A stretch of DNA of 64,000 bases, from positions 248,001 through 312,000 of the forward strand of contig NZ_CP140255.1 of NCBI RefSeq assembly GCF_034479615.1. Direction: 5' to 3'. Position 1 is the stretch's first letter; every line of letters begins with the position of its first letter. This document shows, one piece after another, positions 1 to 64,000 of the stretch. This stretch comes from Vreelandella neptunia (GTDB taxonomy: Bacteria > Pseudomonadota > Gammaproteobacteria > Pseudomonadales > Halomonadaceae). A program made the position numbers and the translations under genes. The notes beneath the pieces are model-generated. The model had not been told where the DNA came from and did not search any database. It was given only the letters and a program-made list of their open reading frames with translations.

Positions 1-273
1 CTGAGTATTGATGAAGCTCGTCATGCGGTGAGTTGGCGGGGTAAAGACGTAAAGTTGGGCCGACGCGAGTATGCCTTATTGTTAGAGTTAGCCAGGCACC
101 CGGACAGGGTTCTCTCTCGTCCTCGTTTAGAAAATTTGCTTTACGGTTGGGGCGACGAGGTAGAGTCCAATGCGGTGGAAGTGCATATCCATCATCTGCG
201 TAAAAAGCTTGAAAAGCATCTGATTATTAACGTACGCGGGATTGGCTATCGACTGGATAGCCAAGCACAATGA
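1..273 (+). CDS. OmpR/PhoB-family response regulator, C-terminal part (cut by window start)
   Basis: The reading frame is open from base 1, so the receiver domain lies outside the window and only the winged-helix DNA-binding domain is visible. The order is typical of OmpR/PhoB effectors: a G-R-R-E-Y-A-L-L recognition-proximal helix, then L-S-R-P-R-L-E, then V-E-V-H-I-H-H-L-R-K-K-L, ending in the wing V-R-G-I-G-Y-R-L. Its stop overlaps the ATG of the histidine kinase by 4 bp (ATGA), so the two are translationally coupled. The QseB/PmrA subgroup is likely from the GW-x-D-E-V-E-S-N-A-V-E-V-H segment. The regulated genes cannot be told from the sequence. Confidence 0.93.
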   Translation: MSIDEARHAVSWRGKDVKLGRREYALLLELARHPDRVLSRPRLENLLYGWGDEVESNAVEVHIHHLRKKLEKHLIINVRGIGYRLDSQAQ

Positions 274-1682
274 TATCGATAAGGCGTTATCTACTCCGCA
301 CCCTAGCCATTACCATGGTGGTCGCCGGGGGCGTTGCGGTTACTGCTGCCTACTTGATTACGGATCATGAGCTAGAAGAAATTCTCGATACACAGCTCAG
401 CCTGCATAGCCGGATTGTGGCTGGCCAGCTCGATCCAAACGCGACCATTGACGACTATGCTCGCATGGCTTCGCGCATGGGGCTTCCAGAATATCCGGCG
501 CAGCTATATCGTGATGGTAAAGCAGTGCCAGTGATCAGCGCTGAATCAGGTTCCCAGCTTTATCACGAAGAAGAGCTTAAATTAGTACTGGGTTTTTGGA
601 ATGCAGATGGCTCACCCAGACTGTTAGGGGGCAAATGGAGCGATGCAGGCCCTTTCCCCGCGCCTCTAGAAGAGGGCTTTCGCTGGGAAAGCTACGATGG
701 TCATCGTTGGCGGGTGTTCAGCATGTTCGACTTTGCCAGCGATACCTGGATCAGCATGGGGGTGCGAGGTTCGTTTCACGATGAAGTGGTGGAGCGCATC
801 ACCTGGAACAATTTATTGCCGATGCTCTTTTTGCTGCCACTCCTCCTGTGGCTAATGAGCCGTATTATCCTGCGCGGTATTACGCCCATCCAAGCGCTTT
901 CCAGCCAAGTACAAGGCCGCTCCGCCCACGACTTACGTAAAATCGATAACCCTGTTCCTCAAGAGCTGAATGAATTACGCCAATCGCTAAACGACTTTAT
1001 AACTAGGTTAAAAGAAACCTTAGAGCGCGAGAGACGCTTTACAGCAGATGCGGCCCATGAATTACGTACTCCCTTAGCCGCACTTAGGATACATCTGGAT
1101 AACGCGCAGGCGGGGGGGGAGCATTCACTGCAAAAGGCTTATGTTGGCGTAGAAAGGCTTCAGCGGGTGGTAGAACAATTGCTTATTTTGGCGCGTTTGG
1201 ATCAAGTCGCTACAACCTCGCCTGCGACTATCGATCTTTATCCGATTATTGCTGAATTGGTAGCTGAGATGTGGCCACTCGCTGAAGAGCGAAACCAGCA
1301 CTTAAGACTAACAGGCTTAACCCAGCTGGAGGTTCGCGCCGACGAAGTCGAGGTGGGTATTCTCTTTCGTAACCTACTGGATAACGCCTTGCGCTATACG
1401 CCGGAAGGCGGTGAAGTGGAAGTAGAGTTGGCGCTTTGGGAGGGGTCGCCTCAACTGATTGTACGAGACACTGGCCCAGGGCTGCCTGAGGCACTTTTGG
1501 ATAAAGTCACTGAGCGCTTTAGGCGCGCTGCTGGCCAGGGCACCACCGGCAGCGGATTGGGTTTATCGATTGTCTCGGAGTTGGCTCAGCGCCAAAACGC
1601 ACGCCTTACGCTTAGTAATCGCACGCCCCATGGGCTAGCGGTCATTGTGACGTGGGAGCAAAACCAACAACAAAATCATTGA
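270..1682 (+). CDS. Sensor histidine kinase, QseC/PmrB-like
   Basis: Inner-membrane sensor of a two-component pair, 470 residues. A first membrane segment lies near residues 10-32, a periplasmic sensor region follows, and a second membrane segment near 183-203 precedes a HAMP-like linker. The phosphoacceptor is His263 in A-A-H-E-L-R-T-P-L. The ATPase domain shows the N box (R-N-L-L-D-N-A-L-R-Y-T), G1 (R-D-T-G-P-G-L) and G2 (G-S-G-L-G-L-S-I-V), so it looks catalytically intact. It overlaps the upstream regulator by ATGA. The family autophosphorylates and phosphorylates the partner regulator. The stimulus is unknown; the metal-exporter relic just downstream is convergent and may be unrelated. 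Confidence 0.95.
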   Translation: MISIRRYLLRTLAITMVVAGGVAVTAAYLITDHELEEILDTQLSLHSRIVAGQLDPNATIDDYARMASRMGLPEYPAQLYRDGKAVPVISAESGSQLYHEEELKLVLGFWNADGSPRLLGGKWSDAGPFPAPLEEGFRWESYDGHRWRVFSMFDFASDTWISMGVRGSFHDEVVERITWNNLLPMLFLLPLLLWLMSRIILRGITPIQALSSQVQGRSAHDLRKIDNPVPQELNELRQSLNDFITRLKETLERERRFTADAAHELRTPLAALRIHLDNAQAGGEHSLQKAYVGVERLQRVVEQLLILARLDQVATTSPATIDLYPIIAELVAEMWPLAEERNQHLRLTGLTQLEVRADEVEVGILFRNLLDNALRYTPEGGEVEVELALWEGSPQLIVRDTGPGLPEALLDKVTERFRRAAGQGTTGSGLGLSIVSELAQRQNARLTLSNRTPHGLAVIVTWEQNQQQNH

Positions 1683-2160
1683 TTAGCTTGCTGAGTTTGT
1701 CTTCGAATCTAACTGCGTTTCCACCGTTATATGCACCAGAGAATCGCACTGTTTCTGAATGCGCTGCCGGTAAATGTCAGGTGATTCTGGGGTGCCTGAG
1801 ACCAGCGCGACAATCGCTGCATGGATATTGGGACCAATCGACCAAATGTGTAAGTCGGTGATGTGCTTTTGCTCGTCTTCGATAGCCTTTTTAACCTGTG
1901 CTTCTAGTTCACGGCGCTGCTGATCAAGTAATACGCGGGCGGTATCCTTAAGCAAAAGCCACGACCATCGAGTGATCAGCACGGTGCCAACAATGCCCAT
2001 GGCTGGAGCCATCCAGTTCCAGCCCATGTATTTACCTGATAGTAGGGCGGCAATCGCCAGCACTGACGTTAAGGCATCGGCGAGTACGTGAAAGTAAGCC
2101 GCGTGCTCGGTTTAGCCGCTTGATGATCTTTGGATGTGTTTGATGTTTATGCGATGTCAT
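1683..2160 (-). pseudogene. Decayed CDF-family divalent metal exporter (DmeF-like)
   Basis: The last ~140 codons encode a typical DmeF C-terminus: H-V-L-A-D-A-L-T-S-V-L-A-I, then W-x-W-x-x-P-x-M-G-I, then the cytoplasmic domain with H-I-T-D-L-H-I-W. The gene also keeps a start at 2160 with a GAGGGG ribosome site and a His-bearing N-terminus (M-T-S-H-K-H-Q-T-H). The ~200 residues that should lie between, carrying four membrane helices, are missing. The two parts are in different frames, with a TAA just upstream of the C-terminal frame near 2115. DmeF exports Co/Ni in other bacteria; this copy cannot. Its stop abuts the stop of the kinase gene (convergent). An N-terminal truncation with a chance start is an alternative to an internal deletion. 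Confidence 0.8.
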
Positions 2161-2183
2161 GATGTGTCCCCTCTTATATTCCT

Positions 2184-2200
2184 ATCCCCCCGGAGGGGAT
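2184..2200. promoter_or_regulatory. GC-tract palindrome, possible CsoR/RcnR-type operator
   Basis: ATCCCC-CCGGA-GGGGAT lies about 25 bp upstream of the start of the decayed exporter. Palindromes made of C and G runs flanked by A/T are typical operators of the CsoR/RcnR/DmeR metal-sensor family, which often control dmeF-type genes. No such regulator gene is visible. Assignment is by resemblance only. Confidence 0.35.
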
Positions 2201-2360
2201 GTTAAATTATTCAGAATTTTTTACTATAACCTGTGAATGACGAACACCGCTGGTGGTGCATTGCAATGGATTATGCGCCCGATGTTGTTGCTATAAGAGT
2301 CGCTGCGAACGCTTGTCTATCTAAATTTAAGTCAACACCTGGTTACTTAGTGTCACTGCT

Positions 2361-2624
2361 AATAGTGACGTAGAGGATGGAGCTGTTGCGACATTCACTT
2401 ACTTGGGCGTCCGAGGGTGGGTCACTGAATTTCGACACCCGCGGTAAAGGAAATGGCAACTTGATCAGCTACGAGAAAAGGTCGCGGCGTGCCCGAAAAT
2501 AAAGGCGGATTATAAACAGCGTTCACTGGCAACCACGGTTGGTTCTTCCGTAACCGCAATGATAACGACGTGACCGTCGTTTTGCGTGTTGGGGGACTAC
2601 GGGGAGCTTAAGTGTATGCTTTGA
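2361..2624 (+). pseudogene. Relic of heavy-metal-island transmembrane anchor protein (C-terminal part)
   Basis: Fragments in shifted frames add up to the C-terminal domain of the protein usually annotated as transmembrane anchor protein in metal-resistance islands: G-A-V-A-T-F-T-Y, then L-N-F-D-T-R-G-K-G-N-G-N-L-I-S-Y-E-K, then V-P-E-N-K-G-G-L, a TAA at 2513-2515, T-G-N-H-G-W-F-F-R-N-R-N-D-N-D-V-T-V, and G-D-Y-G-E-L-K-C-M-L up to TGA at 2622-2624. At least three frameshifts and one stop break it. The N-terminal membrane helix is absent; bases 2201-2360 upstream hold nothing I can recognise. The family's function is not established, but the gene keeps company with metal exporters, matching the adjacent CDF relic. 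Confidence 0.65.
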
Positions 2625-2649
2625 TGTCCTCACCCGAACCGCTCCGGCC

Positions 2650-3023
2650 AAGTTGTTTAATGAGCTATTCTATGATTCTCCTTTGGAGAAAAAAATATAC
2701 AGCAAGAAATTGACCGATTAACGGTGTTTACCAAAATTCCCAAAAGTTCGATTCGAATTCCGGTATCTGGTGGGGGAACCTATTCACCTCACTTCGTTTA
2801 CATTGTCGAAGGAAGGGTTGGTAAAAAGCCACTGAACTTTATCGTTGAGACCAAAGACAAGGATGAGGGAGACTTTTAAAAGGATGAGAAACAGCGAATA
2901 AAACATGCGGAAGAACTACTTAACCGACTCAACCTTGGCATCGAAATTGCTTTCAAAACTCAGTTTAAATCACAGCATATGGTCAACTTGATAAAGGCAC
3001 AGTTTATAGAAGAAGGTGATTAG
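2650..3023 (+). pseudogene. Relic of type III restriction endonuclease (Res), 3' end
   Basis: The frame encodes the C-terminal nuclease domain of type III Res subunits: L-F-N-E-L-F-Y-D-S-P-L-E, then K-I-P-K-S-S-I-R-I-P, then G-G-G-T-Y-S-P-H-F, then F-I-V-E-T-K-D, then a lysine-rich helix and F-K-T-Q-F. These correspond to the PD...(E/D)xK core. The gene is dead three ways: a frameshift in the A run at 2689-2695, a TAA at 2877-2879 just after E-T-K-D, and His in place of the catalytic Asp (SPHF for SPDF, codon 2790-2792). The helicase part and a mod methyltransferase are not present. Bases 3024-3244 up to the insertion sequence contain nothing recognisable. Confidence 0.75.
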
Positions 3024-3294
3024 TGAGCATCTGTGTCAGCCACGACCCTTACTATTGCTGTTAGTCTGGATGGTGGTTGCTTGAAGGCGTTGTATAGGGG
3101 CTCGGCTGTGGGTGCTGGAGTTGAACTAAGCGGCCTACGCACCCTCTGGCGATGCATGTTAATAAAAAAAACCGCCAAGAAGGTAGATTATTAATGCACA
3201 GTTTCAGAATAGCTATCTCGTTAGCAATTATTCAACAATCTCTTTGAACCGCCCCGGCTTTACCGGAGACTCCATATCTTGAGAGGATGGAGTT

Positions 3295-4511
<1,217 letters not shown>

Positions 4512-4687
4512 CTCAAACAAACCGGTCTCCGGAATAACCGGGGCGGTTCACTTCTTGACGAATGCGCATCACTGAGAAGCTCAAGGTAATGGGTTCTGGA
4601 CGATAGTTAATAAACACAAGTAAATGGGAATTTTCAGTAATCTTTAGGTTATACCTGAAAGAACACACCCCTTGAGTAGGTATAGCT

Positions 4688-4741
4688 GTGTTCATATATG
4701 TGCATTTACAACCCATAAGACCACATGTATTATGAATACAC
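4688..4741. repeat. Imperfect inverted repeat upstream of the serine recombinase
   Basis: GTGTTCATATATGTG (4688-4702) faces CACATGTATTATGAATACAC (4722-4741), an approximate reverse complement with small gaps, separated by about 19 bp. It ends 35 bp before the recombinase start, where resolvases and invertases usually have crossover or operator sites. Function is inferred from position alone. Confidence 0.45.
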
Positions 4742-4775
4742 TCAAATGACTACATTGACGCTTGGAGATGATCAT

Positions 4776-5405
4776 ATGGCAGAGTCGATATTCATCCGTG
4801 CTTATCTCCGAGCATCAACTGGCGATCAGAATGCGAGCCGTGCTCGTGAAACGCTCAATGCCTTTATCGAAGAAAAAGGATTTAAGGTGGCGGCGTGGTA
4901 CACCGAGAATGCGAGTGGTACCAAGGTTGACCGTACTGAGCTCTCCCGCTTGATTGATGATGCACAGTATGGCGATGTTTTGCTTGTAGAGCAGGTCGAC
5001 CGCCTTACCCGCTTATCTAAGCCTGATTGGAACCGGCTCAAAGGTGCGATTCAGAGCGCTGGGTTGCGTGTTGTCTCACTGGACTTGCCAACAAGCCATG
5101 CAGCACTGCGAATGTCCAACAGTGACGACTTCACTGGTCGAATGCTGGATGCTGTCAATTCGATGCTTATGGATATGCTTGCTGCAGTAGCTCATAAAGA
5201 TTGGGAGGATCGTCGCCGTCGCCAACGAGAGGGTATAGAGCAAGCAAAGCGAGAAGGGCGTTACAAAGGTCGCCCCGTAAATGTTGCCCTCCATGCACGC
5301 ATCACTGAGCTGCGTCGTCATGGGCTGAGTATCCGCAAGACAGCAGACATAGTTGGTTGCGGGGTAAGTACCGTACAGCGTGTTGAGAAACGTGCTTGCA
5401 CCTAA
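4776..5405 (+). CDS. Serine site-specific recombinase (resolvase/invertase family)
   Basis: About 209 residues from ATG 4776, chosen because GGAG (4764-4767) lies 8 bp upstream and the frame upstream lacks family features. The N-terminal catalytic domain begins with the nucleophile-bearing Y-L-R-A-S-T-G-D-Q (family Y-x-R-x-S-T-x-x-Q) and contains V-D-R-L-T-R-L. A long helix follows (W-E-D-R-R-R-R-Q-R-E-G-I), then G-R-Y-K-G-R-P, then a C-terminal HTH (L-S-I-R-K-T-A-D-I-V-G-C-G-V-S-T-V-Q-R-V). Such proteins resolve plasmid or transposon cointegrates or invert segments; which of these it does is not visible. No Tn3-like transposase accompanies it. Confidence 0.9.
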   Translation: MAESIFIRAYLRASTGDQNASRARETLNAFIEEKGFKVAAWYTENASGTKVDRTELSRLIDDAQYGDVLLVEQVDRLTRLSKPDWNRLKGAIQSAGLRVVSLDLPTSHAALRMSNSDDFTGRMLDAVNSMLMDMLAAVAHKDWEDRRRRQREGIEQAKREGRYKGRPVNVALHARITELRRHGLSIRKTADIVGCGVSTVQRVEKRACT

Positions 5406-5696
5406 CGGAGCTAATCATGGATTTCTGTTGTAATCGGGGTTCTAAATTATAATTCTCTTCACTTTCCGCCTTCTTTAAATATAATTTTATATTAAGTAAT
5501 TGTTTTATAAAGGAAAACTATTTTTAAGCTGATGCAAGTCAAAGAAAACTAAATTAACATCTTAGTTGCTAATGTTCTGATTGCTCCTGCCGATACTTAT
5601 GTTACAAACATAAGACAAGCATGTTAATTGTTTGTTATAGCGTTGCACCTTCCCCGTGGCTGGATACATTCGTTACCGATTGATCCCTCTATATAA
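5406..5696. other. Non-coding gap with a perfect 8-bp inverted repeat
   Basis: No gene is seen here. The notable item is CTTATGTT-ACA-AACATAAG at 5596-5614, a perfect 8-bp inverted repeat about 80-100 bp before the chemotaxis receptor start, placed like an operator. The rest is A/T-rich and unstructured to the eye. Confidence 0.5.
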
Positions 5697-7397
5697 GTGT
5701 CGAAAATGAATAACTTATTGAAAAACCTCTCCGTTAAGTCAGGCTTAACGGCTGTTCTGGGCTTGTTTACTGCATTGATCATCCTAGTCGCAGCGTTGGG
5801 TTACCAATCTAGCACGCTGGGTGCCAGTTCGATTGATGAACTTAACCGTATCAATATTGAGCAGTTGAACGCTCTCAACCGTGCGCAAGTAAATATCGCT
5901 GATACCCAGCTGTTTTTACTGAATCATCTCGACGCATTGAACGAAGGAGAGCGGGCTCTTGCTGAATCGAATCTCGAAAAAGCTAATCAAATGCTGCAGA
6001 GAGCCCAAGAGCGTTTTGAAGCCTTCGCAGCAGTACCGAAGTCAGAGCAAGGAAAGCCCTTTGCAGAAGCGCTAATAGCTGCTTTTAATCAACTAGTGAC
6101 TAGTGGTTTAAAACCGCAACACCAGGCCTTAGAGCGAAATAATGAAAGCGCCTTTCGTGCGGCTAAACGTGAAGGTGACCAGCTCAACCTAGCCTATATG
6201 CAAGCAAATGAAGCTTTCATCGATTATGCAAGGGCACGCGGTCAGAATCTTATGGCCGATTACCAGTCGACCATGGCCAGCTCTAGTTATATTGGGCTGG
6301 CTGCATTGCTACTGGTTGTCTTTTGTGTCGTCTTGGTTCGGGTGGGCATGATGCGAGTTGTCATTCGTCCCCTTCATGAAGCCGTGCAGCATTTTGAACA
6401 GATTGCTAAGGGAGACCTTTCGCACAAGATTGCCGATCGAGGACGAAACGAAATTGGCCAACTCTTCGCAGCCATGCAGCATATGCAGACAGGGCTTTAT
6501 CAAACCGTTTCAACGGTGCGTGACAGTAGTGAGTCCATCCACATCGGCGCGCGTGAAATTTCCGGTGGCAATGCCGACCTATCATCGCGTACTGAGCAGC
6601 AAGCAGCTTCACTAGAAGAGACAGCTGCCAGCATGGAACAGCTAACCGCCACAGTGAAACAAAACTCAGATAACGCTCGACAGGGCAGTACGTTAGCTAG
6701 TGAGGCTTCTGCTACAGCAGCACGTGGTGGAGATGCCGTTGATCAAGTGGTCGTGACAATGCACGGCATAGCGGAAAGCTCTAAAAAGGTAAGAGATATC
6801 ATTGGCGTGATCGACTCGATTGCCTTTCAGACTAATATTCTGGCGCTCAATGCCTCTGTTGAGGCAGCCCGTGCGGGGGAGCAAGGGCGAGGTTTCGCGG
6901 TCGTAGCGACTGAAGTGCGCAATCTCGCTAGCCGTAGTGCTGATGCAGCTAAAGAAATTAGGACATTAATCGAAACATCGGTTGGTCAAGTTGACCAGGG
7001 CTCAACCCTAGTGGAAGGAGCAGGCCAAACGATGGAAGATATTATGGCTGCTGTGAAGCGTGTTGCCGATATTATGGATGAAATTTCTGCTGCTTCAATG
7101 GAGCAAAGCGACGGGATTGAGCAGGTAAATCAAGCTGTGTCACAGATGGACGAGGTCACTCAGCAGAACGCAGCTCTGGTTCAGGAATCTGCTACAGCGG
7201 CAGCGTCTCTTGAAGAGCAAGCCGCGCAGCTTGAATCAGCAGTCTCAACCTTTAAGCTGTCGGAGGGAGAAGTTCGAGGGCACCTTCCTGTCGGCAAACC
7301 CGTATCAAGGGCAACCTCACCTGCTATAAAGGCTCGTGCTCCAAGTGGAAGACTGGCTAGCTCTAAAGCGAAGGAGCTAGAGTGGGAAGAGTTTTAA
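5697..7397 (+). CDS. Methyl-accepting chemotaxis protein
   Basis: A 566-residue transmembrane chemoreceptor. The first membrane segment lies near residues 16-36, followed by a periplasmic four-helix-bundle-like region (~37-190). A second membrane segment near 194-220 leads into HAMP, then a long cytoplasmic coiled coil with the conserved hairpin tip [29 protein letters not shown]. It passes ligand occupancy to CheA/CheW. The C-terminus ends in E-W-E-E-F, resembling the tethering pentapeptide for CheR/CheB (NWETF in E. coli Tar). GTG 5697 or ATG 5706 may be the start. No other che genes are in the window, so it works with a distant chemotaxis system. Confidence 0.95.
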
Positions 7398-7439
7398 GTA
7401 AGAGCTTAATTCAAATGCAGGTTATCGATAGATAGCATT

Positions 7440-7471
7440 GAAACCCAGCCCCGTGGCTGGGTTTCATTTTT
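7440..7471 (+). terminator. Intrinsic terminator after the chemoreceptor
   Basis: GAAACCCAGCC and GGCTGGGTTTC form a perfect 11-bp stem with a 4-nt loop, followed by ATTTTT. The convergent module to the right ends at 7677; the ~200 bp between hold nothing else recognised. Confidence 0.85.
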
Positions 7472-7676
7472 CCCAAAATAGTAACGCTAAAGAGCCTAGG
7501 TCAATGGCTTTTTCTTATGTACAGATATTGCGCAAGTCGGATATTGCACCCTGAAATGAATAGCGCATTGATGAGGGTTAATAGTTATCGGAGTGGTGTA
7601 GGCCGTGCGATCTGACCTTTTTCAAAGCTACAAGCGTTGAGGCATTGATGCACGGCTTCCTTGTCGCGCTATTAGC

Positions 7677-8930
7677 TTAGTTATAGGTCATTTCAAGATG
7701 AATGACTTGCCCCCATGAAGCCGGTGCCTTGCCGTTTTCAGTAATCACCCATAGCACCGGAAAATTCGGCGTTGTCTCGGGTGTACGTCCATAGCCATCA
7801 GTAAAGCAAAGCAGGCACTCGGGCATCACATCTTTGGCCCGTTCGAATACAGGGCGAAAGTCTGTTCCTCCTCCTCCCCGCAATGTAAGACCATGACCTT
7901 CAACGCTACCAATATCTTGCAAATCTTGAACGTGATTAACGACACGCTCACGTTGGATGTCTGCATCACACTCAATCAGGTGTATTTCGACGTGTTCAGC
8001 ACAAGTCAGCAGGGCTTGCAGCTCAGCGATAAACACTGGCAACTGACGTCGTGTGCTGCCACTGGTGTCGATAGCCAACATGATGGATAAAGATTTGCCT
8101 TGTCGTCCTGGCAGACAGAGCCCCTGGGCAAAAAATCGACGGTTAACTCGACTCCAGGTTAATTGGTTTCCGCTGCGGTGTAGAAAAAAGTCTTGAAGGG
8201 CCGTTCGCCAATCTACCTGTGGCTTAGCGATATTACTCACTACCAGATTCATCCCGGCGGGTATCGATCCCGGTGACATCTGCTGCGCCTCTTGCATCAC
8301 TATTTCCTGCCAGTGCTCGGTAATCTGACGTGCCGTATCTGTGTCGACCGGAAGGGGTGCAAAATCTGGATCAACCACTAAGACGTTGTTACCGCCATCC
8401 ATGGAAGCGGGAGCAAATAGTTCATCTCCATGAAGATCGAAGGGCACATCCATCTCGGGTCGTGGATGTTTTAGCAACCATTGATAGATGGTCTCAGCAT
8501 TACGACCTGCCTGTGCAGGGTAGAACACGGCATCCGATGGCATCGATAGACCATCAAGCATCAAGCGGTAATTGGCTTCCGCATCAACAGCTAAATTCCA
8601 GCACAGTCGATCACGCCCGTACTGACGCATGAAATGCCCAAGCAGCACATGATAGAGCTCATGGCCCATTACGAATCGACGCAGTGCTGATGAGCATTGA
8701 TCCGCAAAGTGAGCATTGACGAAGACATTGACCCCATCGGTGCAGGCCGTAGGCACACGGGTATCCACGACCATCACCAATTTTAGCCGCATCACCAGTT
8801 TGGCAGTGAAGGGATAGGCGAGCAGCCAGTCACGAATTTCCTGTCGCCATACGGTATGTTGCTGGGCTTTGGTTGCTTGTTCTTCAACTGTAGGATTACG
8901 AACGGGGAGGGAGTGTGGTTGTTTCATCAT
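7677..8930 (-). CDS. Putative metallopeptidase with VWA domain (DUF2201/COG3864-like)
   Basis: A 417-residue protein of two parts. The N-terminal part has a zincin-like HELYH motif (residues 90-94) with the helix F-V-M-G-H-E-L-Y-H-V-L-L-G-H. The C-terminal part is a von Willebrand A domain with a complete metal site: D288-x-S290-x-S292 in A-I-D-T-S-G-S, Thr356 in G-G-G-G-T-D-F, and Asp378 in C-F-T-D-G. In this family the VWA protein works with a MoxR ATPase, and the MoxR gene lies immediately upstream with a 4-bp ATGA overlap, so the two should form one machine. The proteolytic target is unknown. It is the last gene of the module. Confidence 0.85.
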   Translation of the reverse strand: MMKQPHSLPVRNPTVEEQATKAQQHTVWRQEIRDWLLAYPFTAKLVMRLKLVMVVDTRVPTACTDGVNVFVNAHFADQCSSALRRFVMGHELYHVLLGHFMRQYGRDRLCWNLAVDAEANYRLMLDGLSMPSDAVFYPAQAGRNAETIYQWLLKHPRPEMDVPFDLHGDELFAPASMDGGNNVLVVDPDFAPLPVDTDTARQITEHWQEIVMQEAQQMSPGSIPAGMNLVVSNIAKPQVDWRTALQDFFLHRSGNQLTWSRVNRRFFAQGLCLPGRQGKSLSIMLAIDTSGSTRRQLPVFIAELQALLTCAEHVEIHLIECDADIQRERVVNHVQDLQDIGSVEGHGLTLRGGGGTDFRPVFERAKDVMPECLLCFTDGYGRTPETTPNFPVLWVITENGKAPASWGQVIHLEMTYN

Positions 8931-10117
8931 GGTTGCTGTTTCCCTGATCCGTTGGCTGCTTTCAGGGAGGCACGGCGAGCACTGGCGGTAGCGAAGCGAC
9001 CCTCAGGTAAGGCAATGCTGGGGTCTGAAGTGATATGTTCCATGGGTACCCCATGGTGTTGCAGCCATCCTTCAAAACCAGGGTGTGCAAACACACACTC
9101 AGCCCGTGTATCCGCGTCGGTGTCATCACTCACCCGTAGCACATCCATGAGCATCAGCGTTGCGAGGTCACTGGAAAGTTGTGAACTGATCTCGAAGAAA
9201 ACCGAAAGGCGTTGTTCCTGCTGACGGTTATCGCCTTGCCACAGGTAATTCGCCACTGAGGCACAGAAGGTTAGCTGCTGATCGATACGCTCAGGAATCG
9301 CGACGGCGATTTCACCCCGCAACATCGCTGGAATATCGAAACGTTGATGAGTCATCTGACGAAAAGCCATGAGCTCCGTACAGGCTGATTCACCGACAAG
9401 ACCTGAGATCATTAGTCGTTGGGTAACGTCATCAAGCTCAATATTCGTCTTGAGCAAAGAAGCCGCCCGTTCCCACGAGCGCGGTGAAGGCCATCCACGC
9501 TGACAGTTGGCGTCGTTGACTAGCAGGTACTCGGGCTTGAAGCGTAAGAATGCCACCACATCCGCATGCAGCCCTTTAGAGACGGCGTAAGCGCCCCACG
9601 CCTCGATATCGGCTTTGATCTCTAAATGCATCAATCGATTGGCAAGCGCCGATGACATGGGGACGGAAACAGCACGATCTTCTGCGCGGTTACCTGCGCC
9701 CATCATTAGCCAGCCATCGGGTAGTGTGTAGATATCGCCTAGACGACGATCCAGCAGTAACTCGTAGGCTGCCACCTGCAATGAGCGATCTGCCGCTGGG
9801 AGTTCGTCGAACAGCACAATGCCCCGGCTATCGGGATCACTTGGCCATGAGCTCGCTACTAACCATTTCACACTGTCACCGTCAGGAACCGGGATGCCGC
9901 GCATATCCACTGGTTCCATTTGTGAAAGACGCACATCAATGAAATGAATGCCTAACTGTTGGCAGAGCTCACGCACTACCTGACTTTTGCCAATGCCAGG
10001 TGGCCCCCACAGCATAATCGGGGCAATTTCCTGGGGAGAGCCTGGAGACGACCACAACAGCTGTAGCTGGGTCTCAATGATACGACGGGCTTGAAAAAGA
10101 CTGGTGGCAAGCGACAT
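8927..10117 (-). CDS. MoxR-family AAA+ ATPase
   Basis: A 396-residue AAA+ protein. Walker A is G-P-P-G-I-G-K-S (38-45), Walker B is I-V-L-F-D-E (DE at 104-105), sensor 1 is G-A-G-N, and an arginine-bearing S-S-A-L-A-N-R-L motif follows. MoxR ATPases remodel or chaperone client proteins, usually with a VWA partner; here the VWA-metallopeptidase gene follows with a 4-bp overlap. The LRR-like gene lies about 77 bp upstream on the same strand. The last ~60 residues are not recognised and may bind a partner. All catalytic motifs appear intact. Confidence 0.9.
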   Translation of the reverse strand: MSLATSLFQARRIIETQLQLLWSSPGSPQEIAPIMLWGPPGIGKSQVVRELCQQLGIHFIDVRLSQMEPVDMRGIPVPDGDSVKWLVASSWPSDPDSRGIVLFDELPAADRSLQVAAYELLLDRRLGDIYTLPDGWLMMGAGNRAEDRAVSVPMSSALANRLMHLEIKADIEAWGAYAVSKGLHADVVAFLRFKPEYLLVNDANCQRGWPSPRSWERAASLLKTNIELDDVTQRLMISGLVGESACTELMAFRQMTHQRFDIPAMLRGEIAVAIPERIDQQLTFCASVANYLWQGDNRQQEQRLSVFFEISSQLSSDLATLMLMDVLRVSDDTDADTRAECVFAHPGFEGWLQHHGVPMEHITSDPSIALPEGRFATASARRASLKAANGSGKQQP

Positions 10118-10194
10118 AGCGTCTCCTTAATGGTGTGACCCCTGTAGAGTAAAGGGCTCACACGACGCCACTTGTCGCTTTCGCTATTTTTAAT

Positions 10195-11931
10195 TCAGAC
10201 TGCCCGTGAAATCGCCAGTGCTATCGCTTTAGCACGATAGTGATCCGCTTCACGTGCGTCATCGCAACGCTCTTCCCGCCAGTACCAAGGGCGTTGTGCG
10301 ATGTTTAATAGGCATGCACGAATTTCGGGGTGATGACATCCGATTCTCACCAGGACATCCACTAGGTCTTTAAGATGCAGGAGTTGTTCGCAGGCAGCTA
10401 AATAAGCACGATCCAGTCGTTGATACCTTCCATAGCGCGCACTTAACATTCGCGCCTGTGATGCCCAGTTAACAGCTCTCAACGGCTCTTTCGCTGACAT
10501 GACGTCCATGACCTCACACCACAAATCGAGCTCATCGTTATGAGTTAAGTCGGAATGCCGCGCCATGGCATAAACTACTGCCTGCATGGCCAATCCATCA
10601 GGTTTGTTAGCACAGGCTCTCACCATGGCATGGCGGTAGTAAAATGCTTCGGGAACTACCGGTGCACAGTTCGCCCATAGCTGGTAGTCCGACTGCCAGC
10701 CCTCACGACATAAATCATCGGGCAACTGCCACTTCCAATGACTTAAAGCGACAGCCGTCTTAGATGTTGAATCACGTCGGCGTTTTGTACGAAACGCGAG
10801 ATGCATTGCTGATAGATCAAGGCGAATTTTCCAAAGCTGTTCCAGTGGTGCACCCAGTTCGCTCAATTGCTGAAGGAGCTGTAACGCCTTTACACAAGGA
10901 GCTGAGGGTGACATCGAAGGGATCAATTTCGCCAGTTTTACCATGATGACGTCTGGGTACTGTGGATAAGCACTGACCAGCGATTTGACCATCGATTCAT
11001 CCACAACGACGGTAGCAACACCGAGCAATGATTCTGGCACCGCGCCTTCGCACTGTACGGTTGTCATTGGCGCTAATGTCACCTTTTTTAATGACGGACA
11101 GTGCAGCACTGATAGCTCAGTGGGTTCATTGATGTCGAGCGCTTCAACTTTAGAATGGCATAACATCAATCGTTCGCTGGTCATCGCTATTCGTAAAGTA
11201 TCAGCCCGTTGCGCGACATGAGACAGATGTAGATCAGTCACGCTCCCTGAAAGCAGCGTAAGGGAATGACAGTCACGCAGATAAAGGCTTGTGGTGGGTG
11301 AATGGATATCCACTGAACGTAGCTCTGGCAATGCCTGTGCTTCGATCTGAGGCAGTTGGCTACTAAGGGATACTATGGACAAGGTCTCAAGCTGATTCCC
11401 ACCTGAGAGGTAACAAAAACGTACCTGGGGGGCGTCAATCACAAGGTGCGGTGTGGCGGGGGATAATATGATCCAGCACTCAGCCTTACGTGATAAAAAG
11501 GCTTGGGAAATGTCCTTAAGGTGATGACTGACCCATACCCCTTGCCAAGGAGCCCCGGCGCTATTAGCTGAGAATTGTCCCGAAGACCAGCAAGCATCGA
11601 AGAGCTCAACCCAACCTTCTACCTGCAAAGAAGGCATGTGATGTCCGCTATCAAAATGAATAACGGCACCACTACCATGATGAGGAACATGTATGCGTTG
11701 CAGAGAAGGGCAATTTTGAAGTGTGATGTGACAGTCTGATTGGCACAGAGATAAATCAAGACAGACCAATGAAGTACAGTCCACCACGTCAAGATACTGA
11801 AGTTGTGGAGATACAATGGAGATGGACATACCACCATGCCCGATTAACTCACCACCGCCATTGCTATCTACGTCTACCTCAACCAACGAAACGTGCTTGT
11901 CATGACATGTCGGGATATCGGCTTCCTGCAT
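10195..11931 (-). CDS. Unknown protein with leucine-rich-repeat/solenoid-like N-terminus
   Basis: A 578-residue protein I do not recognise as a named family. Roughly residues 35-320 show irregular repeats of about 20 residues, of the form L-x-x-L-x-V-x-x-C-x-S-L, with C/N and paired L/V positions (for example C-T-S-L-V-C-L-D-L, C-P-S-L-Q-R-I-H-V, C-H-S-L-T-L-L, C-P-S-L-K-K-V-T-L). These resemble a leucine-rich or beta-solenoid array. The remainder is basic (R-T-K-R-R-R) then helical and rich in W, A and C. No signal peptide is seen, so it is likely cytoplasmic. Its position between a winged-helix regulator and a MoxR/VWA pair suggests it is the target-recognition or effector subunit of that machine (inference). 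Confidence 0.75.
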   Translation of the reverse strand: MQEADIPTCHDKHVSLVEVDVDSNGGGELIGHGGMSISIVSPQLQYLDVVDCTSLVCLDLSLCQSDCHITLQNCPSLQRIHVPHHGSGAVIHFDSGHHMPSLQVEGWVELFDACWSSGQFSANSAGAPWQGVWVSHHLKDISQAFLSRKAECWIILSPATPHLVIDAPQVRFCYLSGGNQLETLSIVSLSSQLPQIEAQALPELRSVDIHSPTTSLYLRDCHSLTLLSGSVTDLHLSHVAQRADTLRIAMTSERLMLCHSKVEALDINEPTELSVLHCPSLKKVTLAPMTTVQCEGAVPESLLGVATVVVDESMVKSLVSAYPQYPDVIMVKLAKLIPSMSPSAPCVKALQLLQQLSELGAPLEQLWKIRLDLSAMHLAFRTKRRRDSTSKTAVALSHWKWQLPDDLCREGWQSDYQLWANCAPVVPEAFYYRHAMVRACANKPDGLAMQAVVYAMARHSDLTHNDELDLWCEVMDVMSAKEPLRAVNWASQARMLSARYGRYQRLDRAYLAACEQLLHLKDLVDVLVRIGCHHPEIRACLLNIAQRPWYWREERCDDAREADHYRAKAIALAISRAV

Positions 11932-12004
11932 CTCACGCGCTCTCTTCTTTGCAAAGCGACAGAATAGCCGGTGAGAGCGACAAAGAATGGCCTAAAAATA
12001 GTCT

Positions 12005-12313
12005 TTAGGCAGCTACTTTGGATGAGAAATGGGAATTGCTGAAATCAGATGACCAGTCACTGGGCACAGGCAAGTCGATTTGATACTGATGATCCAACGA
12101 CCACCGATAGGGTCGTGTGGATTCATCACATAGAATAGGAAAGTGAAGGCTTAAGCGTTCTGACAAGTCACGCTGAATAGATCGTTGTGTTAGATAAATC
12201 CCACGTTGCTCAAGAAGCTGTAGTAGCTCAGGCGTTGTGATGTAACGTGGGTAGGAGGGAATTGATTGGAGAATGGTTATATATCGATAGAAGACACCTG
12301 CGAAATCGGACAT
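12005..12313 (-). CDS. Stand-alone winged-helix regulator (WYL-protein N-terminus-like)
   Basis: A 102-residue protein. The segment I-T-T-P-E-L-L-Q-L-L-E-Q-R-G-I-Y-L-T-Q-R-S-I-Q-R-D-L is the winged HTH found at the N-terminus of YafY/WYL transcriptional regulators, followed by the usual F-P-I-L-C-D and Y-R-W-S wing. The protein stops where the WYL ligand-binding domain would begin, so it is either naturally short or a truncation. A GAGGAG ribosome site precedes ATG 12313. It is the first gene of the minus-strand module, 73 bp before the LRR-like gene, and is probably its regulator. WYL regulators often control defence modules (established for some). Confidence 0.75.
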   Translation of the reverse strand: MSDFAGVFYRYITILQSIPSYPRYITTPELLQLLEQRGIYLTQRSIQRDLSERLSLHFPILCDESTRPYRWSLDHQYQIDLPVPSDWSSDFSNSHFSSKVAA

Positions 12314-12418
12314 AGCTCACTCCTCAGATAAATCTATCGTTTTATGATGACAATAAAATTGTACTGAATTATAACTCATAAATGAATAACTTCCAACAAG
12401 GTGTGAGTTTAAATTAAT

Positions 12419-12964
12419 TCACTGAAATCTCCGCCCTTTAAGAGTTAATTGTTGATATAAAACCGGATTTATTTTTTCTTCCATTTCTTTTGTAATGTAA
12501 TTTGCAAGGCGATCAATATCATAAATCTTCTCAAACCATCGATTTTCTATTGTGAGTTTTGCTTTTGAAGGTGATGTGGTATTTGAGCTGCAACGCATCC
12601 AGGCTTCATGTACTTTTTCAGGTAAATTAAAATCCTTTAAAATGTTTTCATTCGTAATTCGACTTCTAACATCTTCAATCAAAAGATGGACGTGAAGCCC
12701 ACCAGACTTATGGTGCTCAGCTACGGAGTAGCAATTTACTCTTTTTTTGGAACGACTACCAAAAACCATAGCGCTCAAAACATTAATAAATTTACCCACT
12801 ATTGCTTCAACTTTATCACGTGATTCTATTTTATTATTGAAAGTCAGCGTAAAAAAATATTGCCATTGATACGAGCAGATATCAGACACTGTCTCCTGTC
12901 GAAATTTCATTAATTGCGCTTCACTCATATAGCTTAAATCTCTTTCTTTTTTTAATGTGCTCAT
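12419..12964 (-). CDS. HUH-superfamily replication initiator or nickase-like protein
   Basis: About 181 residues from ATG 12964; that start lies a few bases after AGGAG, whereas ATG 12970 abuts it. The three Rep/HUH motifs are in order: motif 1 F-F-T-L-T-F (near residues 39-44), motif 2 G-G-L-H-V-H-L-L-I with the H-x-H metal ligands (93 and 95, counted from ATG 12970), and motif 3 Y-I-T-K with a single catalytic Tyr (158) and Lys (161). Such enzymes nick one strand and start rolling-circle replication of plasmids and filamentous or satellite phages. It sits in AT-rich DNA upstream of the integrase, suggesting a replicating integrated element. It lacks features of REP-associated transposases that I can see. 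Confidence 0.7.
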   Translation of the reverse strand: MSTLKKERDLSYMSEAQLMKFRQETVSDICSYQWQYFFTLTFNNKIESRDKVEAIVGKFINVLSAMVFGSRSKKRVNCYSVAEHHKSGGLHVHLLIEDVRSRITNENILKDFNLPEKVHEAWMRCSSNTTSPSKAKLTIENRWFEKIYDIDRLANYITKEMEEKINPVLYQQLTLKGRRFQ

Positions 12965-12970
12965 TATCAT

Positions 12971-13349
12971 CTCCTATATGATGTTTGTCAGTGAACATTT
13001 GATTGCATGATGCGTGTCCAGTAAATTCTCTATTTTGTCAAATATATATTTATAATATTGGTTAATATTGTATATGTTATTGAATTAATGATATTGTTAA
13101 TCTATTGTTTATATAGTTATGTTAAGCTATAGTTATTAATATTATGTTTAATTTTTATTATTATTTTACTTATATTTAGACAATTACTTCCACCAAGACA
13201 TTCTTTGAAAAGAACATCTAAACCAAGTCCTATACAGCATTTGCAAAAGTCACCTTATGTGTTAAGTTTGCATGTCATCTGTAGAAACCAATATGTACTT
13301 CATCAAAGTGCATTTTTAACAGCTTGAGTATTTGATGAACTCTTCCAAT
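12971..13349. other. AT-rich non-coding region
   Basis: No gene is seen. Bases about 13030-13190 are almost wholly A and T, with many TTAATATT/ATATTG-like near-repeats, as in DNA-unwinding regions of origins or promoters bound by H-NS-type silencers. The last 150 bp have more mixed composition but no recognisable gene. Confidence 0.6.
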
Positions 13350-13406
13350 CATCCTCCTGCTTAGGGCGTTCGTGAACAATGCAAACAGCCTGGAAGCAGG
13401 AGGATG
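13350..13406. repeat. Perfect 13-bp hairpin carrying a ribosome-binding sequence
   Basis: CATCCTCCTGCTT (13350-13362) and AAGCAGGAGGATG (13394-13406) are exact reverse complements around a 31-nt loop. The right arm contains AGGAGG followed at once by ATGAATG, so in RNA the hairpin would hide a strong Shine-Dalgarno sequence and two ATGs. A 43-codon frame opens at 13404 and runs into the next gene in another frame. Confidence 0.7.
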
Positions 13407-13491
13407 AATGTATTTATCTCCCAAAATATGGATAATGTTAAAACTGGCTTATCCAGCCTGAAATTTTCTATTAGCAAATGTGAGATGTCTC

Positions 13492-13872
13492 ATGGCTACC
13501 ACAGGAAAACAACGCTACGAAGCAGTTCAAGCTGTTGATAGTGAAAGAAGAAGAGAAGGGAGTTGGCGGAAGAAGGGCAACAGAATCACTCAGGTCAAGG
13601 CATGTAAAAAAGTTGATATCTCTACGCATCAGTATCGAAAGTGGAAGGCGATCATTAGTAAAAATGTGAGCAAGCCATTAGATGAAATCTACAGACTGCT
13701 AGAAGATAAACGTTATGCACCTAACAAGCTTACTGCTCAACAAGAAGAAATTGTAATAAAGTACGCGGAGGAGTTTCCTGATAAAAGTTATCGTGAGATA
13801 GCGAAAAATATTGAAGAAGAAGTAGGGAGAAAACTACACCACGGTACTGTTAGTTCAATACTTAAAAAATAA
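13492..13872 (+). CDS. Small HTH protein of unknown function
   Basis: About 126 residues from ATG 13492; a GTG at 13480 is the alternative and no strong ribosome site separates them. It appears to hold two helix-turn-helix-like segments: I-T-Q-V-K-A-C-K-K-V-D-I-S-T-H-Q-Y-R-K-W-K, and a C-terminal one, S-Y-R-E-I-A-K-N-I-E-E-E-V-G with H-H-G-T-V-S-S-I-L-K-K. The first resembles transposase-type HTHs, but no catalytic domain follows. It is lysine-rich and probably binds DNA. A 7-bp stem (TTTATAC...GTATAAA) follows the stop. Its role, perhaps regulation of the surrounding element, is inference. Confidence 0.6.
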   Translation: MATTGKQRYEAVQAVDSERRREGSWRKKGNRITQVKACKKVDISTHQYRKWKAIISKNVSKPLDEIYRLLEDKRYAPNKLTAQQEEIVIKYAEEFPDKSYREIAKNIEEEVGRKLHHGTVSSILKK

Positions 13873-14334
13873 ATGTTTATACGCACTGGTGTATAAAAAT
13901 TGATTATTGAGCCAGTGGTTATGCTTGTTCTCTATTATAGTGTTTAGGTAGGGCGTAATATAATAATATATTACCAAAATGTACACTCTGATAAAGCTAA
14001 AAAAATACAATCAAATAAATTATTAGAAAGCTCGTTGTGAATATGGTTTTTTGCTGTTAATAAAGCAGTTGTGTTCTCAATAATAAATTGAATATATGAT
14101 TTGGCTTGTATGATATTTTTATAGCTGTTTGTTTTCTGCACATAGCCCAAATGAGGTGTATTTTGCGTTCGTTATTACTTACCTAGTGGTTGCTTGTTAA
14201 ATCGCTGTGTATGGCTTATATTTACGTAGCCATATTCTAATTATGTAACATAAAACGTAACGTTATACCCTATAAAGAGTATATAGGATTAAATGTTACA
14301 CTTTTGAGTGCAACTCATTGATTTGGAAGTGATT

Positions 14335-14391
14335 GCGATTATTAATGCGAATAGCGATGTGTGTTTATCGCTAATTCGCATTGATGATTGC
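14335..14391. repeat. Structured repeat, copy A
   Basis: AATGCGAATAGCGAT (14344-14358) pairs with ATCGCTAATTCGCATT (14367-14382) with a single bulged base, around the loop GTGTGTTT. The stem extends outwards by nine more pairs if G-T wobbles are allowed (14335-14343 with 14383-14391), giving about 24 pairs. The ending ATTGATGATTGC and the inner TTAATGCG-AT are shared with copy B, 102 bp away. Confidence 0.7.
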
Positions 14392-14436
14392 ACGTGATAT
14401 GGCCGAAGGGCATACACGGCATAGCAATTAAGAAAC

Positions 14437-14500
14437 GCAATTGTTAATGCGTATCTCGAGTGGGGTTGGTGTATACCCGCTAATGAGTATTGATGATTGC
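14437..14500. repeat. Structured repeat, copy B
   Basis: GCAATTGTTAATGCGTAT (14437-14454) pairs with the region ending AATGAGTATTGATGATTGC (14482-14500), mostly through Watson-Crick pairs and G-T wobbles with one mismatch. An inner GTGGG/CCCGC stem lies towards the loop. The copy differs from copy A at several stem positions while keeping the fold, and shares ATTGATGATTGC exactly. Confidence 0.55.
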
Positions 14501-14628
14501 CCTTGGGATGTCTCGAATGACAAGCAACGCCTTCAGCTATCAATATAATCATCTAGTAATTGTGGTGCTATCCAACTCGCTTCGCATCGTTGTCTAGGGA
14601 ATTCGCGTTACTCCCTCTGGTGCGTAAC

Positions 14629-14675
14629 ACAAATTCAGCTCTTTATACATGAAACGGGAATAGCAGTGAATTTGT
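14629..14675. repeat. Inverted repeat
   Basis: ACAAATTCA (14629-14637) and TGAATTTGT (14667-14675) are perfect complements, with GCT/AGC pairing further in. It lies just downstream of the structured repeats and may belong to the same origin-like or RNA-coding segment. Confidence 0.5.
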
Positions 14676-15480
14676 ATTTGGTCTGTTGTAACTAAGTACA
14701 CATATACATATTGTCGTGATTAAAGTAATTACTGTTGCTACATGTAAATTTAAATTATTGGATTAATGGGTTGATTTTTTAAATTCCTATTAATAGGTAT
14801 TAAATTCAATTTGATAAATTATGATTCATAATAAAGAACTACCATGACCAATATGCATGAGTGGTTGTGTACATGAGTAATTGCTAACCAAAGCGATGGA
14901 ATATGGGAATGGCTTGTATAAACCACTGGTGCCAATTTAAAGCGTTTCGAAAGCACCCAGTAGGTAGGTATAGGTAAGCATCCTAAATGGCTTTAAAACG
15001 AGTCACAGGGAAGGAGGTGGATGTAATTCAGGCTCTATGCTGGGCGAGGTGTATGATGCACACAATGAACTGGCGTATGTAAGAACTAAGCTGACGTTCG
15101 TCAGGCAGACAACACAGCAGCTATGCATTCGAATTTTTCAGAGTTTCATAGCATACAATGACTATCGTATGGTGTAGCTATACGCCAGAATAATCATGCA
15201 CCATCAAGTAATCTCCGACGTGCGGGATATTCCGCGTATTTTTAAAAAAATGGGGTACCGTTTGGGTTACGTAATTTAAAAAATGCCTTTATAAAACTAA
15301 TAATACATTAAAAGCTTGTGTAAATGGAGTTGAATGGTTTCAGGAAACATATGAACAATATAAATTATTTAAGTATCTTAACAAAGAGATAGAAAAGGGG
15401 CGCTCAACTTTTTTGTTTGAAAATGTTTGTATGAGCAGTAGAAAATAATTTTAATTATTAGATAAATTACCTGCATTTTC

Positions 15481-16239
15481 TTAGCCTTTCATTTTTTCTT
15501 TCATGGCTTTGTTTGCTTCACTAAATATTGTTTCCAAATTTCTTCTGCTTAAACCATCTACATCCCGATATTTTTTATTTTCAGTTATAGCTATTATGAT
15601 TGAGTCTTGAGTGTGGTTTTTCTTTGGTTCGTTTTTTAAAACATCTAGTAGTGCTGCCACCGCTAATAAGCGAGATGGTAATTGATCATTAACTGTCGAA
15701 ATTATTTTTTCGCAGTTAATATTTTCTGTAGATAGTAATTTTTCAATATCAGTTTTTAAAATTAACATTTGACTTTTTACTGGTGGTTCTGGAAAAGGCA
15801 TATCGTCAAAAGAAAATGATGTTACTCCTAATGATAAGTATTTAATATTGAATGGTGTAAAAAGCGAATCACCATTTATGCTTTTTAAATACCATTTTTC
15901 TTTTTTTGTACGTATGTAGTAATAAAAACCAGAAATTAAAACTTCTTTGTTTATCTCAGCAATATATTCATTTAAAGGGGAAAAATGGTGAGATAAGCTA
16001 TAGTTTAAAACATCGTTCTCAAGGTTTGATGTTTGTACATTAGGCATTATTTCATTAATTAATGGCCAAGCCCGATAATTTTCAACCTTTATTACTGGTG
16101 TGAGTTTTTTGTTATTTATAAGCATATTTATATATTCAATTGAGAAATCCTCTTTAGTTTTTAGTGACATTAAATCAGCAGCTTCTTCGAAGTTGTAAGC
16201 ATCGAGACTTTCGAGTATTTTTAGTTTCTTTGAGTTCAT
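15481..16239 (-). CDS. Unknown 252-residue protein beside the integrase
   Basis: Not recognised as a named family. It starts at ATG 16239 after AGGGGAA and ends with a charged helix. The N-terminus (L-D-A-Y-N-F-E-E-A-A-D-L-M-S) looks helical. The middle contains an aromatic stretch G-F-Y-Y-Y-I and P-F-P-E-P-P. The C-terminus (L-S-R-R-N-L-E-T-I-F-S-E-A-N-K-A-M-K) resembles a short domain often seen at the end of uncharacterised proteins encoded next to integrases (impression from memory). Low G+C and lysine/isoleucine-rich composition match the island, not the core genome. It is probably cytoplasmic. A regulatory or cargo role is possible. Confidence 0.7.
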   Translation of the reverse strand: MNSKKLKILESLDAYNFEEAADLMSLKTKEDFSIEYINMLINNKKLTPVIKVENYRAWPLINEIMPNVQTSNLENDVLNYSLSHHFSPLNEYIAEINKEVLISGFYYYIRTKKEKWYLKSINGDSLFTPFNIKYLSLGVTSFSFDDMPFPEPPVKSQMLILKTDIEKLLSTENINCEKIISTVNDQLPSRLLAVAALLDVLKNEPKKNHTQDSIIIAITENKKYRDVDGLSRRNLETIFSEANKAMKEKMKG

Positions 16240-16360
16240 GCTATTCCCCTGTTGTTTCTTAGTTTAAGTTTTGTTTAATTGCTTATGCAAAAGTAAAACA
16301 GGCATAAAGCACCAGTAAATGACTGATTTTCCTGGTCTGAAATGCACGAAAAATTAAGCA

Positions 16361-16379
16361 TAAGCACTTTGGGTGCTAA
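16361..16379 (-). terminator. Possible terminator after the integrase gene
   Basis: TAAGCAC and GTGCTAA form a near-perfect stem just past the integrase stop. Read on the minus strand it is followed by TTAATTTTTC. The stem is short. Confidence 0.4.
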
Positions 16380-16397
16380 TGGTTAAATATTTTAAAT

Positions 16398-17609
16398 TTA
16401 ATTTAAGTGGCGAAGTTCATCTAAATAGTCAGCCCACTGTTGCATCATTTCACGGCGTTGCTCAAGAAATTGTGTGCGATTATACGCACGTCCATTTGTA
16501 TCTTTCACACTATGCGCTAGTTGTTGTTCTATATAGTGATCAGGTACTTCTAATCGTTCGGCAAGCATAGTGCGTGCCATCGCACGAAAGCCGTGAGGTG
16601 TCATACGGCCTTTAAAATCCATTGTATGCAGTGCTGAGCGTATAGTGTTGTTGCTCATAGGGCGCTTGTCGCTTCTTACTGACGGGATCACATATTCACA
16701 TGTACCTGTAAGAGCTTTTAGTTGATGTAAAATCTCCATAGCTTGTTTGGGTAACGGAACGAGATGCGGTGTATGTGTTTTACTGGCAATAAATGACCAT
16801 GAACAATCCTCAAAGTCGATATCTTGCCACTTGGCTTGTCGTAGCTCACCTGGACGCACAAAAAGCAACGCTGAAAGTTTTAGAGCCGCGAGAGTCGTAA
16901 TGTGGCCTCCATATGTGTCAATGGCACGAAGCAATACTGACACCTCACTAGGAGTGATCAGTGCAGGATAATGTTTGGGTTTTGCTGCCTTCAGACTCCC
17001 TTTTAAATCGAAGGTAACATCACGTTCAGCCTTACCGATGCTTACGGCATAGCGAAAAATTTGGCTGAATAGCGTTTTGACACGTTTAGCGGTTTCTAAG
17101 TTACCGCCATCCTCAATTTTACGCAGGCATGCGAGTACTTGCGGAGCATTAATCTCCGCGATAGGGCTATCGCCTATCTGTGAATAGGCATAAATCTCAA
17201 GTCGTCGTTCATTTCTTGTGAAGTGACTCGGCACAACATTGTGCTGATGTACGTCAGTAAGCCACTCCTTTGCCACGACCTTGAAAGTCGTAGCCCCAAC
17301 TTCTTCCCCAAGTGTACGTTTTAACTTTTTCGCGGAGCTAGGATCAACTTGCTGTGCAAGGAGGATTTTGGCCCGATCTCGCGCTTCTCGCGCATCTGCT
17401 AGCGTTACCCCTCCGTTGTTACTGCCGTACACTCCGATTGAAAGACGTTTTTCTTTGCCGTTGAAGCGATACTTCATACGCCAATATTTGCTCCCTGTCG
17501 GTGCGACCTCTAAATACAAACCACCTCCGTCGGCAAGCTTATAAGATTTTGTTTTGGGTTTGGCTCCACGGATTGTCGAGCTATTCAACTTGTTCAGGGT
17601 GCGAGACAT
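16398..17609 (-). CDS. Tyrosine integrase, P4-type (DUF4102 N-terminus)
   Basis: A 403-residue integrase. The N-terminal arm-binding domain (K-S-Y-K-L-A-D-G-G-G-L-Y-L-E-V, then K-Y-W-R-M-K-Y-R-F-N-G-K-E-K-R-L-S-I-G) is the DUF4102 fold of P4-like integrases. A core-binding SAM-like domain follows, then the catalytic domain with Arg in V-R-P-G-E-L, H-x-x-R in H-G-F-R-A-M-A-R, His in Q-L-A-H-S-V and the nucleophile in R-A-Y-N-R. All catalytic residues are present. It lies about 300 bp from the tmRNA 3' end and reads away from it, as islands integrated at ssrA do. A GAGAAG ribosome site precedes ATG 17609. Confidence 0.95.
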   Translation of the reverse strand: MSRTLNKLNSSTIRGAKPKTKSYKLADGGGLYLEVAPTGSKYWRMKYRFNGKEKRLSIGVYGSNNGGVTLADAREARDRAKILLAQQVDPSSAKKLKRTLGEEVGATTFKVVAKEWLTDVHQHNVVPSHFTRNERRLEIYAYSQIGDSPIAEINAPQVLACLRKIEDGGNLETAKRVKTLFSQIFRYAVSIGKAERDVTFDLKGSLKAAKPKHYPALITPSEVSVLLRAIDTYGGHITTLAALKLSALLFVRPGELRQAKWQDIDFEDCSWSFIASKTHTPHLVPLPKQAMEILHQLKALTGTCEYVIPSVRSDKRPMSNNTIRSALHTMDFKGRMTPHGFRAMARTMLAERLEVPDHYIEQQLAHSVKDTNGRAYNRTQFLEQRREMMQQWADYLDELRHLN

Positions 17610-17665
17610 AAGGGCTTCTCAAAAAGATGTGAGTCGATTGATGCCCCTCGGGAATGGATAGACAT

Positions 17666-17729
17666 CGCCTACTTATAAGTGGCGTCTCATGTATGCATTT
17701 ACACGTGAGACTTTAGTCTTAGGTAGGCG
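17666..17729. repeat. Symmetric nested inverted repeat upstream of the integrase
   Basis: CGCCTAC (17666-17672) pairs with GTAGGCG (17723-17729), and inside these GTCTCA (17684-17689) pairs with TGAGAC (17706-17711). Both gaps between the outer and inner arms are 11 bp. The layout suggests binding sites for a dimeric protein (integrase arm sites, an excisionase or a repressor) in the integrase promoter region. Confidence 0.6.
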
Positions 17730-17785
17730 AGAGATCATTCTTTTGGGGGCATCAATATTTGAGTTGGACGTTATGCCCCCGCAGA

Positions 17786-17804
17786 TGCCCCTTAATAAGG
17801 GGCA
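17786..17804. repeat. Perfect 8-bp hairpin between integrase and ssrA
   Basis: TGCCCCTT-AAT-AAGGGGCA is an exact inverted repeat with a 3-nt loop. It has no T tract on either strand, so it is more likely a protein site or RNA hairpin than a terminator. Confidence 0.5.
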
Positions 17805-17835
17805 CATTAAGAAAGGTTGCGGAATGTCCTGACAC

Positions 17836-17859
17836 AAGAAAGGGGCCCGAAGGCCCCTT
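17836..17859 (-). terminator. Likely ssrA terminator
   Basis: On the minus strand AAGGGGCC-TTCG-GGCCCCTT is followed by TCTTG. It has an 8-bp GC-rich stem with a stable TTCG tetraloop, 46 bp past the tmRNA 3' end. Confidence 0.7.
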
Positions 17860-17905
17860 GTCATGTGGTTTCTGATGTTGCTAGGAACATCCTGAAACCC
17901 TTGTG

Positions 17906-18285
17906 TGGTGGAGGCGGCGGGAATTGAACCCGCGTCCGCCAGCACGCGCCTATTGGCTCTACATGCTTAGATTCCGTCATTTAGTTTAGCGCGACTGACT
18001 CCGACGGTCAGGATTCAGTCACGCGAGTCTTCTAAAGTTTAGCGCTTGGCGAGAAGACACCACCAAACGCGATCCTATCAGCTTTAGCTCGTATCCCCGC
18101 AGTGATGAATAGGCACATCACCTTGGGGCCAGACAAGAAGCTAACAGTGTTTAAGCTGCTAGCGCGCCTTGAGCGTAGTTTTCGTCATTTGCGACTATTT
18201 TTCGTGATGTGGGATTTACGAGATACATCACGCTCTCGGCATGCACCGCAAGGGTTGTCACCGGCGTCGAAACCATGTCGCCCCC
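17906..18285 (-). ncRNA. ssrA: tmRNA
   Basis: The 5' end on the minus strand reads GGGGGCGACATGGTTTCGAC, the hallmark tmRNA start, and the 3' end is the T-arm and acceptor GGTTCAATTCCCGCCGCCTCCACCA region, with CCA encoded. The tag frame, read from the resume codon GCA, gives ANDENYAQGALAA followed by TAA. It rescues stalled ribosomes with SmpB, encoded about 45 bp upstream on the same strand, and marks incomplete proteins for proteolysis. Its 3' end is a common island attachment site; the integrase lies beyond it. Confidence 0.97.
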
Positions 18286-18330
18286 TTATTTCAGGTGAGC
18301 ATTCTAACGTGCTCACACCTGATTGACCAG

Positions 18331-18822
18331 TTATGCCTTGTTATGTTCCCGCATAATTCGACCTTTTTGGCGGCTCCAGTCGCGATCTTTTTCTGTCGCG
18401 CGTTTGTCATGCAGCTGTTTACCGGTCACCAGTGCCAGCTCGCACTTCACTTTATTGCGCTTCCAGTAAAGCTTAAGGGGCACACAGGTGTGGCCTTTGT
18501 CCTGGGTGATCGAAAAGATTTTGGCGATCTCTTTGCGATGCAGCAGCAGTTTGCGGGTGCGCGTCGGGTCAGCAATCTCGTGGGTGCTCGCGGTATTCAG
18601 CGGCATGATATGACTACCCAGCAGAAACGCTTCGCCGTTACGAACCAAAATATAGGTATCGGTGAGCTGAGCCTTACCGGCGCGCAGGCTTTTCACTTCC
18701 CAGCCAGCCAGCGATAGCCCCGCCTCGAAGGTCTCATCGATATGATACTCAAACCGTGCCTTCTTGTTTTGGGCAATAACGCTGCTACCGGGGCCCTTAC
18801 TGTTACCTTTCTTAGTGGCCAT
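18331..18822 (-). CDS. smpB: SsrA-binding protein SmpB
   Basis: A 163-residue tmRNA partner. Motifs are [41 protein letters not shown], and a basic tail ([16 protein letters not shown]) that enters the mRNA channel. It lies directly upstream of ssrA on the same strand and diverges from ratA. The N-terminal ~10 residues are low in complexity, as is usual. Confidence 0.97.
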
Positions 18823-18947
18823 GGAACCTCATAATTAATCTGTCAGTGGCTTCCCCTTCGTTATTTGGGGAGGCGTGATACCATTTAGGGTCTGAAAAAT
18901 GTTTCCCATGATACGCTTTGGGCACTGTGAAGTCAGCGGAGAGGTCA

Positions 18948-19382
18948 ATGCCAACCGTCAATCGTTCCGCCTTAGTGCGGCACACCCCCCAGAAAATGTT
19001 CGATCTGGTTAACGACTTCGAACGCTACCCGGAGTTTTTGCCAGGCTGCCGCCAGGCGCGCTTGCTCGAACATGATGATGTACATCTGATCGGCGAAATG
19101 ACTCTGGGTCGCGCCGGTGTCGAGCAAACCATTACCACTCGCAACGAACTTTTTGCGCCCGAGCGTATAGAGCTGTCGCTGGTAAAAGGGCCGTTCAAGC
19201 GGCTTAAAGGACGCTGGCTATTTATCCCCATGGGGGAGGATGCCTGCAAAGTGAGCCTAGAGATGGAGTTCGAGTTCGCCAACCGGCTGCTTGGTATGGC
19301 GTTCGGAAAACTCTTTCAGCAAATCGCTGGCCAGCTAGTCGATGCCTTCACCAAGCGCGCAAACGAGCTGTATGGGCGCTGA
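18948..19382 (+). CDS. ratA: RatA/COQ10-like START-domain protein
   Basis: About 144 residues from ATG 18948, preceded by GAGAGG; the frame extends further upstream without family similarity. It begins P-T-V-N-R-S-A-L-V, then F-D-L-V-N-D-F-E-R-Y-P-E-F-L-P-G-C, then a beta-rich lipid-pocket fold and the C-terminal helix F-G-K-L-F-Q-Q-I-A. The family includes E. coli RatA (reported to block 70S assembly) and mitochondrial Coq10 (ubiquinone binding). Which role applies here cannot be told. It overlaps rnfH by 11 bp and diverges from smpB, the usual gammaproteobacterial arrangement. Confidence 0.93.
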   Translation: MPTVNRSALVRHTPQKMFDLVNDFERYPEFLPGCRQARLLEHDDVHLIGEMTLGRAGVEQTITTRNELFAPERIELSLVKGPFKRLKGRWLFIPMGEDACKVSLEMEFEFANRLLGMAFGKLFQQIAGQLVDAFTKRANELYGR

Positions 19383-19689
19383 GGCGCTTACGGTTGAGGT
19401 AGCCTTTGCGTTGCCATCCAAACAGCGCATAGTGGCTCTGCGCGTGCCTGAGGGCACTACCGCACGTCAGGCCGTTGCCCTGGCCGATTTGCCCACGCTC
19501 TTTCCTGATGTGCCCGGCGAGACCTTTGCTCAAGCGCCGCTGGGCATCTTCGGTAAGGCGCTACGCGAACCCGATACCCATCTATTACGCGACGGGGATC
19601 GGGTCGAAGTCTACCGACCGTTGGCGATTGACCCCAAGGCCGCTCGCCTAGAGCGCGCTAAGCGCCAAGCGAGCGACCCGAAGCGTTAA
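19372..19689 (+). CDS. rnfH: RnfH-family ubiquitin-like protein
   Basis: About 105 residues from ATG 19372, inside the 3' end of ratA. Features are L-T-V-E-V-A-F-A-L-P, then V-P-E-G-T-T-A-R-Q-A-V, then L-G-I-F-G-K-A, and the family signature D-G-D-R-V-E-V-Y-R-P-L near the end, followed by a basic tail. It has a beta-grasp fold. RnfH is almost always paired with ratA; its biochemical role is not settled. Confidence 0.93.
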   Translation: MGAEALTVEVAFALPSKQRIVALRVPEGTTARQAVALADLPTLFPDVPGETFAQAPLGIFGKALREPDTHLLRDGDRVEVYRPLAIDPKAARLERAKRQASDPKR

Positions 19690-19696
19690 CCCGCTT

Positions 19697-20155
19697 TTAA
19701 AACTGCTGAACAGGCTGTGTGCCCTCGGGTGGCCGCGTCTGGGTGCTCTCTGTAGGGAGGGCATCCATTGGGTCAACGCCTTCCGTTGCGGGCCCCATGC
19801 TGCTCTCGCCTTCAAGCGGTAGCTCTTTGGATAGATCTCCCTCTTGCTCAATGTTCACCAAGCGACCCTGGGGATCGAAGGTGAGCGTTACTCGACGCTG
19901 CTCAACATCGCCATACGCTTTATCTAAACGGAACACATAATCCCACTGGCTGGCGTCAAAGGGCGCTTCCAGCAATGGCCTGCCCATTACGTAAGTAACC
20001 TGCTCTTGGGTCATGCCTGGTTGAAGCTGGCTGACCATCTCTTGAGTGACCAGGTTGCCTTGGGGGATATCGCGCTTGTACACGCCTACGTAGCTACAGC
20101 CGCTAATGACGGTAAGGGCAACGGAGAGCGTGATGATTTGAGTCAATTTTTGCAT
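19697..20155 (-). CDS. bamE: Outer membrane assembly lipoprotein BamE
   Basis: A 152-residue lipoprotein with lipobox V-I-S-G-C after a short signal peptide. The BamE/SmpA fold is shown by Y-K-R-D-I-P-Q-G-N-L-V-T, L-Q-P-G-M-T-Q-E-Q-V-T-Y-V-M-G-R-P and W-D-Y-V-F-R-L. It stabilises the BamABCD complex that inserts outer-membrane beta-barrels. It has a proline/threonine-rich tail of about 45 residues beyond the domain. It diverges from fur with 72 bp between and converges on rnfH. Confidence 0.96.
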   Translation of the reverse strand: MQKLTQIITLSVALTVISGCSYVGVYKRDIPQGNLVTQEMVSQLQPGMTQEQVTYVMGRPLLEAPFDASQWDYVFRLDKAYGDVEQRRVTLTFDPQGRLVNIEQEGDLSKELPLEGESSMGPATEGVDPMDALPTESTQTRPPEGTQPVQQF

Positions 20156-20227
20156 TTGGGCCTATTCTTCACTATCGTGGTTTCGGTTGATCATACCCGA
20201 CCTAACCAGTTACTGCGAAGAGCGACC

Positions 20228-20680
20228 ATGGCCGATCAGAACCATGAATTGCGCAAAGCCGGTCTAAAAGTGACCCTGCCGCGCGTCAAGATACTTCAAA
20301 TTCTCGAAAATGTTTCGGGTCAGCACCACCTTAGCGCGGAAGAAGTGTACAAAACACTGATTGATGCGGGCGAAGATGTTGGCTTGGCAACCGTATACCG
20401 CGTATTGACTCAGTTTGAGTCAGCGGGCTTGGTAATTCGTCATAATTTCGACGGAGGCCATGCGGTATTCGAGATGACCCAAGAGGATCACCATGACCAC
20501 ATGGTGTGCCTTGAAAGCGGCGAAATCATTGAGTTCGTTGATGAAATCATTGAGCGCCGTCAGCAAGAAATCGCTGAAGAGCACGGCTACGAATTAGTGG
20601 ATCATGCTCTGGTGCTCTATGTGCGTCCGCGCGGTTCCGACGTGACGCGACAGGACAGCGGGCCGACGAACAAGAAATAG
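20228..20680 (+). CDS. fur: Ferric uptake regulator Fur
   Basis: A 150-residue iron-responsive repressor. The winged helix contains A-G-L-K-V-T-L-P-R-V-K-I-L-Q-I-L and V-Y-R-V-L-T-Q-F. The metal-binding region has H-H-D-H-M-V-C and the regulatory histidines around G-H-A-V-F-E-M. ATG 20228 matches the family start (M-A-D-Q-N-H-E-L-R-K); the longer open frame upstream is not part of the protein. It would control iron genes, possibly including the ABC importer at 28.9-31.9 kb, though I saw no clear Fur box there. It is convergent with recN and shares a terminator with it. Confidence 0.97.
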   Translation: MADQNHELRKAGLKVTLPRVKILQILENVSGQHHLSAEEVYKTLIDAGEDVGLATVYRVLTQFESAGLVIRHNFDGGHAVFEMTQEDHHDHMVCLESGEIIEFVDEIIERRQQEIAEEHGYELVDHALVLYVRPRGSDVTRQDSGPTNKK

Positions 20681-20730
20681 CGTTCGTAGGTCGCCGTTAG
20701 TCGCAGACCGTGAATCGCGGTTCGAAATAT

Positions 20731-20814
20731 AAGCGCCCCTGAGCCATTTGGCCGAATTCCTGGTTAACAGAAGCTGTTAACTGAATTCGCCAAGTGGTTC
20801 AGGGGCGTTTGTTT
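20731..20814. terminator. Large bidirectional terminator hairpin between fur and recN
   Basis: Two ~38-nt arms around the loop AAG pair almost throughout: GTTAACAG with CTGTTAAC, GAATTC with GAATTC, ATTTGGC with GCCAAGT, and AAGCGCCCCTGA with the closing TCAGGGGCGTTT. T-rich tails lie on both sides, fitting termination of both converging genes. Confidence 0.85.
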
Positions 20815-20886
20815 TGCTATCTGCAGGTGTGCTGTATAGCTATGCGCTATCGCCATGCACAGAGGCGGCGTAAGTCACCCGCTCAA

Positions 20887-22560
20887 TCAGTGCGGCGGGC
20901 GCTGGCTGGCGTGCAGCATTTCCCGTGCGTGGGCGAGGGTTTGGTCAGAAAGCGTGACACCGCCCAGCATACGCGCCAGTTCGCTGATGCGCCCCTGCTC
21001 GTCGAGTAGCGCCATCTGGGTCAGCGTTGTATCGCGCTTCGCCTGTTTCTCGATATGCAGGTGCTGGTGCGCCTGTGCTGCCACCTGAGGGAGGTGGGTC
21101 ACGGTCATGACCTGGCCGTTTTCGCCCAGTTTGCGCAGTAGTTGGCCAACGATCTCTGCGGTGGCCCCCGAGATACCCACATCCACTTCGTCAAACACCA
21201 GGCTGGGCACCGTTGAGTGCGTCGCCGCGACCACTTGAATCGCCAGACTAATCCGTGACAACTCACCGCCGGAGGCGACTTTGGTCAATGGGCGAGCGGG
21301 CTGGCCGGGGTTGGCGCTAATCAAAAACTGCACGCGATCAAGGCCTTCAGGGGAGGGCGCGTCTTTCGCGGTGACTTCCACTTCAAAATGAGCTTTGCCC
21401 ATGGCCAAAAAGCCCAGCTGCTGCTGCACCTCTTTACCCAAGCGAAGCGCGGCTTTTTGACGGCTCTCGCTGAGTTTTTTTGCCCCTTGGCGGTAGCTCT
21501 CGCGTAGCTCGACAACCCGTGCACTGAGTGCCTCCAGGTCATTGCCACCCTCTTCTAGCTGCGCGACTTCCCGCTGTAGCTCAGCATGCAGGGCGCATAG
21601 CTCTTCAGGAGCAACGTGGTGCTTGCGGGCAATTCGATGGACGTCGGTCATTCGCTCTTCAACCCAGGCGAGCCGCTCAGGGTCTAATTCGGTGGTGCTG
21701 GCAAGGCGATTGAGTTCGCTGGAGGCCTCTTCCACTTGAATGCGCGCATCGCTCAGCATGGCAAGGGTGTTTGCCAGGGTGCCTTTGTCACTGCCTGGCA
21801 GCGCACTTAAGTGGGCGAACGCTTGGTTGAGCAAAGAGAGCGCGCCGCCCTCGTCGCTGGCGCAGCAGTCGGCGGCAAACTGGGTTTCGCGCAGGGTCTC
21901 TTCCGCGTGAGCCAGGGTGTGCTGCTCCTCTTCTAGCGTGGTTAATTCACCCTCCGCTAAACCGAGCTGATCCAGTTCTTCTACTTGGTAGCGCAGCAAC
22001 TGCCTTTTGGCCTCAACTTCACTGCCTTCTTCGCTTAGCTTCTTCAACTGACGACGCGCGCTGCGCCACTCCCGGAACGTTTCGCCTAATTGAGCGGTGG
22101 CATCGTTTAGGCCAGCGTAATCATCTAGCAGGGCGAGGTGGGTCTCTTCACGCATCAGCGCATGGTGGGCATGCTGTCCATGAATCTGAATCAGCTGCTC
22201 GCCGAGGGATTTTAAGTCAGAGATAGTCGCGGGGTGGCCGTTAATCCACGCCTTGGAGCGGCCGTTGGCGGTGACCACGCGGCGCAGCAAGCACTCTTCT
22301 GCTGGGAGCTCCCGTGCCGTTAGCCACTCGACGGCGGCGGGCAGGTGCTGAATATCGAAACGTGCGGAGAGATCCGTACGCTCCCGGCCGTGGCGCACGC
22401 TTCCAGCGTCGGCACGCTCGCCCAGGCAGAGCCCAAGGGCGCCTAACAGGATCGATTTGCCCGCGCCGGTTTCCCCGGTAATCGCAGTCATACCGCCGGT
22501 CAAGTCGAGTTCCAAGTGATCGACAATGGCGAAATCTTGAATAGCTAGCTGAGTAAGCAT
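20887..22560 (-). CDS. recN: DNA repair protein RecN
   Basis: A 557-residue SMC-like ATPase for double-strand-break repair. Walker A is G-E-T-G-A-G-K-S in M-T-A-I-T-G-E-T-G-A-G-K-S-I-L-L. The central ~300 residues are coiled-coil-like and rich in E, L, A and R. The C-terminal lobe has the signature L-T-K-V-A-S-G-G-E-L-S-R-I and Walker B L-V-F-D-E-V-D-V-G-I-S-G. Full length for the family. It diverges from grpE; the shared upstream region holds the grpE heat-shock promoter. Confidence 0.97.
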   Translation of the reverse strand: MLTQLAIQDFAIVDHLELDLTGGMTAITGETGAGKSILLGALGLCLGERADAGSVRHGRERTDLSARFDIQHLPAAVEWLTARELPAEECLLRRVVTANGRSKAWINGHPATISDLKSLGEQLIQIHGQHAHHALMREETHLALLDDYAGLNDATAQLGETFREWRSARRQLKKLSEEGSEVEAKRQLLRYQVEELDQLGLAEGELTTLEEEQHTLAHAEETLRETQFAADCCASDEGGALSLLNQAFAHLSALPGSDKGTLANTLAMLSDARIQVEEASSELNRLASTTELDPERLAWVEERMTDVHRIARKHHVAPEELCALHAELQREVAQLEEGGNDLEALSARVVELRESYRQGAKKLSESRQKAALRLGKEVQQQLGFLAMGKAHFEVEVTAKDAPSPEGLDRVQFLISANPGQPARPLTKVASGGELSRISLAIQVVAATHSTVPSLVFDEVDVGISGATAEIVGQLLRKLGENGQVMTVTHLPQVAAQAHQHLHIEKQAKRDTTLTQMALLDEQGRISELARMLGGVTLSDQTLAHAREMLHASQRPPH

Positions 22561-22652
22561 GGCGCCTCCTGAGGCGATACAGCATAGAAGCTGGATACTT
22601 ATCCAATAGTTGTTGATTTATACAGTAGTTAATAACTCACTTCAATGCACCT

Positions 22653-22681
22653 CTTGAGATGGAATTTATGGCCCCCATATA
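22653..22681 (+). promoter_or_regulatory. Sigma-32 promoter of grpE
   Basis: CTTGAGA (22653-22659) and CCCCATATA (22673-22681) are separated by 13 bp, close to the sigma-32 consensus CTTGAAA-N(11-16)-CCCCATnT. It lies about 90 bp upstream of the grpE ATG. Confidence 0.8.
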
Positions 22682-22770
22682 GCGTGCATGATCAGTCAAA
22701 GCTAGTGACTCAAAGCTTACTTCTTTGCGCGCCGCCCGCGTGGCCGCGCTCTACTTTTTAGGAGCACAAC

Positions 22771-23412
22771 ATGGCGAAAGAACCGCAAACACCAATGGAC
22801 GATGAGCTGGCCCGCCACGAGCATGAAGCCGAAGGCGCTGAACAAGCGGCTGAGAAGGTCGCTGAAGAGCGCTTGATGGAGGGTGAGTTGGAAGGATTGA
22901 TCAATGACGAAGAGGCGCTAGAAGACAGCGTCGACAACCCGGAAGCGGAAATGCTGGCAGCCCAAGTGGGCGAGTTAGAGCAGAGCTTGGCCGAAGCCAA
23001 GGATCAAGCCCTGCGCGCCGCCGCTGAAGCGCAAAACGTGCGCCGCCGTGCTGAGCAGGAGGCCGAGAAAGCGCGCAAGTTTGCCCTGGAAAAGTTCGTT
23101 AAAGAGCTGCTGCCGGTGGTGGATAGCCTGGAAAAAGCGCTTGAGACCATGGAAGAGGGGGCATCGGAAGTTCACCGCGAAGGTGTCTCCATGACCTTGA
23201 AGATGCAGCTGGATGTGCTCAATAAGTTCGGCGTTGAAAGCATTGAGCCACACGGTGAGCCCTTCGACCCCCAGGTGCACGAAGCCATGACCATGGTGCC
23301 TAACCCGGATCTCGATCCGAACACCGTGATGGACGTTATGCAGAAAGGCTATTTGCTCAATGGACGCCTGGTGCGCCCGGCAATGGTTGTAGTGAGTAAA
23401 AAAGCCGATTAA
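22771..23412 (+). CDS. grpE: Nucleotide exchange factor GrpE
   Basis: A 213-residue cochaperone. The N-terminal ~100 residues are acidic and helical, forming the dimer coiled coil. The core carries [15 protein letters not shown] and [12 protein letters not shown]. The beta domain contains [14 protein letters not shown] and [21 protein letters not shown]. It releases ADP from DnaK, encoded next. It is preceded by a heat-shock promoter and a TTTAGGAGCA ribosome site. Confidence 0.97.
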
Positions 23413-23456
23413 GCCACTGGCGGCACAGAGTTTGAAATAAGAGTGTGAAAAAAGCC

Positions 23457-23484
23457 CTTGAAATGTCAGCGGCGGCCCCCAAAT
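23457..23484 (+). promoter_or_regulatory. Sigma-32 promoter of dnaK
   Basis: CTTGAAA (23457-23463) and CCCCAAAT (23477-23484) with a 13-bp spacer match the sigma-32 consensus. It lies about 85 bp before dnaK, giving dnaK its own heat-shock promoter besides readthrough from grpE. Confidence 0.8.
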
Positions 23485-23569
23485 AAAGGGCAACCCCGCG
23501 GGGAAACCCGCAGACAAGCTTTAAAGACTAAATTTTCAGTTTTGTAACAACCGAATTCGAGGTATTGCT

Positions 23570-25504
23570 ATGGGACGTATAATTGGTATCGACCTGGGCA
23601 CCACTAACTCTTGTGTGGCCGTGCTCGATGGTGACAGCGCTAAAGTTATTGAAAACGCCGAAGGCGGCCGTACGACGCCGTCTATCATCGCTTATACCGA
23701 TGATGGTGAAACGCTGGTCGGTCAGGCGGCTAAACGTCAGGCCGTTACTAACCCAGAAAACACCCTGTACGCCATCAAGCGTCTGATTGGCCGTCGCTTT
23801 AAAGACGACGTTGTCCAGAAAGACATCAAGATGGTGCCGTACAAAATCAGCGAAGCTGATAACGGTGACGCTTGGGTTGAAGTAAAAGGCAAAAAAATGG
23901 CACCGCCGCAGGTAAGCGCGGAAGTGCTGAAGAAAATGAAGAAGACCGCCGAAGACTACCTGGGCGAAGCGGTCACCGAAGCGGTCATTACCGTACCGGC
24001 CTACTTCAACGACAGCCAGCGTCAGGCGACCAAAGACGCCGGCCGCATTGCCGGTCTGGACGTTAAGCGCATTATTAACGAGCCAACCGCTGCCGCACTG
24101 GCCTACGGTATGGACAAGTCGCGCGGCGACAAAACCATCGCGGTCTATGACCTGGGTGGCGGTACCTTCGATATTTCGATCATCGAAATTGCCGATGTCG
24201 ACGGTGAAACCCAGTTTGAAGTGTTGGCCACCAACGGTGACACCTTCCTGGGCGGCGAAGATTTCGACTTGGCGTTGATCAACTATCTGGTTGATCAGTT
24301 CAAGTCTGACAGCGGCATTGACCTGTCCGGCGACAACCTCGCCATGCAGCGTCTGAAAGAAGCTGCCGAGAAAGCCAAAATTGAGCTTTCCAGTGCCCAG
24401 CAGACCGACGTGAACCTGCCGTACATCACTGCCGACAACACTGGCCCGAAACACCTTAACGTTAAGGTGACACGCGCCAAGCTGGAGTCGCTGGTAGAAG
24501 AGCTGGTTCAGCGCTCGCTCGAGCCTTGCAAAATGGCGCTGAAAGACGCGGGTCTTTCTGCGGCTGAAATCGACGAAGTGATCCTGGTCGGTGGCCAGAC
24601 ACGGATGCCGATGGTGCAGAAGAAAGCCGCTGATTTCTTCGGCAAAGAAGCACGTAAAGACGTTAACCCGGACGAAGCGGTTGCCGTTGGTGCAGCGATT
24701 CAGGGCGGCGTACTGGGTGGCGATGTTAAAGACGTTCTGCTGCTTGACGTTACCCCGCTAACCCTGGGTATCGAAACCCTGGGTGGCGTGATGACGCCGC
24801 TGATCGACAAGAACACCACCATTCCGACCAAGAAGACACAAACCTTCTCAACGGCGGATGACAACCAGACAGCGGTGACCATTCACGCCGTACAGGGCGA
24901 GCGTAAGCAAGTATCGCAGAATAAGTCGCTGGGTCGCTTTGACCTCGCCGACATTCCGCCCGCGCCGCGTGGTGTGCCGCAGATCGAAGTCGCCTTCGAC
25001 TTGGATGCCAACGGTATCCTGAACGTATCGGCGAAAGACAAGGCCACTGGCAAAGAGCAGTCGATTGTCATCAAGGCGTCTAGCGGTCTGTCCGAGGAAG
25101 AAGTCGAGCAGATGGTGCGTGATGCCGAAGCTCACGCTGAAGAGGACAAAAAGTTCGAAGAGCTGGTGCAACTGCGTAACCAAGCTGACGGCATGATTCA
25201 CGCGACGCGTAAAACGTTGGAAGAAGCTGGCGACAAAGCGACTGACGACGAGAAGCAGGCGATTGAAACGGCCATCAGCGAGCTGGAAGAAGCGGTTAAA
25301 GGTGACGACGTCGATAACATTCAGAAGAAACTGGATGCACTGACCGAAGCCTCTGGCCAGCTAGCCCAGAAGATGTACGCCGAGCAGGCCGAAGCGGCTC
25401 AGCAAGAGGGCGGTGAAGGTGCCGAGAACTCGGGCACCAAGCCGGAAGAAGACGTGGTTGACGCCGAGTACGAAGAAGTCAACGACGATCAGAAAAAGCA
25501 GTAA
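23570..25504 (+). CDS. dnaK: Hsp70 chaperone DnaK
   Basis: A 644-residue ATP-dependent chaperone. The nucleotide-binding domain starts [12 protein letters not shown] and contains [12 protein letters not shown] and [13 protein letters not shown]. The linker [15 protein letters not shown] leads to the substrate domain, and the acidic tail ends [11 protein letters not shown], typical of proteobacterial DnaK. It works with GrpE upstream and DnaJ downstream. A GAGG ribosome site precedes ATG 23570. Confidence 0.98.
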
Positions 25505-25532
25505 CATCCTCTTTCTGCCAAGGAAAGCGGTG

Positions 25533-25556
25533 ACGCGGGAGCCTACTCCCGCGTTG
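25533..25556 (+). terminator. Hairpin between dnaK and dnaJ
   Basis: ACGCGGGA-GCCTAC-TCCCGCGT is a perfect 8-bp stem followed by the weak tail TGCTGTTT. It may attenuate transcription into dnaJ or stabilise the dnaK mRNA end. The gap after it contains degenerate direct repeats (GTAGTTAA- and CAGTTGA-like, 25580-25650). Confidence 0.55.
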
Positions 25557-25668
25557 CTGTTTCCGCGGCCAAGACGCACGTAGTTAAGTATCACGTAGTT
25601 AAATATACAGTTGAATACATGGCTAAATGTGCAGTTGAGTGCGTAGCTAACCAGGAGGCGTAGGGCCT

Positions 25669-26817
25669 ATGTCCAAACGCGATTATTACGAAGTCCTGGG
25701 TGTCGAAAAAGGGGCCGATCAGAAAGAGATCAAGAAGGCCTATCGCCGTCTGGCGCAAAAATTCCACCCTGATCGAAACCCGGACGATACCAGCTCCGCG
25801 GAAAAATTCCGCGAAGTGTCCGAAGCGTATGAAGTGCTTAGCGACGGCGAAAAACGCGCTGCCTATGACCAGTTCGGCCATGCGGGCGTTGATGGCCAAG
25901 GTGGCGGCGGCGGCGGTTTCGGCGGTGCTGGCGCTGGTGATTTCAGCGACATTTTCGGCGATGTGTTTGGCGATATCTTTGGCGGAGGCGGTGGTCGCCG
26001 TCGTGGCCCCAATGCCCCGGCACGCGGTTCCGACCTGCGCTATAACTTAGAGCTGGATCTAGAGAATGCCGTTTCAGGCACCACGGTCGATATTCGCGTG
26101 CCGCGGCATATCGAGTGTGACCGTTGTGATGGCGGCGGCGCTGAGCCAGGCTCTTCTAAAGAGACCTGCCCGACCTGCCACGGTCACGGCCAAGTGCGTA
26201 TGCAGCAAGGCTTCTTTGCCGTGCAGCAGACTTGCCCGACCTGTCATGGCTCTGGTCAGCACATTAAAGTGCCGTGCCATAAATGTAATGGCGAAGGTCG
26301 TGTACGTGAGACACGCACGCTGTCCGTCAAGATTCCGCCCGGCGTGGATACCGGCGACCGTATTCGCTTGAATGGCGAAGGCGAAAGCGGCGTGAACGGT
26401 GGCCCGCCTGGGGATCTGTATGTGCAGGTGGCGATCAAGCCGCACCACATCTTCCAGCGTGACGGCAAGCACCTGCAGTGCGATGTGCCGATCAACTTTG
26501 TTGATGCCGCGCTAGGTGGTGAGCTTGAAGTGCCCACGCTAGACGGCCGCGTGAAGCTGAAGATTCCGCCGGAAACCCAAACCGGCAAGCTGTTCCGCCT
26601 GCGCGGTAAAGGCGTCAAGCCAGTGCGCGGTGGTATGCCCGGCGATTTGCTGTGCAAGGTAGTGGTGGAAACCCCCGTCAAGCTCAACGACGAGCAGCGC
26701 GACCTACTGCGCCAGCTGCAACAGAGCTTCGACGACAGCAATAGCCACAACCACTCGCCGAAGAAAACCGGCTTCTTCGACAGCGTGAAGAGCTTCTTTG
26801 AAGATATGAAGCCGTAA
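25669..26817 (+). CDS. dnaJ: Hsp40 cochaperone DnaJ
   Basis: A 382-residue class I J-protein. The J domain carries H-P-D-R-N-P and is followed by a long G/F region. Four zinc-binding repeats follow ([32 protein letters not shown]), then the C-terminal substrate domains ([15 protein letters not shown]). It delivers substrates to DnaK and stimulates its ATPase. An AGGAGG ribosome site precedes ATG 25669. Confidence 0.98.
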
Positions 26818-26845
26818 CGGCGACGACGCGTTTCGCTGCATGATC

Positions 26846-26882
26846 AACGCCCCAGTATCTTTAGATGCTGGGGCGTTTTTTT
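26846..26882. terminator. Terminator after dnaJ
   Basis: AACGCCCCAG and CTGGGGCGTT form a perfect 10-bp stem, followed by a run of T. It lies 10 bp from the end of the convergent HNH gene and may serve both. Confidence 0.9.
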
Positions 26883-26891
26883 GCATGTGCT

Positions 26892-27836
26892 TTATCGCTG
26901 TAGGTGATCCATTCGCCACGTTAGCGCCTCGCGATCAGGCTGCCACCGGGTCGATCTGGGTAGTACTAACGACTGCCCATCTAATTCCCAAAGCCAGTAA
27001 TTATCGGCCACGAAACGGTCAATGCTTGGACTTACATGCCATTTGAGGTCTGGCCCAGGGGAGATAAGGTGGTTATCCATCGCCCAATGCAGGTTTGGTG
27101 TGAGCGCGAGACCGTTCGTTGGGCGATCATCTTGGCTTTCCGAGAAAGGAACTAGGTGGGCAGCTTCTACAAGGTAGCGATAGTCGGGCGTAATGTAGCG
27201 GAGACGACTTGCTGCACACCGGTAGTCATAGGCTTCTAGTACTAAGGAACGAAAGGCGGCAGAGCGAGCCTGCTGTTGACGATCCTCCCTGACATTGCCG
27301 ACCAGTTTTTCGGGGTGCTTTTCGTATTCACTGCTGTCTAAAGCGCTAGTCAGGTATCGGTAAATGTCTTGCTGGTTGTATTGCTCGTCATGGAGATAGT
27401 TGTTTACAAGGAGGGCGCAGGCGTCATGAGCCCTCTGGCTGTTCTGGAATATTTTAAACAGCTTGGGATCTAGTAGTGCTTCGGTGAAGAGTTCCCGTAG
27501 GGCGGTGATGGACTTTGGTTGGCCTAACTGCGGCGCAAGGGTGGCAATACTAGTAGCAAATAGTGGTTTCCATAGATGCCCGGATGGGCCTTGTTCACTT
27601 TTGAGATGCCAAAGTGGAAGCTGAGGGTTAGCTGACTGGCGTTGCCCGGTAGTGGCTTCATAGAGGTCGAAGTAGCGGGCAATAAGTTTGTCATCAATAG
27701 CTACAGTCGGTGTTGTTATATGTCCGCTCTGGATTTCACAAATAATCGCCAACAAGAGGCAAGGCTTGTTGGGGGCCAAGCGGCCACGGCTGTGACCCAC
27801 TCTTAGAGTGTTCAGACAGCTTAGCGGTTCATCCAT
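26892..27836 (-). CDS. HNH endonuclease, phosphorothioate-DNA restriction-like
   Basis: A 314-residue protein. The C-terminal HNH domain has F-R-S-L-V-L-E-A-Y-D-Y-R-C-A-A-S, then A-A-H-L-V-P-F-S-E-S (His227), N-G-L-A-L-T-P-N-L-H (Asn241, His250) and A-M-D-N-H-L-I. The N-terminus (G-R-L-A-P-N-K-P-C-L-L-L-A-I-I, then L-P-L-W-H-L-K-S-E) resembles the sulphur-binding domain of ScoMcrA/SprMcrA-type enzymes, which cut phosphorothioated DNA. The architecture suggests a solitary type IV restriction enzyme. No dnd or other modification genes are in the window, as expected for an enzyme that attacks foreign modified DNA. Specificity is inferred from resemblance only. Confidence 0.75.
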   Translation of the reverse strand: MDEPLSCLNTLRVGHSRGRLAPNKPCLLLAIICEIQSGHITTPTVAIDDKLIARYFDLYEATTGQRQSANPQLPLWHLKSEQGPSGHLWKPLFATSIATLAPQLGQPKSITALRELFTEALLDPKLFKIFQNSQRAHDACALLVNNYLHDEQYNQQDIYRYLTSALDSSEYEKHPEKLVGNVREDRQQQARSAAFRSLVLEAYDYRCAASRLRYITPDYRYLVEAAHLVPFSESQDDRPTNGLALTPNLHWAMDNHLISPGPDLKWHVSPSIDRFVADNYWLWELDGQSLVLPRSTRWQPDREALTWRMDHLQR

Positions 27837-28029
27837 TATATTGTGTCTCTAGCGGTGCATAACATTGCGGTGAAGGTTAGCACGCCTTTGAGATAAAACG
27901 AGGGCGCAGTGATGTAAAATGGTCGGACTTTATTTGCTATCTGGCATGGTAAGTTGGCGCTTCGTGCAATCCTGTCTCGCTATTTAACGCTCTGTTTGGA
28001 AGTAAATTTTTTTGCAAAGGACAATAGAA

Positions 28030-28944
28030 ATGGCGGTGGATGAAGAAGGGCGTCCGGGGCTGGGGATTGGGTTGCGGGTACTTTCAGGTGCCCTGTTCAC
28101 CGGCATGCTGGTGTGCATTAAGGCAGTCAGTGACGAAGTGCCTGTGGGGCAGTCGATATTTTTCCGCTCGCTGTTTGCGCTGTTTCCGATCGTCATCTTT
28201 TTAATGATCCGCCGGGAATTTCCCAAGGCGCTGGCTACCCGCCGACCATTGGGCCATTTATTGCGCTCTGGATTGGGCGCGGCGGCGATGTTCTTCTCGT
28301 TTTCCGCCGTGGCGTTCTTGCCGGTGGCAGAGGCGACGCTCTTGGTACAGCTTGCGCCGGTGTTTATGGCGATAGGCGGTGTGCTGCTGCTAGGTGAGAG
28401 GTTCTCATTTTATCGTGCTGGCGCTATTGTGCTGGCCCTTGCGGGTATGGCCGTGCTGGTCATTCCCGGGCTTAACGCAAGCGAAGGCGATGGGCGGCTG
28501 CTGGGGTATGTATTGGGTACGCTAGGGGCGATATTGACCGCCGGGGCGCTGCTTACCGTGCGGCGCATCTCGCGCACCGAAACCGCCGGCTCCATCGCCT
28601 TCTACTTTATCGTGGTGGCAGCGCTAGCCGGGCTGGCGACGCTGCCGCTGGGGTGGGCCTCGCTTAGTCACACCCAGTTTGCGCTTTTGGTGCTTTCGGG
28701 CCTGTTTGGTGGGGCTGGGCACATCGCCATGACGCTGGCGTTTCGCTATGCCGAAGTCTCGCGGCTGGCTCCCTTTGAGTATGTGGCGCTCGTCTGGCCT
28801 GTGATCGCCGATTGGGTGCTGTTTGGAATCCCTGTCTCCAGCGGCTTCCTGCTCGCGCTACCGCTGATGTTAAGCGGGGTAGCGCTGGCGGCGATGGAAG
28901 GGCGGCGGCGTAGGTTAAGAGCTAGGGTTAAGAGCGAGGGTTAA
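28030..28944 (+). CDS. EamA/DMT-family transporter
   Basis: A 304-residue inner-membrane protein from ATG 28030 (AAAGGA upstream; an in-frame TTG at 28012 is less likely). It has about ten hydrophobic segments arranged as two EamA repeats, with short basic loops and a basic C-terminus (R-R-R-R-L-R-A-R-V-K). The first repeat contains G-x-x-x-F-S-A-V-A-F-L-P-V-A-E-A-T-L-L. Members export small metabolites or amino acids; the substrate is unknown. It ends 3 bp from the convergent ABC ATPase gene. Confidence 0.88.
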   Translation: MAVDEEGRPGLGIGLRVLSGALFTGMLVCIKAVSDEVPVGQSIFFRSLFALFPIVIFLMIRREFPKALATRRPLGHLLRSGLGAAAMFFSFSAVAFLPVAEATLLVQLAPVFMAIGGVLLLGERFSFYRAGAIVLALAGMAVLVIPGLNASEGDGRLLGYVLGTLGAILTAGALLTVRRISRTETAGSIAFYFIVVAALAGLATLPLGWASLSHTQFALLVLSGLFGGAGHIAMTLAFRYAEVSRLAPFEYVALVWPVIADWVLFGIPVSSGFLLALPLMLSGVALAAMEGRRRRLRARVKSEG

Positions 28945-28947
28945 GGG

Positions 28948-29697
28948 CTAGATAGCCGCTTCGACGATAAGCTGCGGCTGGCCCTTCGAGCAGGGCTCGA
29001 TACGCGCTGCTACCTGGTAGACTTGACGTAAAAGCTCCGGGGTAATCACCTCGGCGGTAGGGCCGCAGGCAATCAAGCGACCATTTTCGAGCATCATGGC
29101 GGCATCGGCGAAACGTAGTGCATGTCCCAGGTCATGGAGCGCCACCAGAATCAGCATCTGGCGCTCATCGGCTAACCGCCGCAGCACCGTCAAAAGGCTG
29201 ATCTGGCGGTTAAGGTCGAGTGCCGAGGTGGGCTCATCCAGCATCAGAATCTCGGGCTCTTGCACCAGGGCCTGGGCAGCGCTGACCAACTGGCGCTGGC
29301 CGCCGCTAAGGTCGCCAATATCCCGTTCGCCAAGGGGTGTAATGCTGAGTTCCTCCAGCGCGCGATCAACCTGCGCTAAATCCTCAGGCTGCACTTTTAA
29401 TCCACGCCCCTGCATACGTGCCAAAAGCACTGATTCATAGACCGTCAGCACGGCCTTGGCACCGGTGTCCTGGGGCATATAGCCCACGGGGCGCTCGGCG
29501 TTGGTGCCGCTAATAATCACCTCGCCTTCGCCTTTCAATAAGCCCAGTATGCGGCGAAAAAGTGTCGATTTACCCGCCGCATTGGGCCCTAGCAAGGCCA
29601 CGACTTGCCCACCGTGAAAACAGGGGGTGGTGATATCTTCCAGAATAGCGCGACGCCCGTAGCGAGCGGATACACGGTTCAGTTGTAGGGTTACCAT
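28948..29697 (-). CDS. ABC transporter ATPase, iron-siderophore/B12 type
   Basis: A 249-residue FecE/BtuD-like ATPase. Walker A is G-P-N-A-A-G-K-S, the Q loop lies near Y-M-P-Q-D, the signature is L-S-G-G-Q-R-Q-L, Walker B is I-L-M-L-D-E-P-T-S-A-L-D, and the switch His is in V-A-L-H-D-L-G-H. It powers the permease encoded just upstream on the same strand, overlapping it by about 7 bp, with the substrate-binding protein further upstream. The operon order is binding protein, permease, ATPase. Confidence 0.93.
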   Translation of the reverse strand: MVTLQLNRVSARYGRRAILEDITTPCFHGGQVVALLGPNAAGKSTLFRRILGLLKGEGEVIISGTNAERPVGYMPQDTGAKAVLTVYESVLLARMQGRGLKVQPEDLAQVDRALEELSITPLGERDIGDLSGGQRQLVSAAQALVQEPEILMLDEPTSALDLNRQISLLTVLRRLADERQMLILVALHDLGHALRFADAAMMLENGRLIACGPTAEVITPELLRQVYQVAARIEPCSKGQPQLIVEAAI

Positions 29698-30806
29698 GAG
29701 GCCTTCTTGTGGTTAAGCACCAGAAATAGAAAGAAGGGAATGCCCACCAGCGAGGTGATAATGCCAATGGGAATAATGGTGCCGGGGATAATGATCTTGG
29801 AAATGACCGAGCCCACGGAGAGTATCAGCGCGCCGCACAGGGCCGAGCCGGGCAAAAAGAAGCGCTGATCTTCGCCCAGTAAAATGCGCGCAATATGTGG
29901 CCCCACCAAGCCGATAAAGCCAATGGTGCCCACGAACGCCACCGCGATGGCGGCAAGCAGTGACACCAGCACCAGCACTTCCAAACGCAGCGCGCGGGGA
30001 TTGACGCCCATGCTCTCGGCTTTGGCGTCGCCCAGGCGCATGGCGGTCAGCGCCCAGCCATGCCGGGCAAGCAGCGGCATGGACAAGGCAAGAATGCTAA
30101 GGGCGATCCAGAACTTGGGCCAGGTGGCTTTGGTTAAGCTGCCCATCGTCCAGAACACCACTGCGGAGACTGCCTCCTGGCTGGCAAAGAACTGAATCAG
30201 CGCCATCAGCGAGTTGAAGATAAACACCATGGCGATGCCGAGCAGCACAATGGTCTCTACCGTCACGCCGCGCTTAAGGCTTAAGGCATGAATTAAAAAC
30301 GCGGTGAACATGGCCATTACAAAGGCGTTGATGGGTACCACAAACTCAATGGCGGCTGGTACCAGCGCCACACCGAAGGCGAGACCCAAAGCAGCGCCAA
30401 AACTGGCCCCGGCGGAAATCCCCAGGGTAAACGGGCTGGCCAGCGGGTTGCTCAGAATGGTTTGCATCTGCGCCCCTGCCACCGACAGGCTGGCGCCCAC
30501 CACTAGCGCCATCAGCGCCACCGGCATACGAATTTCCCACAGAATGACTCGCGCCTGCTGGCTAACGCTGTCTGGCGTAAACAGCGCTGCGATCACTTCA
30601 CCCAGGCTATAGCGGGCAGGCCCCAGCGCCAGGTCAACGCAGAGGCTAAAAAACAGCGCTAAAACCAGTGCCACCAGTATCATCTGGCGGCGGAAAACCT
30701 GGCTATGGTAGAAGGCGCGACCCTGTGAAACATGCTCTGCTGCCGCAGTTTCTGGATGCCTGGTCTCTGAAAGTCTGGCTTCAGTGAGCTTCGTTTCAGT
30801 CGTCAT
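29691..30806 (-). CDS. FecCD-family ABC permease
   Basis: About 371 residues with around nine or ten hydrophobic segments and the FecCD hallmarks: L-A-L-G-P-A-R-Y-S-L, R-M-P-V-A-L-M-A-L-V-V-G-A-S-L-S-V-A-G, N-P-L-A-S-P-F-T-L-G-I-S-A-G-A-S, and near the end F-I-G-L-V-G-P-H-I-A-R-I-L. It has an N-terminal hydrophilic extension of about 40 residues before the first helix. ATG 30806 overlaps the binding-protein stop by 11 bp; ATG 30833 is an alternative that overlaps by 38 bp. Neither has a strong ribosome site, so translation is probably coupled. Confidence 0.9.
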   Translation of the reverse strand: MTTETKLTEARLSETRHPETAAAEHVSQGRAFYHSQVFRRQMILVALVLALFFSLCVDLALGPARYSLGEVIAALFTPDSVSQQARVILWEIRMPVALMALVVGASLSVAGAQMQTILSNPLASPFTLGISAGASFGAALGLAFGVALVPAAIEFVVPINAFVMAMFTAFLIHALSLKRGVTVETIVLLGIAMVFIFNSLMALIQFFASQEAVSAVVFWTMGSLTKATWPKFWIALSILALSMPLLARHGWALTAMRLGDAKAESMGVNPRALRLEVLVLVSLLAAIAVAFVGTIGFIGLVGPHIARILLGEDQRFFLPGSALCGALILSVGSVISKIIIPGTIIPIGIITSLVGIPFFLFLVLNHKKASW

Positions 30807-31929
30807 GGAGCGAGATCCAATAGCCGGGTTCATAGTCGATGGGCAAGAAGCGCTCGTGGAGCTCTTCCATGGTGGCGTTGGGGTCTAGGTCTTCAAACAG
30901 CTCAGGGTGTAGCCACTTGGCTAACTGCTGCACGGCCACGAAGTAGTAGGGGCTGTTGTAAAACTGGTGCCAGATGGCGTGGAAATTGCCAGATTCAACG
31001 GCCTTAATGCCGGTCATCGCGGTGCGCTCGGTCAGCGCTTCCAGCTTGGCGTGGGCCTGCTGCATATCTGAACCAGGTCCTACGCCCACCCAATCGCCGC
31101 CCGGCACGTAGGCATCCCAGTTGCCGCCGGTGACAACAACATGGTCAGGATTGGCGGCAATGATCTGTTCAGGGTTCAGGTTGCCGAAACTGTTAGGGAT
31201 GATGCCCTCGGCAATATTGCTTCCACCAGCCAGAGTGACGTAGTCGCCAAAGTTGGCGGGGCCAAAGCTCATGCAGCACTCATCGGAGTAGCCGCCGGCC
31301 CGGTCAATAAACACGCTGGGGCGCTCCGGGTTGGCCTCGGCGATGACATCGGTTACCCGTGCCAGCTGCGTCTCGGCAAACTCGATGAACTCTTCCGCCG
31401 CTTCTTCGTCGTCCATGATCTGGCCGATAATGCGCATGGAGGGAATGGTGTGCTCAAGCGGGTCTTCACGAAAGTCCACATAGATGATGGGAATGCCGAG
31501 TTGTGCCAGCTTGTCGTCGTAGGCGGCGTCTTCTGTGGCGGCCTTAGCCTCGATGTTCATCAGCACCACGTCAGGGTTAAGCGAGGCCGCCTGCTCTACG
31601 TCAAAAGTGCCGTCTTTAAAACCGCCAAAGGTGGGAATTTCCTCAATCTCGGGAAAGCGCTCCAGGTAGCGGGCATAGTTATCAGGATCCGCCTGAGAAA
31701 AGTCCTCGCGCCAACCGACCACGTGGGCGAATGGGGCGTCAGGTTCGAGTAAGCCGAGCAAATAAATTTGCCGCCCTTCGCCTAGAATAACCCGCTCGGC
31801 AGGGGCGTCCAGAGTGATTTCTCGGCCCGCGACATCAGTAACAGTGATAGCGTCAGCCATAGCAGTGGCGCCGCAAGCAAAGCTGATAAGCGTACCAAAC
31901 AGGATTTTTAAGCGCGGAGAACTGAGCAT
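30796..31929 (-). CDS. ABC substrate-binding protein (Fe-siderophore/haem-like, PF01497 type)
   Basis: About 377 residues from ATG 31929, which puts a clear signal peptide (L-K-I-L-F-G-T-L-I-S-F-A-C-G-A-T-A-M-A) at the N-terminus; an in-frame ATG at 31971 adds 14 residues without that logic. The mature part begins I-T-V-T-D-V-A-G-R-E-I-T-L-D, the usual start of periplasmic binding domains of this family. Ligand is unknown; an iron chelate is likeliest. Bases 31930-32194 hold the shared upstream region with the DUF2218 gene; no clear Fur box was seen. Confidence 0.88.
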   Translation of the reverse strand: MLSSPRLKILFGTLISFACGATAMADAITVTDVAGREITLDAPAERVILGEGRQIYLLGLLEPDAPFAHVVGWREDFSQADPDNYARYLERFPEIEEIPTFGGFKDGTFDVEQAASLNPDVVLMNIEAKAATEDAAYDDKLAQLGIPIIYVDFREDPLEHTIPSMRIIGQIMDDEEAAEEFIEFAETQLARVTDVIAEANPERPSVFIDRAGGYSDECCMSFGPANFGDYVTLAGGSNIAEGIIPNSFGNLNPEQIIAANPDHVVVTGGNWDAYVPGGDWVGVGPGSDMQQAHAKLEALTERTAMTGIKAVESGNFHAIWHQFYNSPYYFVAVQQLAKWLHPELFEDLDPNATMEELHERFLPIDYEPGYWISLHDD

Positions 31930-32194
31930 TTTTTTAACTCGTTGGTCGATATTGATTAACAAGGCTGGCATCGCTGATGGGCTTTACAGTTTGATAGCAC
32001 AGAGATGCAGTTGCTATTGTAACTGATTAGCGTTTGGGCGGCATTATTGGGGTGCTGCGCTTAATGGTCAACATGCTACGCTCTAGTTTTAGCATTTATT
32101 CTGCGGCGGTGGCTTCACGCATCTGGCTCTAAGCAGCAATGCATTATTGATGCATTGTTAGTTAGCAAGTACTTACATTTTTGGAGAGGCCGCT

Positions 32195-32476
32195 ATGCCT
32201 TTATCTCGAGTTGAAATTGTCACGCCTTCCGCCGAGCGTTTGATTAATCGGCTCTGCAAGCACTGGGCGCATAAGTTGGAGGTCGAGCAAAGCGACCAGC
32301 AAGCCACCATTACGTTTGCTACCGGTACCTGCTTGATGGTGGCTGAGGCCGATAAGTTGGTGGTGGCCCTCGAAACCCTGGAAGAGGAGCATCTGGATGA
32401 GTTGGAGGGGGTAGTCGAGCGCCACTTGGTGCGCATGGCCGGTGATGAAGAGCTGGCGATTGTATGGGAGAACTAG
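32195..32476 (+). CDS. DUF2218 family protein
   Basis: A 93-residue protein resembling the DUF2218 family: R-L-I-N-R-L-C-K-H-W-A-H-K-L-E-V, then A-D-K-L-V-V-A-L-E-T-L-E, then V-V-E-R-H-L-V-R-M-A. The biochemical role of the family is unknown; members are often near iron-uptake genes, as here (memory-based). It has a good ribosome site (TGGAGAGG) and is divergent from the iron-type importer, so co-regulation is plausible. Confidence 0.8.
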   Translation: MPLSRVEIVTPSAERLINRLCKHWAHKLEVEQSDQQATITFATGTCLMVAEADKLVVALETLEEEHLDELEGVVERHLVRMAGDEELAIVWEN

Positions 32477-32489
32477 GCAACGACTGGTC

Positions 32490-32498
32490 TGCTATAAT
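32490..32498 (+). promoter_or_regulatory. Extended -10 promoter element of dapB
   Basis: TGCTATAAT, a perfect -10 hexamer with the TG extension, lies about 60 bp before dapB. No good -35 was seen at the usual distance, as is common for extended -10 promoters. Confidence 0.6.
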
Positions 32499-32520
32499 CG
32501 CGCTGATTTTGAAAACATAA

Positions 32521-33363
<843 letters not shown>

Positions 33364-33371
33364 CCTGGGCG

Positions 33372-33393
33372 AGAAGGGGTGAGAGCCCCTTCT
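33372..33393. terminator. Hairpin between dapB and the methyltransferase
   Basis: AGAAGGGG-TGAGAG-CCCCTTCT is a perfect 8-bp stem located between convergent genes. It has no clear T run, so it may act by a different route or only as an mRNA end. Confidence 0.6.
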
Positions 33394-33413
33394 GGGCATC
33401 TAAACAGTGGGCC

Positions 33414-34826
33414 TTAAAACAGGCTGAGACTGGGCTGCGGTACCTTTTGCTGTCGCTCGAAGGCTTGGCTCCACTCGTAGTGAGAGGTCTCCCGGTAGCG
33501 TGAGAATTTAAAATCTTCAGGCGGCGCCGTTGCTCTGTTGTCGAGCAGGTCTTTGATCAGCTTGCCTACCGCGTAACCCAAGCTGGCCGGTACGGCGTTG
33601 CCCACTTGTTTATATTGCTGTACTAGTGGCCCCGCCAACTGCCAGCCATCGGGAAATTCCTGGATTCGTTTGTACTCTTCTATGGATAAGGGCCGGTCTT
33701 CTTCTGGATGTGCCAGGTCTGTGGCGGGCATGGCGGGGTGGGTAACCAGGGTGGGAGAGGGTTTGTCCCAGCTTAGGCGCCTCAAAAAGCCTGTTTTGCC
33801 GCCGCCGGAAAAATAAGACTTTCCCAATGCTTCTTGCTGCATGGCGGTGGGTAACGCGCGCCAGTTCTGCCCGGCCTTTAGCTGCCGATAATACTTCAAG
33901 CGTTTTTCTGGAAAGTTAAGGTGGGTGTGGCTTTCCAGGCCAGCGACCGCGTCTTTAAAGGTTTTCCACCTGGGTAGCCCATGGCTGCCGTGCTCAGAGT
34001 GGGTTGGCTGCAAAAAGGGTGCCGCACTGCCATCACGTGAGCAGATGATGATGACTCTTTCACGGGTTTGCGGGGTGCCAAAATTCGCCGAGTTATACAG
34101 ATTGAAGGTGCACGAGTAACCGGCTTTTCTGAGTAGGCACAGCACAAAATTAAGCGCCCCGCCTTTCATCTCGTCTAGCGAGAGGTCAGGGAAGCCAGGG
34201 CCACGTTGGCTATGTGGCCTGTGATCCATTGGGCATGAAAGCAGCCCGCGTACGTTCTCAATGACCAGAAAGCGTGGCTGTATCTCAATCGCCAGATCGA
34301 TAAACTTTAGAAAGGCGTTGCCGCGATCATCATTGAACGCCTTGCGCTTGCCCGCAGTGCTGAACGCTTGGCAGGGCGGGCCGCCGACCATCAAGTCGAC
34401 CCCCTCTGCCTCGAGCTGCGCCGCTGCTAAAATTTGTGCGGCTGAGTAGTCATTAATATCGCCGAGCAAGGCGGTGTTGGGGCGGTTAAGTAGAATCGTT
34501 TGGCGGCAATATTTGTCGAATTCGCAGGCTAGGCGGATATCGAACCCGGCTGCTTCGATGCCCAGGTCAAGCCCCATCGCGCCTGAAAAAAAACTCAAGG
34601 CAATGGGCTTGTCCGTATCGCCGGTAGCGTCAAAATAGGCCGGGTGATCTTTTGCGATATGCTGCTCTGCTGCTTGCTGGTAATGTTTGACGCTTTCGGC
34701 ATCGACCACCCAAGTGCTGCCGATTCTTTCTGCCTTTAGCACCTGTTTCCGACACAGGGATCTTGCATGCTGAGGGCTTACCCCAAGCGTTAACGCGGCA
34801 TCTTCAATGCTGATGTGGGTACTCAA
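33414..34826 (-). CDS. Orphan DNA cytosine-C5 methyltransferase with N-terminal HTH
   Basis: A 470-residue Dcm-family enzyme. Residues ~1-50 look like an excisionase/MerR-type HTH (L-G-V-S-P-Q-H-A-R-S-L-C-R, then R-I-G-S-T-W-V-V). The methyltransferase motifs are in order: I (S-F-F-S-G-A-M-G-L-D-L-G), IV (G-G-P-P-C-Q-A-F-S, catalytic Cys152), VI (E-N-V-R-G-L-L), VIII (Q-T-R-E-R-V) and X (Q-V-G-N-A-V-P). The target-recognition region lies between VIII and X. No partner nuclease or vsr gene is adjacent, so it is an orphan; the HNH gene 5.6 kb away is separated by core and transport genes. It interrupts the usual dapB-carA order. Confidence 0.92.
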   Translation of the reverse strand: MSTHISIEDAALTLGVSPQHARSLCRKQVLKAERIGSTWVVDAESVKHYQQAAEQHIAKDHPAYFDATGDTDKPIALSFFSGAMGLDLGIEAAGFDIRLACEFDKYCRQTILLNRPNTALLGDINDYSAAQILAAAQLEAEGVDLMVGGPPCQAFSTAGKRKAFNDDRGNAFLKFIDLAIEIQPRFLVIENVRGLLSCPMDHRPHSQRGPGFPDLSLDEMKGGALNFVLCLLRKAGYSCTFNLYNSANFGTPQTRERVIIICSRDGSAAPFLQPTHSEHGSHGLPRWKTFKDAVAGLESHTHLNFPEKRLKYYRQLKAGQNWRALPTAMQQEALGKSYFSGGGKTGFLRRLSWDKPSPTLVTHPAMPATDLAHPEEDRPLSIEEYKRIQEFPDGWQLAGPLVQQYKQVGNAVPASLGYAVGKLIKDLLDNRATAPPEDFKFSRYRETSHYEWSQAFERQQKVPQPSLSLF

Positions 34827-35255
34827 TCTTGTTTCCTTTGCGAAACCTGAGGCAGGTACCTATGGTCGACGCCTAGCGGGTTAGTGTCAATGTGCGCTTA
34901 AGGGGGTAGTCTTGGGTCAAGAATTCCTGTAACATTTCAAAAATTTTGGCCGGGTGGCCTGGAAATCTTAAACGGCGCGCTTGTTGCGTTGGCCAACCCA
35001 AAGCCTGCCTCCTCAGGGTTTGCTGCTATAAAGTGGCGGTGCTGTAAAGCGTAACGTCAGAAGCTAAGCGACTCAGAAAGGCATCGAACAACAAGCGGGA
35101 TGAAACCGATTCTTTTTATCGGCTTCGTCCCGCTTTTTTACGACCCCAGTTTTACTAGTGATAGTTTTTATTAGCGATAGTGTTACGTCGCGGATAATCA
35201 AGAAATTGCTGAGCCTGCGCCCCACAGGCTCCCACCAGCATGGGAGGATCTTGTT
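34827..35255 (+). promoter_or_regulatory. carAB promoter and leader region
   Basis: A 429-bp gap before carA. A candidate extended -10 element (TG-C-TATAAA, 35024-35032) would start a leader of about 215 nt. The leader contains the strong terminator at 35093-35139, a 24-codon frame (35100-35174) starting inside it, and a second hairpin GAGCCTG-N7-CAGGCTC (35211-35231) just before the GGGAGG ribosome site. No plus-strand gene lies between the dapB hairpin and here, so the terminator has no obvious gene to end, which argues for attenuation. No clear ARG box was identified by eye. Confidence 0.5.
35093..35139 (+). terminator. Leader terminator/attenuator upstream of carA
   Basis: An 18-bp stem with two G-U wobbles and the loop TCTTTTT, followed by seven T residues. 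The 5' arm is AAGCGGGATGAAACCGAT and the 3' arm ATCGGCTTCGTCCCGCTT. The ATG of a U-rich mini-ORF is within the 5' arm. Confidence 0.85.
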
Positions 35256-36416
35256 TTGAATAACCCCGCATTGAGCAAACCCGCAATATTGGCCCTGGAA
35301 GATGGCAGCGTGTTCCACGGCATCGCCATTGGCGCGGACGGATTAACAAGCGGTGAGGTGGTGTTCAATACGGCCATGACCGGCTATCAAGAAATCCTCA
35401 CCGACCCCTCCTACACCCGCCAAATCGTTACCCTCACCTATCCCCATATCGGCAATACCGGCATTAACGCTGAAGACGTTGAGTCAGCGTCTATTGCCGC
35501 AGCAGGCTTGGTGATTCGCGATCTACCGCTAATGGCCAGCAGCTTCCGCTCTGAGCAGTCGCTTTCAGACTACCTGAAAAGCCAGAACGTGCTGGGCATT
35601 GCCGATATCGATACCCGCCGCCTAACGCGTATTTTGCGTGACAAAGGTGCGCAGAACGGGGCGATTTTGGCGGGCGCTGATGCGGAAGGTGATGACGCGG
35701 TTACGCGGGCGCTGGAAGCCGCCAAGGCTTTCCCTGGCCTGAAAGGGATGGATCTGGCCAAAGAGGTGTCGTGTAAAGAGGCCTACGAGTGGTCGGAAGG
35801 TGAGTGGACGCTGGGTGAAGGCTACGCTGATGCTTCCAAAAGCGAGCGCCCCTACCATGTGGTGGCGTACGACTACGGCGTTAAATTCAACATCCTGCGC
35901 ATGCTGGCCGCCCGCGGCTGCCGCTTGACGGTGGTGCCCGCGCAAACGTCTGCTGCTGAGGTGCTGGCGATGAATCCGGATGGCGTATTTTTAGCCAATG
36001 GCCCGGGTGACCCTGAACCCTGCGACTACGCCATCAAGGCGATACAGGACGTGCTGGAAACCGATATTCCGGTGTTTGGTATCTGCCTGGGCCACCAGTT
36101 GCTGGCGCTCGCCGCCGGTGCCAAAACGGTCAAAATGAGCCACGGCCACCACGGTGCCAACCACCCGGTGCAGGATCTGGATAGTGGCACCGTGATGATC
36201 ACTAGCCAGAATCACGGCTTTGCGGCGGATGAAGCGACCCTGCCTGCTAACGTGCGCGCAACGCACCGTTCGTTGTTCGACGGCACCTTGCAGGGAATCG
36301 AGCTTACCGACCGCCCGGCGTTCAGCTTTCAAGGCCACCCGGAAGCGAGCCCTGGCCCGCGTGATGTGGCGCCGCTGTTTGATCGCTTCGTCGCTATGAT
36401 GCAGGCACGCCGTTAA
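35256..36416 (+). CDS. carA: Carbamoyl-phosphate synthase small subunit
   Basis: A 386-residue glutaminase subunit supplying ammonia to CarB for arginine and pyrimidine synthesis. It begins [14 protein letters not shown]. The class I amidotransferase domain has the nucleophile in [11 protein letters not shown] and the catalytic H/E in [13 protein letters not shown]. The start is TTG 35256, supported by GGGAGG 8 bp upstream and by the conserved N-terminus. It is followed by carB after 68 bp. Confidence 0.97.
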
Positions 36417-36484
36417 CGCGTCCCTGGCATCATCGTATCGCCGTCTTTTGTCGCTCATCGTCACCATTTTTTGCGGGAACCGTT

Positions 36485-39400
36485 ATGCCTAAGCGTACCG
36501 ACATCAACAGTATTTTGATCATTGGCGCTGGCCCGATTGTGATCGGCCAGGCCTGCGAATTCGACTACTCCGGCGCCCAGGCGTGTAAAGCGCTGCGCGA
36601 GGAGGGTTACCGGGTTATTTTGGTTAACTCCAACCCCGCCACCATCATGACTGACCCGGCCATGGCCGATGCTACTTACATCGAGCCAATTACCTGGCAG
36701 ACGGTGGAGAAGATCATCGAAGCCGAGCGCCCTGATGCCATTCTGCCGACGATGGGTGGTCAGACGGCGCTGAACTGCGCCCTCGAGCTGGAAAAGCATG
36801 GCGTGCTGGAGAAGTTCGGTGTCGAGATGATCGGTGCCAACGCCGATGCGATTAACATGGCCGAAGACCGCGATCTGTTCGATCAGGCTATGAAGCGCAT
36901 TGGCTTGGAGTGCCCGAAAGCGAAAGTCGCCCACACCATGGAAGAAGCCTGGGAGATTCAGGCTGAGCTGGGTTTCCCGACCATTATTCGTCCTTCCTAT
37001 ACCATGGGCGGCTCCGGCGGCGGCGTGGCGTATAACAAGGAAGAGTTCGAAGAGATCTGTACCCGCGGTTTTGAGCTTTCCAACAACCACGAGTTGCTCA
37101 TCGATGAGTCGCTGCTGGGTTGGAAAGAGTACGAGATGGAAGTTGTGCGTGACAAAAACGACAACTGCATCATCGTCTGCGCGATTGAGAACTTCGACCC
37201 CATGGGTGTGCACACCGGTGACTCCATCACCGTGGCACCGGCGCAAACGCTGACTGATAAAGAGTATCAGATCATGCGTGACGCCAGCCTCGCGGTGCTG
37301 CGCGAGATTGGCGTAGAGACCGGTGGCTCTAACGTCCAGTTTGGTATGGATCCCAAAACCGGCCGTTTGGTGGTTATCGAGATGAACCCGCGGGTGTCAC
37401 GCTCTTCGGCGTTGGCCTCTAAAGCGACCGGTTTCCCGATTGCTAAAATCGCCGCGAAATTGGCGATCGGCTATACCCTGGACGAGCTGCAGAACGATAT
37501 TACCGGTGGTCAAACGCCGGCATCGTTCGAGCCGTCTATCGATTACGTGGTCACCAAGATTCCGCGCTTCACCTTCGAGAAATTCCCCCAGGCCAACGAT
37601 CGCCTGACGACGCAGATGAAGTCAGTGGGTGAAGTGATGGCGATTGGGCGTACTTTCCAGGAGTCGCTGCAGAAAGCGCTGCGCGGTCTGGAAACCGGTA
37701 ACGATGGTCTCGATCCAATCATTACCGATTTTACGCCGGACAACATGGCGATTATCCAGGGCGAGCTGCAGGCCGCCGGCGCAGAGCGTATTTTCTACGT
37801 GGCGGACGCCATGCGCTCAGGTATGAGCGTCGACGACGTCTTTGCCCTGACCAATATCGATCCCTGGTTCCTGGTGCAGTTGGAAGATCTGGTGCTGACT
37901 GAAAACGCCGTCGCCAAACGCACGCTGGCTGACTTCTCGGCCCGTGAACTCTATCAGCTCAAGCGCAAAGGTTTCGGCGATGCACGCCTGGCCAAATTGC
38001 TGAATGTCAGCGAAAAAGAGTTCCGTCAAACCCGCCAGGCCGCCGGTATTCGCCCGGTTTATAAGCGTGTCGATACCTGTGCCGCCGAGTTTGCCTCGGA
38101 CACCGCCTATATGTACTCCACCTACGAAGAGGAGTGCGAGGCGGATGTTTCTGACCGTCAGAAGATCATGGTGCTGGGTGGTGGTCCTAACCGGATCGGC
38201 CAGGGTATCGAGTTTGACTACTGCTGCGTTCACGCCGCCTTCGCCATGCGCGACGATGGCTATGAGACCATCATGGTCAACTGCAACCCGGAAACCGTCT
38301 CTACCGATTACGACACCTCTGATCGTCTCTACTTTGAGCCGGTAACGCTGGAAGATGTGCTCGAAATCGCCGATAAAGAGAAGCCGGTGGGCGTGATCGT
38401 CCAGTTCGGTGGTCAGACGCCGCTCAAACTGGCCCGTGAGCTAGAGGCTGCCGGTGTGCCGATCATTGGTACCACGCCGGATGCCATCGACCGCGCCGAA
38501 GACCGTGAACGCTTCCAGGTGATGATCGACAAGCTGGGCCTGAAGCAGCCGCCCAATGCCACGGCGCGCAGCTTTGCGGAAGCCTTCGATAAAGCCGAAG
38601 CGATTGGCTACCCGCTGGTGGTGCGCCCCAGCTACGTGCTGGGCGGCCGGGCCATGGAGATCGTCTACGACGCCTCCGAGCTTGAAAATTACATGACCCA
38701 CGCGGTGAAAGTCTCCAACGACTCGCCGGTGCTGCTGGATCACTTTTTGAGTGCCGCAATCGAGATCGATATCGATGCGGTGTCGGACGGTCAGCAGGTG
38801 GTGATCGGCGGCATCATGCAGCACGTAGAGCAAGCGGGCGTTCACTCCGGCGACTCTGCCTGCGCGCTGCCACCATACTCCCTGCCTGCGGATGTGCAGG
38901 ACGAGATGCGCCATCAGGTTAAGCAGATGGCGGTTGAGCTGGGCGTTAAAGGCTTAATGAACGTGCAGCTGGCCTGGCAGGATGGCGAGATCTATGTGAT
39001 CGAGGTTAATCCCCGTGCTTCTCGTACAGTGCCCTTTGTGTCCAAGTGCATCGGCACCTCGCTGGCGCAGATTGCGGCCCGCTGCATGGCCGGTAAAACC
39101 CTGGCTGAGCAGGGCTTTGAGAAGGAAATCGTGCCGCACTTCTATAGTGTTAAAGAGGCCGTTTTCCCGTTCAACAAATTCCCCGGTGTCGACCCGATTC
39201 TGTCGCCGGAAATGAAGTCCACCGGCGAAGTGATGGGCTCTGGCGATACCTTTGCAGAGGCCTTCTTCAAGGCGCAGTTGGGGGCAGGCGAGGCCATTCC
39301 TGGGCTGACCGGTGAGCGTAAAGCGTTCCTTTCCGTACGCGAACCGGACAAGGCGGGGATTATCGAAGTGGCTCGTTCTCTGTTAGCATTAGGCTTTACG

Positions 39401-39715
39401 CTATGTGCAACACGGGGAACAGCGGCTGCTTTGGAAGCTGCCGGGCTTGCCGTGGAACACGTCAATAAAGTCTACGAAGGTCGTCCCCATATCGTCGATC
39501 TGCTTAAGAACGACGAAATCGCCTACATTGTGAACACTACTGAAGGTCGTCAGGCTATTAACGACTCTTCGGTCATTCGCCGTACTGCTCTCTCGCGCAA
39601 GGTGCCCTATGCGACCACTTTGGCGGGCGCTAATGCTGTTTGCATGGCGCTTGAGTACGGTAGGGAGATTACGGTGCGGCGCCTTCAGGATCTGCATGCA
39701 GGAGCAAGTCAATGA
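36485..39715 (+). CDS. carB: Carbamoyl-phosphate synthase large subunit
   Basis: A 1076-residue synthetase made of two homologous ATP-grasp halves. Half 1 begins [20 protein letters not shown] and half 2 [20 protein letters not shown]. The ATP-grasp signatures include [12 protein letters not shown] and [12 protein letters not shown]. The C-terminal MGS-like regulatory domain includes A-T-R-G-T-A-A-A-L, where UMP and ornithine act in E. coli. Its stop overlaps the greA start by 4 bp (ATGA). Confidence 0.98.
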
Positions 39716-40188
39716 ACAAGGTCCCGATGACAGTTGCGGGAGAAAGAAGCCTTCGTGAAGAGCTCGACCACCTGAAAAGCGAAGCTCGTCCGCAGGTGAT
39801 CGCGGCCATCGCCGAAGCGCGTGAACACGGTGATCTTAAAGAGAACGCTGAGTATCACGCCGCTCGCGAGCAGCAGGGGTTTATCGAAGGGCGGATTCAG
39901 GAGATCGAAAGTAAGCTCTCCGTCGCTCAAGTGATTGATGTCACCAAGCTGCCCAAAACCGGCAAAGTGATTTTCGGCGTAACCGTATCGCTAATGAATC
40001 TGGATACTGATGCGGAAGTCACTTACCGTATCGTCGGCGAAGATGAGGCGGACATTAAGTCTGGTCGTATCTCGGTTACTTCACCGATTGCCCGTGCCCT
40101 GATCGGCAAGGAAGAGGGTGATGTCGTGGTGGTCAAAACCCCCGGCGGTGACGTGGAGTACGAAGTAGGTAGCGTCGAACACGTATGA
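39712..40188 (+). CDS. greA: Transcript cleavage factor GreA
   Basis: A 158-residue factor that rescues backtracked RNA polymerase. The N-terminal coiled coil carries the tip motif [16 protein letters not shown], and the C-terminal domain has [14 protein letters not shown] and [13 protein letters not shown]. It overlaps carB by 4 bp, so carA-carB-greA is one transcript. A strong terminator follows. Confidence 0.98.
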
Positions 40189-40191
40189 TAC

Positions 40192-40240
40192 AAAACGCCC
40201 CTTCGATTGGCCTGCATTAGGCCGGTCGAAGGGGCGTTTT
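40192..40240 (+). terminator. Terminator after greA
   Basis: A 21-nt arm AAAACGCCCCTTCGA-TTGGCC pairs with GGCC-GGTCGAAGGGGCGTTTT around TGCATTA, ending in T residues. The palindromic A/T flanks make it bidirectional. Degenerate repeats (AGTGAGA-TCTTAAGT-like, 40262-40300) follow. Confidence 0.9.
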
Positions 40241-40339
40241 GGTGTAGCGGCGCTTTTTCTCAAGTGAGAGTGATCTTAAGTGAGAATAGTCTTAAGTCAG
40301 TGCCTAAAGCGGGCGTTTAGCGCAGGTTCAAACTAACGG

Positions 40340-40666
40340 TTAATGCCGTCCGTGGTGATTCTCAAAGCGGGTAACGTTAGACAGCTTCGGGTTCACCTGC
40401 GGGTTTCTGCGATAGAGCAGTGCCATTTTGCCAATGGTTTGCACCAAATCGGCACGGCTGTTGGCGATCAGTTCGGCTATCATGGCAGCACGATCATCCC
40501 GCTCAGGAAGGGCAAGCTTCACTTTGATCAGTTCGTGATCAGTGAGTGCGCGGTTAAGTTCTGCGAGCAAATTTTCGGAGACGCCGTTCTCAGAAACGGT
40601 GACCACTGGGTTAAGATGGTGGCCAATGCTACGAAATGCTTTCTTTTGTGCCTGTGACAAGCTCAT
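40340..40666 (-). CDS. yhbY: CRM-domain ribosome assembly protein YhbY
   Basis: A 108-residue single CRM-domain RNA-binding protein associated with pre-50S particles. Features are F-R-S-I-G-H-H-L-N-P-V-V-T-V, the GxxG-like loop N-G-V-S-E-N, H-E-L-I-K-V-K-L-A and V-Q-T-I-G-K-M-A-L-L-Y-R. It diverges from rlmE, also a 50S maturation factor, with ~115 bp between them, the usual arrangement in gammaproteobacteria. Confidence 0.95.
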   Translation of the reverse strand: MSLSQAQKKAFRSIGHHLNPVVTVSENGVSENLLAELNRALTDHELIKVKLALPERDDRAAMIAELIANSRADLVQTIGKMALLYRRNPQVNPKLSNVTRFENHHGRH

Positions 40667-40780
40667 GGTATCTTGCGGTATCCCGGTTAGCGCTTAACGC
40701 TCCATCTTACGGTGAAACGCCACCGAGTGAAAGCGATCGCGTGAATGCGCCCATCTCTTATTCCAGTGTTAGATTCCCAC

Positions 40781-41428
40781 ATGCAGCAAAAGCCCCCGAA
40801 CCGAAAACATTCCGTTAGCAAGACCAGCAATAACTGGAAGAAGGAGCATTTTGACGACCAGTACGTGAAGCAGAGCTGGCAAGATGGCTACCGTTCCCGT
40901 GCCAGCTATAAGCTGATTGAGTTGGATGAAAAGGATAAACTGCTGCGTCCTGGTATGACGGTGATTGACCTGGGCGCCGCCCCCGGCGGGTGGAGTCAAA
41001 TTGCAGCGGAAAGGGTCGGGCCTGAAGGTGTGGTGATTGCCTCTGATATTCTGGAGATGGATGCACTGGCCGGGGTGGATTTTATCCAAGGTGATTTCAC
41101 TGAAGAGGTGGTGCTAGAGGCGATACTAAAACGCCTGGATAATCGCCGTGTAGACCTTGTGATGTCGGATATGGCCCCCAATATGAGTGGTATGGCGGCG
41201 ATTGATCAGCCCCAGGCGATGTATTTAGTGGAGCTAGCGTTAGAACTTGCCCGCGAAACATTGTCACCTGGTGGCCGGTTTTTAGCTAAAGTATTCCAGG
41301 GGGAAGGGTTTGACGCCTATTTGAAAGAGCTGCGCGGCAGCTTTAACAAGGTAGTAACCCGTAAGCCAGACGCCTCCCGGGCGCGTTCCCGTGAAGTCTA
41401 TTTTCTGGCCGAGGGGTTTCGCGGGTGA
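40781..41428 (+). CDS. rlmE: 23S rRNA 2'-O-methyltransferase RlmE (FtsJ)
   Basis: A 215-residue enzyme from ATG 40781; the frame extends further upstream without conservation. It methylates U2552 of 23S rRNA. The SAM motif is [13 protein letters not shown], and the K-D-K-E tetrad is visible as K in R-A-S-Y-K-L, D in V-M-S-D-M-A-P-N, K in L-A-K-V-F-Q-G-E, and the E-bearing R-E-V-Y-F-L-A near the end. It precedes ftsH as in E. coli. Confidence 0.97.
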
Positions 41429-41683
41429 CTCTGCTTAACATGAGAGGCTGCCCGTGTGGTTCATAGCCAAGATTTATCAGCGCGATTGCCAGACAGGCAA
41501 GCGCAACGTGTGTCACATTAGTCGCCATAAGTGCGCGTGACACAGATGGCCCGAGGCATAAGACGCTTTGGCAATGGTTGAACGCTTGATGCTGATGTAA
41601 TGTCGTATTACTAGGCTTATTGGTAGAAGGCTTTATTAAGCATCAGGGTTTAACTGACGGATTCTTGTAATGAGGGTAGCCCC
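41429..41683. other. rlmE-ftsH intergenic region with an inverted repeat
   Basis: No gene is supported. TGTGTCAC (41509-41516) faces GTGACACA (41537-41544), a perfect 8-bp inverted repeat 20 bp apart. I could not find a convincing sigma-32 promoter for ftsH here. Confidence 0.5.
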
Positions 41684-43699
41684 TTGAACGATATGGCGAA
41701 GAACCTGATTCTGTGGTTGGTCATCGCGGCCGTCCTACTGACAGTGTTCAACAATTTCAGTACGGAAAGCGCACCGCAAAACACGAACTATTCTCAGTTT
41801 GTGCAGCAGGTGCAAAATCAGCAGGTACGTAGCGTAACGATTGATGGTTACACCATCAGCGGTGAGCGCACGGACGGCTCTCAGTTCCAGACGATCCGCC
41901 CGGCGGCGGAAGATCCGAAGCTGATGGACGACCTGCTGAGCAACAATGTGACGGTGGTGGGCAAAGAGCCAGAACAGCAAAGTATCTGGACGCGGCTACT
42001 GATCGCCAGCTTCCCGATTCTGCTGATTTTGGGCATCTTTATGTTCTTCATGCGCCAAATGCAGGGCGGAGCCGGTGGTGGTAAAGGCGGCCCGATGAGC
42101 TTTGGTAAATCGAAGGCCAAGCTGCTCTCTCAAGATCAGATCAAGACAACCTTTGCCGACGTGGCGGGCTGTGATGAAGCTAAGGAGGAAGTAGAAGAGC
42201 TGGTCGACTTCCTGCGTGACCCAACCAAATTCCAGCGCCTGGGCGGTATGATTCCCCGTGGCGTACTGATGGTAGGCCCTCCAGGTACCGGTAAAACGCT
42301 GCTGGCGAAGTCCATTGCGGGCGAAGCCAAAGTACCGTTCTTCTCTATCTCGGGTTCTGACTTCGTTGAAATGTTTGTCGGTGTCGGTGCATCCCGTGTG
42401 CGGGATATGTTCGAACAGGCCAAGAAGCAGGCGCCGTGCATTATCTTCATTGATGAGATTGATGCCGTGGGCCGTTCGCGTGGCACCGGTATGGGTGGCG
42501 GTAACGACGAGCGCGAGCAGACGTTGAACCAGCTGCTAGTTGAAATGGATGGTTTTGAAGCCAACGAAGGCATCATCGTTATTGCCGCGACCAACCGTCC
42601 TGACGTACTTGACCCTGCGTTAATGCGCCCAGGCCGCTTTGACCGCCAGGTTACGGTCGGTTTGCCGGACATACGTGGCCGTGAACACATTCTGGGCGTT
42701 CACCTGCGTAAAGTGCCGCTGGGTGATGACGTAAAACCGCAGCTGATCGCCCGTGGTACGCCTGGTTTCTCTGGTGCGGATTTGGCCAACCTGGTCAACG
42801 AAGCAGCCCTGTTTGCTGCGCGCCGCAATAAGCGTCTGGTCAGCATGGAAGAGCTTGAGCTGGCGAAGGATAAGATCATGATGGGCGCTGAGCGCAAATC
42901 GATGGTCATGACCGACAAAGAGAAGCTCAATACTGCTTACCATGAGTCGGGTCACGCCATTATCGGTCTGGTCGTGCCTTCCCATGACCCGGTCTATAAG
43001 GTAACGATTATTCCCCGTGGCCGTGCGCTGGGTGTCACCATGTTCCTGCCGGAAGAGGATCGCTACAGCCTCTCCCGTCAGCAAATTCTGGGGCAGATCT
43101 GCTCGCTGTTTGGTGGCCGTATTGCCGAAGAGATGACGTTAGGCCCGAACGGTGTAACGACCGGCGCCTCAAACGACATCAAGCGTGCGACTGAGCTGGC
43201 CCATAACATGGTTGCCAAGTGGGGCTTGTCGGACGAAATGGGCCCGATCATGTACGACGAGGATGAATCGCATCAGTTCCTCGGTGGCCCGGGTCAGGGT
43301 GGTGGCAAGATGAAGTCTGGTGACACCACCACGCGTCTTGATAAGGAAGTCCGCAAAATCATCGACGATTGCTACGAGCAGGCACGCCAAATCCTGACCG
43401 ATAATCGCGATAAGCTGGACGCTATGGCCGAGGCGTTGATGAAGTACGAGACCATTGATGCCACACAGTTGAAGGACATCATGGAAGGTCGCGAGCCGCG
43501 CCCGCCGGAAGGCTGGGATGACGGTGATTCGTCCGGTGGCGGTACGCCTGTCAACGATGACAAGCCGCAAGCGAAGGCTGAAGACGATGCTTCTTCAAAT
43601 GCGTCTGGAGGCGATTCGTCTGGTGGTGACAGTGAAGAGGATGACGACGGGCCGCGTCGCCGTCCCTCAGATCCGCTAGGCGGCCCTGCAGGCCCATAA
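41684..43699 (+). CDS. ftsH: Membrane AAA protease FtsH
   Basis: A 671-residue inner-membrane ATP-dependent zinc protease. An N-terminal membrane helix ([13 protein letters not shown]), a periplasmic loop, and a second helix near residues 103-123 precede the AAA module. Walker A is G-P-P-G-T-G-K-T, Walker [32 protein letters not shown], and the zinc motif H-E-S-G-H. TTG 41684 is favoured by GAGGG 8 bp upstream; ATG 41693 (M-A-K-N-L) is the conserved alternative. The tail is long, acidic, and glycine/serine-rich. A terminator follows. Confidence 0.97.
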
Positions 43700-43721
43700 T
43701 AGCCAGCACTGCCGTATGAGC

Positions 43722-43752
43722 AAAAGGCGCCCCGTCATGGGGCGCCTTTTTT
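43722..43752 (+). terminator. Terminator after ftsH
   Basis: AAAAGGCGCCCC-GTCAT-GGGGCGCCTTTT followed by further T residues; a 12-bp perfect stem. Confidence 0.92.
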
Positions 43753-43803
43753 GATATGCTGTGTACATAACGGCAATGTTTCATTTCTTGATCAGGCTGC
43801 AGC

Positions 43804-44718
43804 ATGAAATCAATTCTGGACACGTCCTCTTCACGAAACGTAGAAAATGCTCGCCAACTGCGTTGCGGGCGTCATCTGCTGGATCTCTCCTTTCCCAGGG
43901 TAATGGGGATTCTTAATGTCACCCCAGACTCTTTTTCTGACGGAGGCCAGCACGTGGCATTGGATGACGCTTTGCGCCACGCCGAGCGGATGTTGGCCGA
44001 AGGGGCAGCGATGATAGATGTGGGCGGCGAGTCGACCCGCCCCGGGGCAACCCCTGTTAGCCCCCAGGAAGAGTTGGATCGGGTGGCGCCGGTGGTGGAA
44101 GTCCTGGTGCGCGAACTGGATGCGTTGGTGTCGGTGGATACCAGCTGCCCGACGGTTATACGTGAGGCGAGCGAACTGGGCGCTGGTATGATTAACGATG
44201 TGCGTGCGTTAGAGCGCGAGGGAGCCCTGCTGGCCGCGGTGGGTAGCGGGCTGCCCGTCTGTTTGATGCACCGCCAGGGCGAGCCGCAGGATATGCAGCA
44301 GTCGCCCACTTATCAGCGCCCGATTGAAGAAGAGGTGGCGGATTATTTGGCCCGTCGGATTGCTGAGTGCGAGGCGGCCGGTCTGCGCCGCAATCGTCTA
44401 TTGGTTGACCCTGGTTTTGGCTTCGGCAAAACCGTCGAACACAATCTACGCTTACTCAAATACATGGAGTCTCTGCAATCGCTGGAGCTCCCGCTGCTAG
44501 TGGGTATGTCACGCAAAAGTATGATTGGAAAAGTGTTGGGCCGCCCAGTGGAGGAGCGTCTCTCCGGTGGTCTGGCGCTTGCTGCCATGGCGGTTGAGCG
44601 TGGGGCAAATATTTTGCGCGTGCATGACGTGGCTGCAACGGTTGACGCAGTCAATATGGCGTGGGCGGTACTACAAGAAGGCTGCGAGCCGCCGCTAAAC
44701 AAGGAGTTTGACGCATGA
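43804..44718 (+). CDS. folP: Dihydropteroate synthase
   Basis: A 304-residue TIM-barrel enzyme joining p-aminobenzoate to dihydropterin pyrophosphate, the sulfonamide target. Signature motifs are [38 protein letters not shown] and L-V-G-M-S-R-K-S. It ends 4 bp into glmM, giving translational coupling in the conserved ftsH-folP-glmM order. Confidence 0.97.
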
Positions 44719-46064
44719 CAAGGCGCTATTTTGGGACGGACGGTATCCGCGGTACGGTGGGTAAATCACCGATTACCGCTGACTTTATGCTCAAGTTGGG
44801 CTGGGCGGCGGGTCAGGTGCTGCGCCGTGATAAAGGGCGAACGCGGGTTCTGATCGGCAAAGATACCCGGATTTCCGGCTATATGTTCGAATCCGCCCTA
44901 GAGGCGGGGCTCTCGGCAGCGGGCGTCGATGTATCACTGCTGGGGCCAATGCCCACGCCGGGTATTGCCTATTTAACGCGCACCTTCCGTGCCGATGCGG
45001 GCATCGTCATTTCGGCATCGCACAACCCTTTTGATGATAACGGCATCAAGTTCTTCTCCGCTGAGGGCAAGAAGCTTCCCGATGACACTGAAGATCGTAT
45101 CGAAGCGATGCTGGAAGCGCCGCTGACCACGGCCGAGGCCGCGCAGTTGGGTAAGGCAACGCGTATCGACGACGCTGCAGGCCGTTACATCGAATTTTGT
45201 AAATCGACCCTGCCTGACCGGCTTAGCCTGCACGGTCTGAAAATCGTCTTAGACTGTGCTCACGGTGCCACTTACCATATTGCGCCCAATGTGTTCCGCG
45301 AGCTGGGGGCTGATGTCACCACCATTGGCTCTGCGCCTGACGGGTTAAACATTAACCAGCAGGTTGGCTCAACGCACCCCGCGGCTCTGCGTGCTGCCGT
45401 TATTCAGCAAAGCGCGGATTTGGGGATCGCCTTTGATGGCGATGGTGACCGCGTGCTGCTGGTAGATGGCGACGGGCGCGAAATCGACGGCGACGATATC
45501 CTCTACCTGATTGCCCGTGATCGCCACGAGCGTGGTTTGCTGCAGGGCGGCGTGGTAGGCACCTTGATGTCAAACTTTGGCCTGGCGATGGCGCTGGACA
45601 AGCTGGGAATTCCCTTTGAGCGGGCTAAAGTGGGTGACCGCTTTGTGATGGAGCGTATGGCCGCCAATGGTTGGGAGCTGGGCGGTGAGTCATCGGGGCA
45701 TATTGTGTGCGGTCATGTGCAGACCACCGGCGACGGAGTCGTCTCTGCGCTGCAGGTGCTGGCACTGATGATGCGCGAGCAGAAGAGCCTGCCGACACTG
45801 TTAAAAGAGCTGGAAAAAGTACCCCAGGCACTGGTCAATGTACGTTTACCCGCTCATGCCAACGCCAAAGAGGTCATGGCATCTGCGCCACTTCAGCAGG
45901 CGGTGGCTGCGTTAGAGCATGAATTGGGCGATGAGGGGCGAGTGTTGCTACGTCCGTCCGGTACTGAGCCGCTTATTCGAGTAATGGTGGAAGGACGCGT
46001 TCATTTAGATGTCGATCAATTGGCGCATAGCTTGGCCGATCAGGTTCAAGCGCTACTTAATTAA
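44715..46064 (+). CDS. glmM: Phosphoglucosamine mutase
   Basis: A 449-residue enzyme converting glucosamine-6-P to glucosamine-1-P for UDP-GlcNAc. It starts [10 protein letters not shown], the phosphoserine loop is [12 protein letters not shown], the metal loop is F-D-G-D-G-D-R, the sugar-binding motif is G-G-E-S-S-G-H and the phosphate-binding loop [10 protein letters not shown]. All are intact. Overlaps folP by ATGA. Confidence 0.98.
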
Positions 46065-46185
46065 ATGTGTTCAGCTAACCGGTTCGGTAAACTGGTTTGG
46101 TAAACCCAGCTTGTGGTTATAACAGCGGTTGTCTTGACAAGGCCGCTCCTATACCATTTCGCTCCACCTTGAGTGAGGAGAGTCG

Positions 46186-46935
46186 ATGCGTACGCCTTTA
46201 ATTGCCGGCAACTGGAAAATGAATGGTTCCGTGGCGTTGATCAATGAGTTCGGCCAGGCCTTCTCCGCCGCCGTATCGCCAAGCAGTGTGGATGTGGTTA
46301 TTATTCCGCCGTTCCCATATTTGGATGCGGCGCGCCATGCGTTTGAAGGTACGGTGCTGTCATTGGGCGCGCAAACGTTGAATCCCATTCACTCTGGGGC
46401 GCATACCGGCGAAGTAAGTGGCCGCATGCTGAAAGAGTTTGCAGTTTCCCATGTGTTGGTGGGGCACTCGGAGCGGCGTCAGCTCTATAAAGAGAGCGAT
46501 GAACAGATCTTTGCACGCCTGCTCGCAGCATTGAGCGTGGATATCACGCCGATCCTCTGTGTGGGAGAGTCCCTGGAGGAGCGCGACGCAGGGCGCACGA
46601 TGGATGTGGTGCTTCGCCAGGTAGGGCATGCGATGTCCCGCCTAGAGCCTGAACAGCGTAAGCAGGTGGTCATTGCCTATGAGCCTGTTTGGGCCATTGG
46701 CACTGGGCGCACGGCAACGCCTGAGCAAGCCCAGGACGTTATGGCAGGCATCCGTGCCTACCAGGCGGGTTTCGATAAGGGCCTCGCCGAGCAACTGCGT
46801 TTGCTTTACGGCGGCAGTATGAACGCAAGCAATGCGGCTGAGCTGCTTGCTCAGCCAGATATCGACGGCGGTCTAGTGGGCGGAGCCTCACTCAAGATCG
46901 ATGATTTTTATGCCATTTGTCAGTCAGCAGGATAA
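46186..46935 (+). CDS. tpiA: Triosephosphate isomerase
   Basis: A 249-residue glycolytic enzyme. Catalytic residues are Lys in G-N-W-K-M-N-G, His in V-G-H-S-E-R-R and Glu in [11 protein letters not shown], with phosphate-binding Y-G-G-S and V-G-G-A-S-L near the end. A GAGGAG ribosome site precedes ATG 46186. It is followed 4 bp later by secG, as in many gammaproteobacteria. Confidence 0.98.
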
Positions 46936-46939
46936 CGCC

Positions 46940-47299
46940 ATGCAAGTTGCAATTCTTATGATTCATGTGGTGATTGCGGTCGCCCTGGTGGTACTCATTC
47001 TGCTTCAGCAGGGTAAAGGTGCCGAAGCTGGTGCGGCTTTCGGGGGTGGTGCATCACAGACCGTGTTTGGTTCACGGGGCAGCGGTAACTTTTTGTCGCG
47101 CACCACCGGCATTTTGGCGGCGGGCTTCTTCGCCACTTCAATGGCGCTAGCGTACTTTGCCACCCAGGCGGGCCAGGCACCGGAAGCGGGCATTCCCGAT
47201 TCGCGTCTGATCGAGCAGCAGCAAAGCGTCCCGACGCTTGACGACAGGCCTGCGGACGTGGATAATACCGCGCCAGTGCTAGAGGAAAGCAGCGAGTAA
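46940..47299 (+). CDS. secG: Protein-export membrane protein SecG
   Basis: A 119-residue subunit of the SecYEG translocon from ATG 46940 (the open frame begins earlier inside tpiA). There are two membrane helices (residues ~3-20 and ~55-72) flanking the cytoplasmic [23 protein letters not shown]. The polar tail is acidic. It is followed by two tRNA genes. Confidence 0.96.
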
Positions 47300-47345
47300 G
47301 TAGTTTCGCTGTTAGACAGATAACGTTTCTTTAGCCTCCCCTGTT

Positions 47346-47432
47346 GCCGAAGTGGTGGAATTGGTAGACACGCTATCTTGAGGGGGTAGTGACCGTATGG
47401 TCGTGCGGGTTCAAGTCCCGCCTTCGGCACCA
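47346..47432 (+). tRNA. tRNA-Leu (GAG)
   Basis: An 87-nt tRNA with long variable arm. The acceptor GCCGAAG pairs with CTTCGGC, the T arm is GGTTCAAGTCC, and A-CCA is encoded. The anticodon stem CTATC/GGTAG encloses TTGAGGG, giving anticodon GAG. It lies directly after secG. Confidence 0.96.
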
Positions 47433-47592
47433 TCTGTTTTGCTGGCACGCCAGCTTCCCAGAACGTTTCTTTTGTTACCAGATTGCCAGTTGGCACCTGA
47501 GGCGAAAAAGACAGCTTTAAGTAAGTGGTTCTTGAAGCAAGTAGTTCTTGACGTAAGTGGCTTTAGTGTCTATTATCGTCGACCTAGATTGA

Positions 47593-47669
<77 letters not shown>

Positions 47670-48044
47670 TTTTCTAGTAGCATGTTCTAGATTGTTATTT
47701 CTAAGACGTATTGGAAGTAACGGTCATCTCAGGCAAAGCCTGTTACATGTTGCTAAGACGGTACTGGAAGTAGTACTTAAGAAATGGTAAACAAGGTTTC
47801 TTTCAAAAAGCCCCTTCCAGTGAAGGGGCTTTTTGTTAGCAGCTTTTGGCTAGCAAGCGCGCTTGGTCGCTGTTTTATTGGCGCTCCCGCTTTGTTAGCC
47901 AGAATATCGTTAGCACGAATATCTTAATAGCGGATGTCGTCCGGAAAACCGGAGACACATTCCCGAGTAACGCCAATCAGCCACCTAGCTTTTCTAATAA
48001 CTCCTGGCCAGGTGCCTGATGCAACGGCTATAGGAGCTTTGTCT
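47670..48044. other. tRNA-rimP intergenic region with terminator
   Basis: A terminator lies at 47805-47834: AAAAAGCCCCTTC-CAGT-GAAGGGGCTTTTT. Upstream of it are degenerate direct repeats (CTAAGACGTATTGGAAGTA- and CTAAGACGGTACTGGAAGTA-like, 47700-47775). Downstream GAATATC occurs twice near 47905-47925. No gene is seen; the frame open from 47934 is only an upstream extension of rimP. Confidence 0.7.
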
Positions 48045-48506
48045 GTGGCCACTAAACACGCTGCGCTTCACGCGCTAATCGAACCTGTTGTTGCTGCCAT
48101 GGGCTTTGAGCTATGGGGCATCGACCATCTTTCCCAGGGCAAAAATTCGCGGCTGGTGATCTATATCGAGCGCGAGAGTGGTGTCAGCGTGGAAGACTGC
48201 GCAGATATTAGCCGCCAAGTCAGTGCCGTTATGGATGTAGAAGACCCCATTGCCGGTGAGTACCGGTTGGAAGTCTCCTCGCCAGGCATGGCACGTCCCT
48301 TGTATTCCCTGGATCAGTTTGCCCGCTTTCAAGGTCATCACGTCGCGCTGAAACTGCGCACTGCCTTTGACGGGCGGCGCAAGTATCAAGGGCTTTTGGT
48401 CGGTGTTGAGGGGGATGAAGTACTGCTACAACTGGATGGCGAAGAGTACTGCTTTCCAATTGAGAGTATTGATTCTGCTCACATTGTACCGCAGTTCGAC
48501 GATTGA
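48045..48506 (+). CDS. rimP: Ribosome maturation factor RimP
   Basis: A 153-residue factor for 30S maturation. The start is GTG 48045, chosen for AGGAG 8 bp upstream and the conserved beginning L-I-E-P-V-V-A-A-M-G-F-E-L-W-G-I. Further features are V-S-V-E-D-C-A-D-I-S-R-Q-V-S-A-V-M-D and Y-R-L-E-V-S-S-P-G-M-A-R-P-L, with an SH3-like C-terminal domain. It starts the nusA-infB operon. Confidence 0.96.
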   Translation: MATKHAALHALIEPVVAAMGFELWGIDHLSQGKNSRLVIYIERESGVSVEDCADISRQVSAVMDVEDPIAGEYRLEVSSPGMARPLYSLDQFARFQGHHVALKLRTAFDGRRKYQGLLVGVEGDEVLLQLDGEEYCFPIESIDSAHIVPQFDD

Positions 48507-48578
48507 CCGGGTGGCGGCGCTGCCGGCAGGCTGCCGGGGTGATGCACATAAGGATAGGTTTTCTGGCGAGGCATACGC

Positions 48579-50093
48579 ATGAGTAAAGAAATTTTAATGG
48601 TCGTTGACGCGATCTCCAATGAGAAGGGCGTCCCGCGTGATGTCATCTTCGAGGCGGTAGAAGCCGCTCTTGCGAGCGCGTCACGCAAGCGTTTTGAAAG
48701 AGAAGAAGCCAATGTGCGCGTGCATATTGACCGTCGCACTGGCGAATACGAAACCTTCCGCACCTGGACCGTTGTGGAAGATGACGAATTCGAAACGCCA
48801 GATTACGAAATTAAAGAGAGCATCGCCGAACAGCGCGATCCGCCGCTGAAATTAGGCGATGTTGTCGAAAAAAACATCGAAAATGCGTCGTTTGGCCGTA
48901 TTGCTGCACAAACCGCCAAGCAGGTGATCGTGCAGAAAGTACGCGAAGCCGAGCGGGCCGAAGTCGTGCGCCAGTATGCCGATCGCGAAGGTGAACTGGT
49001 TGCGGGCATCGTTAAAAAGACCACACGTGATGGCCTGATCATTGATTTGGGTGAAAACGCCGAGGCGTTTTTGCCGCGCAATGAGATGATTCACGGCGAG
49101 CGTTACCGCATGAACGAGCGGGTGCGCGCTCTGTTAGTCAAAGTGGATCCCGATGCACGCGGTGCCCAGCTTCAGCTATCGCGGACGTGCCCCGAGCTGA
49201 TCATCGAACTGTTCAAAATTGAAGTGCCAGAGATCGCAGAGCAGTTGATTGAGATCAAAGGTGCTGCGCGTGACCCCGGTTCACGGGCCAAAATTGCGGT
49301 AAAAACCAATGATCGCCGCATCGACCCGGTCGGTGCCTGTGTGGGTATGCGCGGTTCACGCGTTCAAGCGGTCTCTTCGGAGCTGCAAAACGAACGCGTT
49401 GATATCGTGCTGTGGGATGACAATCCCGCCCAATTGGTGATTAACGCCATGGCGCCTGCCGATGTGGGGTCTATCCTTGTGGACGAAGACGCTCACGCAA
49501 TGGATGTGGCGGTGGCGCAGGATAACCTTGCTCAGGCCATTGGCCGGAGCGGTCAGAACGTGCGTTTGGCTTCTGAACTTACCGGCTGGCGCATTAATGT
49601 CATGACCGAAGAGGAAGCGGAGTCTAAGCGCGATCAAGAGATTGATAGCCTGGTGGACTCTTTTATCCAGCATCTCGATGTTGATGAAGATGTCGCTCGC
49701 CTATTGGTGGATGAGGGGTTCACTACCCTGGAAGAAGTCGCCTACGTGCCGATGGAAGAGATGCTCGAAATCGAAGAGTTCGATGAAGATTTAGTCGAAG
49801 CGCTTCGTGCACGTGCGAAAGACGAGCTGCTGACGATGGCCATTGCCACGGAAGAAGCGCTAGACGGTGCCCAGCCAGCAGCAGATCTGCTGGAGATGGA
49901 TGGCATGGAGCGCCACCTGGCCTTCATTCTGGCCAGTCGCGGCATCGTTACCATGGAAGATCTCGCCGAGCAGTCTGTCGACGATCTGGTCGATATCGAG
50001 GAGTTGGACGAAGCGCGCGCAGCGGCACTGATCATGACTGCCCGTGCGCCCTGGTTTGAAGTCGATGACGCATCGGATTCGAACACACAGTAA
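48579..50093 (+). CDS. nusA: Transcription elongation factor NusA
   Basis: A 504-residue factor controlling pausing, termination and antitermination. Domains in order: an N-terminal polymerase-binding domain (~1-130), S1 (~135-200, [10 protein letters not shown]), KH1 and KH2 ([22 protein letters not shown]), and two acidic repeats (~370-495) as in E. coli. Located between rimP and infB. Confidence 0.98.
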
Positions 50094-50120
50094 ACAGGTC
50101 ACGGGCTGAGGAGGGTCAAT

Positions 50121-52721
50121 ATGTCAGATATGACAGTTAAAGATTTCGCAGGAAAGGTGGGCCGTGATGTGCCTCGCCTACTAGAGCAAATGAAAGAAGC
50201 GGGTTTGAAACACGCTTCTGAAAGCGATGCTGTGTCTGAAGAAGATAAGCAGAAGCTACTGAGTTTCTTGAAGAAGAGCCACGGCGGTAGCGACACCCCT
50301 GAAGCGGGCAAAAACCGCATCACGCTGACGCGCAAAACCCGTAGCCGTATCAATACCGGCGAGCGCGGCAAAACCATTGAAGTGCAGGTACGTAAGAAAA
50401 AAACCTACGTCAAAAGCGCTGAAGATGAAAAGCCGAAAGCGCCGGAGCCTAGCTATACCGGCCCGCGCCAGCTAGTGGGCGATATGGCGGAAGCCGAAGC
50501 TGAGCGCAAAGTGTCTGATGCGCGTGAAGCCGAAGAAAAAGCCGCTGCTAAGAAAGCCCGCGCTGCACAGGTAGCGGAAGCCACCGCGCGTAGTAATAAA
50601 GAAGCTGAAGCGACGGCTCGCAGTAAAGAGTCTGAAGCCAAGCCGAAAGCGCCTGCTGCAGCCAAAGCACCGGCTACGCCCGACATTCCGGTGCCGAATC
50701 TTGAAATCGACGATACGCCGTCCGGTGACGATATGCCGCCAGCGCCGCCGAAAGAGGGCCGCACTGACCGTCGTACCGCTCCGCCTAAGAAAACGGCAGC
50801 GAAGAACAAAGGTCGCCGTGACGATGAAGATCGTGGTGATCGCGAAGAGCGCAAGCGCGGTGGCGGCGGTAAGAAGGTAAAACGTGCCGAACAGCGTCGC
50901 GGTGGTCGCCGTGGTGGCAATCAGACCGGCAATGGCAAGCACGCTTTCCAGAAGCCGACTCAGCCGATCGTGCGTGAAGTATCGATCCCTGAATCGATCA
51001 GCGTAGCGGAATTGGCCGACAAGATGTCGATCAAGGCCAACGAAGTGATCAAGGCCATGTTTAACATGGGCGCTGCGGTGACCATCAACCAAACCATCGA
51101 TCAGGATACGGCTGCGATCGTGGTGGAAGAGATGGGTCATACGCCGAAGCTGGTGAAAGATGACGCGCTGGAAACGGAAATGCTTGAAGGCATCTCCTAT
51201 GAAGGCGAAGAGATCACGCGCTCACCCGTTGTGACGGTGATGGGTCACGTTGACCACGGTAAAACCTCGCTGCTGGATTACATCCGTAAAGCGAAAGTGG
51301 CGACCGGTGAAGCGGGTGGTATTACCCAGCATATCGGTGCCTACCACGTGGAAGATAACCACGGTGGCGTGACCTTCCTGGATACCCCAGGCCACGCGGC
51401 GTTTACCGCCATGCGTGCCCGTGGTGCCAAGGCGACAGACGTGGTTATTCTGGTTGTGGCTGCCGACGATGGCGTGATGCCTCAGACGATTGAGGCGATT
51501 GAACACTCCAAAGCTGCTGAAGTGCCCATGGTGGTCGCGGTCAACAAGATCGACAAAGATGGTATCGATCTTGATCGCATCAAGAATGAGCTTTCGCAGC
51601 ACGGCGTGATCTCCGAAGAGTGGGGCGGTGATACGCAGTTTGTTCACGTCTCCGCCAAGACCGGCGAAGGTATGGAAGAGCTGCTGGAAGCGATCCAGCT
51701 GGCCTCTGAAGTGCTCGAGCTTAAAGCGGTTCCTTCTGCGCCGGGTAAAGGCGTGGTGGTTGAATCACGTCTTGATAAGGGTCGTGGTCCTGTGGCTACC
51801 GTACTGGTTCAGAACGGTACGCTGAAAAAGGGCGATATCGTCCTGGCAGGTCTGCACTACGGTCGCGTACGTGCGCTGACTAACGAACTTGCCCAGCAGG
51901 TTGATTCGGTTGGCCCGGCCATGCCGGTAGAGATTCAAGGCTTGGGCGGTACGCCGGATGCCGGTGATGACTTTATGGTTGTCGCTGACGAGAAGAAAGC
52001 CCGCGAAGTGGCTAACTTCCGTCAAGGCAAATACCGTGAAGTGCGCCTGGCGCGTCAGCAGAAGGCCAAGCTGGAGAACATGTTCAGCCAGATGGGCCAA
52101 GACGAAGTGGCCAAGGTCAACATCGTCCTCAAAGCCGATGTGCAAGGCTCGCTGGAAGCGATCAAAGGTGCCTTGGAAGAGCTTTCCACCGATGAAGTCG
52201 AAGTGGCGGTGGTGTCCTCGGGTGTCGGTGGTATCACCGGTACCGATGCTAACCTGGCGCTTGCTTCTGAAGCCATCGTGGTCGGCTTTAACGTCCGTGC
52301 CGACGCCGCTGCCCGTGAGATCATCGAACGTGAAGGTCTGGATCTGCGCTACTACAGCGTTATTTACCAGCTGATCGATGAGGTCAAACAGGCGATGAGC
52401 GGTATGCTCGCACCTGAGTGGAAAGAAGAGATCGTCGGTATTGCTGAAGTGCGCGATGTGTTCCGGGCGCCGAAGATTGGTGCCATCGCCGGCTGTATGG
52501 TGGTTGAAGGCAGCGTGCACCGTAATAAGAAGATCCGCGTGTTGCGTGATGACGTGGTGATCTACGAAGGCGAACTCGAATCGCTGCGCCGCTTCAAAGA
52601 CGATGTGCAGGAAGTGCGCAACGGCATGGAGTGTGGCATCGGCGTGAAGAACTACAACGATGTCCAAGTCGGCGATAAGATCGAAGTCTTCGACCAAGTG
52701 AAGGTCGAGCGTAGCCTGTAA
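50121..52721 (+). CDS. infB: Translation initiation factor IF-2
   Basis: An 866-residue GTPase that delivers initiator tRNA. The N-terminal ~280 residues are low-complexity, charged and Ala/Lys/Glu/Arg-rich. The G domain has [16 protein letters not shown] and N-K-I-D. The C-terminal domains II-IV follow, including [14 protein letters not shown]. The initiator tRNA gene lies at the head of the same cluster. Confidence 0.98.
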
Positions 52722-52739
52722 GGCTGCGAGGAGCTAAAC

Positions 52740-53192
52740 ATGCGCGAATTTAAGCGTACCGACCGGGTAGCCGACCAGCTCCAAAAGGAGCTGGCGGTGT
52801 TGATCCAACGAGAAGTGAAAGACCCGCGTTTGGGCATGGTCACGGTCAGCGGTGTCACCGTTAGCCGTGACCTTGGCTACTCCGACGTCTACGTCACTCT
52901 GTTGGGTGAACAAGAGCCCGAGCGTATTAAAGAGAATCTGCAGGTGCTTAAGCGCGCTGCCGGTTTTCTAAGAAGCCAGATTGCCAAGCGCATCAAGCTA
53001 CGTCACGTACCGGAGCTGCGTTTTCATTTCGATGAGAGCGTGGTGCGCGGTCAGCAACTTTCTTCATTGATTGATGAAGCGGTGACGACGGATCGTGCAC
53101 GCTATCAAAACGATGATGATGACGATTATCAAGACGCTGGCCAAGACAGTGCCTCAGACGGCGACGCCCAGCAAAGTGAGGAAACTCGCTAG
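52740..53192 (+). CDS. rbfA: Ribosome-binding factor A
   Basis: A 150-residue KH-fold protein for 16S rRNA maturation and cold adaptation. Motifs are R-V-A-D-Q-L-Q-K-E-L-A-V-L-I, D-P-R-L-G-M-V-T-V-S-G-V and R-H-V-P-E-L-R-F-H-F-D-E-S. It carries an acidic Asp-rich tail of about 30 residues beyond the fold. The stop overlaps the truB start by one base. Confidence 0.97.
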   Translation: MREFKRTDRVADQLQKELAVLIQREVKDPRLGMVTVSGVTVSRDLGYSDVYVTLLGEQEPERIKENLQVLKRAAGFLRSQIAKRIKLRHVPELRFHFDESVVRGQQLSSLIDEAVTTDRARYQNDDDDDYQDAGQDSASDGDAQQSEETR

Positions 53193-54112
53193 TGGCGCGT
53201 CAACGTCGCGGTTTGCCGGTTAATGGCGTACTACTGCTGGATAAGCCCAAGGGCGTTTCCAGCAACCATGCGCTGCAGCGTGTGCGTCGGTTGTTCCAGG
53301 CTCAAAAAGCCGGGCACACCGGCACGCTAGACCCGATGGCAACCGGGTTATTGCCGATTTGTCTAGGCGAGGCGACCAAGTTTTCATCGCACTTGCTGGA
53401 AGCCGACAAGGTGTATCGCACCCGGGTAGAGCTAGGGGTGATCACCGATACCGGCGATGCAGAAGGCACGATTATTGAGCAGCATGAGGTTCCCAGCCTA
53501 AGCGCCGATGACGTGGAAGCTGTGCTCACCCGTTTTCGCGGTGAGATTGACCAAGTGCCGCCCATGTATTCTGCCCTCAAGCATCAGGGCAAAAAACTTT
53601 ACGAGTTGGCCCGTGAAGGCAAGCAGGTAGAGCGTGCAGCCCGGCGCGTAAGCGTGTATGATGCGCGCCTGCTATCGTTTGAAGGCACTGCTTTTGAACT
53701 GGAAGTAAGCTGCAGTAAAGGCACTTACATCCGCACGTTAGCCGAAGATATTGGCCAAGCGCTTGGCTGTGGTGCACACATCAGTCAACTAAGAAGGCTC
53801 AAAACGGGACCTTTTTTAGCCGACGCGATGTGGACGCTAGAGGCCTTGGAAGCATTGGCCGACCAAGCGGCACTGGAAGCTGAGCTGATGCCCGTGGATG
53901 TGTTGGTGGATCATTTACCGTTACTGACGGTAGACGACACCGCCCATTCTCGTTTGGCCCATGGCCAGCCCGCTGCTCTCGAAACCGGCGCATTAGCCCC
54001 GGACGAAGTAGCCCGACTTTATTACGCCGAGACGTTTATCGGCCTTGGCGTAGTGAAAGGTGCTCAGGAAGTGGCGCCTAAGCGACTGTTAAGTACCGTC
54101 GCTATCTCGTAA
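53192..54112 (+). CDS. truB: tRNA pseudouridine-55 synthase
   Basis: A 306-residue enzyme making psi55 in the T loop. It starts at GTG 53192, overlapping the rbfA TAG. Motifs are N-G-V-L-L-L-D-K-P-K-G-V-S-S-N, the catalytic Asp in G-H-T-G-T-L-D-P-M-A-T-G-L-L-P-I, and C-S-K-G-T-Y-I-R-T-L-A-E-D-I-G. A PUA-like C-terminal region follows. Confidence 0.97.
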   Translation: MARQRRGLPVNGVLLLDKPKGVSSNHALQRVRRLFQAQKAGHTGTLDPMATGLLPICLGEATKFSSHLLEADKVYRTRVELGVITDTGDAEGTIIEQHEVPSLSADDVEAVLTRFRGEIDQVPPMYSALKHQGKKLYELAREGKQVERAARRVSVYDARLLSFEGTAFELEVSCSKGTYIRTLAEDIGQALGCGAHISQLRRLKTGPFLADAMWTLEALEALADQAALEAELMPVDVLVDHLPLLTVDDTAHSRLAHGQPAALETGALAPDEVARLYYAETFIGLGVVKGAQEVAPKRLLSTVAIS

Positions 54113-54262
54113 ACAGCGTTGCAAGGAGGCGACCGTCTACGTGAAAATTGCAAGATCCGACGTGCACGTCGAAACGTGTACGTAGAAAACAGTAGCCTGA
54201 GACTGCAAATATGCGTGGTCTCAACCATTCATTTTTAGGCATATTGCTTACTGGAGAGACAG
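54113..54262 (+). promoter_or_regulatory. rpsO leader with two palindromes
   Basis: The 150-bp leader holds the perfect palindrome CGACGTGCACGTCG (54158-54171) and a hairpin TGAGAC...GTCTCA (54198-54223) with an inner GCA/TGC. Bacterial rpsO leaders often contain an S15-binding RNA fold for autoregulation, and these differ among lineages. Assignment is by position only. Confidence 0.4.
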
Positions 54263-54532
54263 ATGGCTTTAACCGCTGAGAAGAAGGCCGAGATCGTCAC
54301 TGAATACGGCCGCGGCGACAACGATACCGGTTCCCCTGAAGTGCAGGTTGCACTGCTGAGCGCCAACATTAATGGCCTGCAGGATCATTTCAAGACCAAC
54401 AAACAGGATCACCACTCGCGTCGTGGTCTGATCCGCATGGTTAACCAGCGTCGTAAGCTGCTGGACTACCTAAAGCGTAAAGATTTCGAACGCTATCAGT
54501 CTCTGATTCAGCGTTTAGGTCTGCGTCGTTAA
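54263..54532 (+). CDS. rpsO: 30S ribosomal protein S15
   Basis: An 89-residue ribosomal protein binding the central domain of 16S rRNA. Contains [25 protein letters not shown], and R-R-K-L-L-D-Y-L-K. Preceded by GGAGAGAC. A terminator separates it from pnp, its usual downstream neighbour. Confidence 0.98.
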
Positions 54533-54552
54533 GCCTTAACGGCAACGATTAG

Positions 54553-54587
54553 AAACGGGCAGCTCCTTGTGAGCTGCCCGTTTTTTT
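54553..54587 (+). terminator. Terminator after rpsO
   Basis: AAACGGGCAGCTC and GAGCTGCCCGTTT form a perfect 13-bp stem with a 5-nt loop and a T run. Confidence 0.92.
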
Positions 54588-54714
54588 ATGTTTCGTGTTT
54601 ACGGCAAGTAGGGAACTGGTAGCCCTATCGCGCTCCAGCGCCTAGAATGGTAACGAGTCAAAACGACCTAAACGAATAGACAAGTAGATATTGATAATGC
54701 TGAAGGAAGTCGCT

Positions 54715-56865
54715 GTGAATCCGGTAAAGAAAACGTTCCAGTACGGTCGTAGCACCGTCACGCTCGAAACCGGGCGTATTGCCCGCCAAGCTACCGGCGC
54801 TGTCATGGTTACCATGGATGACACCGTCGTGCTGTGTACCGTTGTTGCTCGTAAAGAGGCAAACCCGAGCCAACCCTTTTTCCCCCTCTCGGTACACTAC
54901 CAAGAGAAAACCTACGCAGTGGGCAAGATTCCTGGCGGCTTCTTCAAGCGCGAAGGTCGTCCCACCGAGAAAGAGACGCTGACCTCGCGGCTGATTGATC
55001 GCCCGATCCGTCCGCTGTTTCCCAAAGGCTTCATGAACGAAGTGCAGGTCGTGTGTACCGTTCTCTCTACCGACCGTAACCACGATCCGGATATCGCCGC
55101 ACTGCTTGGCACCTCCGCGGCGCTGAGCATCTCTGGCGTGCCTTTTAGTGGCCCGATTGGCGCAGCCCGGGTTGGTTTTAACGAAGAGAAAGGCTACTTC
55201 CTCAACCCAACGGTTGAAGAACTGGCCTCCTCTGAGCTCGACATGGTCGTTGCCGGTACTGAAAAAGCCGTGCTGATGGTTGAGTCTGAAGCAAAAGAGC
55301 TGCTCGAAGATGAAATGCTGGGCGCCGTTCTGTTCGGTCACCAGGAAATGCAGGTCGCGATCAGTGCCATTAACGAACTGGTCGCTGAAGCGGGCAAACC
55401 GCGCTGGGAGTGGCAGGCCGCCGAAGAGAACCAGGCGCTCAAAGCCGCCATGGCCGATGCCTTTGAAGCTAAAGTGGGCGACGCTTACCGCATCACCGAC
55501 AAAATGCAGCGCCAGGATGCACTGGCTGAGTTGAAAGACCAGGCGATTGAACAGCTGGCAGCCGATGAAGGCGAACCGGTTAACGACAAGTTCAGTAAAG
55601 ATGACGTCAAAGGTGCTTTTGCTAGCCTGGAAAAACGCGTTGTGCGTTCACGGGTGGTCAAAGGCGAGCCGCGTATTGACGGTCGTGACAATCAAACCGT
55701 TCGTCCGCTGGCCATCGAAGTCGGTGTGCTGCCAAAAGCGCACGGCTCTGCCGTCTTTACGCGTGGTGAGACCCAGGCGATTGCCGTAGCAACGCTGGGC
55801 ACGCTGCGTGATTCACAGCTAATCGAATCACTGGAAGGTGAGCGTAAAGACCGCTTTATGCTGCACTACAACTTCCCTCCCTACTCGGTGGGTGAAGCCG
55901 GCTTTATGGGTGGCCCGAAGCGTCGCGAAATCGGCCATGGCCGCTTAGCACGTCGTGGCGTGCAGGCAATGCTGCCGTCAGAAGACGTCTTCCCTTACAC
56001 CATTCGTGTGGTGTCTGAAATTACCGAGTCTAACGGTTCCAGCTCCATGGCCTCTGTATGTGGCTCTTCGCTGGCCCTGATGGACGCAGGCGTGCCGTTA
56101 AAAGCACCGGTCGCCGGTATTGCCATGGGCTTGGTAAAAGACCCGGACGGTTTTGCGGTATTGACCGATATCCTGGGTGACGAAGATCACCTCGGCGATA
56201 TGGACTTTAAAGTTGCCGGTTCCGAAGAGGGCGTCACCGCCCTGCAGATGGACATCAAGATCGAAGGCATCAACGAAGAGATTATGGAGCTCGCGCTGCA
56301 GCAAGCACTGACCGCGCGACTGAGTATTCTCGAGCAAATGAATGTCGTGATCAGCCAGAGCCGTAGCGATGTCTCCGACAACGCGCCGTCCATGGCAACG
56401 ATTAAAATCGATCCAGACAAAATCCGCGACGTAATCGGTAAAGGTGGCGCAACCATTCGCAAAATCTGCGAAGACACCGGCGCCTCTATTGACCTCGACG
56501 ACGATGGCACCGTGCGTATCTACGCGGAAGATAAAGCCGCCGCCAAGCGCGCCATCGACACCGTACTGGCGATTACCGCTGAAGCGGAAATCGGCAAGCT
56601 GTATCACGGCAAGGTCGTGCGTATTGCCGACTTCGGTGCGTTCGTTAACATCATGCCGGGTACCGATGGCCTAGTTCACATCTCGCAGATCGTTGCCGAG
56701 CGCGTTAACAACGTGCGCGACTTCTTGAACGAAGGCGATGACGTGATCGTTAAGGTGCTGGATATCGACAACCGCAACCGCGTTAAGCTGTCGATGAAAG
56801 AGATCACCGAAGAAGAGAAAGCCGCTTTTGCAGCGGAAGCAGCGGAAACCGAAGCGACGATTTAA
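54715..56865 (+). CDS. pnp: Polyribonucleotide nucleotidyltransferase (PNPase)
   Basis: A 716-residue phosphorolytic 3' exonuclease, a degradosome component. GTG 54715 is chosen because it aligns with the family N-terminus ([10 protein letters not shown]) and follows AAGGAAG; ATG 54697 is an alternative. Two RNase PH domains contain [13 protein letters not shown] and the active-site loop [12 protein letters not shown] ([12 protein letters not shown]) and S1 ([13 protein letters not shown]) close the protein. Confidence 0.97.
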
Positions 56866-56884
56866 ATCGCTGGCTAGGTTTCTG

Positions 56885-56925
56885 ACAACGCCCTCGTAGC
56901 CTCTGGCTGCGGGGGCGTTGTTTTT
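56885..56925 (+). terminator. Terminator after pnp
   Basis: ACAACGCCC...GGGCGTTGT with inner GTAGCC/GGCTGC-type pairing, followed by TTTTT. Confidence 0.85.
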
Positions 56926-56971
56926 ACTAGGTACTGTTTTGCTAAGTACTGTTTTTGCTAAGTATTGTTTT
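56926..56971. repeat. Three degenerate tandem 15-16-bp repeats
   Basis: ACTAGGTACTGTTTT, GCTAAGTACTGTTTTT and GCTAAGTATTGTTTT follow one another directly after the pnp terminator. Similar short degenerate tandem runs occur in several other gaps of the window. Confidence 0.7.
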
Positions 56972-57030
56972 GATGTTAGCTAAAGCTATGTTCGCCGGGA
57001 TTTAGACAGTCAACAGTCAGGGAGCAGCAG

Positions 57031-58200
57031 ATGGAGCAGCAACAAGCGCCGCGTTGGTGGGCGGTGGTGGCCGTGATGATCGGCATTTTTTTATTGGTGA
57101 CCGCGGAGCAACTGCCGATTGGGTTGCTTTCCCAGGTGGCGTCGAGCATGGGCGTTACCCCCGGCATGGCAGGCTTAATGGTCACCGTGCCCGGCGTGGT
57201 CGCTGCCTTTTCAGCCCCGCTGCTGCCGGTAGCGGTGGGGCGCTTGGATCGGCGCATTATGCTCACTGTATTGATGGCCGTGATGGTGGCCGGAAGTGTG
57301 CTATCGGCATTGGCCAGCAGCTTTATCCTGTTGCTTGCCGCCCGCGTGCTGGTGGGGCTTAGCATTGGTGGTTTTTGGGCGGTGGCGGGCAGTATTGCCC
57401 CACGCCTGGTGCCGGAGGCTCAGGTGCCAAAAGCGATGACGATGATTTTTGGTGGCGTCGCGGCAGCCTCGGTGCTGGGTGTGCCGTTGGGTACGCTGCT
57501 GGGGGATCTAAGCAACTGGCGGGTCGCCTTTGGGGCGCTGGGAGGGCTAAGCCTGTTAACGGCCGTTGCGCTGTGGTGTTGGCTACCGCCGCTACCACCG
57601 CGAGAACCTGTGCGTTTGCGGGTATTGGCGCAGCAGTTTAGCAATCGCGGTGTGCGAGTCGCGGTGTTAACCACCGCCTTTGTAGTGGTTGGCCACTTTG
57701 CTGCCTATACCTTTATTAGCCCTATCCTGCAAGAGATCAGCGGTATTTCCCAGCGCCATGTGAGCAGTCTGCTGCTGCTTTACGGGGCGGCAGGCATTGT
57801 GGGCAATATTGCGGCAGGCATGTTTGCCGGGCGCCACCCCTACCGCGCTGTGCTGGCGATTCCCAGCCTGTTGTTCATTGTGGTGGCTGTCTTCCCGCTG
57901 CTGGGTGTTCAGCCGAGCAGCGGCGTCATGTTGCTCATGATGTGGGGCGCGGTGTTTGGCAGCGTATCGGTCAGCATTCAAACCTGGATTATACGCACCG
58001 CACCCAACACCGAAGCCGCCACGGCGTTGATGGCGTTTACCTTCAATATGTCGATTGGTTTGGGCGCTATGCTGGGTGGGCGTATCGTCGATGGTACTAG
58101 CTTGCCCATTGCCATGTGGGCCGCATCCGGATTATTCCTGCTAGGCGCGCTACTGGTACTAAGCACGCCAGCCAAGGTCGTTGGCCAGAAAACACGTTGA
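57031..58200 (+). CDS. MFS efflux transporter (NepI/AraJ-like)
   Basis: A 389-residue 12-helix major-facilitator protein. Motif A-like G-R-L-D-R-R lies between helices 2 and 3, and G-L-S-I-G-G-F-W-A-V-A-G-S-I-A-P-R-L in helix 4 resembles the NepI/YdhP/AraJ drug-proton antiporter group. The substrate (nucleosides, sugars or drugs) is not determinable. It follows pnp after a terminator; no regulator is adjacent. AGGGAGCAGCAG precedes ATG 57031. Confidence 0.88.
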   Translation: MEQQQAPRWWAVVAVMIGIFLLVTAEQLPIGLLSQVASSMGVTPGMAGLMVTVPGVVAAFSAPLLPVAVGRLDRRIMLTVLMAVMVAGSVLSALASSFILLLAARVLVGLSIGGFWAVAGSIAPRLVPEAQVPKAMTMIFGGVAAASVLGVPLGTLLGDLSNWRVAFGALGGLSLLTAVALWCWLPPLPPREPVRLRVLAQQFSNRGVRVAVLTTAFVVVGHFAAYTFISPILQEISGISQRHVSSLLLLYGAAGIVGNIAAGMFAGRHPYRAVLAIPSLLFIVVAVFPLLGVQPSSGVMLLMMWGAVFGSVSVSIQTWIIRTAPNTEAATALMAFTFNMSIGLGAMLGGRIVDGTSLPIAMWAASGLFLLGALLVLSTPAKVVGQKTR

Positions 58201-58210
58201 GCCAAGAGGC

Positions 58211-58245
58211 GCAAAAAAAATGCCCCCACGATCAGCGGGGGCATT
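58211..58245 (-). terminator. Terminator of the thiolase gene
   Basis: AATGCCCCC/GGGGGCATT stem. On the minus strand it is followed by eight T residues, so it serves the thiolase; the stem may also end the MFS transcript. Confidence 0.9.
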
Positions 58246-58271
58246 GGTTAAGCGCTTACCTCAAACAATAA

Positions 58272-59450
58272 TCAAGGACGCTCGATAGCCAGTGCTACGC
58301 CCTGACCGCCGCCGATACACAGCGTCGCGAGGCCTTTCTTGGCGTCGCGGGCGATCATTTCGTGGAGCAGCGTGACCAGTACGCGGCAGCCGGAGGCACC
58401 AATGGGGTGGCCTAGGGCAATCGCGCCGCCGTTGACGTTCACTTTAGACGTATCCCAACCTAGCTCTTTGTTGACGGATAGCGCTTGAGCGGCAAACGCT
58501 TCGTTGGCTTCCACCAAGTCCAGGTCGTCCAGGCTCCAGCCCGCTTTTTCCAAGCAGCGGCGAGTGGCCGGTGCGGGGCCGATACCCATAATGGCAGGGT
58601 CAACGCCTGCATTGGAGTAAGCCGCTATACGTGCCAGTGGCTCTAGCCCCAACTGCTTAGCTTTTTCGGCGGAGCAGAGCATCACCACCGCCGCGCCGTC
58701 GTTGAGCGCCGAGGCGTTACCGGCGGTAACGGTACCGTCTTTCTTAAACGCAGGGCGCATGCCGCCGAGCTTCTCCGCGGTAACTTCCCGTGGGTTCTCG
58801 TCGGTATCAAACACCACCGGGTCGCCTTTGCGCTGGGGAATTTCCACCGGCACGATCTGACCTTTGAACTTACCTTCTTTGATGGCGGCAGCGGCTTTCT
58901 GCTGTGACGCTGCGGCGAACTCGTCCATCGCTTCGCGGGTGATACCGTACTTCTCGGCTAAGTTCTCGGCGGTAATGCCCATATGGTAGTTGTTGAAAGC
59001 GTCCCATAAGCCGTCGTGCACCATGGAATCAATTGCCTTCCAATCACCCATGCGCTGGCCGTTGCGGGAGTTGGGCAGCACGTGTGGAGAGGCGGACATA
59101 TTTTCCTGGCCGCCGGCCAGAATCAGCTCGGCATCGCCGCAGCGAATTGCCTGAGTCGCGAGATGCAGCGCTTTAAGGCCTGAGCCACACACTTTGTTGA
59201 TGGTCATGGCCGGTACCGAATCCGGTAGGCCGCCTTTGATAGCCGCTTGGCGCGCCGGATTTTGGCCAACGCCCGCGGTGAGCACCTGGCCCAGCAATAC
59301 TTCGTCAACTTGATCGGGAGAAACGCCGGTGGAGGCGAGTATATCTTTGATTACCAAGGCGCCCAGGTCGCTCGCGGCAATACCTGCCAGGGAACCACCG
59401 AAAGCGCCTACAGCGGTGCGGCGTGCCGCAACAATGACTACTTCTTGCAT
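58272..59450 (-). CDS. Acetyl-CoA acetyltransferase (thiolase)
   Basis: A 392-residue biosynthetic-type thiolase (AtoB/PhaA). It condenses two acetyl-CoA to acetoacetyl-CoA, the first step of polyhydroxybutyrate or ketone-body metabolism. Catalytic residues: Cys88 in [11 protein letters not shown], His in [14 protein letters not shown], and the second Cys in L-C-I-G-G-G-Q-G. All are present. Halomonads are known polyhydroxybutyrate producers, but no other pha gene is in the window. It appears to be a single-gene unit. Confidence 0.95.
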
Positions 59451-59602
59451 AAAATGACTCCTCGAGTAATTAACAGACAGTCTGAAGCCAGATGCCCGAT
59501 AGGCGTGCTCTGTCAGCCGTACTCTTTTATTCGTACTCTGTCAGCCGTCTCTTCAGCATAGGGGAAGGTGGTGCATGGCGGCAATACGCATTTATAGGCA
59601 AA

Positions 59603-59628
59603 TAAAAACGGGCCAACATGTGGCCCGT
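59603..59628 (-). terminator. Terminator after panD
   Basis: On the minus strand ACGGGCC and GGCCCGT form a 7-bp stem followed by TTTTATT, about 40 bp past the panD stop. Confidence 0.8.
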
Positions 59629-59670
59629 CAGGAGAAAGCGTTAGAAGCGCTATGATTAGCCAAATTTTGA

Positions 59671-60051
59671 TTAGGCTAGCTGCACTGGAATAATATTGCT
59701 GGTGTGGCTGACGTGGTTACCTTCCTGCAGATACACCAGCGCAGGCTGGTGATTTTCCAGTTCTGCTTCGGAGTAGTGGGCGTAGCTGCAGATAATGATC
59801 CGGTGGCCAGGGGCGGCGAGGTGGGCCGCAGCGCCGTTGATCGAGATAAGCTTGGAGCCTTCCTCACCGCGGATAGCGTAAGTGGTGAAGCGTTCGCCGT
59901 TCTCGACGTTGTAAATCTGGATCTGCTCATTTTCACGAATGCCCGCCATATCCAGCAGGTCGCCGTCGATGGCGCAGGAGCCTTCGTAGTTGAGTACCGC
60001 GTGAGTGACGCGTGCCATGTGCAGCTTGGCTTTGAGCATGATGGTATGCAT
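59671..60051 (-). CDS. panD: Aspartate 1-decarboxylase proenzyme
   Basis: A 126-residue pyruvoyl enzyme making beta-alanine from aspartate. The self-cleavage site is Gly-Ser in [10 protein letters not shown]. Other signatures are [23 protein letters not shown] and [15 protein letters not shown]. It begins just downstream of panC, its pathway partner, on the same strand. Confidence 0.97.
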
Positions 60052-60080
60052 GTGAGTTCCTATTTTTACCCGTTGTTTGT

Positions 60081-60944
60081 TTATTCTCTGGCAGCGCTGG
60101 CCGGGAGTCGAACAGTGAGGTTGTCGATTAATCGCGCCGGGCCCAGCTTGGCGGCGGCCAGCAGTACCGCATGGCGGGTCGCTAGGTTAATGGGGCCTAG
60201 CGTGGCATCGCGCAGTTCCAGGTAGTCCAGCGTAAAGCCCGCATCATACAGCGCGGTGTGGCCCTGGTGTAGTACCTTTTCGATAGGTTCTCCTCGCTCT
60301 AACGCATCGCGAAGCGTACACAGCGTGCGATAAAGCGCAGGGGCGATTGCACGCTCCTCGCTACTCAAATAGCCGTTGCGTGATGACAGTGCCAAGCCAT
60401 CTTCTGCGCGCACGATGGGCACGCCGATAATCTCGATAGGCATGTGCAGGTCGCACACCAGCTTCCTAATCACAGCCAGCTGCTGGTAATCCTTCTCCCC
60501 AAAGCAGGCAACGTCTGGCTGTACCAGATTAAACAGCATGCTGACCACGGTGGAGACACCGTCGAAATGGCCGGGGCGTGAGCCGCCGCACAGCCCTTCT
60601 CCCACCACGGGCACATGCACGCGGGTCTGGGCGTCCAAGCCGTTGGGGTAGAGCGAGCTCACCGCTGGGGCGAACAGCACGTCGCAGCCAGCCTCGATAA
60701 GCTGCGCTTGATCGGCATCAAAGGTACGCGGGTAGCCGTCTAAATCTTCGCCTGGGCCAAACTGCATCGGATTGACGAACAGGCTTGCGACCACGATATC
60801 GGCGTGCTGGCGCGCGCAGGCGACCAGCGCCAGGTGCCCGGCATGTAGGTTGCCCATGGTGGGTACCAGGGCAATACGCTGGCCGCGTTGGCGGTAATCT
60901 CGCAGCGTGCTGCGTAGCTGATCAATGTCTCGCAAAGTGCGCAT
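60081..60944 (-). CDS. panC: Pantothenate synthetase
   Basis: A 287-residue ligase joining pantoate and beta-alanine. Nucleotidyltransferase motifs: [32 protein letters not shown] and the K-M-S-K-S-like L-S-S-R-N-G-Y-L. It lies between panB and panD in the usual pathway order but with a 335-bp gap from panB. Confidence 0.97.
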
Positions 60945-61279
60945 AGTCGTTTCGCATTAGTAACAAAGTGGGGCGATAGTTAAGGCGTCTTTTAAAAACG
61001 GCGCTTAAAAACAGTGATTAAAGGCTATTCGTCATCAAATGTAGATTTAAGATTGGTTGGCTATTTTGTATCTCACGATTCAGATCGCAACCACTAAGCC
61101 AGCTATCTGTTGTGGGAGGCCGCTTCAGCGGTGGTTCGACACTTCGACGAAGGGTGCCGCAGGCACCCCCTTGGCTTCATCATGCTAATAGCCCAAACAT
61201 TCGCGAGCTGAAGCTCCCTCCCACAGGAACTATCCTCATGCTGGCAGAGTTAATTCCACATCGAGCGACGAAAAACCGA
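60945..61279. repeat. REP-like inverted repeat cluster between panB and panC
   Basis: TGTGGGAGGCCGCTTCAGCGG (61111-61131) is inverted relative to CGAGCTGAAGCTCCCTCCCACA (61205-61226, shared parts GCTGAAGC and CTCCCACA). Between them is a perfect hairpin GGGTGCC-GCA-GGCACCC (61152-61168). This is the look of an intergenic repeat of the REP/BIME kind, as in pseudomonads and relatives. The 150 bp next to panC contain only AT-rich sequence with short A-run repeats. Confidence 0.65.
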
Positions 61280-62071
61280 TTAAAAACAGTGCTCTTGAGC
61301 CGGGAAGGCGCGGGTTTTGACCGCTTCATGGTAGTCCTGAAAAGCAGCTTGAATGCTATCAGCCTCGGCCATGAAGTTTTTTACAAAGCGGGGTGTGCGG
61401 CCATGGGTGATACCGAGCACATCGTGCATCACCAGAATCTGGCCATCGGTATCTGGCCCTGCGCCAATGCCAATCACCGGCACATCCAGCGCAGCGGTGA
61501 CCGCTTTGCCCAGACTGGCAGGAACGCACTCGAGCAGAATCACCGAAGCGCCCGCCTCGACAAGTACTTTTGCGTCATTAATGATGCGTTCCGCTTGAGC
61601 GGCGTCGCGCCCCTGCACTTTATAGCCGCCTAGCTGATGCACGGTTTGCGGGGTTAAGCCCAGGTGGGCACATACCGGTACGCCGCGGCGGGTGAGTTCA
61701 CGAATGCCATCGGCCATCCACGCTTCGCCTTCCAGCTTGACCAGTTCCGCTCCCGCGCGCATCACGGCACCGGCATCTTCCAACAGGCGCTCGGTGGTGG
61801 CGTTGCTCATAAAGGGTAGATCCACCATCAGCAGGCTATGGCCTTTACCACGTGCCGCGCAGCGGGTGTGGTAAACGATGTCGTCAATGGTGACGGGGAG
61901 GGTGCTGTTATGGCCCTGTAGCACCATGCCCAGCGAATCACCGACGAGCAGGACATCAATGCCTGCCTGGCTTGCCGCATGGGCAAAGGAGGCGTCGTAA
62001 GCGGTTAGGCAACTGAACGTCTCGCCAGCCTGCTTATAGGCCTGCAGCGTGCTTAGGGTGACGGTTTTCAT
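61280..62071 (-). CDS. panB: 3-methyl-2-oxobutanoate hydroxymethyltransferase
   Basis: A 263-residue TIM-barrel enzyme making ketopantoate. Motifs: S-C-L-T-A-Y-D-A-S-F-A, L-L-V-G-D-S-L-G-M-V-L-Q-G-H, L-V-K-L-E-G-E, I-L-L-E-C-V-P and I-G-I-G-A-G-P-D-T-D-G-Q-I-L-V. It follows folK on the same strand, completing a pterin/pantothenate gene group. Confidence 0.97.
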   Translation of the reverse strand: MKTVTLSTLQAYKQAGETFSCLTAYDASFAHAASQAGIDVLLVGDSLGMVLQGHNSTLPVTIDDIVYHTRCAARGKGHSLLMVDLPFMSNATTERLLEDAGAVMRAGAELVKLEGEAWMADGIRELTRRGVPVCAHLGLTPQTVHQLGGYKVQGRDAAQAERIINDAKVLVEAGASVILLECVPASLGKAVTAALDVPVIGIGAGPDTDGQILVMHDVLGITHGRTPRFVKNFMAEADSIQAAFQDYHEAVKTRAFPAQEHCF

Positions 62072-62228
62072 GGCGTGCTCTCATGTTTTACGTGAGGCCG
62101 CTGCGACATAGGCAGCCGACCATTATTGATGCTGCATCCCTGCATGCGCGAAGTGGCGTAACCGGCAATTGTTACCTGAATGGGGTGTCGGTGTCGAGAT
62201 TTGTGTCAAATGGTAGCGTTAGCCGCAA

Positions 62229-62723
62229 CTAGGCGCAGGGTAAGCGTTCCAAACCTTGGTTCTCAACTTGCTCAAGCCACGTGGATAGCGGCTGTTGGAG
62301 GAGGTCTAGAGAGGGGGCGATCTCTGCGAGGGGGAGCAATACAAAGGCCCGGGCAGTCATTTGCGGGTGCGGTACGCGTAAACGCGGGGAGTTGATATGG
62401 TCATCAGCGTAGAGCAGCAGGTCAAGATCGAGCGTGCGGGGCCCCCAGTGGCGCTGGCGGCGGCGGCGATGCTGCTGCTCTAACGCCTGAAGCTGGTCGA
62501 GTAGCGCCAGCGGCGAGAGCCGTGTCTCCAGCGCTGCCACCGCGTTGATAAAGTCCGGCTGATCCTGCGGCCCCACCGGGCGGCTGGCATAAAGCGATGA
62601 TGCTGCCACCAATCGACTTAGCGGTAGCATTGCCAGCTCGTTGAGGGCCTCGCGAACCTGCTCGATAGGCGACTCCAGATTGCTACCCAAGCCGATATAG
62701 GCGAGCTGGGAAGGCGCACCCAC
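62229..62723 (-). CDS. folK: HPPK, 6-hydroxymethyl-dihydropterin pyrophosphokinase
   Basis: A 164-residue folate enzyme. It begins A-Y-I-G-L-G-S-N-L-E-S-P and has the signature R-H-W-G-P-R-T-L-D-L-D-L-L-L-Y. It starts at GTG 62723, overlapping the pcnB TAG by one base, the conserved pcnB-folK coupling. It feeds dihydropteroate synthase (FolP), encoded 18 kb away. Confidence 0.96.
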   Translation of the reverse strand: MGAPSQLAYIGLGSNLESPIEQVREALNELAMLPLSRLVAASSLYASRPVGPQDQPDFINAVAALETRLSPLALLDQLQALEQQHRRRRQRHWGPRTLDLDLLLYADDHINSPRLRVPHPQMTARAFVLLPLAEIAPSLDLLQQPLSTWLEQVENQGLERLPCA

Positions 62724-64000
62724 TACTCTGGCGCGCTCGGCTTACGGCGCCGTTTGCGACGACGGTCGCCCTGGCTGGCTGGGTCGCCGCCAACTTTTTG
62801 CAGCAGGCGACGCTGTTCGTGCTCATCGCCGCGCTGAAACGCCGTCCACCACTCGCCTAAACCACTGGGTATCTCGCCCGCCTGTTCGCGCAGCAATAGC
62901 AGGTCATAGCCCGCTCTGAAACGCGAATGTTCGCGGGTTTGAAAGGCCTTTTTACCGCGCCGCTGGGGTAGGCGCTGCTGTAATTCCCAAATTTCCCGCA
63001 TGGGGATGCCAAAGCGCTTGGGAATCGACGTGAACTCTAACTGCCGGGATACCACCTGCTGAGCGGCTGCTTGAAGCGCGGGAATGGGCGGCATGCCTTC
63101 TTGTTCCAGCGCTTCCTGGCGATGCTTGACCGGGGCCCATAAAAACGCTGCCAGCAGGAAGGCCGGGGTGACGGGGCGCTCTTCGGCAATGCGTTTATCG
63201 GTGTTGGTCAGCGCCTGCTCAATCAGCTCTTCGGCCCAGGCGGCATCGGCCATGGCTTCTTCGGCCTCGGGGAACAGCATGCCGAACAGGCCGTAGTGGC
63301 TGAGTAGCCGGAAGGTGACCAAACCGTGGCCCGACATAAACAGCTTGAGCACTTCATCGAATAGCCGCGCTGGGGGAATCTGCAGCAGCAGCGGCGCCTG
63401 ATCGTACATTGGCGCTTCGGTGGCGGGGTCTAGCGTGAAGTCGAGCTTAGCCGCAAAGCGCACCGCCCGCAGCATCCGTACCGGGTCTTCGCGATAGCGC
63501 GTCGCCGGGTCGCCAATCAGGCGCAGGGTGCGGGTCTTAATGTCCTCGGCACCATTGGCAAAATCAGTGATGCTGAAGTCGGCGATATTGTAGTAGAGCG
63601 CATTAACGGTAAAGTCGCGGCGCAGCGCGTCCTCTTCAATATTGCCCCATACATTGTCGCGCAGCAGCAACCCTTCATCGGACTGGTGGGCAATGTGGTC
63701 GCCATGCTCGTCTTGGGGTTTGCCACGGAAGGTGGTGACCTCAATGACCTCGCGGCCAAAGCGAACATGGACAATTCGAAAACGGCGGCCGATCAGGCGC
63801 GAGTTACGAAATAGATCGCGAACCTGCTCTGGCGTGGCGTTGGTGGCGACATCAAAATCTTTGGGCATCTTGCCAAGCAGCGCATCACGAATACAACCAC
63901 CCACCAAATAGGCGTCGAAACCCGCGCCGCTAAGGCGATAAAGCACTTTTAACGCGGCATCGCTGATGTGCTGGCGAGAAACAGGGTGCTCGGACCGAGG
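62723..64000 (-). CDS. pcnB: Poly(A) polymerase I, partial (cut by window end)
   Basis: The frame stays open to the right edge; upstream of residue V-L-Y-R-L the window still encodes H-I-S-D-A-A-L-K, the family N-terminus, so the true start lies outside. The nucleotidyltransferase core is Y-L-V-G-G-C-I-R-D-A-L-L-G and D-F-D-V-A-T-N-A-T-P. A basic C-terminal tail (R-R-R-K-R-R-R-K) closes it, as in PcnB and unlike tRNA CCA enzymes. It adds poly(A) tails that speed RNA decay, in which PNPase also acts. Confidence 0.95.
   Translation of the reverse strand, partial: PRSEHPVSRQHISDAALKVLYRLSGAGFDAYLVGGCIRDALLGKMPKDFDVATNATPEQVRDLFRNSRLIGRRFRIVHVRFGREVIEVTTFRGKPQDEHGDHIAHQSDEGLLLRDNVWGNIEEDALRRDFTVNALYYNIADFSITDFANGAEDIKTRTLRLIGDPATRYREDPVRMLRAVRFAAKLDFTLDPATEAPMYDQAPLLLQIPPARLFDEVLKLFMSGHGLVTFRLLSHYGLFGMLFPEAEEAMADAAWAEELIEQALTNTDKRIAEERPVTPAFLLAAFLWAPVKHRQEALEQEGMPPIPALQAAAQQVVSRQLEFTSIPKRFGIPMREIWELQQRLPQRRGKKAFQTREHSRFRAGYDLLLLREQAGEIPSGLGEWWTAFQRGDEHEQRRLLQKVGGDPASQGDRRRKRRRKPSAPE

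Follow-up and report, generated by a model that had tools for sequence, protein, structure and literature searches.

A composite island at ssrA in Vreelandella neptunia with a putative HUH initiator, an HTH protein and a conserved intergenic site

The segment at 12.4-17.6 kb of the window (the whole stretch of 64,000 nucleotides of V. neptunia DNA analysed here) is the last fifth of a 25.6-kb island inserted at ssrA. The ends of this island are located, and its integrase-proximal part encodes an HUH protein of the REP_ORF2-G2P family. The HUH gene is paired with a divergent HTH gene across a 31-nt site, and pair and site are conserved in other genomes, each time linked to an integrative element. 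On balance, we lean towards a reading in which the HUH protein, the site and the HTH protein of this composite island form a compact initiator module active after excision. In the course of events that we infer, the integrase would excise the island, the HTH protein would bind near the 31-nt site and the HUH protein would nick one strand at or near it; the excised circle would then undergo rolling-circle amplification or single-strand mobilisation. If true, this would explain by what means small integrative elements that have neither phage nor conjugation genes could be amplified or moved. Moreover, the reading singles out a short DNA site and a pair of small proteins that are directly testable for nicking and binding. 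The features are as follows (window coordinates unless stated).

C1:240292-240306 of the genome, outside the window: attR, identical copy of GTGGTGGAGGCGGCG, 25,613 bp left of attL
4725-5405, plus strand: small serine recombinase of the resolvase/invertase type; the other conserved end (4644) is close by
7677-8930, minus strand: DUF2201 metallopeptidase-like/VWA-like protein
8927-10117, minus strand: MoxR-type AAA ATPase
10195-11931, minus strand: 578-aa third component of the MoxR-VWA operon
12005-12313, minus strand: 102-aa gene, upstream in the MoxR-VWA operon, collinear in L057, L108 and L195
12419-12970, minus strand: HUH protein, REP_ORF2-G2P family (Pfam PF23343), 183 aa
13193-13199, plus strand: CCAAGRC, a second conserved motif, which precedes the cis-site by about 50-60 nt
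13242-13272, plus strand: conserved cis-site TGCAAAAGTCACCTTATGTGTTAAGTTTGCA, core and complementary arms, candidate origin/nick site or operator
13492-13872 (start 13480/13492), plus strand: HTH protein, transposase-like DNA-binding part only (HTH_32), divergent from the HUH gene
14334-15289: structured non-coding zone, gpx-type island end region, collinear in G098 and in pieces in G100
15481-16239, minus strand: 252-aa protein beside the integrase, without family match
16398-17609, minus strand: P4-type tyrosine integrase of the ssrA island (Pfam Phage_integrase and Arm-DNA-bind_3)
17905-17919: attL copy of the attachment core, GTGGTGGAGGCGGCG, at the 3' end of the tmRNA
17906-18285, minus strand: tmRNA

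Homology of the window with ten congeners ends at 17902-17905, that is, at the 3' end of the tmRNA. In the congener G032 (L045) the site is empty: conserved backbone genes, whose counterpart in the window's genome is C1:232850-235329, run directly up to the tmRNA, and the 46 bp adjoining it correspond to C1:240246-240291 (flank match 46/46 bp). After C1:240291 come GTGGTGGAGGCGGCG and then element DNA, and the same 15 bp are found at the tmRNA end. The core copies and the empty site together therefore delimit an island of 25,613 bp, which reaches 7.7 kb left of the window start. A search for a second att copy with a tmRNA 20-mer found none, because the core is only 15 bp long; it was located through the empty site instead. 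The original prediction had grouped the genes of the segment into a replicon of about 5 kb. With an island of 25.6 kb, and no element boundary at the left end of 12.4-17.6 kb, this grouping falls.

From its far end to the tmRNA, the island comprises genes of the AlpA family (PF05930, 57 bits) and for an MvaT-type silencer, an eptA cassette, the MoxR-VWA operon, the HUH/HTH pair, the hairpin zone, the 252-aa gene and the integrase. An integrase at the tmRNA, a duplicated 3'-end core, an empty site in a relative and an AlpA-type regulator/excisionase place it among P4-type ssrA islands. The P4-type integrase adjoining tmRNA had been correctly recognised, as had the AT-richness of the segment: GC is 31-36% across about 12.0-16.5 kb and 50-60% past the tmRNA, the integrase gene itself being at about 46%. 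The predicted 252-residue protein likewise corresponds to a real open reading frame; it has no match in Pfam or NCBIfam, nor in phages, plasmids or the compared ssrA-integrase loci. No capsid genes were noted in the element, as had been stated, and the part of the island's proteins scanned against PHROGs gave no match to phage packaging or capsid-remodelling genes. In an Rfam scan, only the tmRNA was above threshold.

About 20 relatives of the integrase were found at 57-64% identity, most of them beside tmRNA; among 29 loci examined, most had tmRNA as neighbour and the others tRNA genes. The question had been raised whether the gene set recurs at ssrA of related strains. One further ssrA element, in G522, combines the HUH/HTH pair with an integrase 62% identical to the window's, and its end carries the core found here, likewise flanked by GTCC(A/C)ACTAAAA, whereas HUH, HTH and 252-aa genes occur in none of 18 neighbourhoods of integrase relatives. 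The G522 element (L105:7025-18013) also holds a retron-type reverse transcriptase of the St85 family together with helicase-like and C5-methyltransferase-like open reading frames, and its integrase is missing part of the N-terminal end. In another genome (G533, L146:12886-13148), three tmRNA-end-like core copies lie within 300 bp, about 12 kb from the tmRNA; these are possible tandem integration sites.

By gene content the island is composite, a patchwork with the end of a second island type inside it, because the integrase and the HUH/HTH/hairpin block occur apart in relatives. In H. sulfidaeris (G098; AP019514.1), a block matching 7.69-15.29 kb of the window at about 80% DNA identity contains the HUH/HTH pair and the hairpin zone at gpx, and lacks both the window's integrase and the 252-aa gene, which undoes the predicted linkage of all these genes as one unit. 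The block ends at the gpx start, and a copy of this start lies beyond a different integrase, which makes it a gpx island about 21 kb long. Homology to gpx-type islands breaks off at 15289, within the ssrA island. The same gpx end and hairpin zone recur in G100, where a 507-aa gene replaces HUH and HTH; in both genomes the zone abuts gpx.

The zone contains two imperfect hairpin repeats (14334-14392 and about 14440-14500) and, in agreement with the prediction, its part at 14.32-14.52 kb folds well beyond chance (DNA z -5.1, reached by none of 200 shuffles). These hairpins had been considered as a possible target of the HUH protein. Since the zone is present in G100, which lacks the HUH gene, and since most integrase relatives have none either, the hairpins at 14.3-14.7 kb are unlikely to be the HUH origin. 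The remaining HUH-HTH loci at fliC, comM and ssrA gave no DNA match to the zone.

The predicted HUH protein with H-x-H and Y-I-T-K motifs is real. REP_ORF2-G2P is a known family of single-tyrosine HUH replication proteins, and the window's protein matches it over residues 38-165 with 34.4 bits (gathering cut-off of PF23343, 27.8 bits); it also matches a PHROG annotated as rolling-circle initiation. Six homologues all keep H93-x-H95 and Y158-x-x-K161, and the five homologues aligned show 27-38% identity to the window's protein. A profile search gave weak matches to viral Rep structures. In the predicted structure, the strand-helix order is that of an HUH domain, with HxH on the central strand and Y158 in a helix (pLDDT 64, medium confidence); its best viral matches are replication proteins, and comparison with the PDB gave no significant match. 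On these family and motif data it is a genuine member of REP_ORF2-G2P, and nicking is predicted for it. No relatives were found in plasmids or phages, a first genome-contig scan gave none and a second only three that were already known, and viral contigs yielded two distant inovirus-like Reps.

The small HTH protein of the original prediction was likewise found; it matches HTH_32 with 31.7 bits, slightly below the cut-off of 33.7. Its homologues are also divergent from HUH in the related elements, and the gene is broken by stops in G488 and G098. The pair occurs in 8 of 275 family genomes (the window's, G098, G011, G549, G488, G606, G007 and G522), four times in or beside fliC, twice at ssrA and once each at comM and gpx, and all eight cases are linked to integrative elements. 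It is absent at close range from plasmid, phage and viral-contig searches. In the comM case the recombinase is a large serine enzyme. The element concerned (L058:2400-14800) splits comM of V. massiliensis and carries this recombinase, HUH, HTH and a resolvase, its HUH gene being itself interrupted by IS66-type genes. A near-perfect 17-bp inverted repeat lies upstream of the window's HTH gene (13346-13410); it is weaker in G098 and was not seen in the other HUH-HTH loci.

A core near TCGCCTTATGCGTTA is common to the eight intergenic regions between HUH and HTH genes; the arms on either side of it are complementary and vary by element. The core is matched at 13-15 of 15 positions in every region, a score that none of 500 randomisations per region attained. 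Arm covariation among seven distinct sequences amounts to 0.566, where shuffles gave 0.243 +/- 0.062 and slid partners no more than 0.212; in the window, for instance, the inner stem CGC/GCG is changed to CAC/GTG. Conservation is higher in the asymmetric core than in the arms. Folding energies of four sequences gave z scores against shuffles of -0.66, -1.3 and +0.5, three values that are not clearly more stable, and -2.6 for L103; the structure of the site thus rests on covariation in seven sequences, to which it was partly fitted. The motif CCAAGRC was seen by eye in most of the eight regions, as ACAAGAC in L057 and L102.

Scanning the 275 genomes with a model of the site found one copy in each of the eight genomes with the pair, always between the HUH and HTH genes, and none in the other 267; as seven of the eight sites had served to build the model, this result speaks to scarcity and location and not as independent confirmation. 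No copy lies near the distant HUH of G011-C12. The exact pattern had 54 matches in viral contigs, which are probably due to chance because none shares a stretch with an HUH homologue. An assignment to integron attC sites, suggested by a GTTRRRY box, was dropped, no matching RYYYAAC box being seen by eye. Transposons of the IS200/IS605 type with an HUH enzyme have two hairpin ends, and here there is a single copy per genome, which fits an origin better than paired transposon ends. The stretch 13242-13272 is a better candidate for the HUH origin than the hairpins at 14.3-14.7 kb.

An integrase and an HUH protein within about 5 kb had been put forward for the window. This does not apply there; it does apply to elements at fliC in relatives (L102:6987-12455, L103:7160-11707, L104:7025-13839, L056:3857-9464), which carry HUH, HTH and integrase genes, in three of them within 4.5-6.8 kb. 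In these three genomes both ends were visible, lying at the core CAGCGCCAAGGATGATGC with spacings of 4,547, 5,468 and 6,814 bp; in G011 the contig runs out. In these loci a full fliC is followed by HTH, HUH, integrase and XRE genes and then by a 5'-truncated fliC that begins exactly at CAGCGCCAAGGATGATGC. The elements thus seem to carry their own fliC 3' part, in which case integration would swap the flagellin, and they point to integration as a way to exchange a surface protein. In the part of the literature covered, no description was found of integrative elements in fliC with a replacement flagellin, nor of an HUH-site-HTH module. It is quite possible, if still tentative, that this is an undescribed minimal initiator module used by halomonad elements with different integrases, including fliC elements whose integration would swap the flagellin.

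The main rival reading of the 31-nt site is that of an operator through which the HTH protein represses the divergent promoters, the HUH protein having a role other than initiation, for example in defence or DNA processing. The site does lie between divergent genes, its complementary arms are as in dimer operators while its hairpin is not clearly stable, and the HUH gene stands upstream of the MoxR-VWA operon in the window, in G098 and in G011-C12, where the HUH is the distant one. We nevertheless consider this reading rather unlikely: a core that is asymmetric and better kept than the arms is unusual for a simple operator, and the HUH-HTH pair is always in integrative elements and only sometimes with the MoxR-VWA operon. 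It is improbable, too, that the pair is an inert passenger, left over from an older gpx-type island that became part of the ssrA island by fusion, since both open reading frames are intact in the window and the catalytic residues and the site are kept; the stop of gpx-type homology inside the ssrA island, the decay of HTH in two relatives and the 507-aa gene in place of HUH in G100 would agree with such a fate.

The HTH protein resembles the DNA-binding part of IS481/IS630 transposases, and the module is found at four loci with different recombinases, so that HUH and HTH might be imagined as halves of a split transposase moving the module between islands. With one site copy per element, no paired ends, and a site-specific recombinase already present at each locus, this is very unlikely. 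As for a free-standing replicon of 5 kb at ssrA that would use the hairpins at 14.3-14.7 kb as origin, co-location of the genes and the strength of the hairpins spoke for it; given ends that lie 25.6 kb apart, a hairpin zone that occurs without HUH in G100 and no DNA match to this zone at the pair's other loci in fliC, comM and ssrA, it is hardly tenable. The reading as an initiator module within a composite island is the one favoured here.

In halomonads, the MoxR/DUF2201-VWA/578-aa/102-aa operon (7677-12313) is found at varied chromosomal locations, and a small serine recombinase lies nearby. It is conflict-system-like and had no convincing PADLOC match. The HUH gene was considered as a fixed part of the operon and rejected as such, the operon occurring without it in G100 and G009. 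Another cargo cassette (C1:243326-247331, L166, and window 28-1682) encodes an EptA-type lipid A phosphoethanolamine transferase, a PAP2 protein and a diacylglycerol kinase, along with a glycosyltransferase of family 9 and a response regulator and kinase; the EptA-type protein scores under the cut-offs set for MCR family models. An IS3-type insertion sequence at 3241-4554 has a counterpart of 95% identity in the G098 island. Just upstream of it, the open reading frame 1683-2063 looked like a truncated cation-efflux gene and has no Pfam match.

P4-type islands are well known. The island resembles ssrA islands of the CP4-57 kind in its integrase class, its duplicated tmRNA 3'-end core and the AlpA family gene at its far end, and differs from them in its composite cargo, the end of a second island type lying inside it and the HUH module. 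Elements of the ICEBs1 type combine an integrase with an HUH enzyme and replicate by rolling circle after excision. The island shares this combination of enzymes; unlike those elements, it shows no conjugation genes among the open reading frames scanned, and its HUH protein falls into no named relaxase family in Pfam and NCBIfam scans. Work on the sso of ICEBs1 is available (PMC4595007), and in Halomonas prophages are known to integrate at tmRNA (PMC11131426). The cargo operon is akin to MoxR-vWA ternary conflict systems (PMC7159879) in uniting a MoxR AAA protein, a vWA-type protein and a third gene; here, however, the vWA partner is a DUF2201 protein with a metallopeptidase-like domain, a name absent from that paper, and the third gene has no significant family match. 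Finally, the HUH protein is like the REP_ORF2-G2P Reps of inoviruses, microviruses and plasmids in family score, HxH and Y-x-x-K motifs and predicted fold. It differs from them in being a protein of 183 aa without extra domains, with a divergent HTH partner and a conserved site, and in its linkage to tyrosine or serine integrases instead of capsid or Zot genes.
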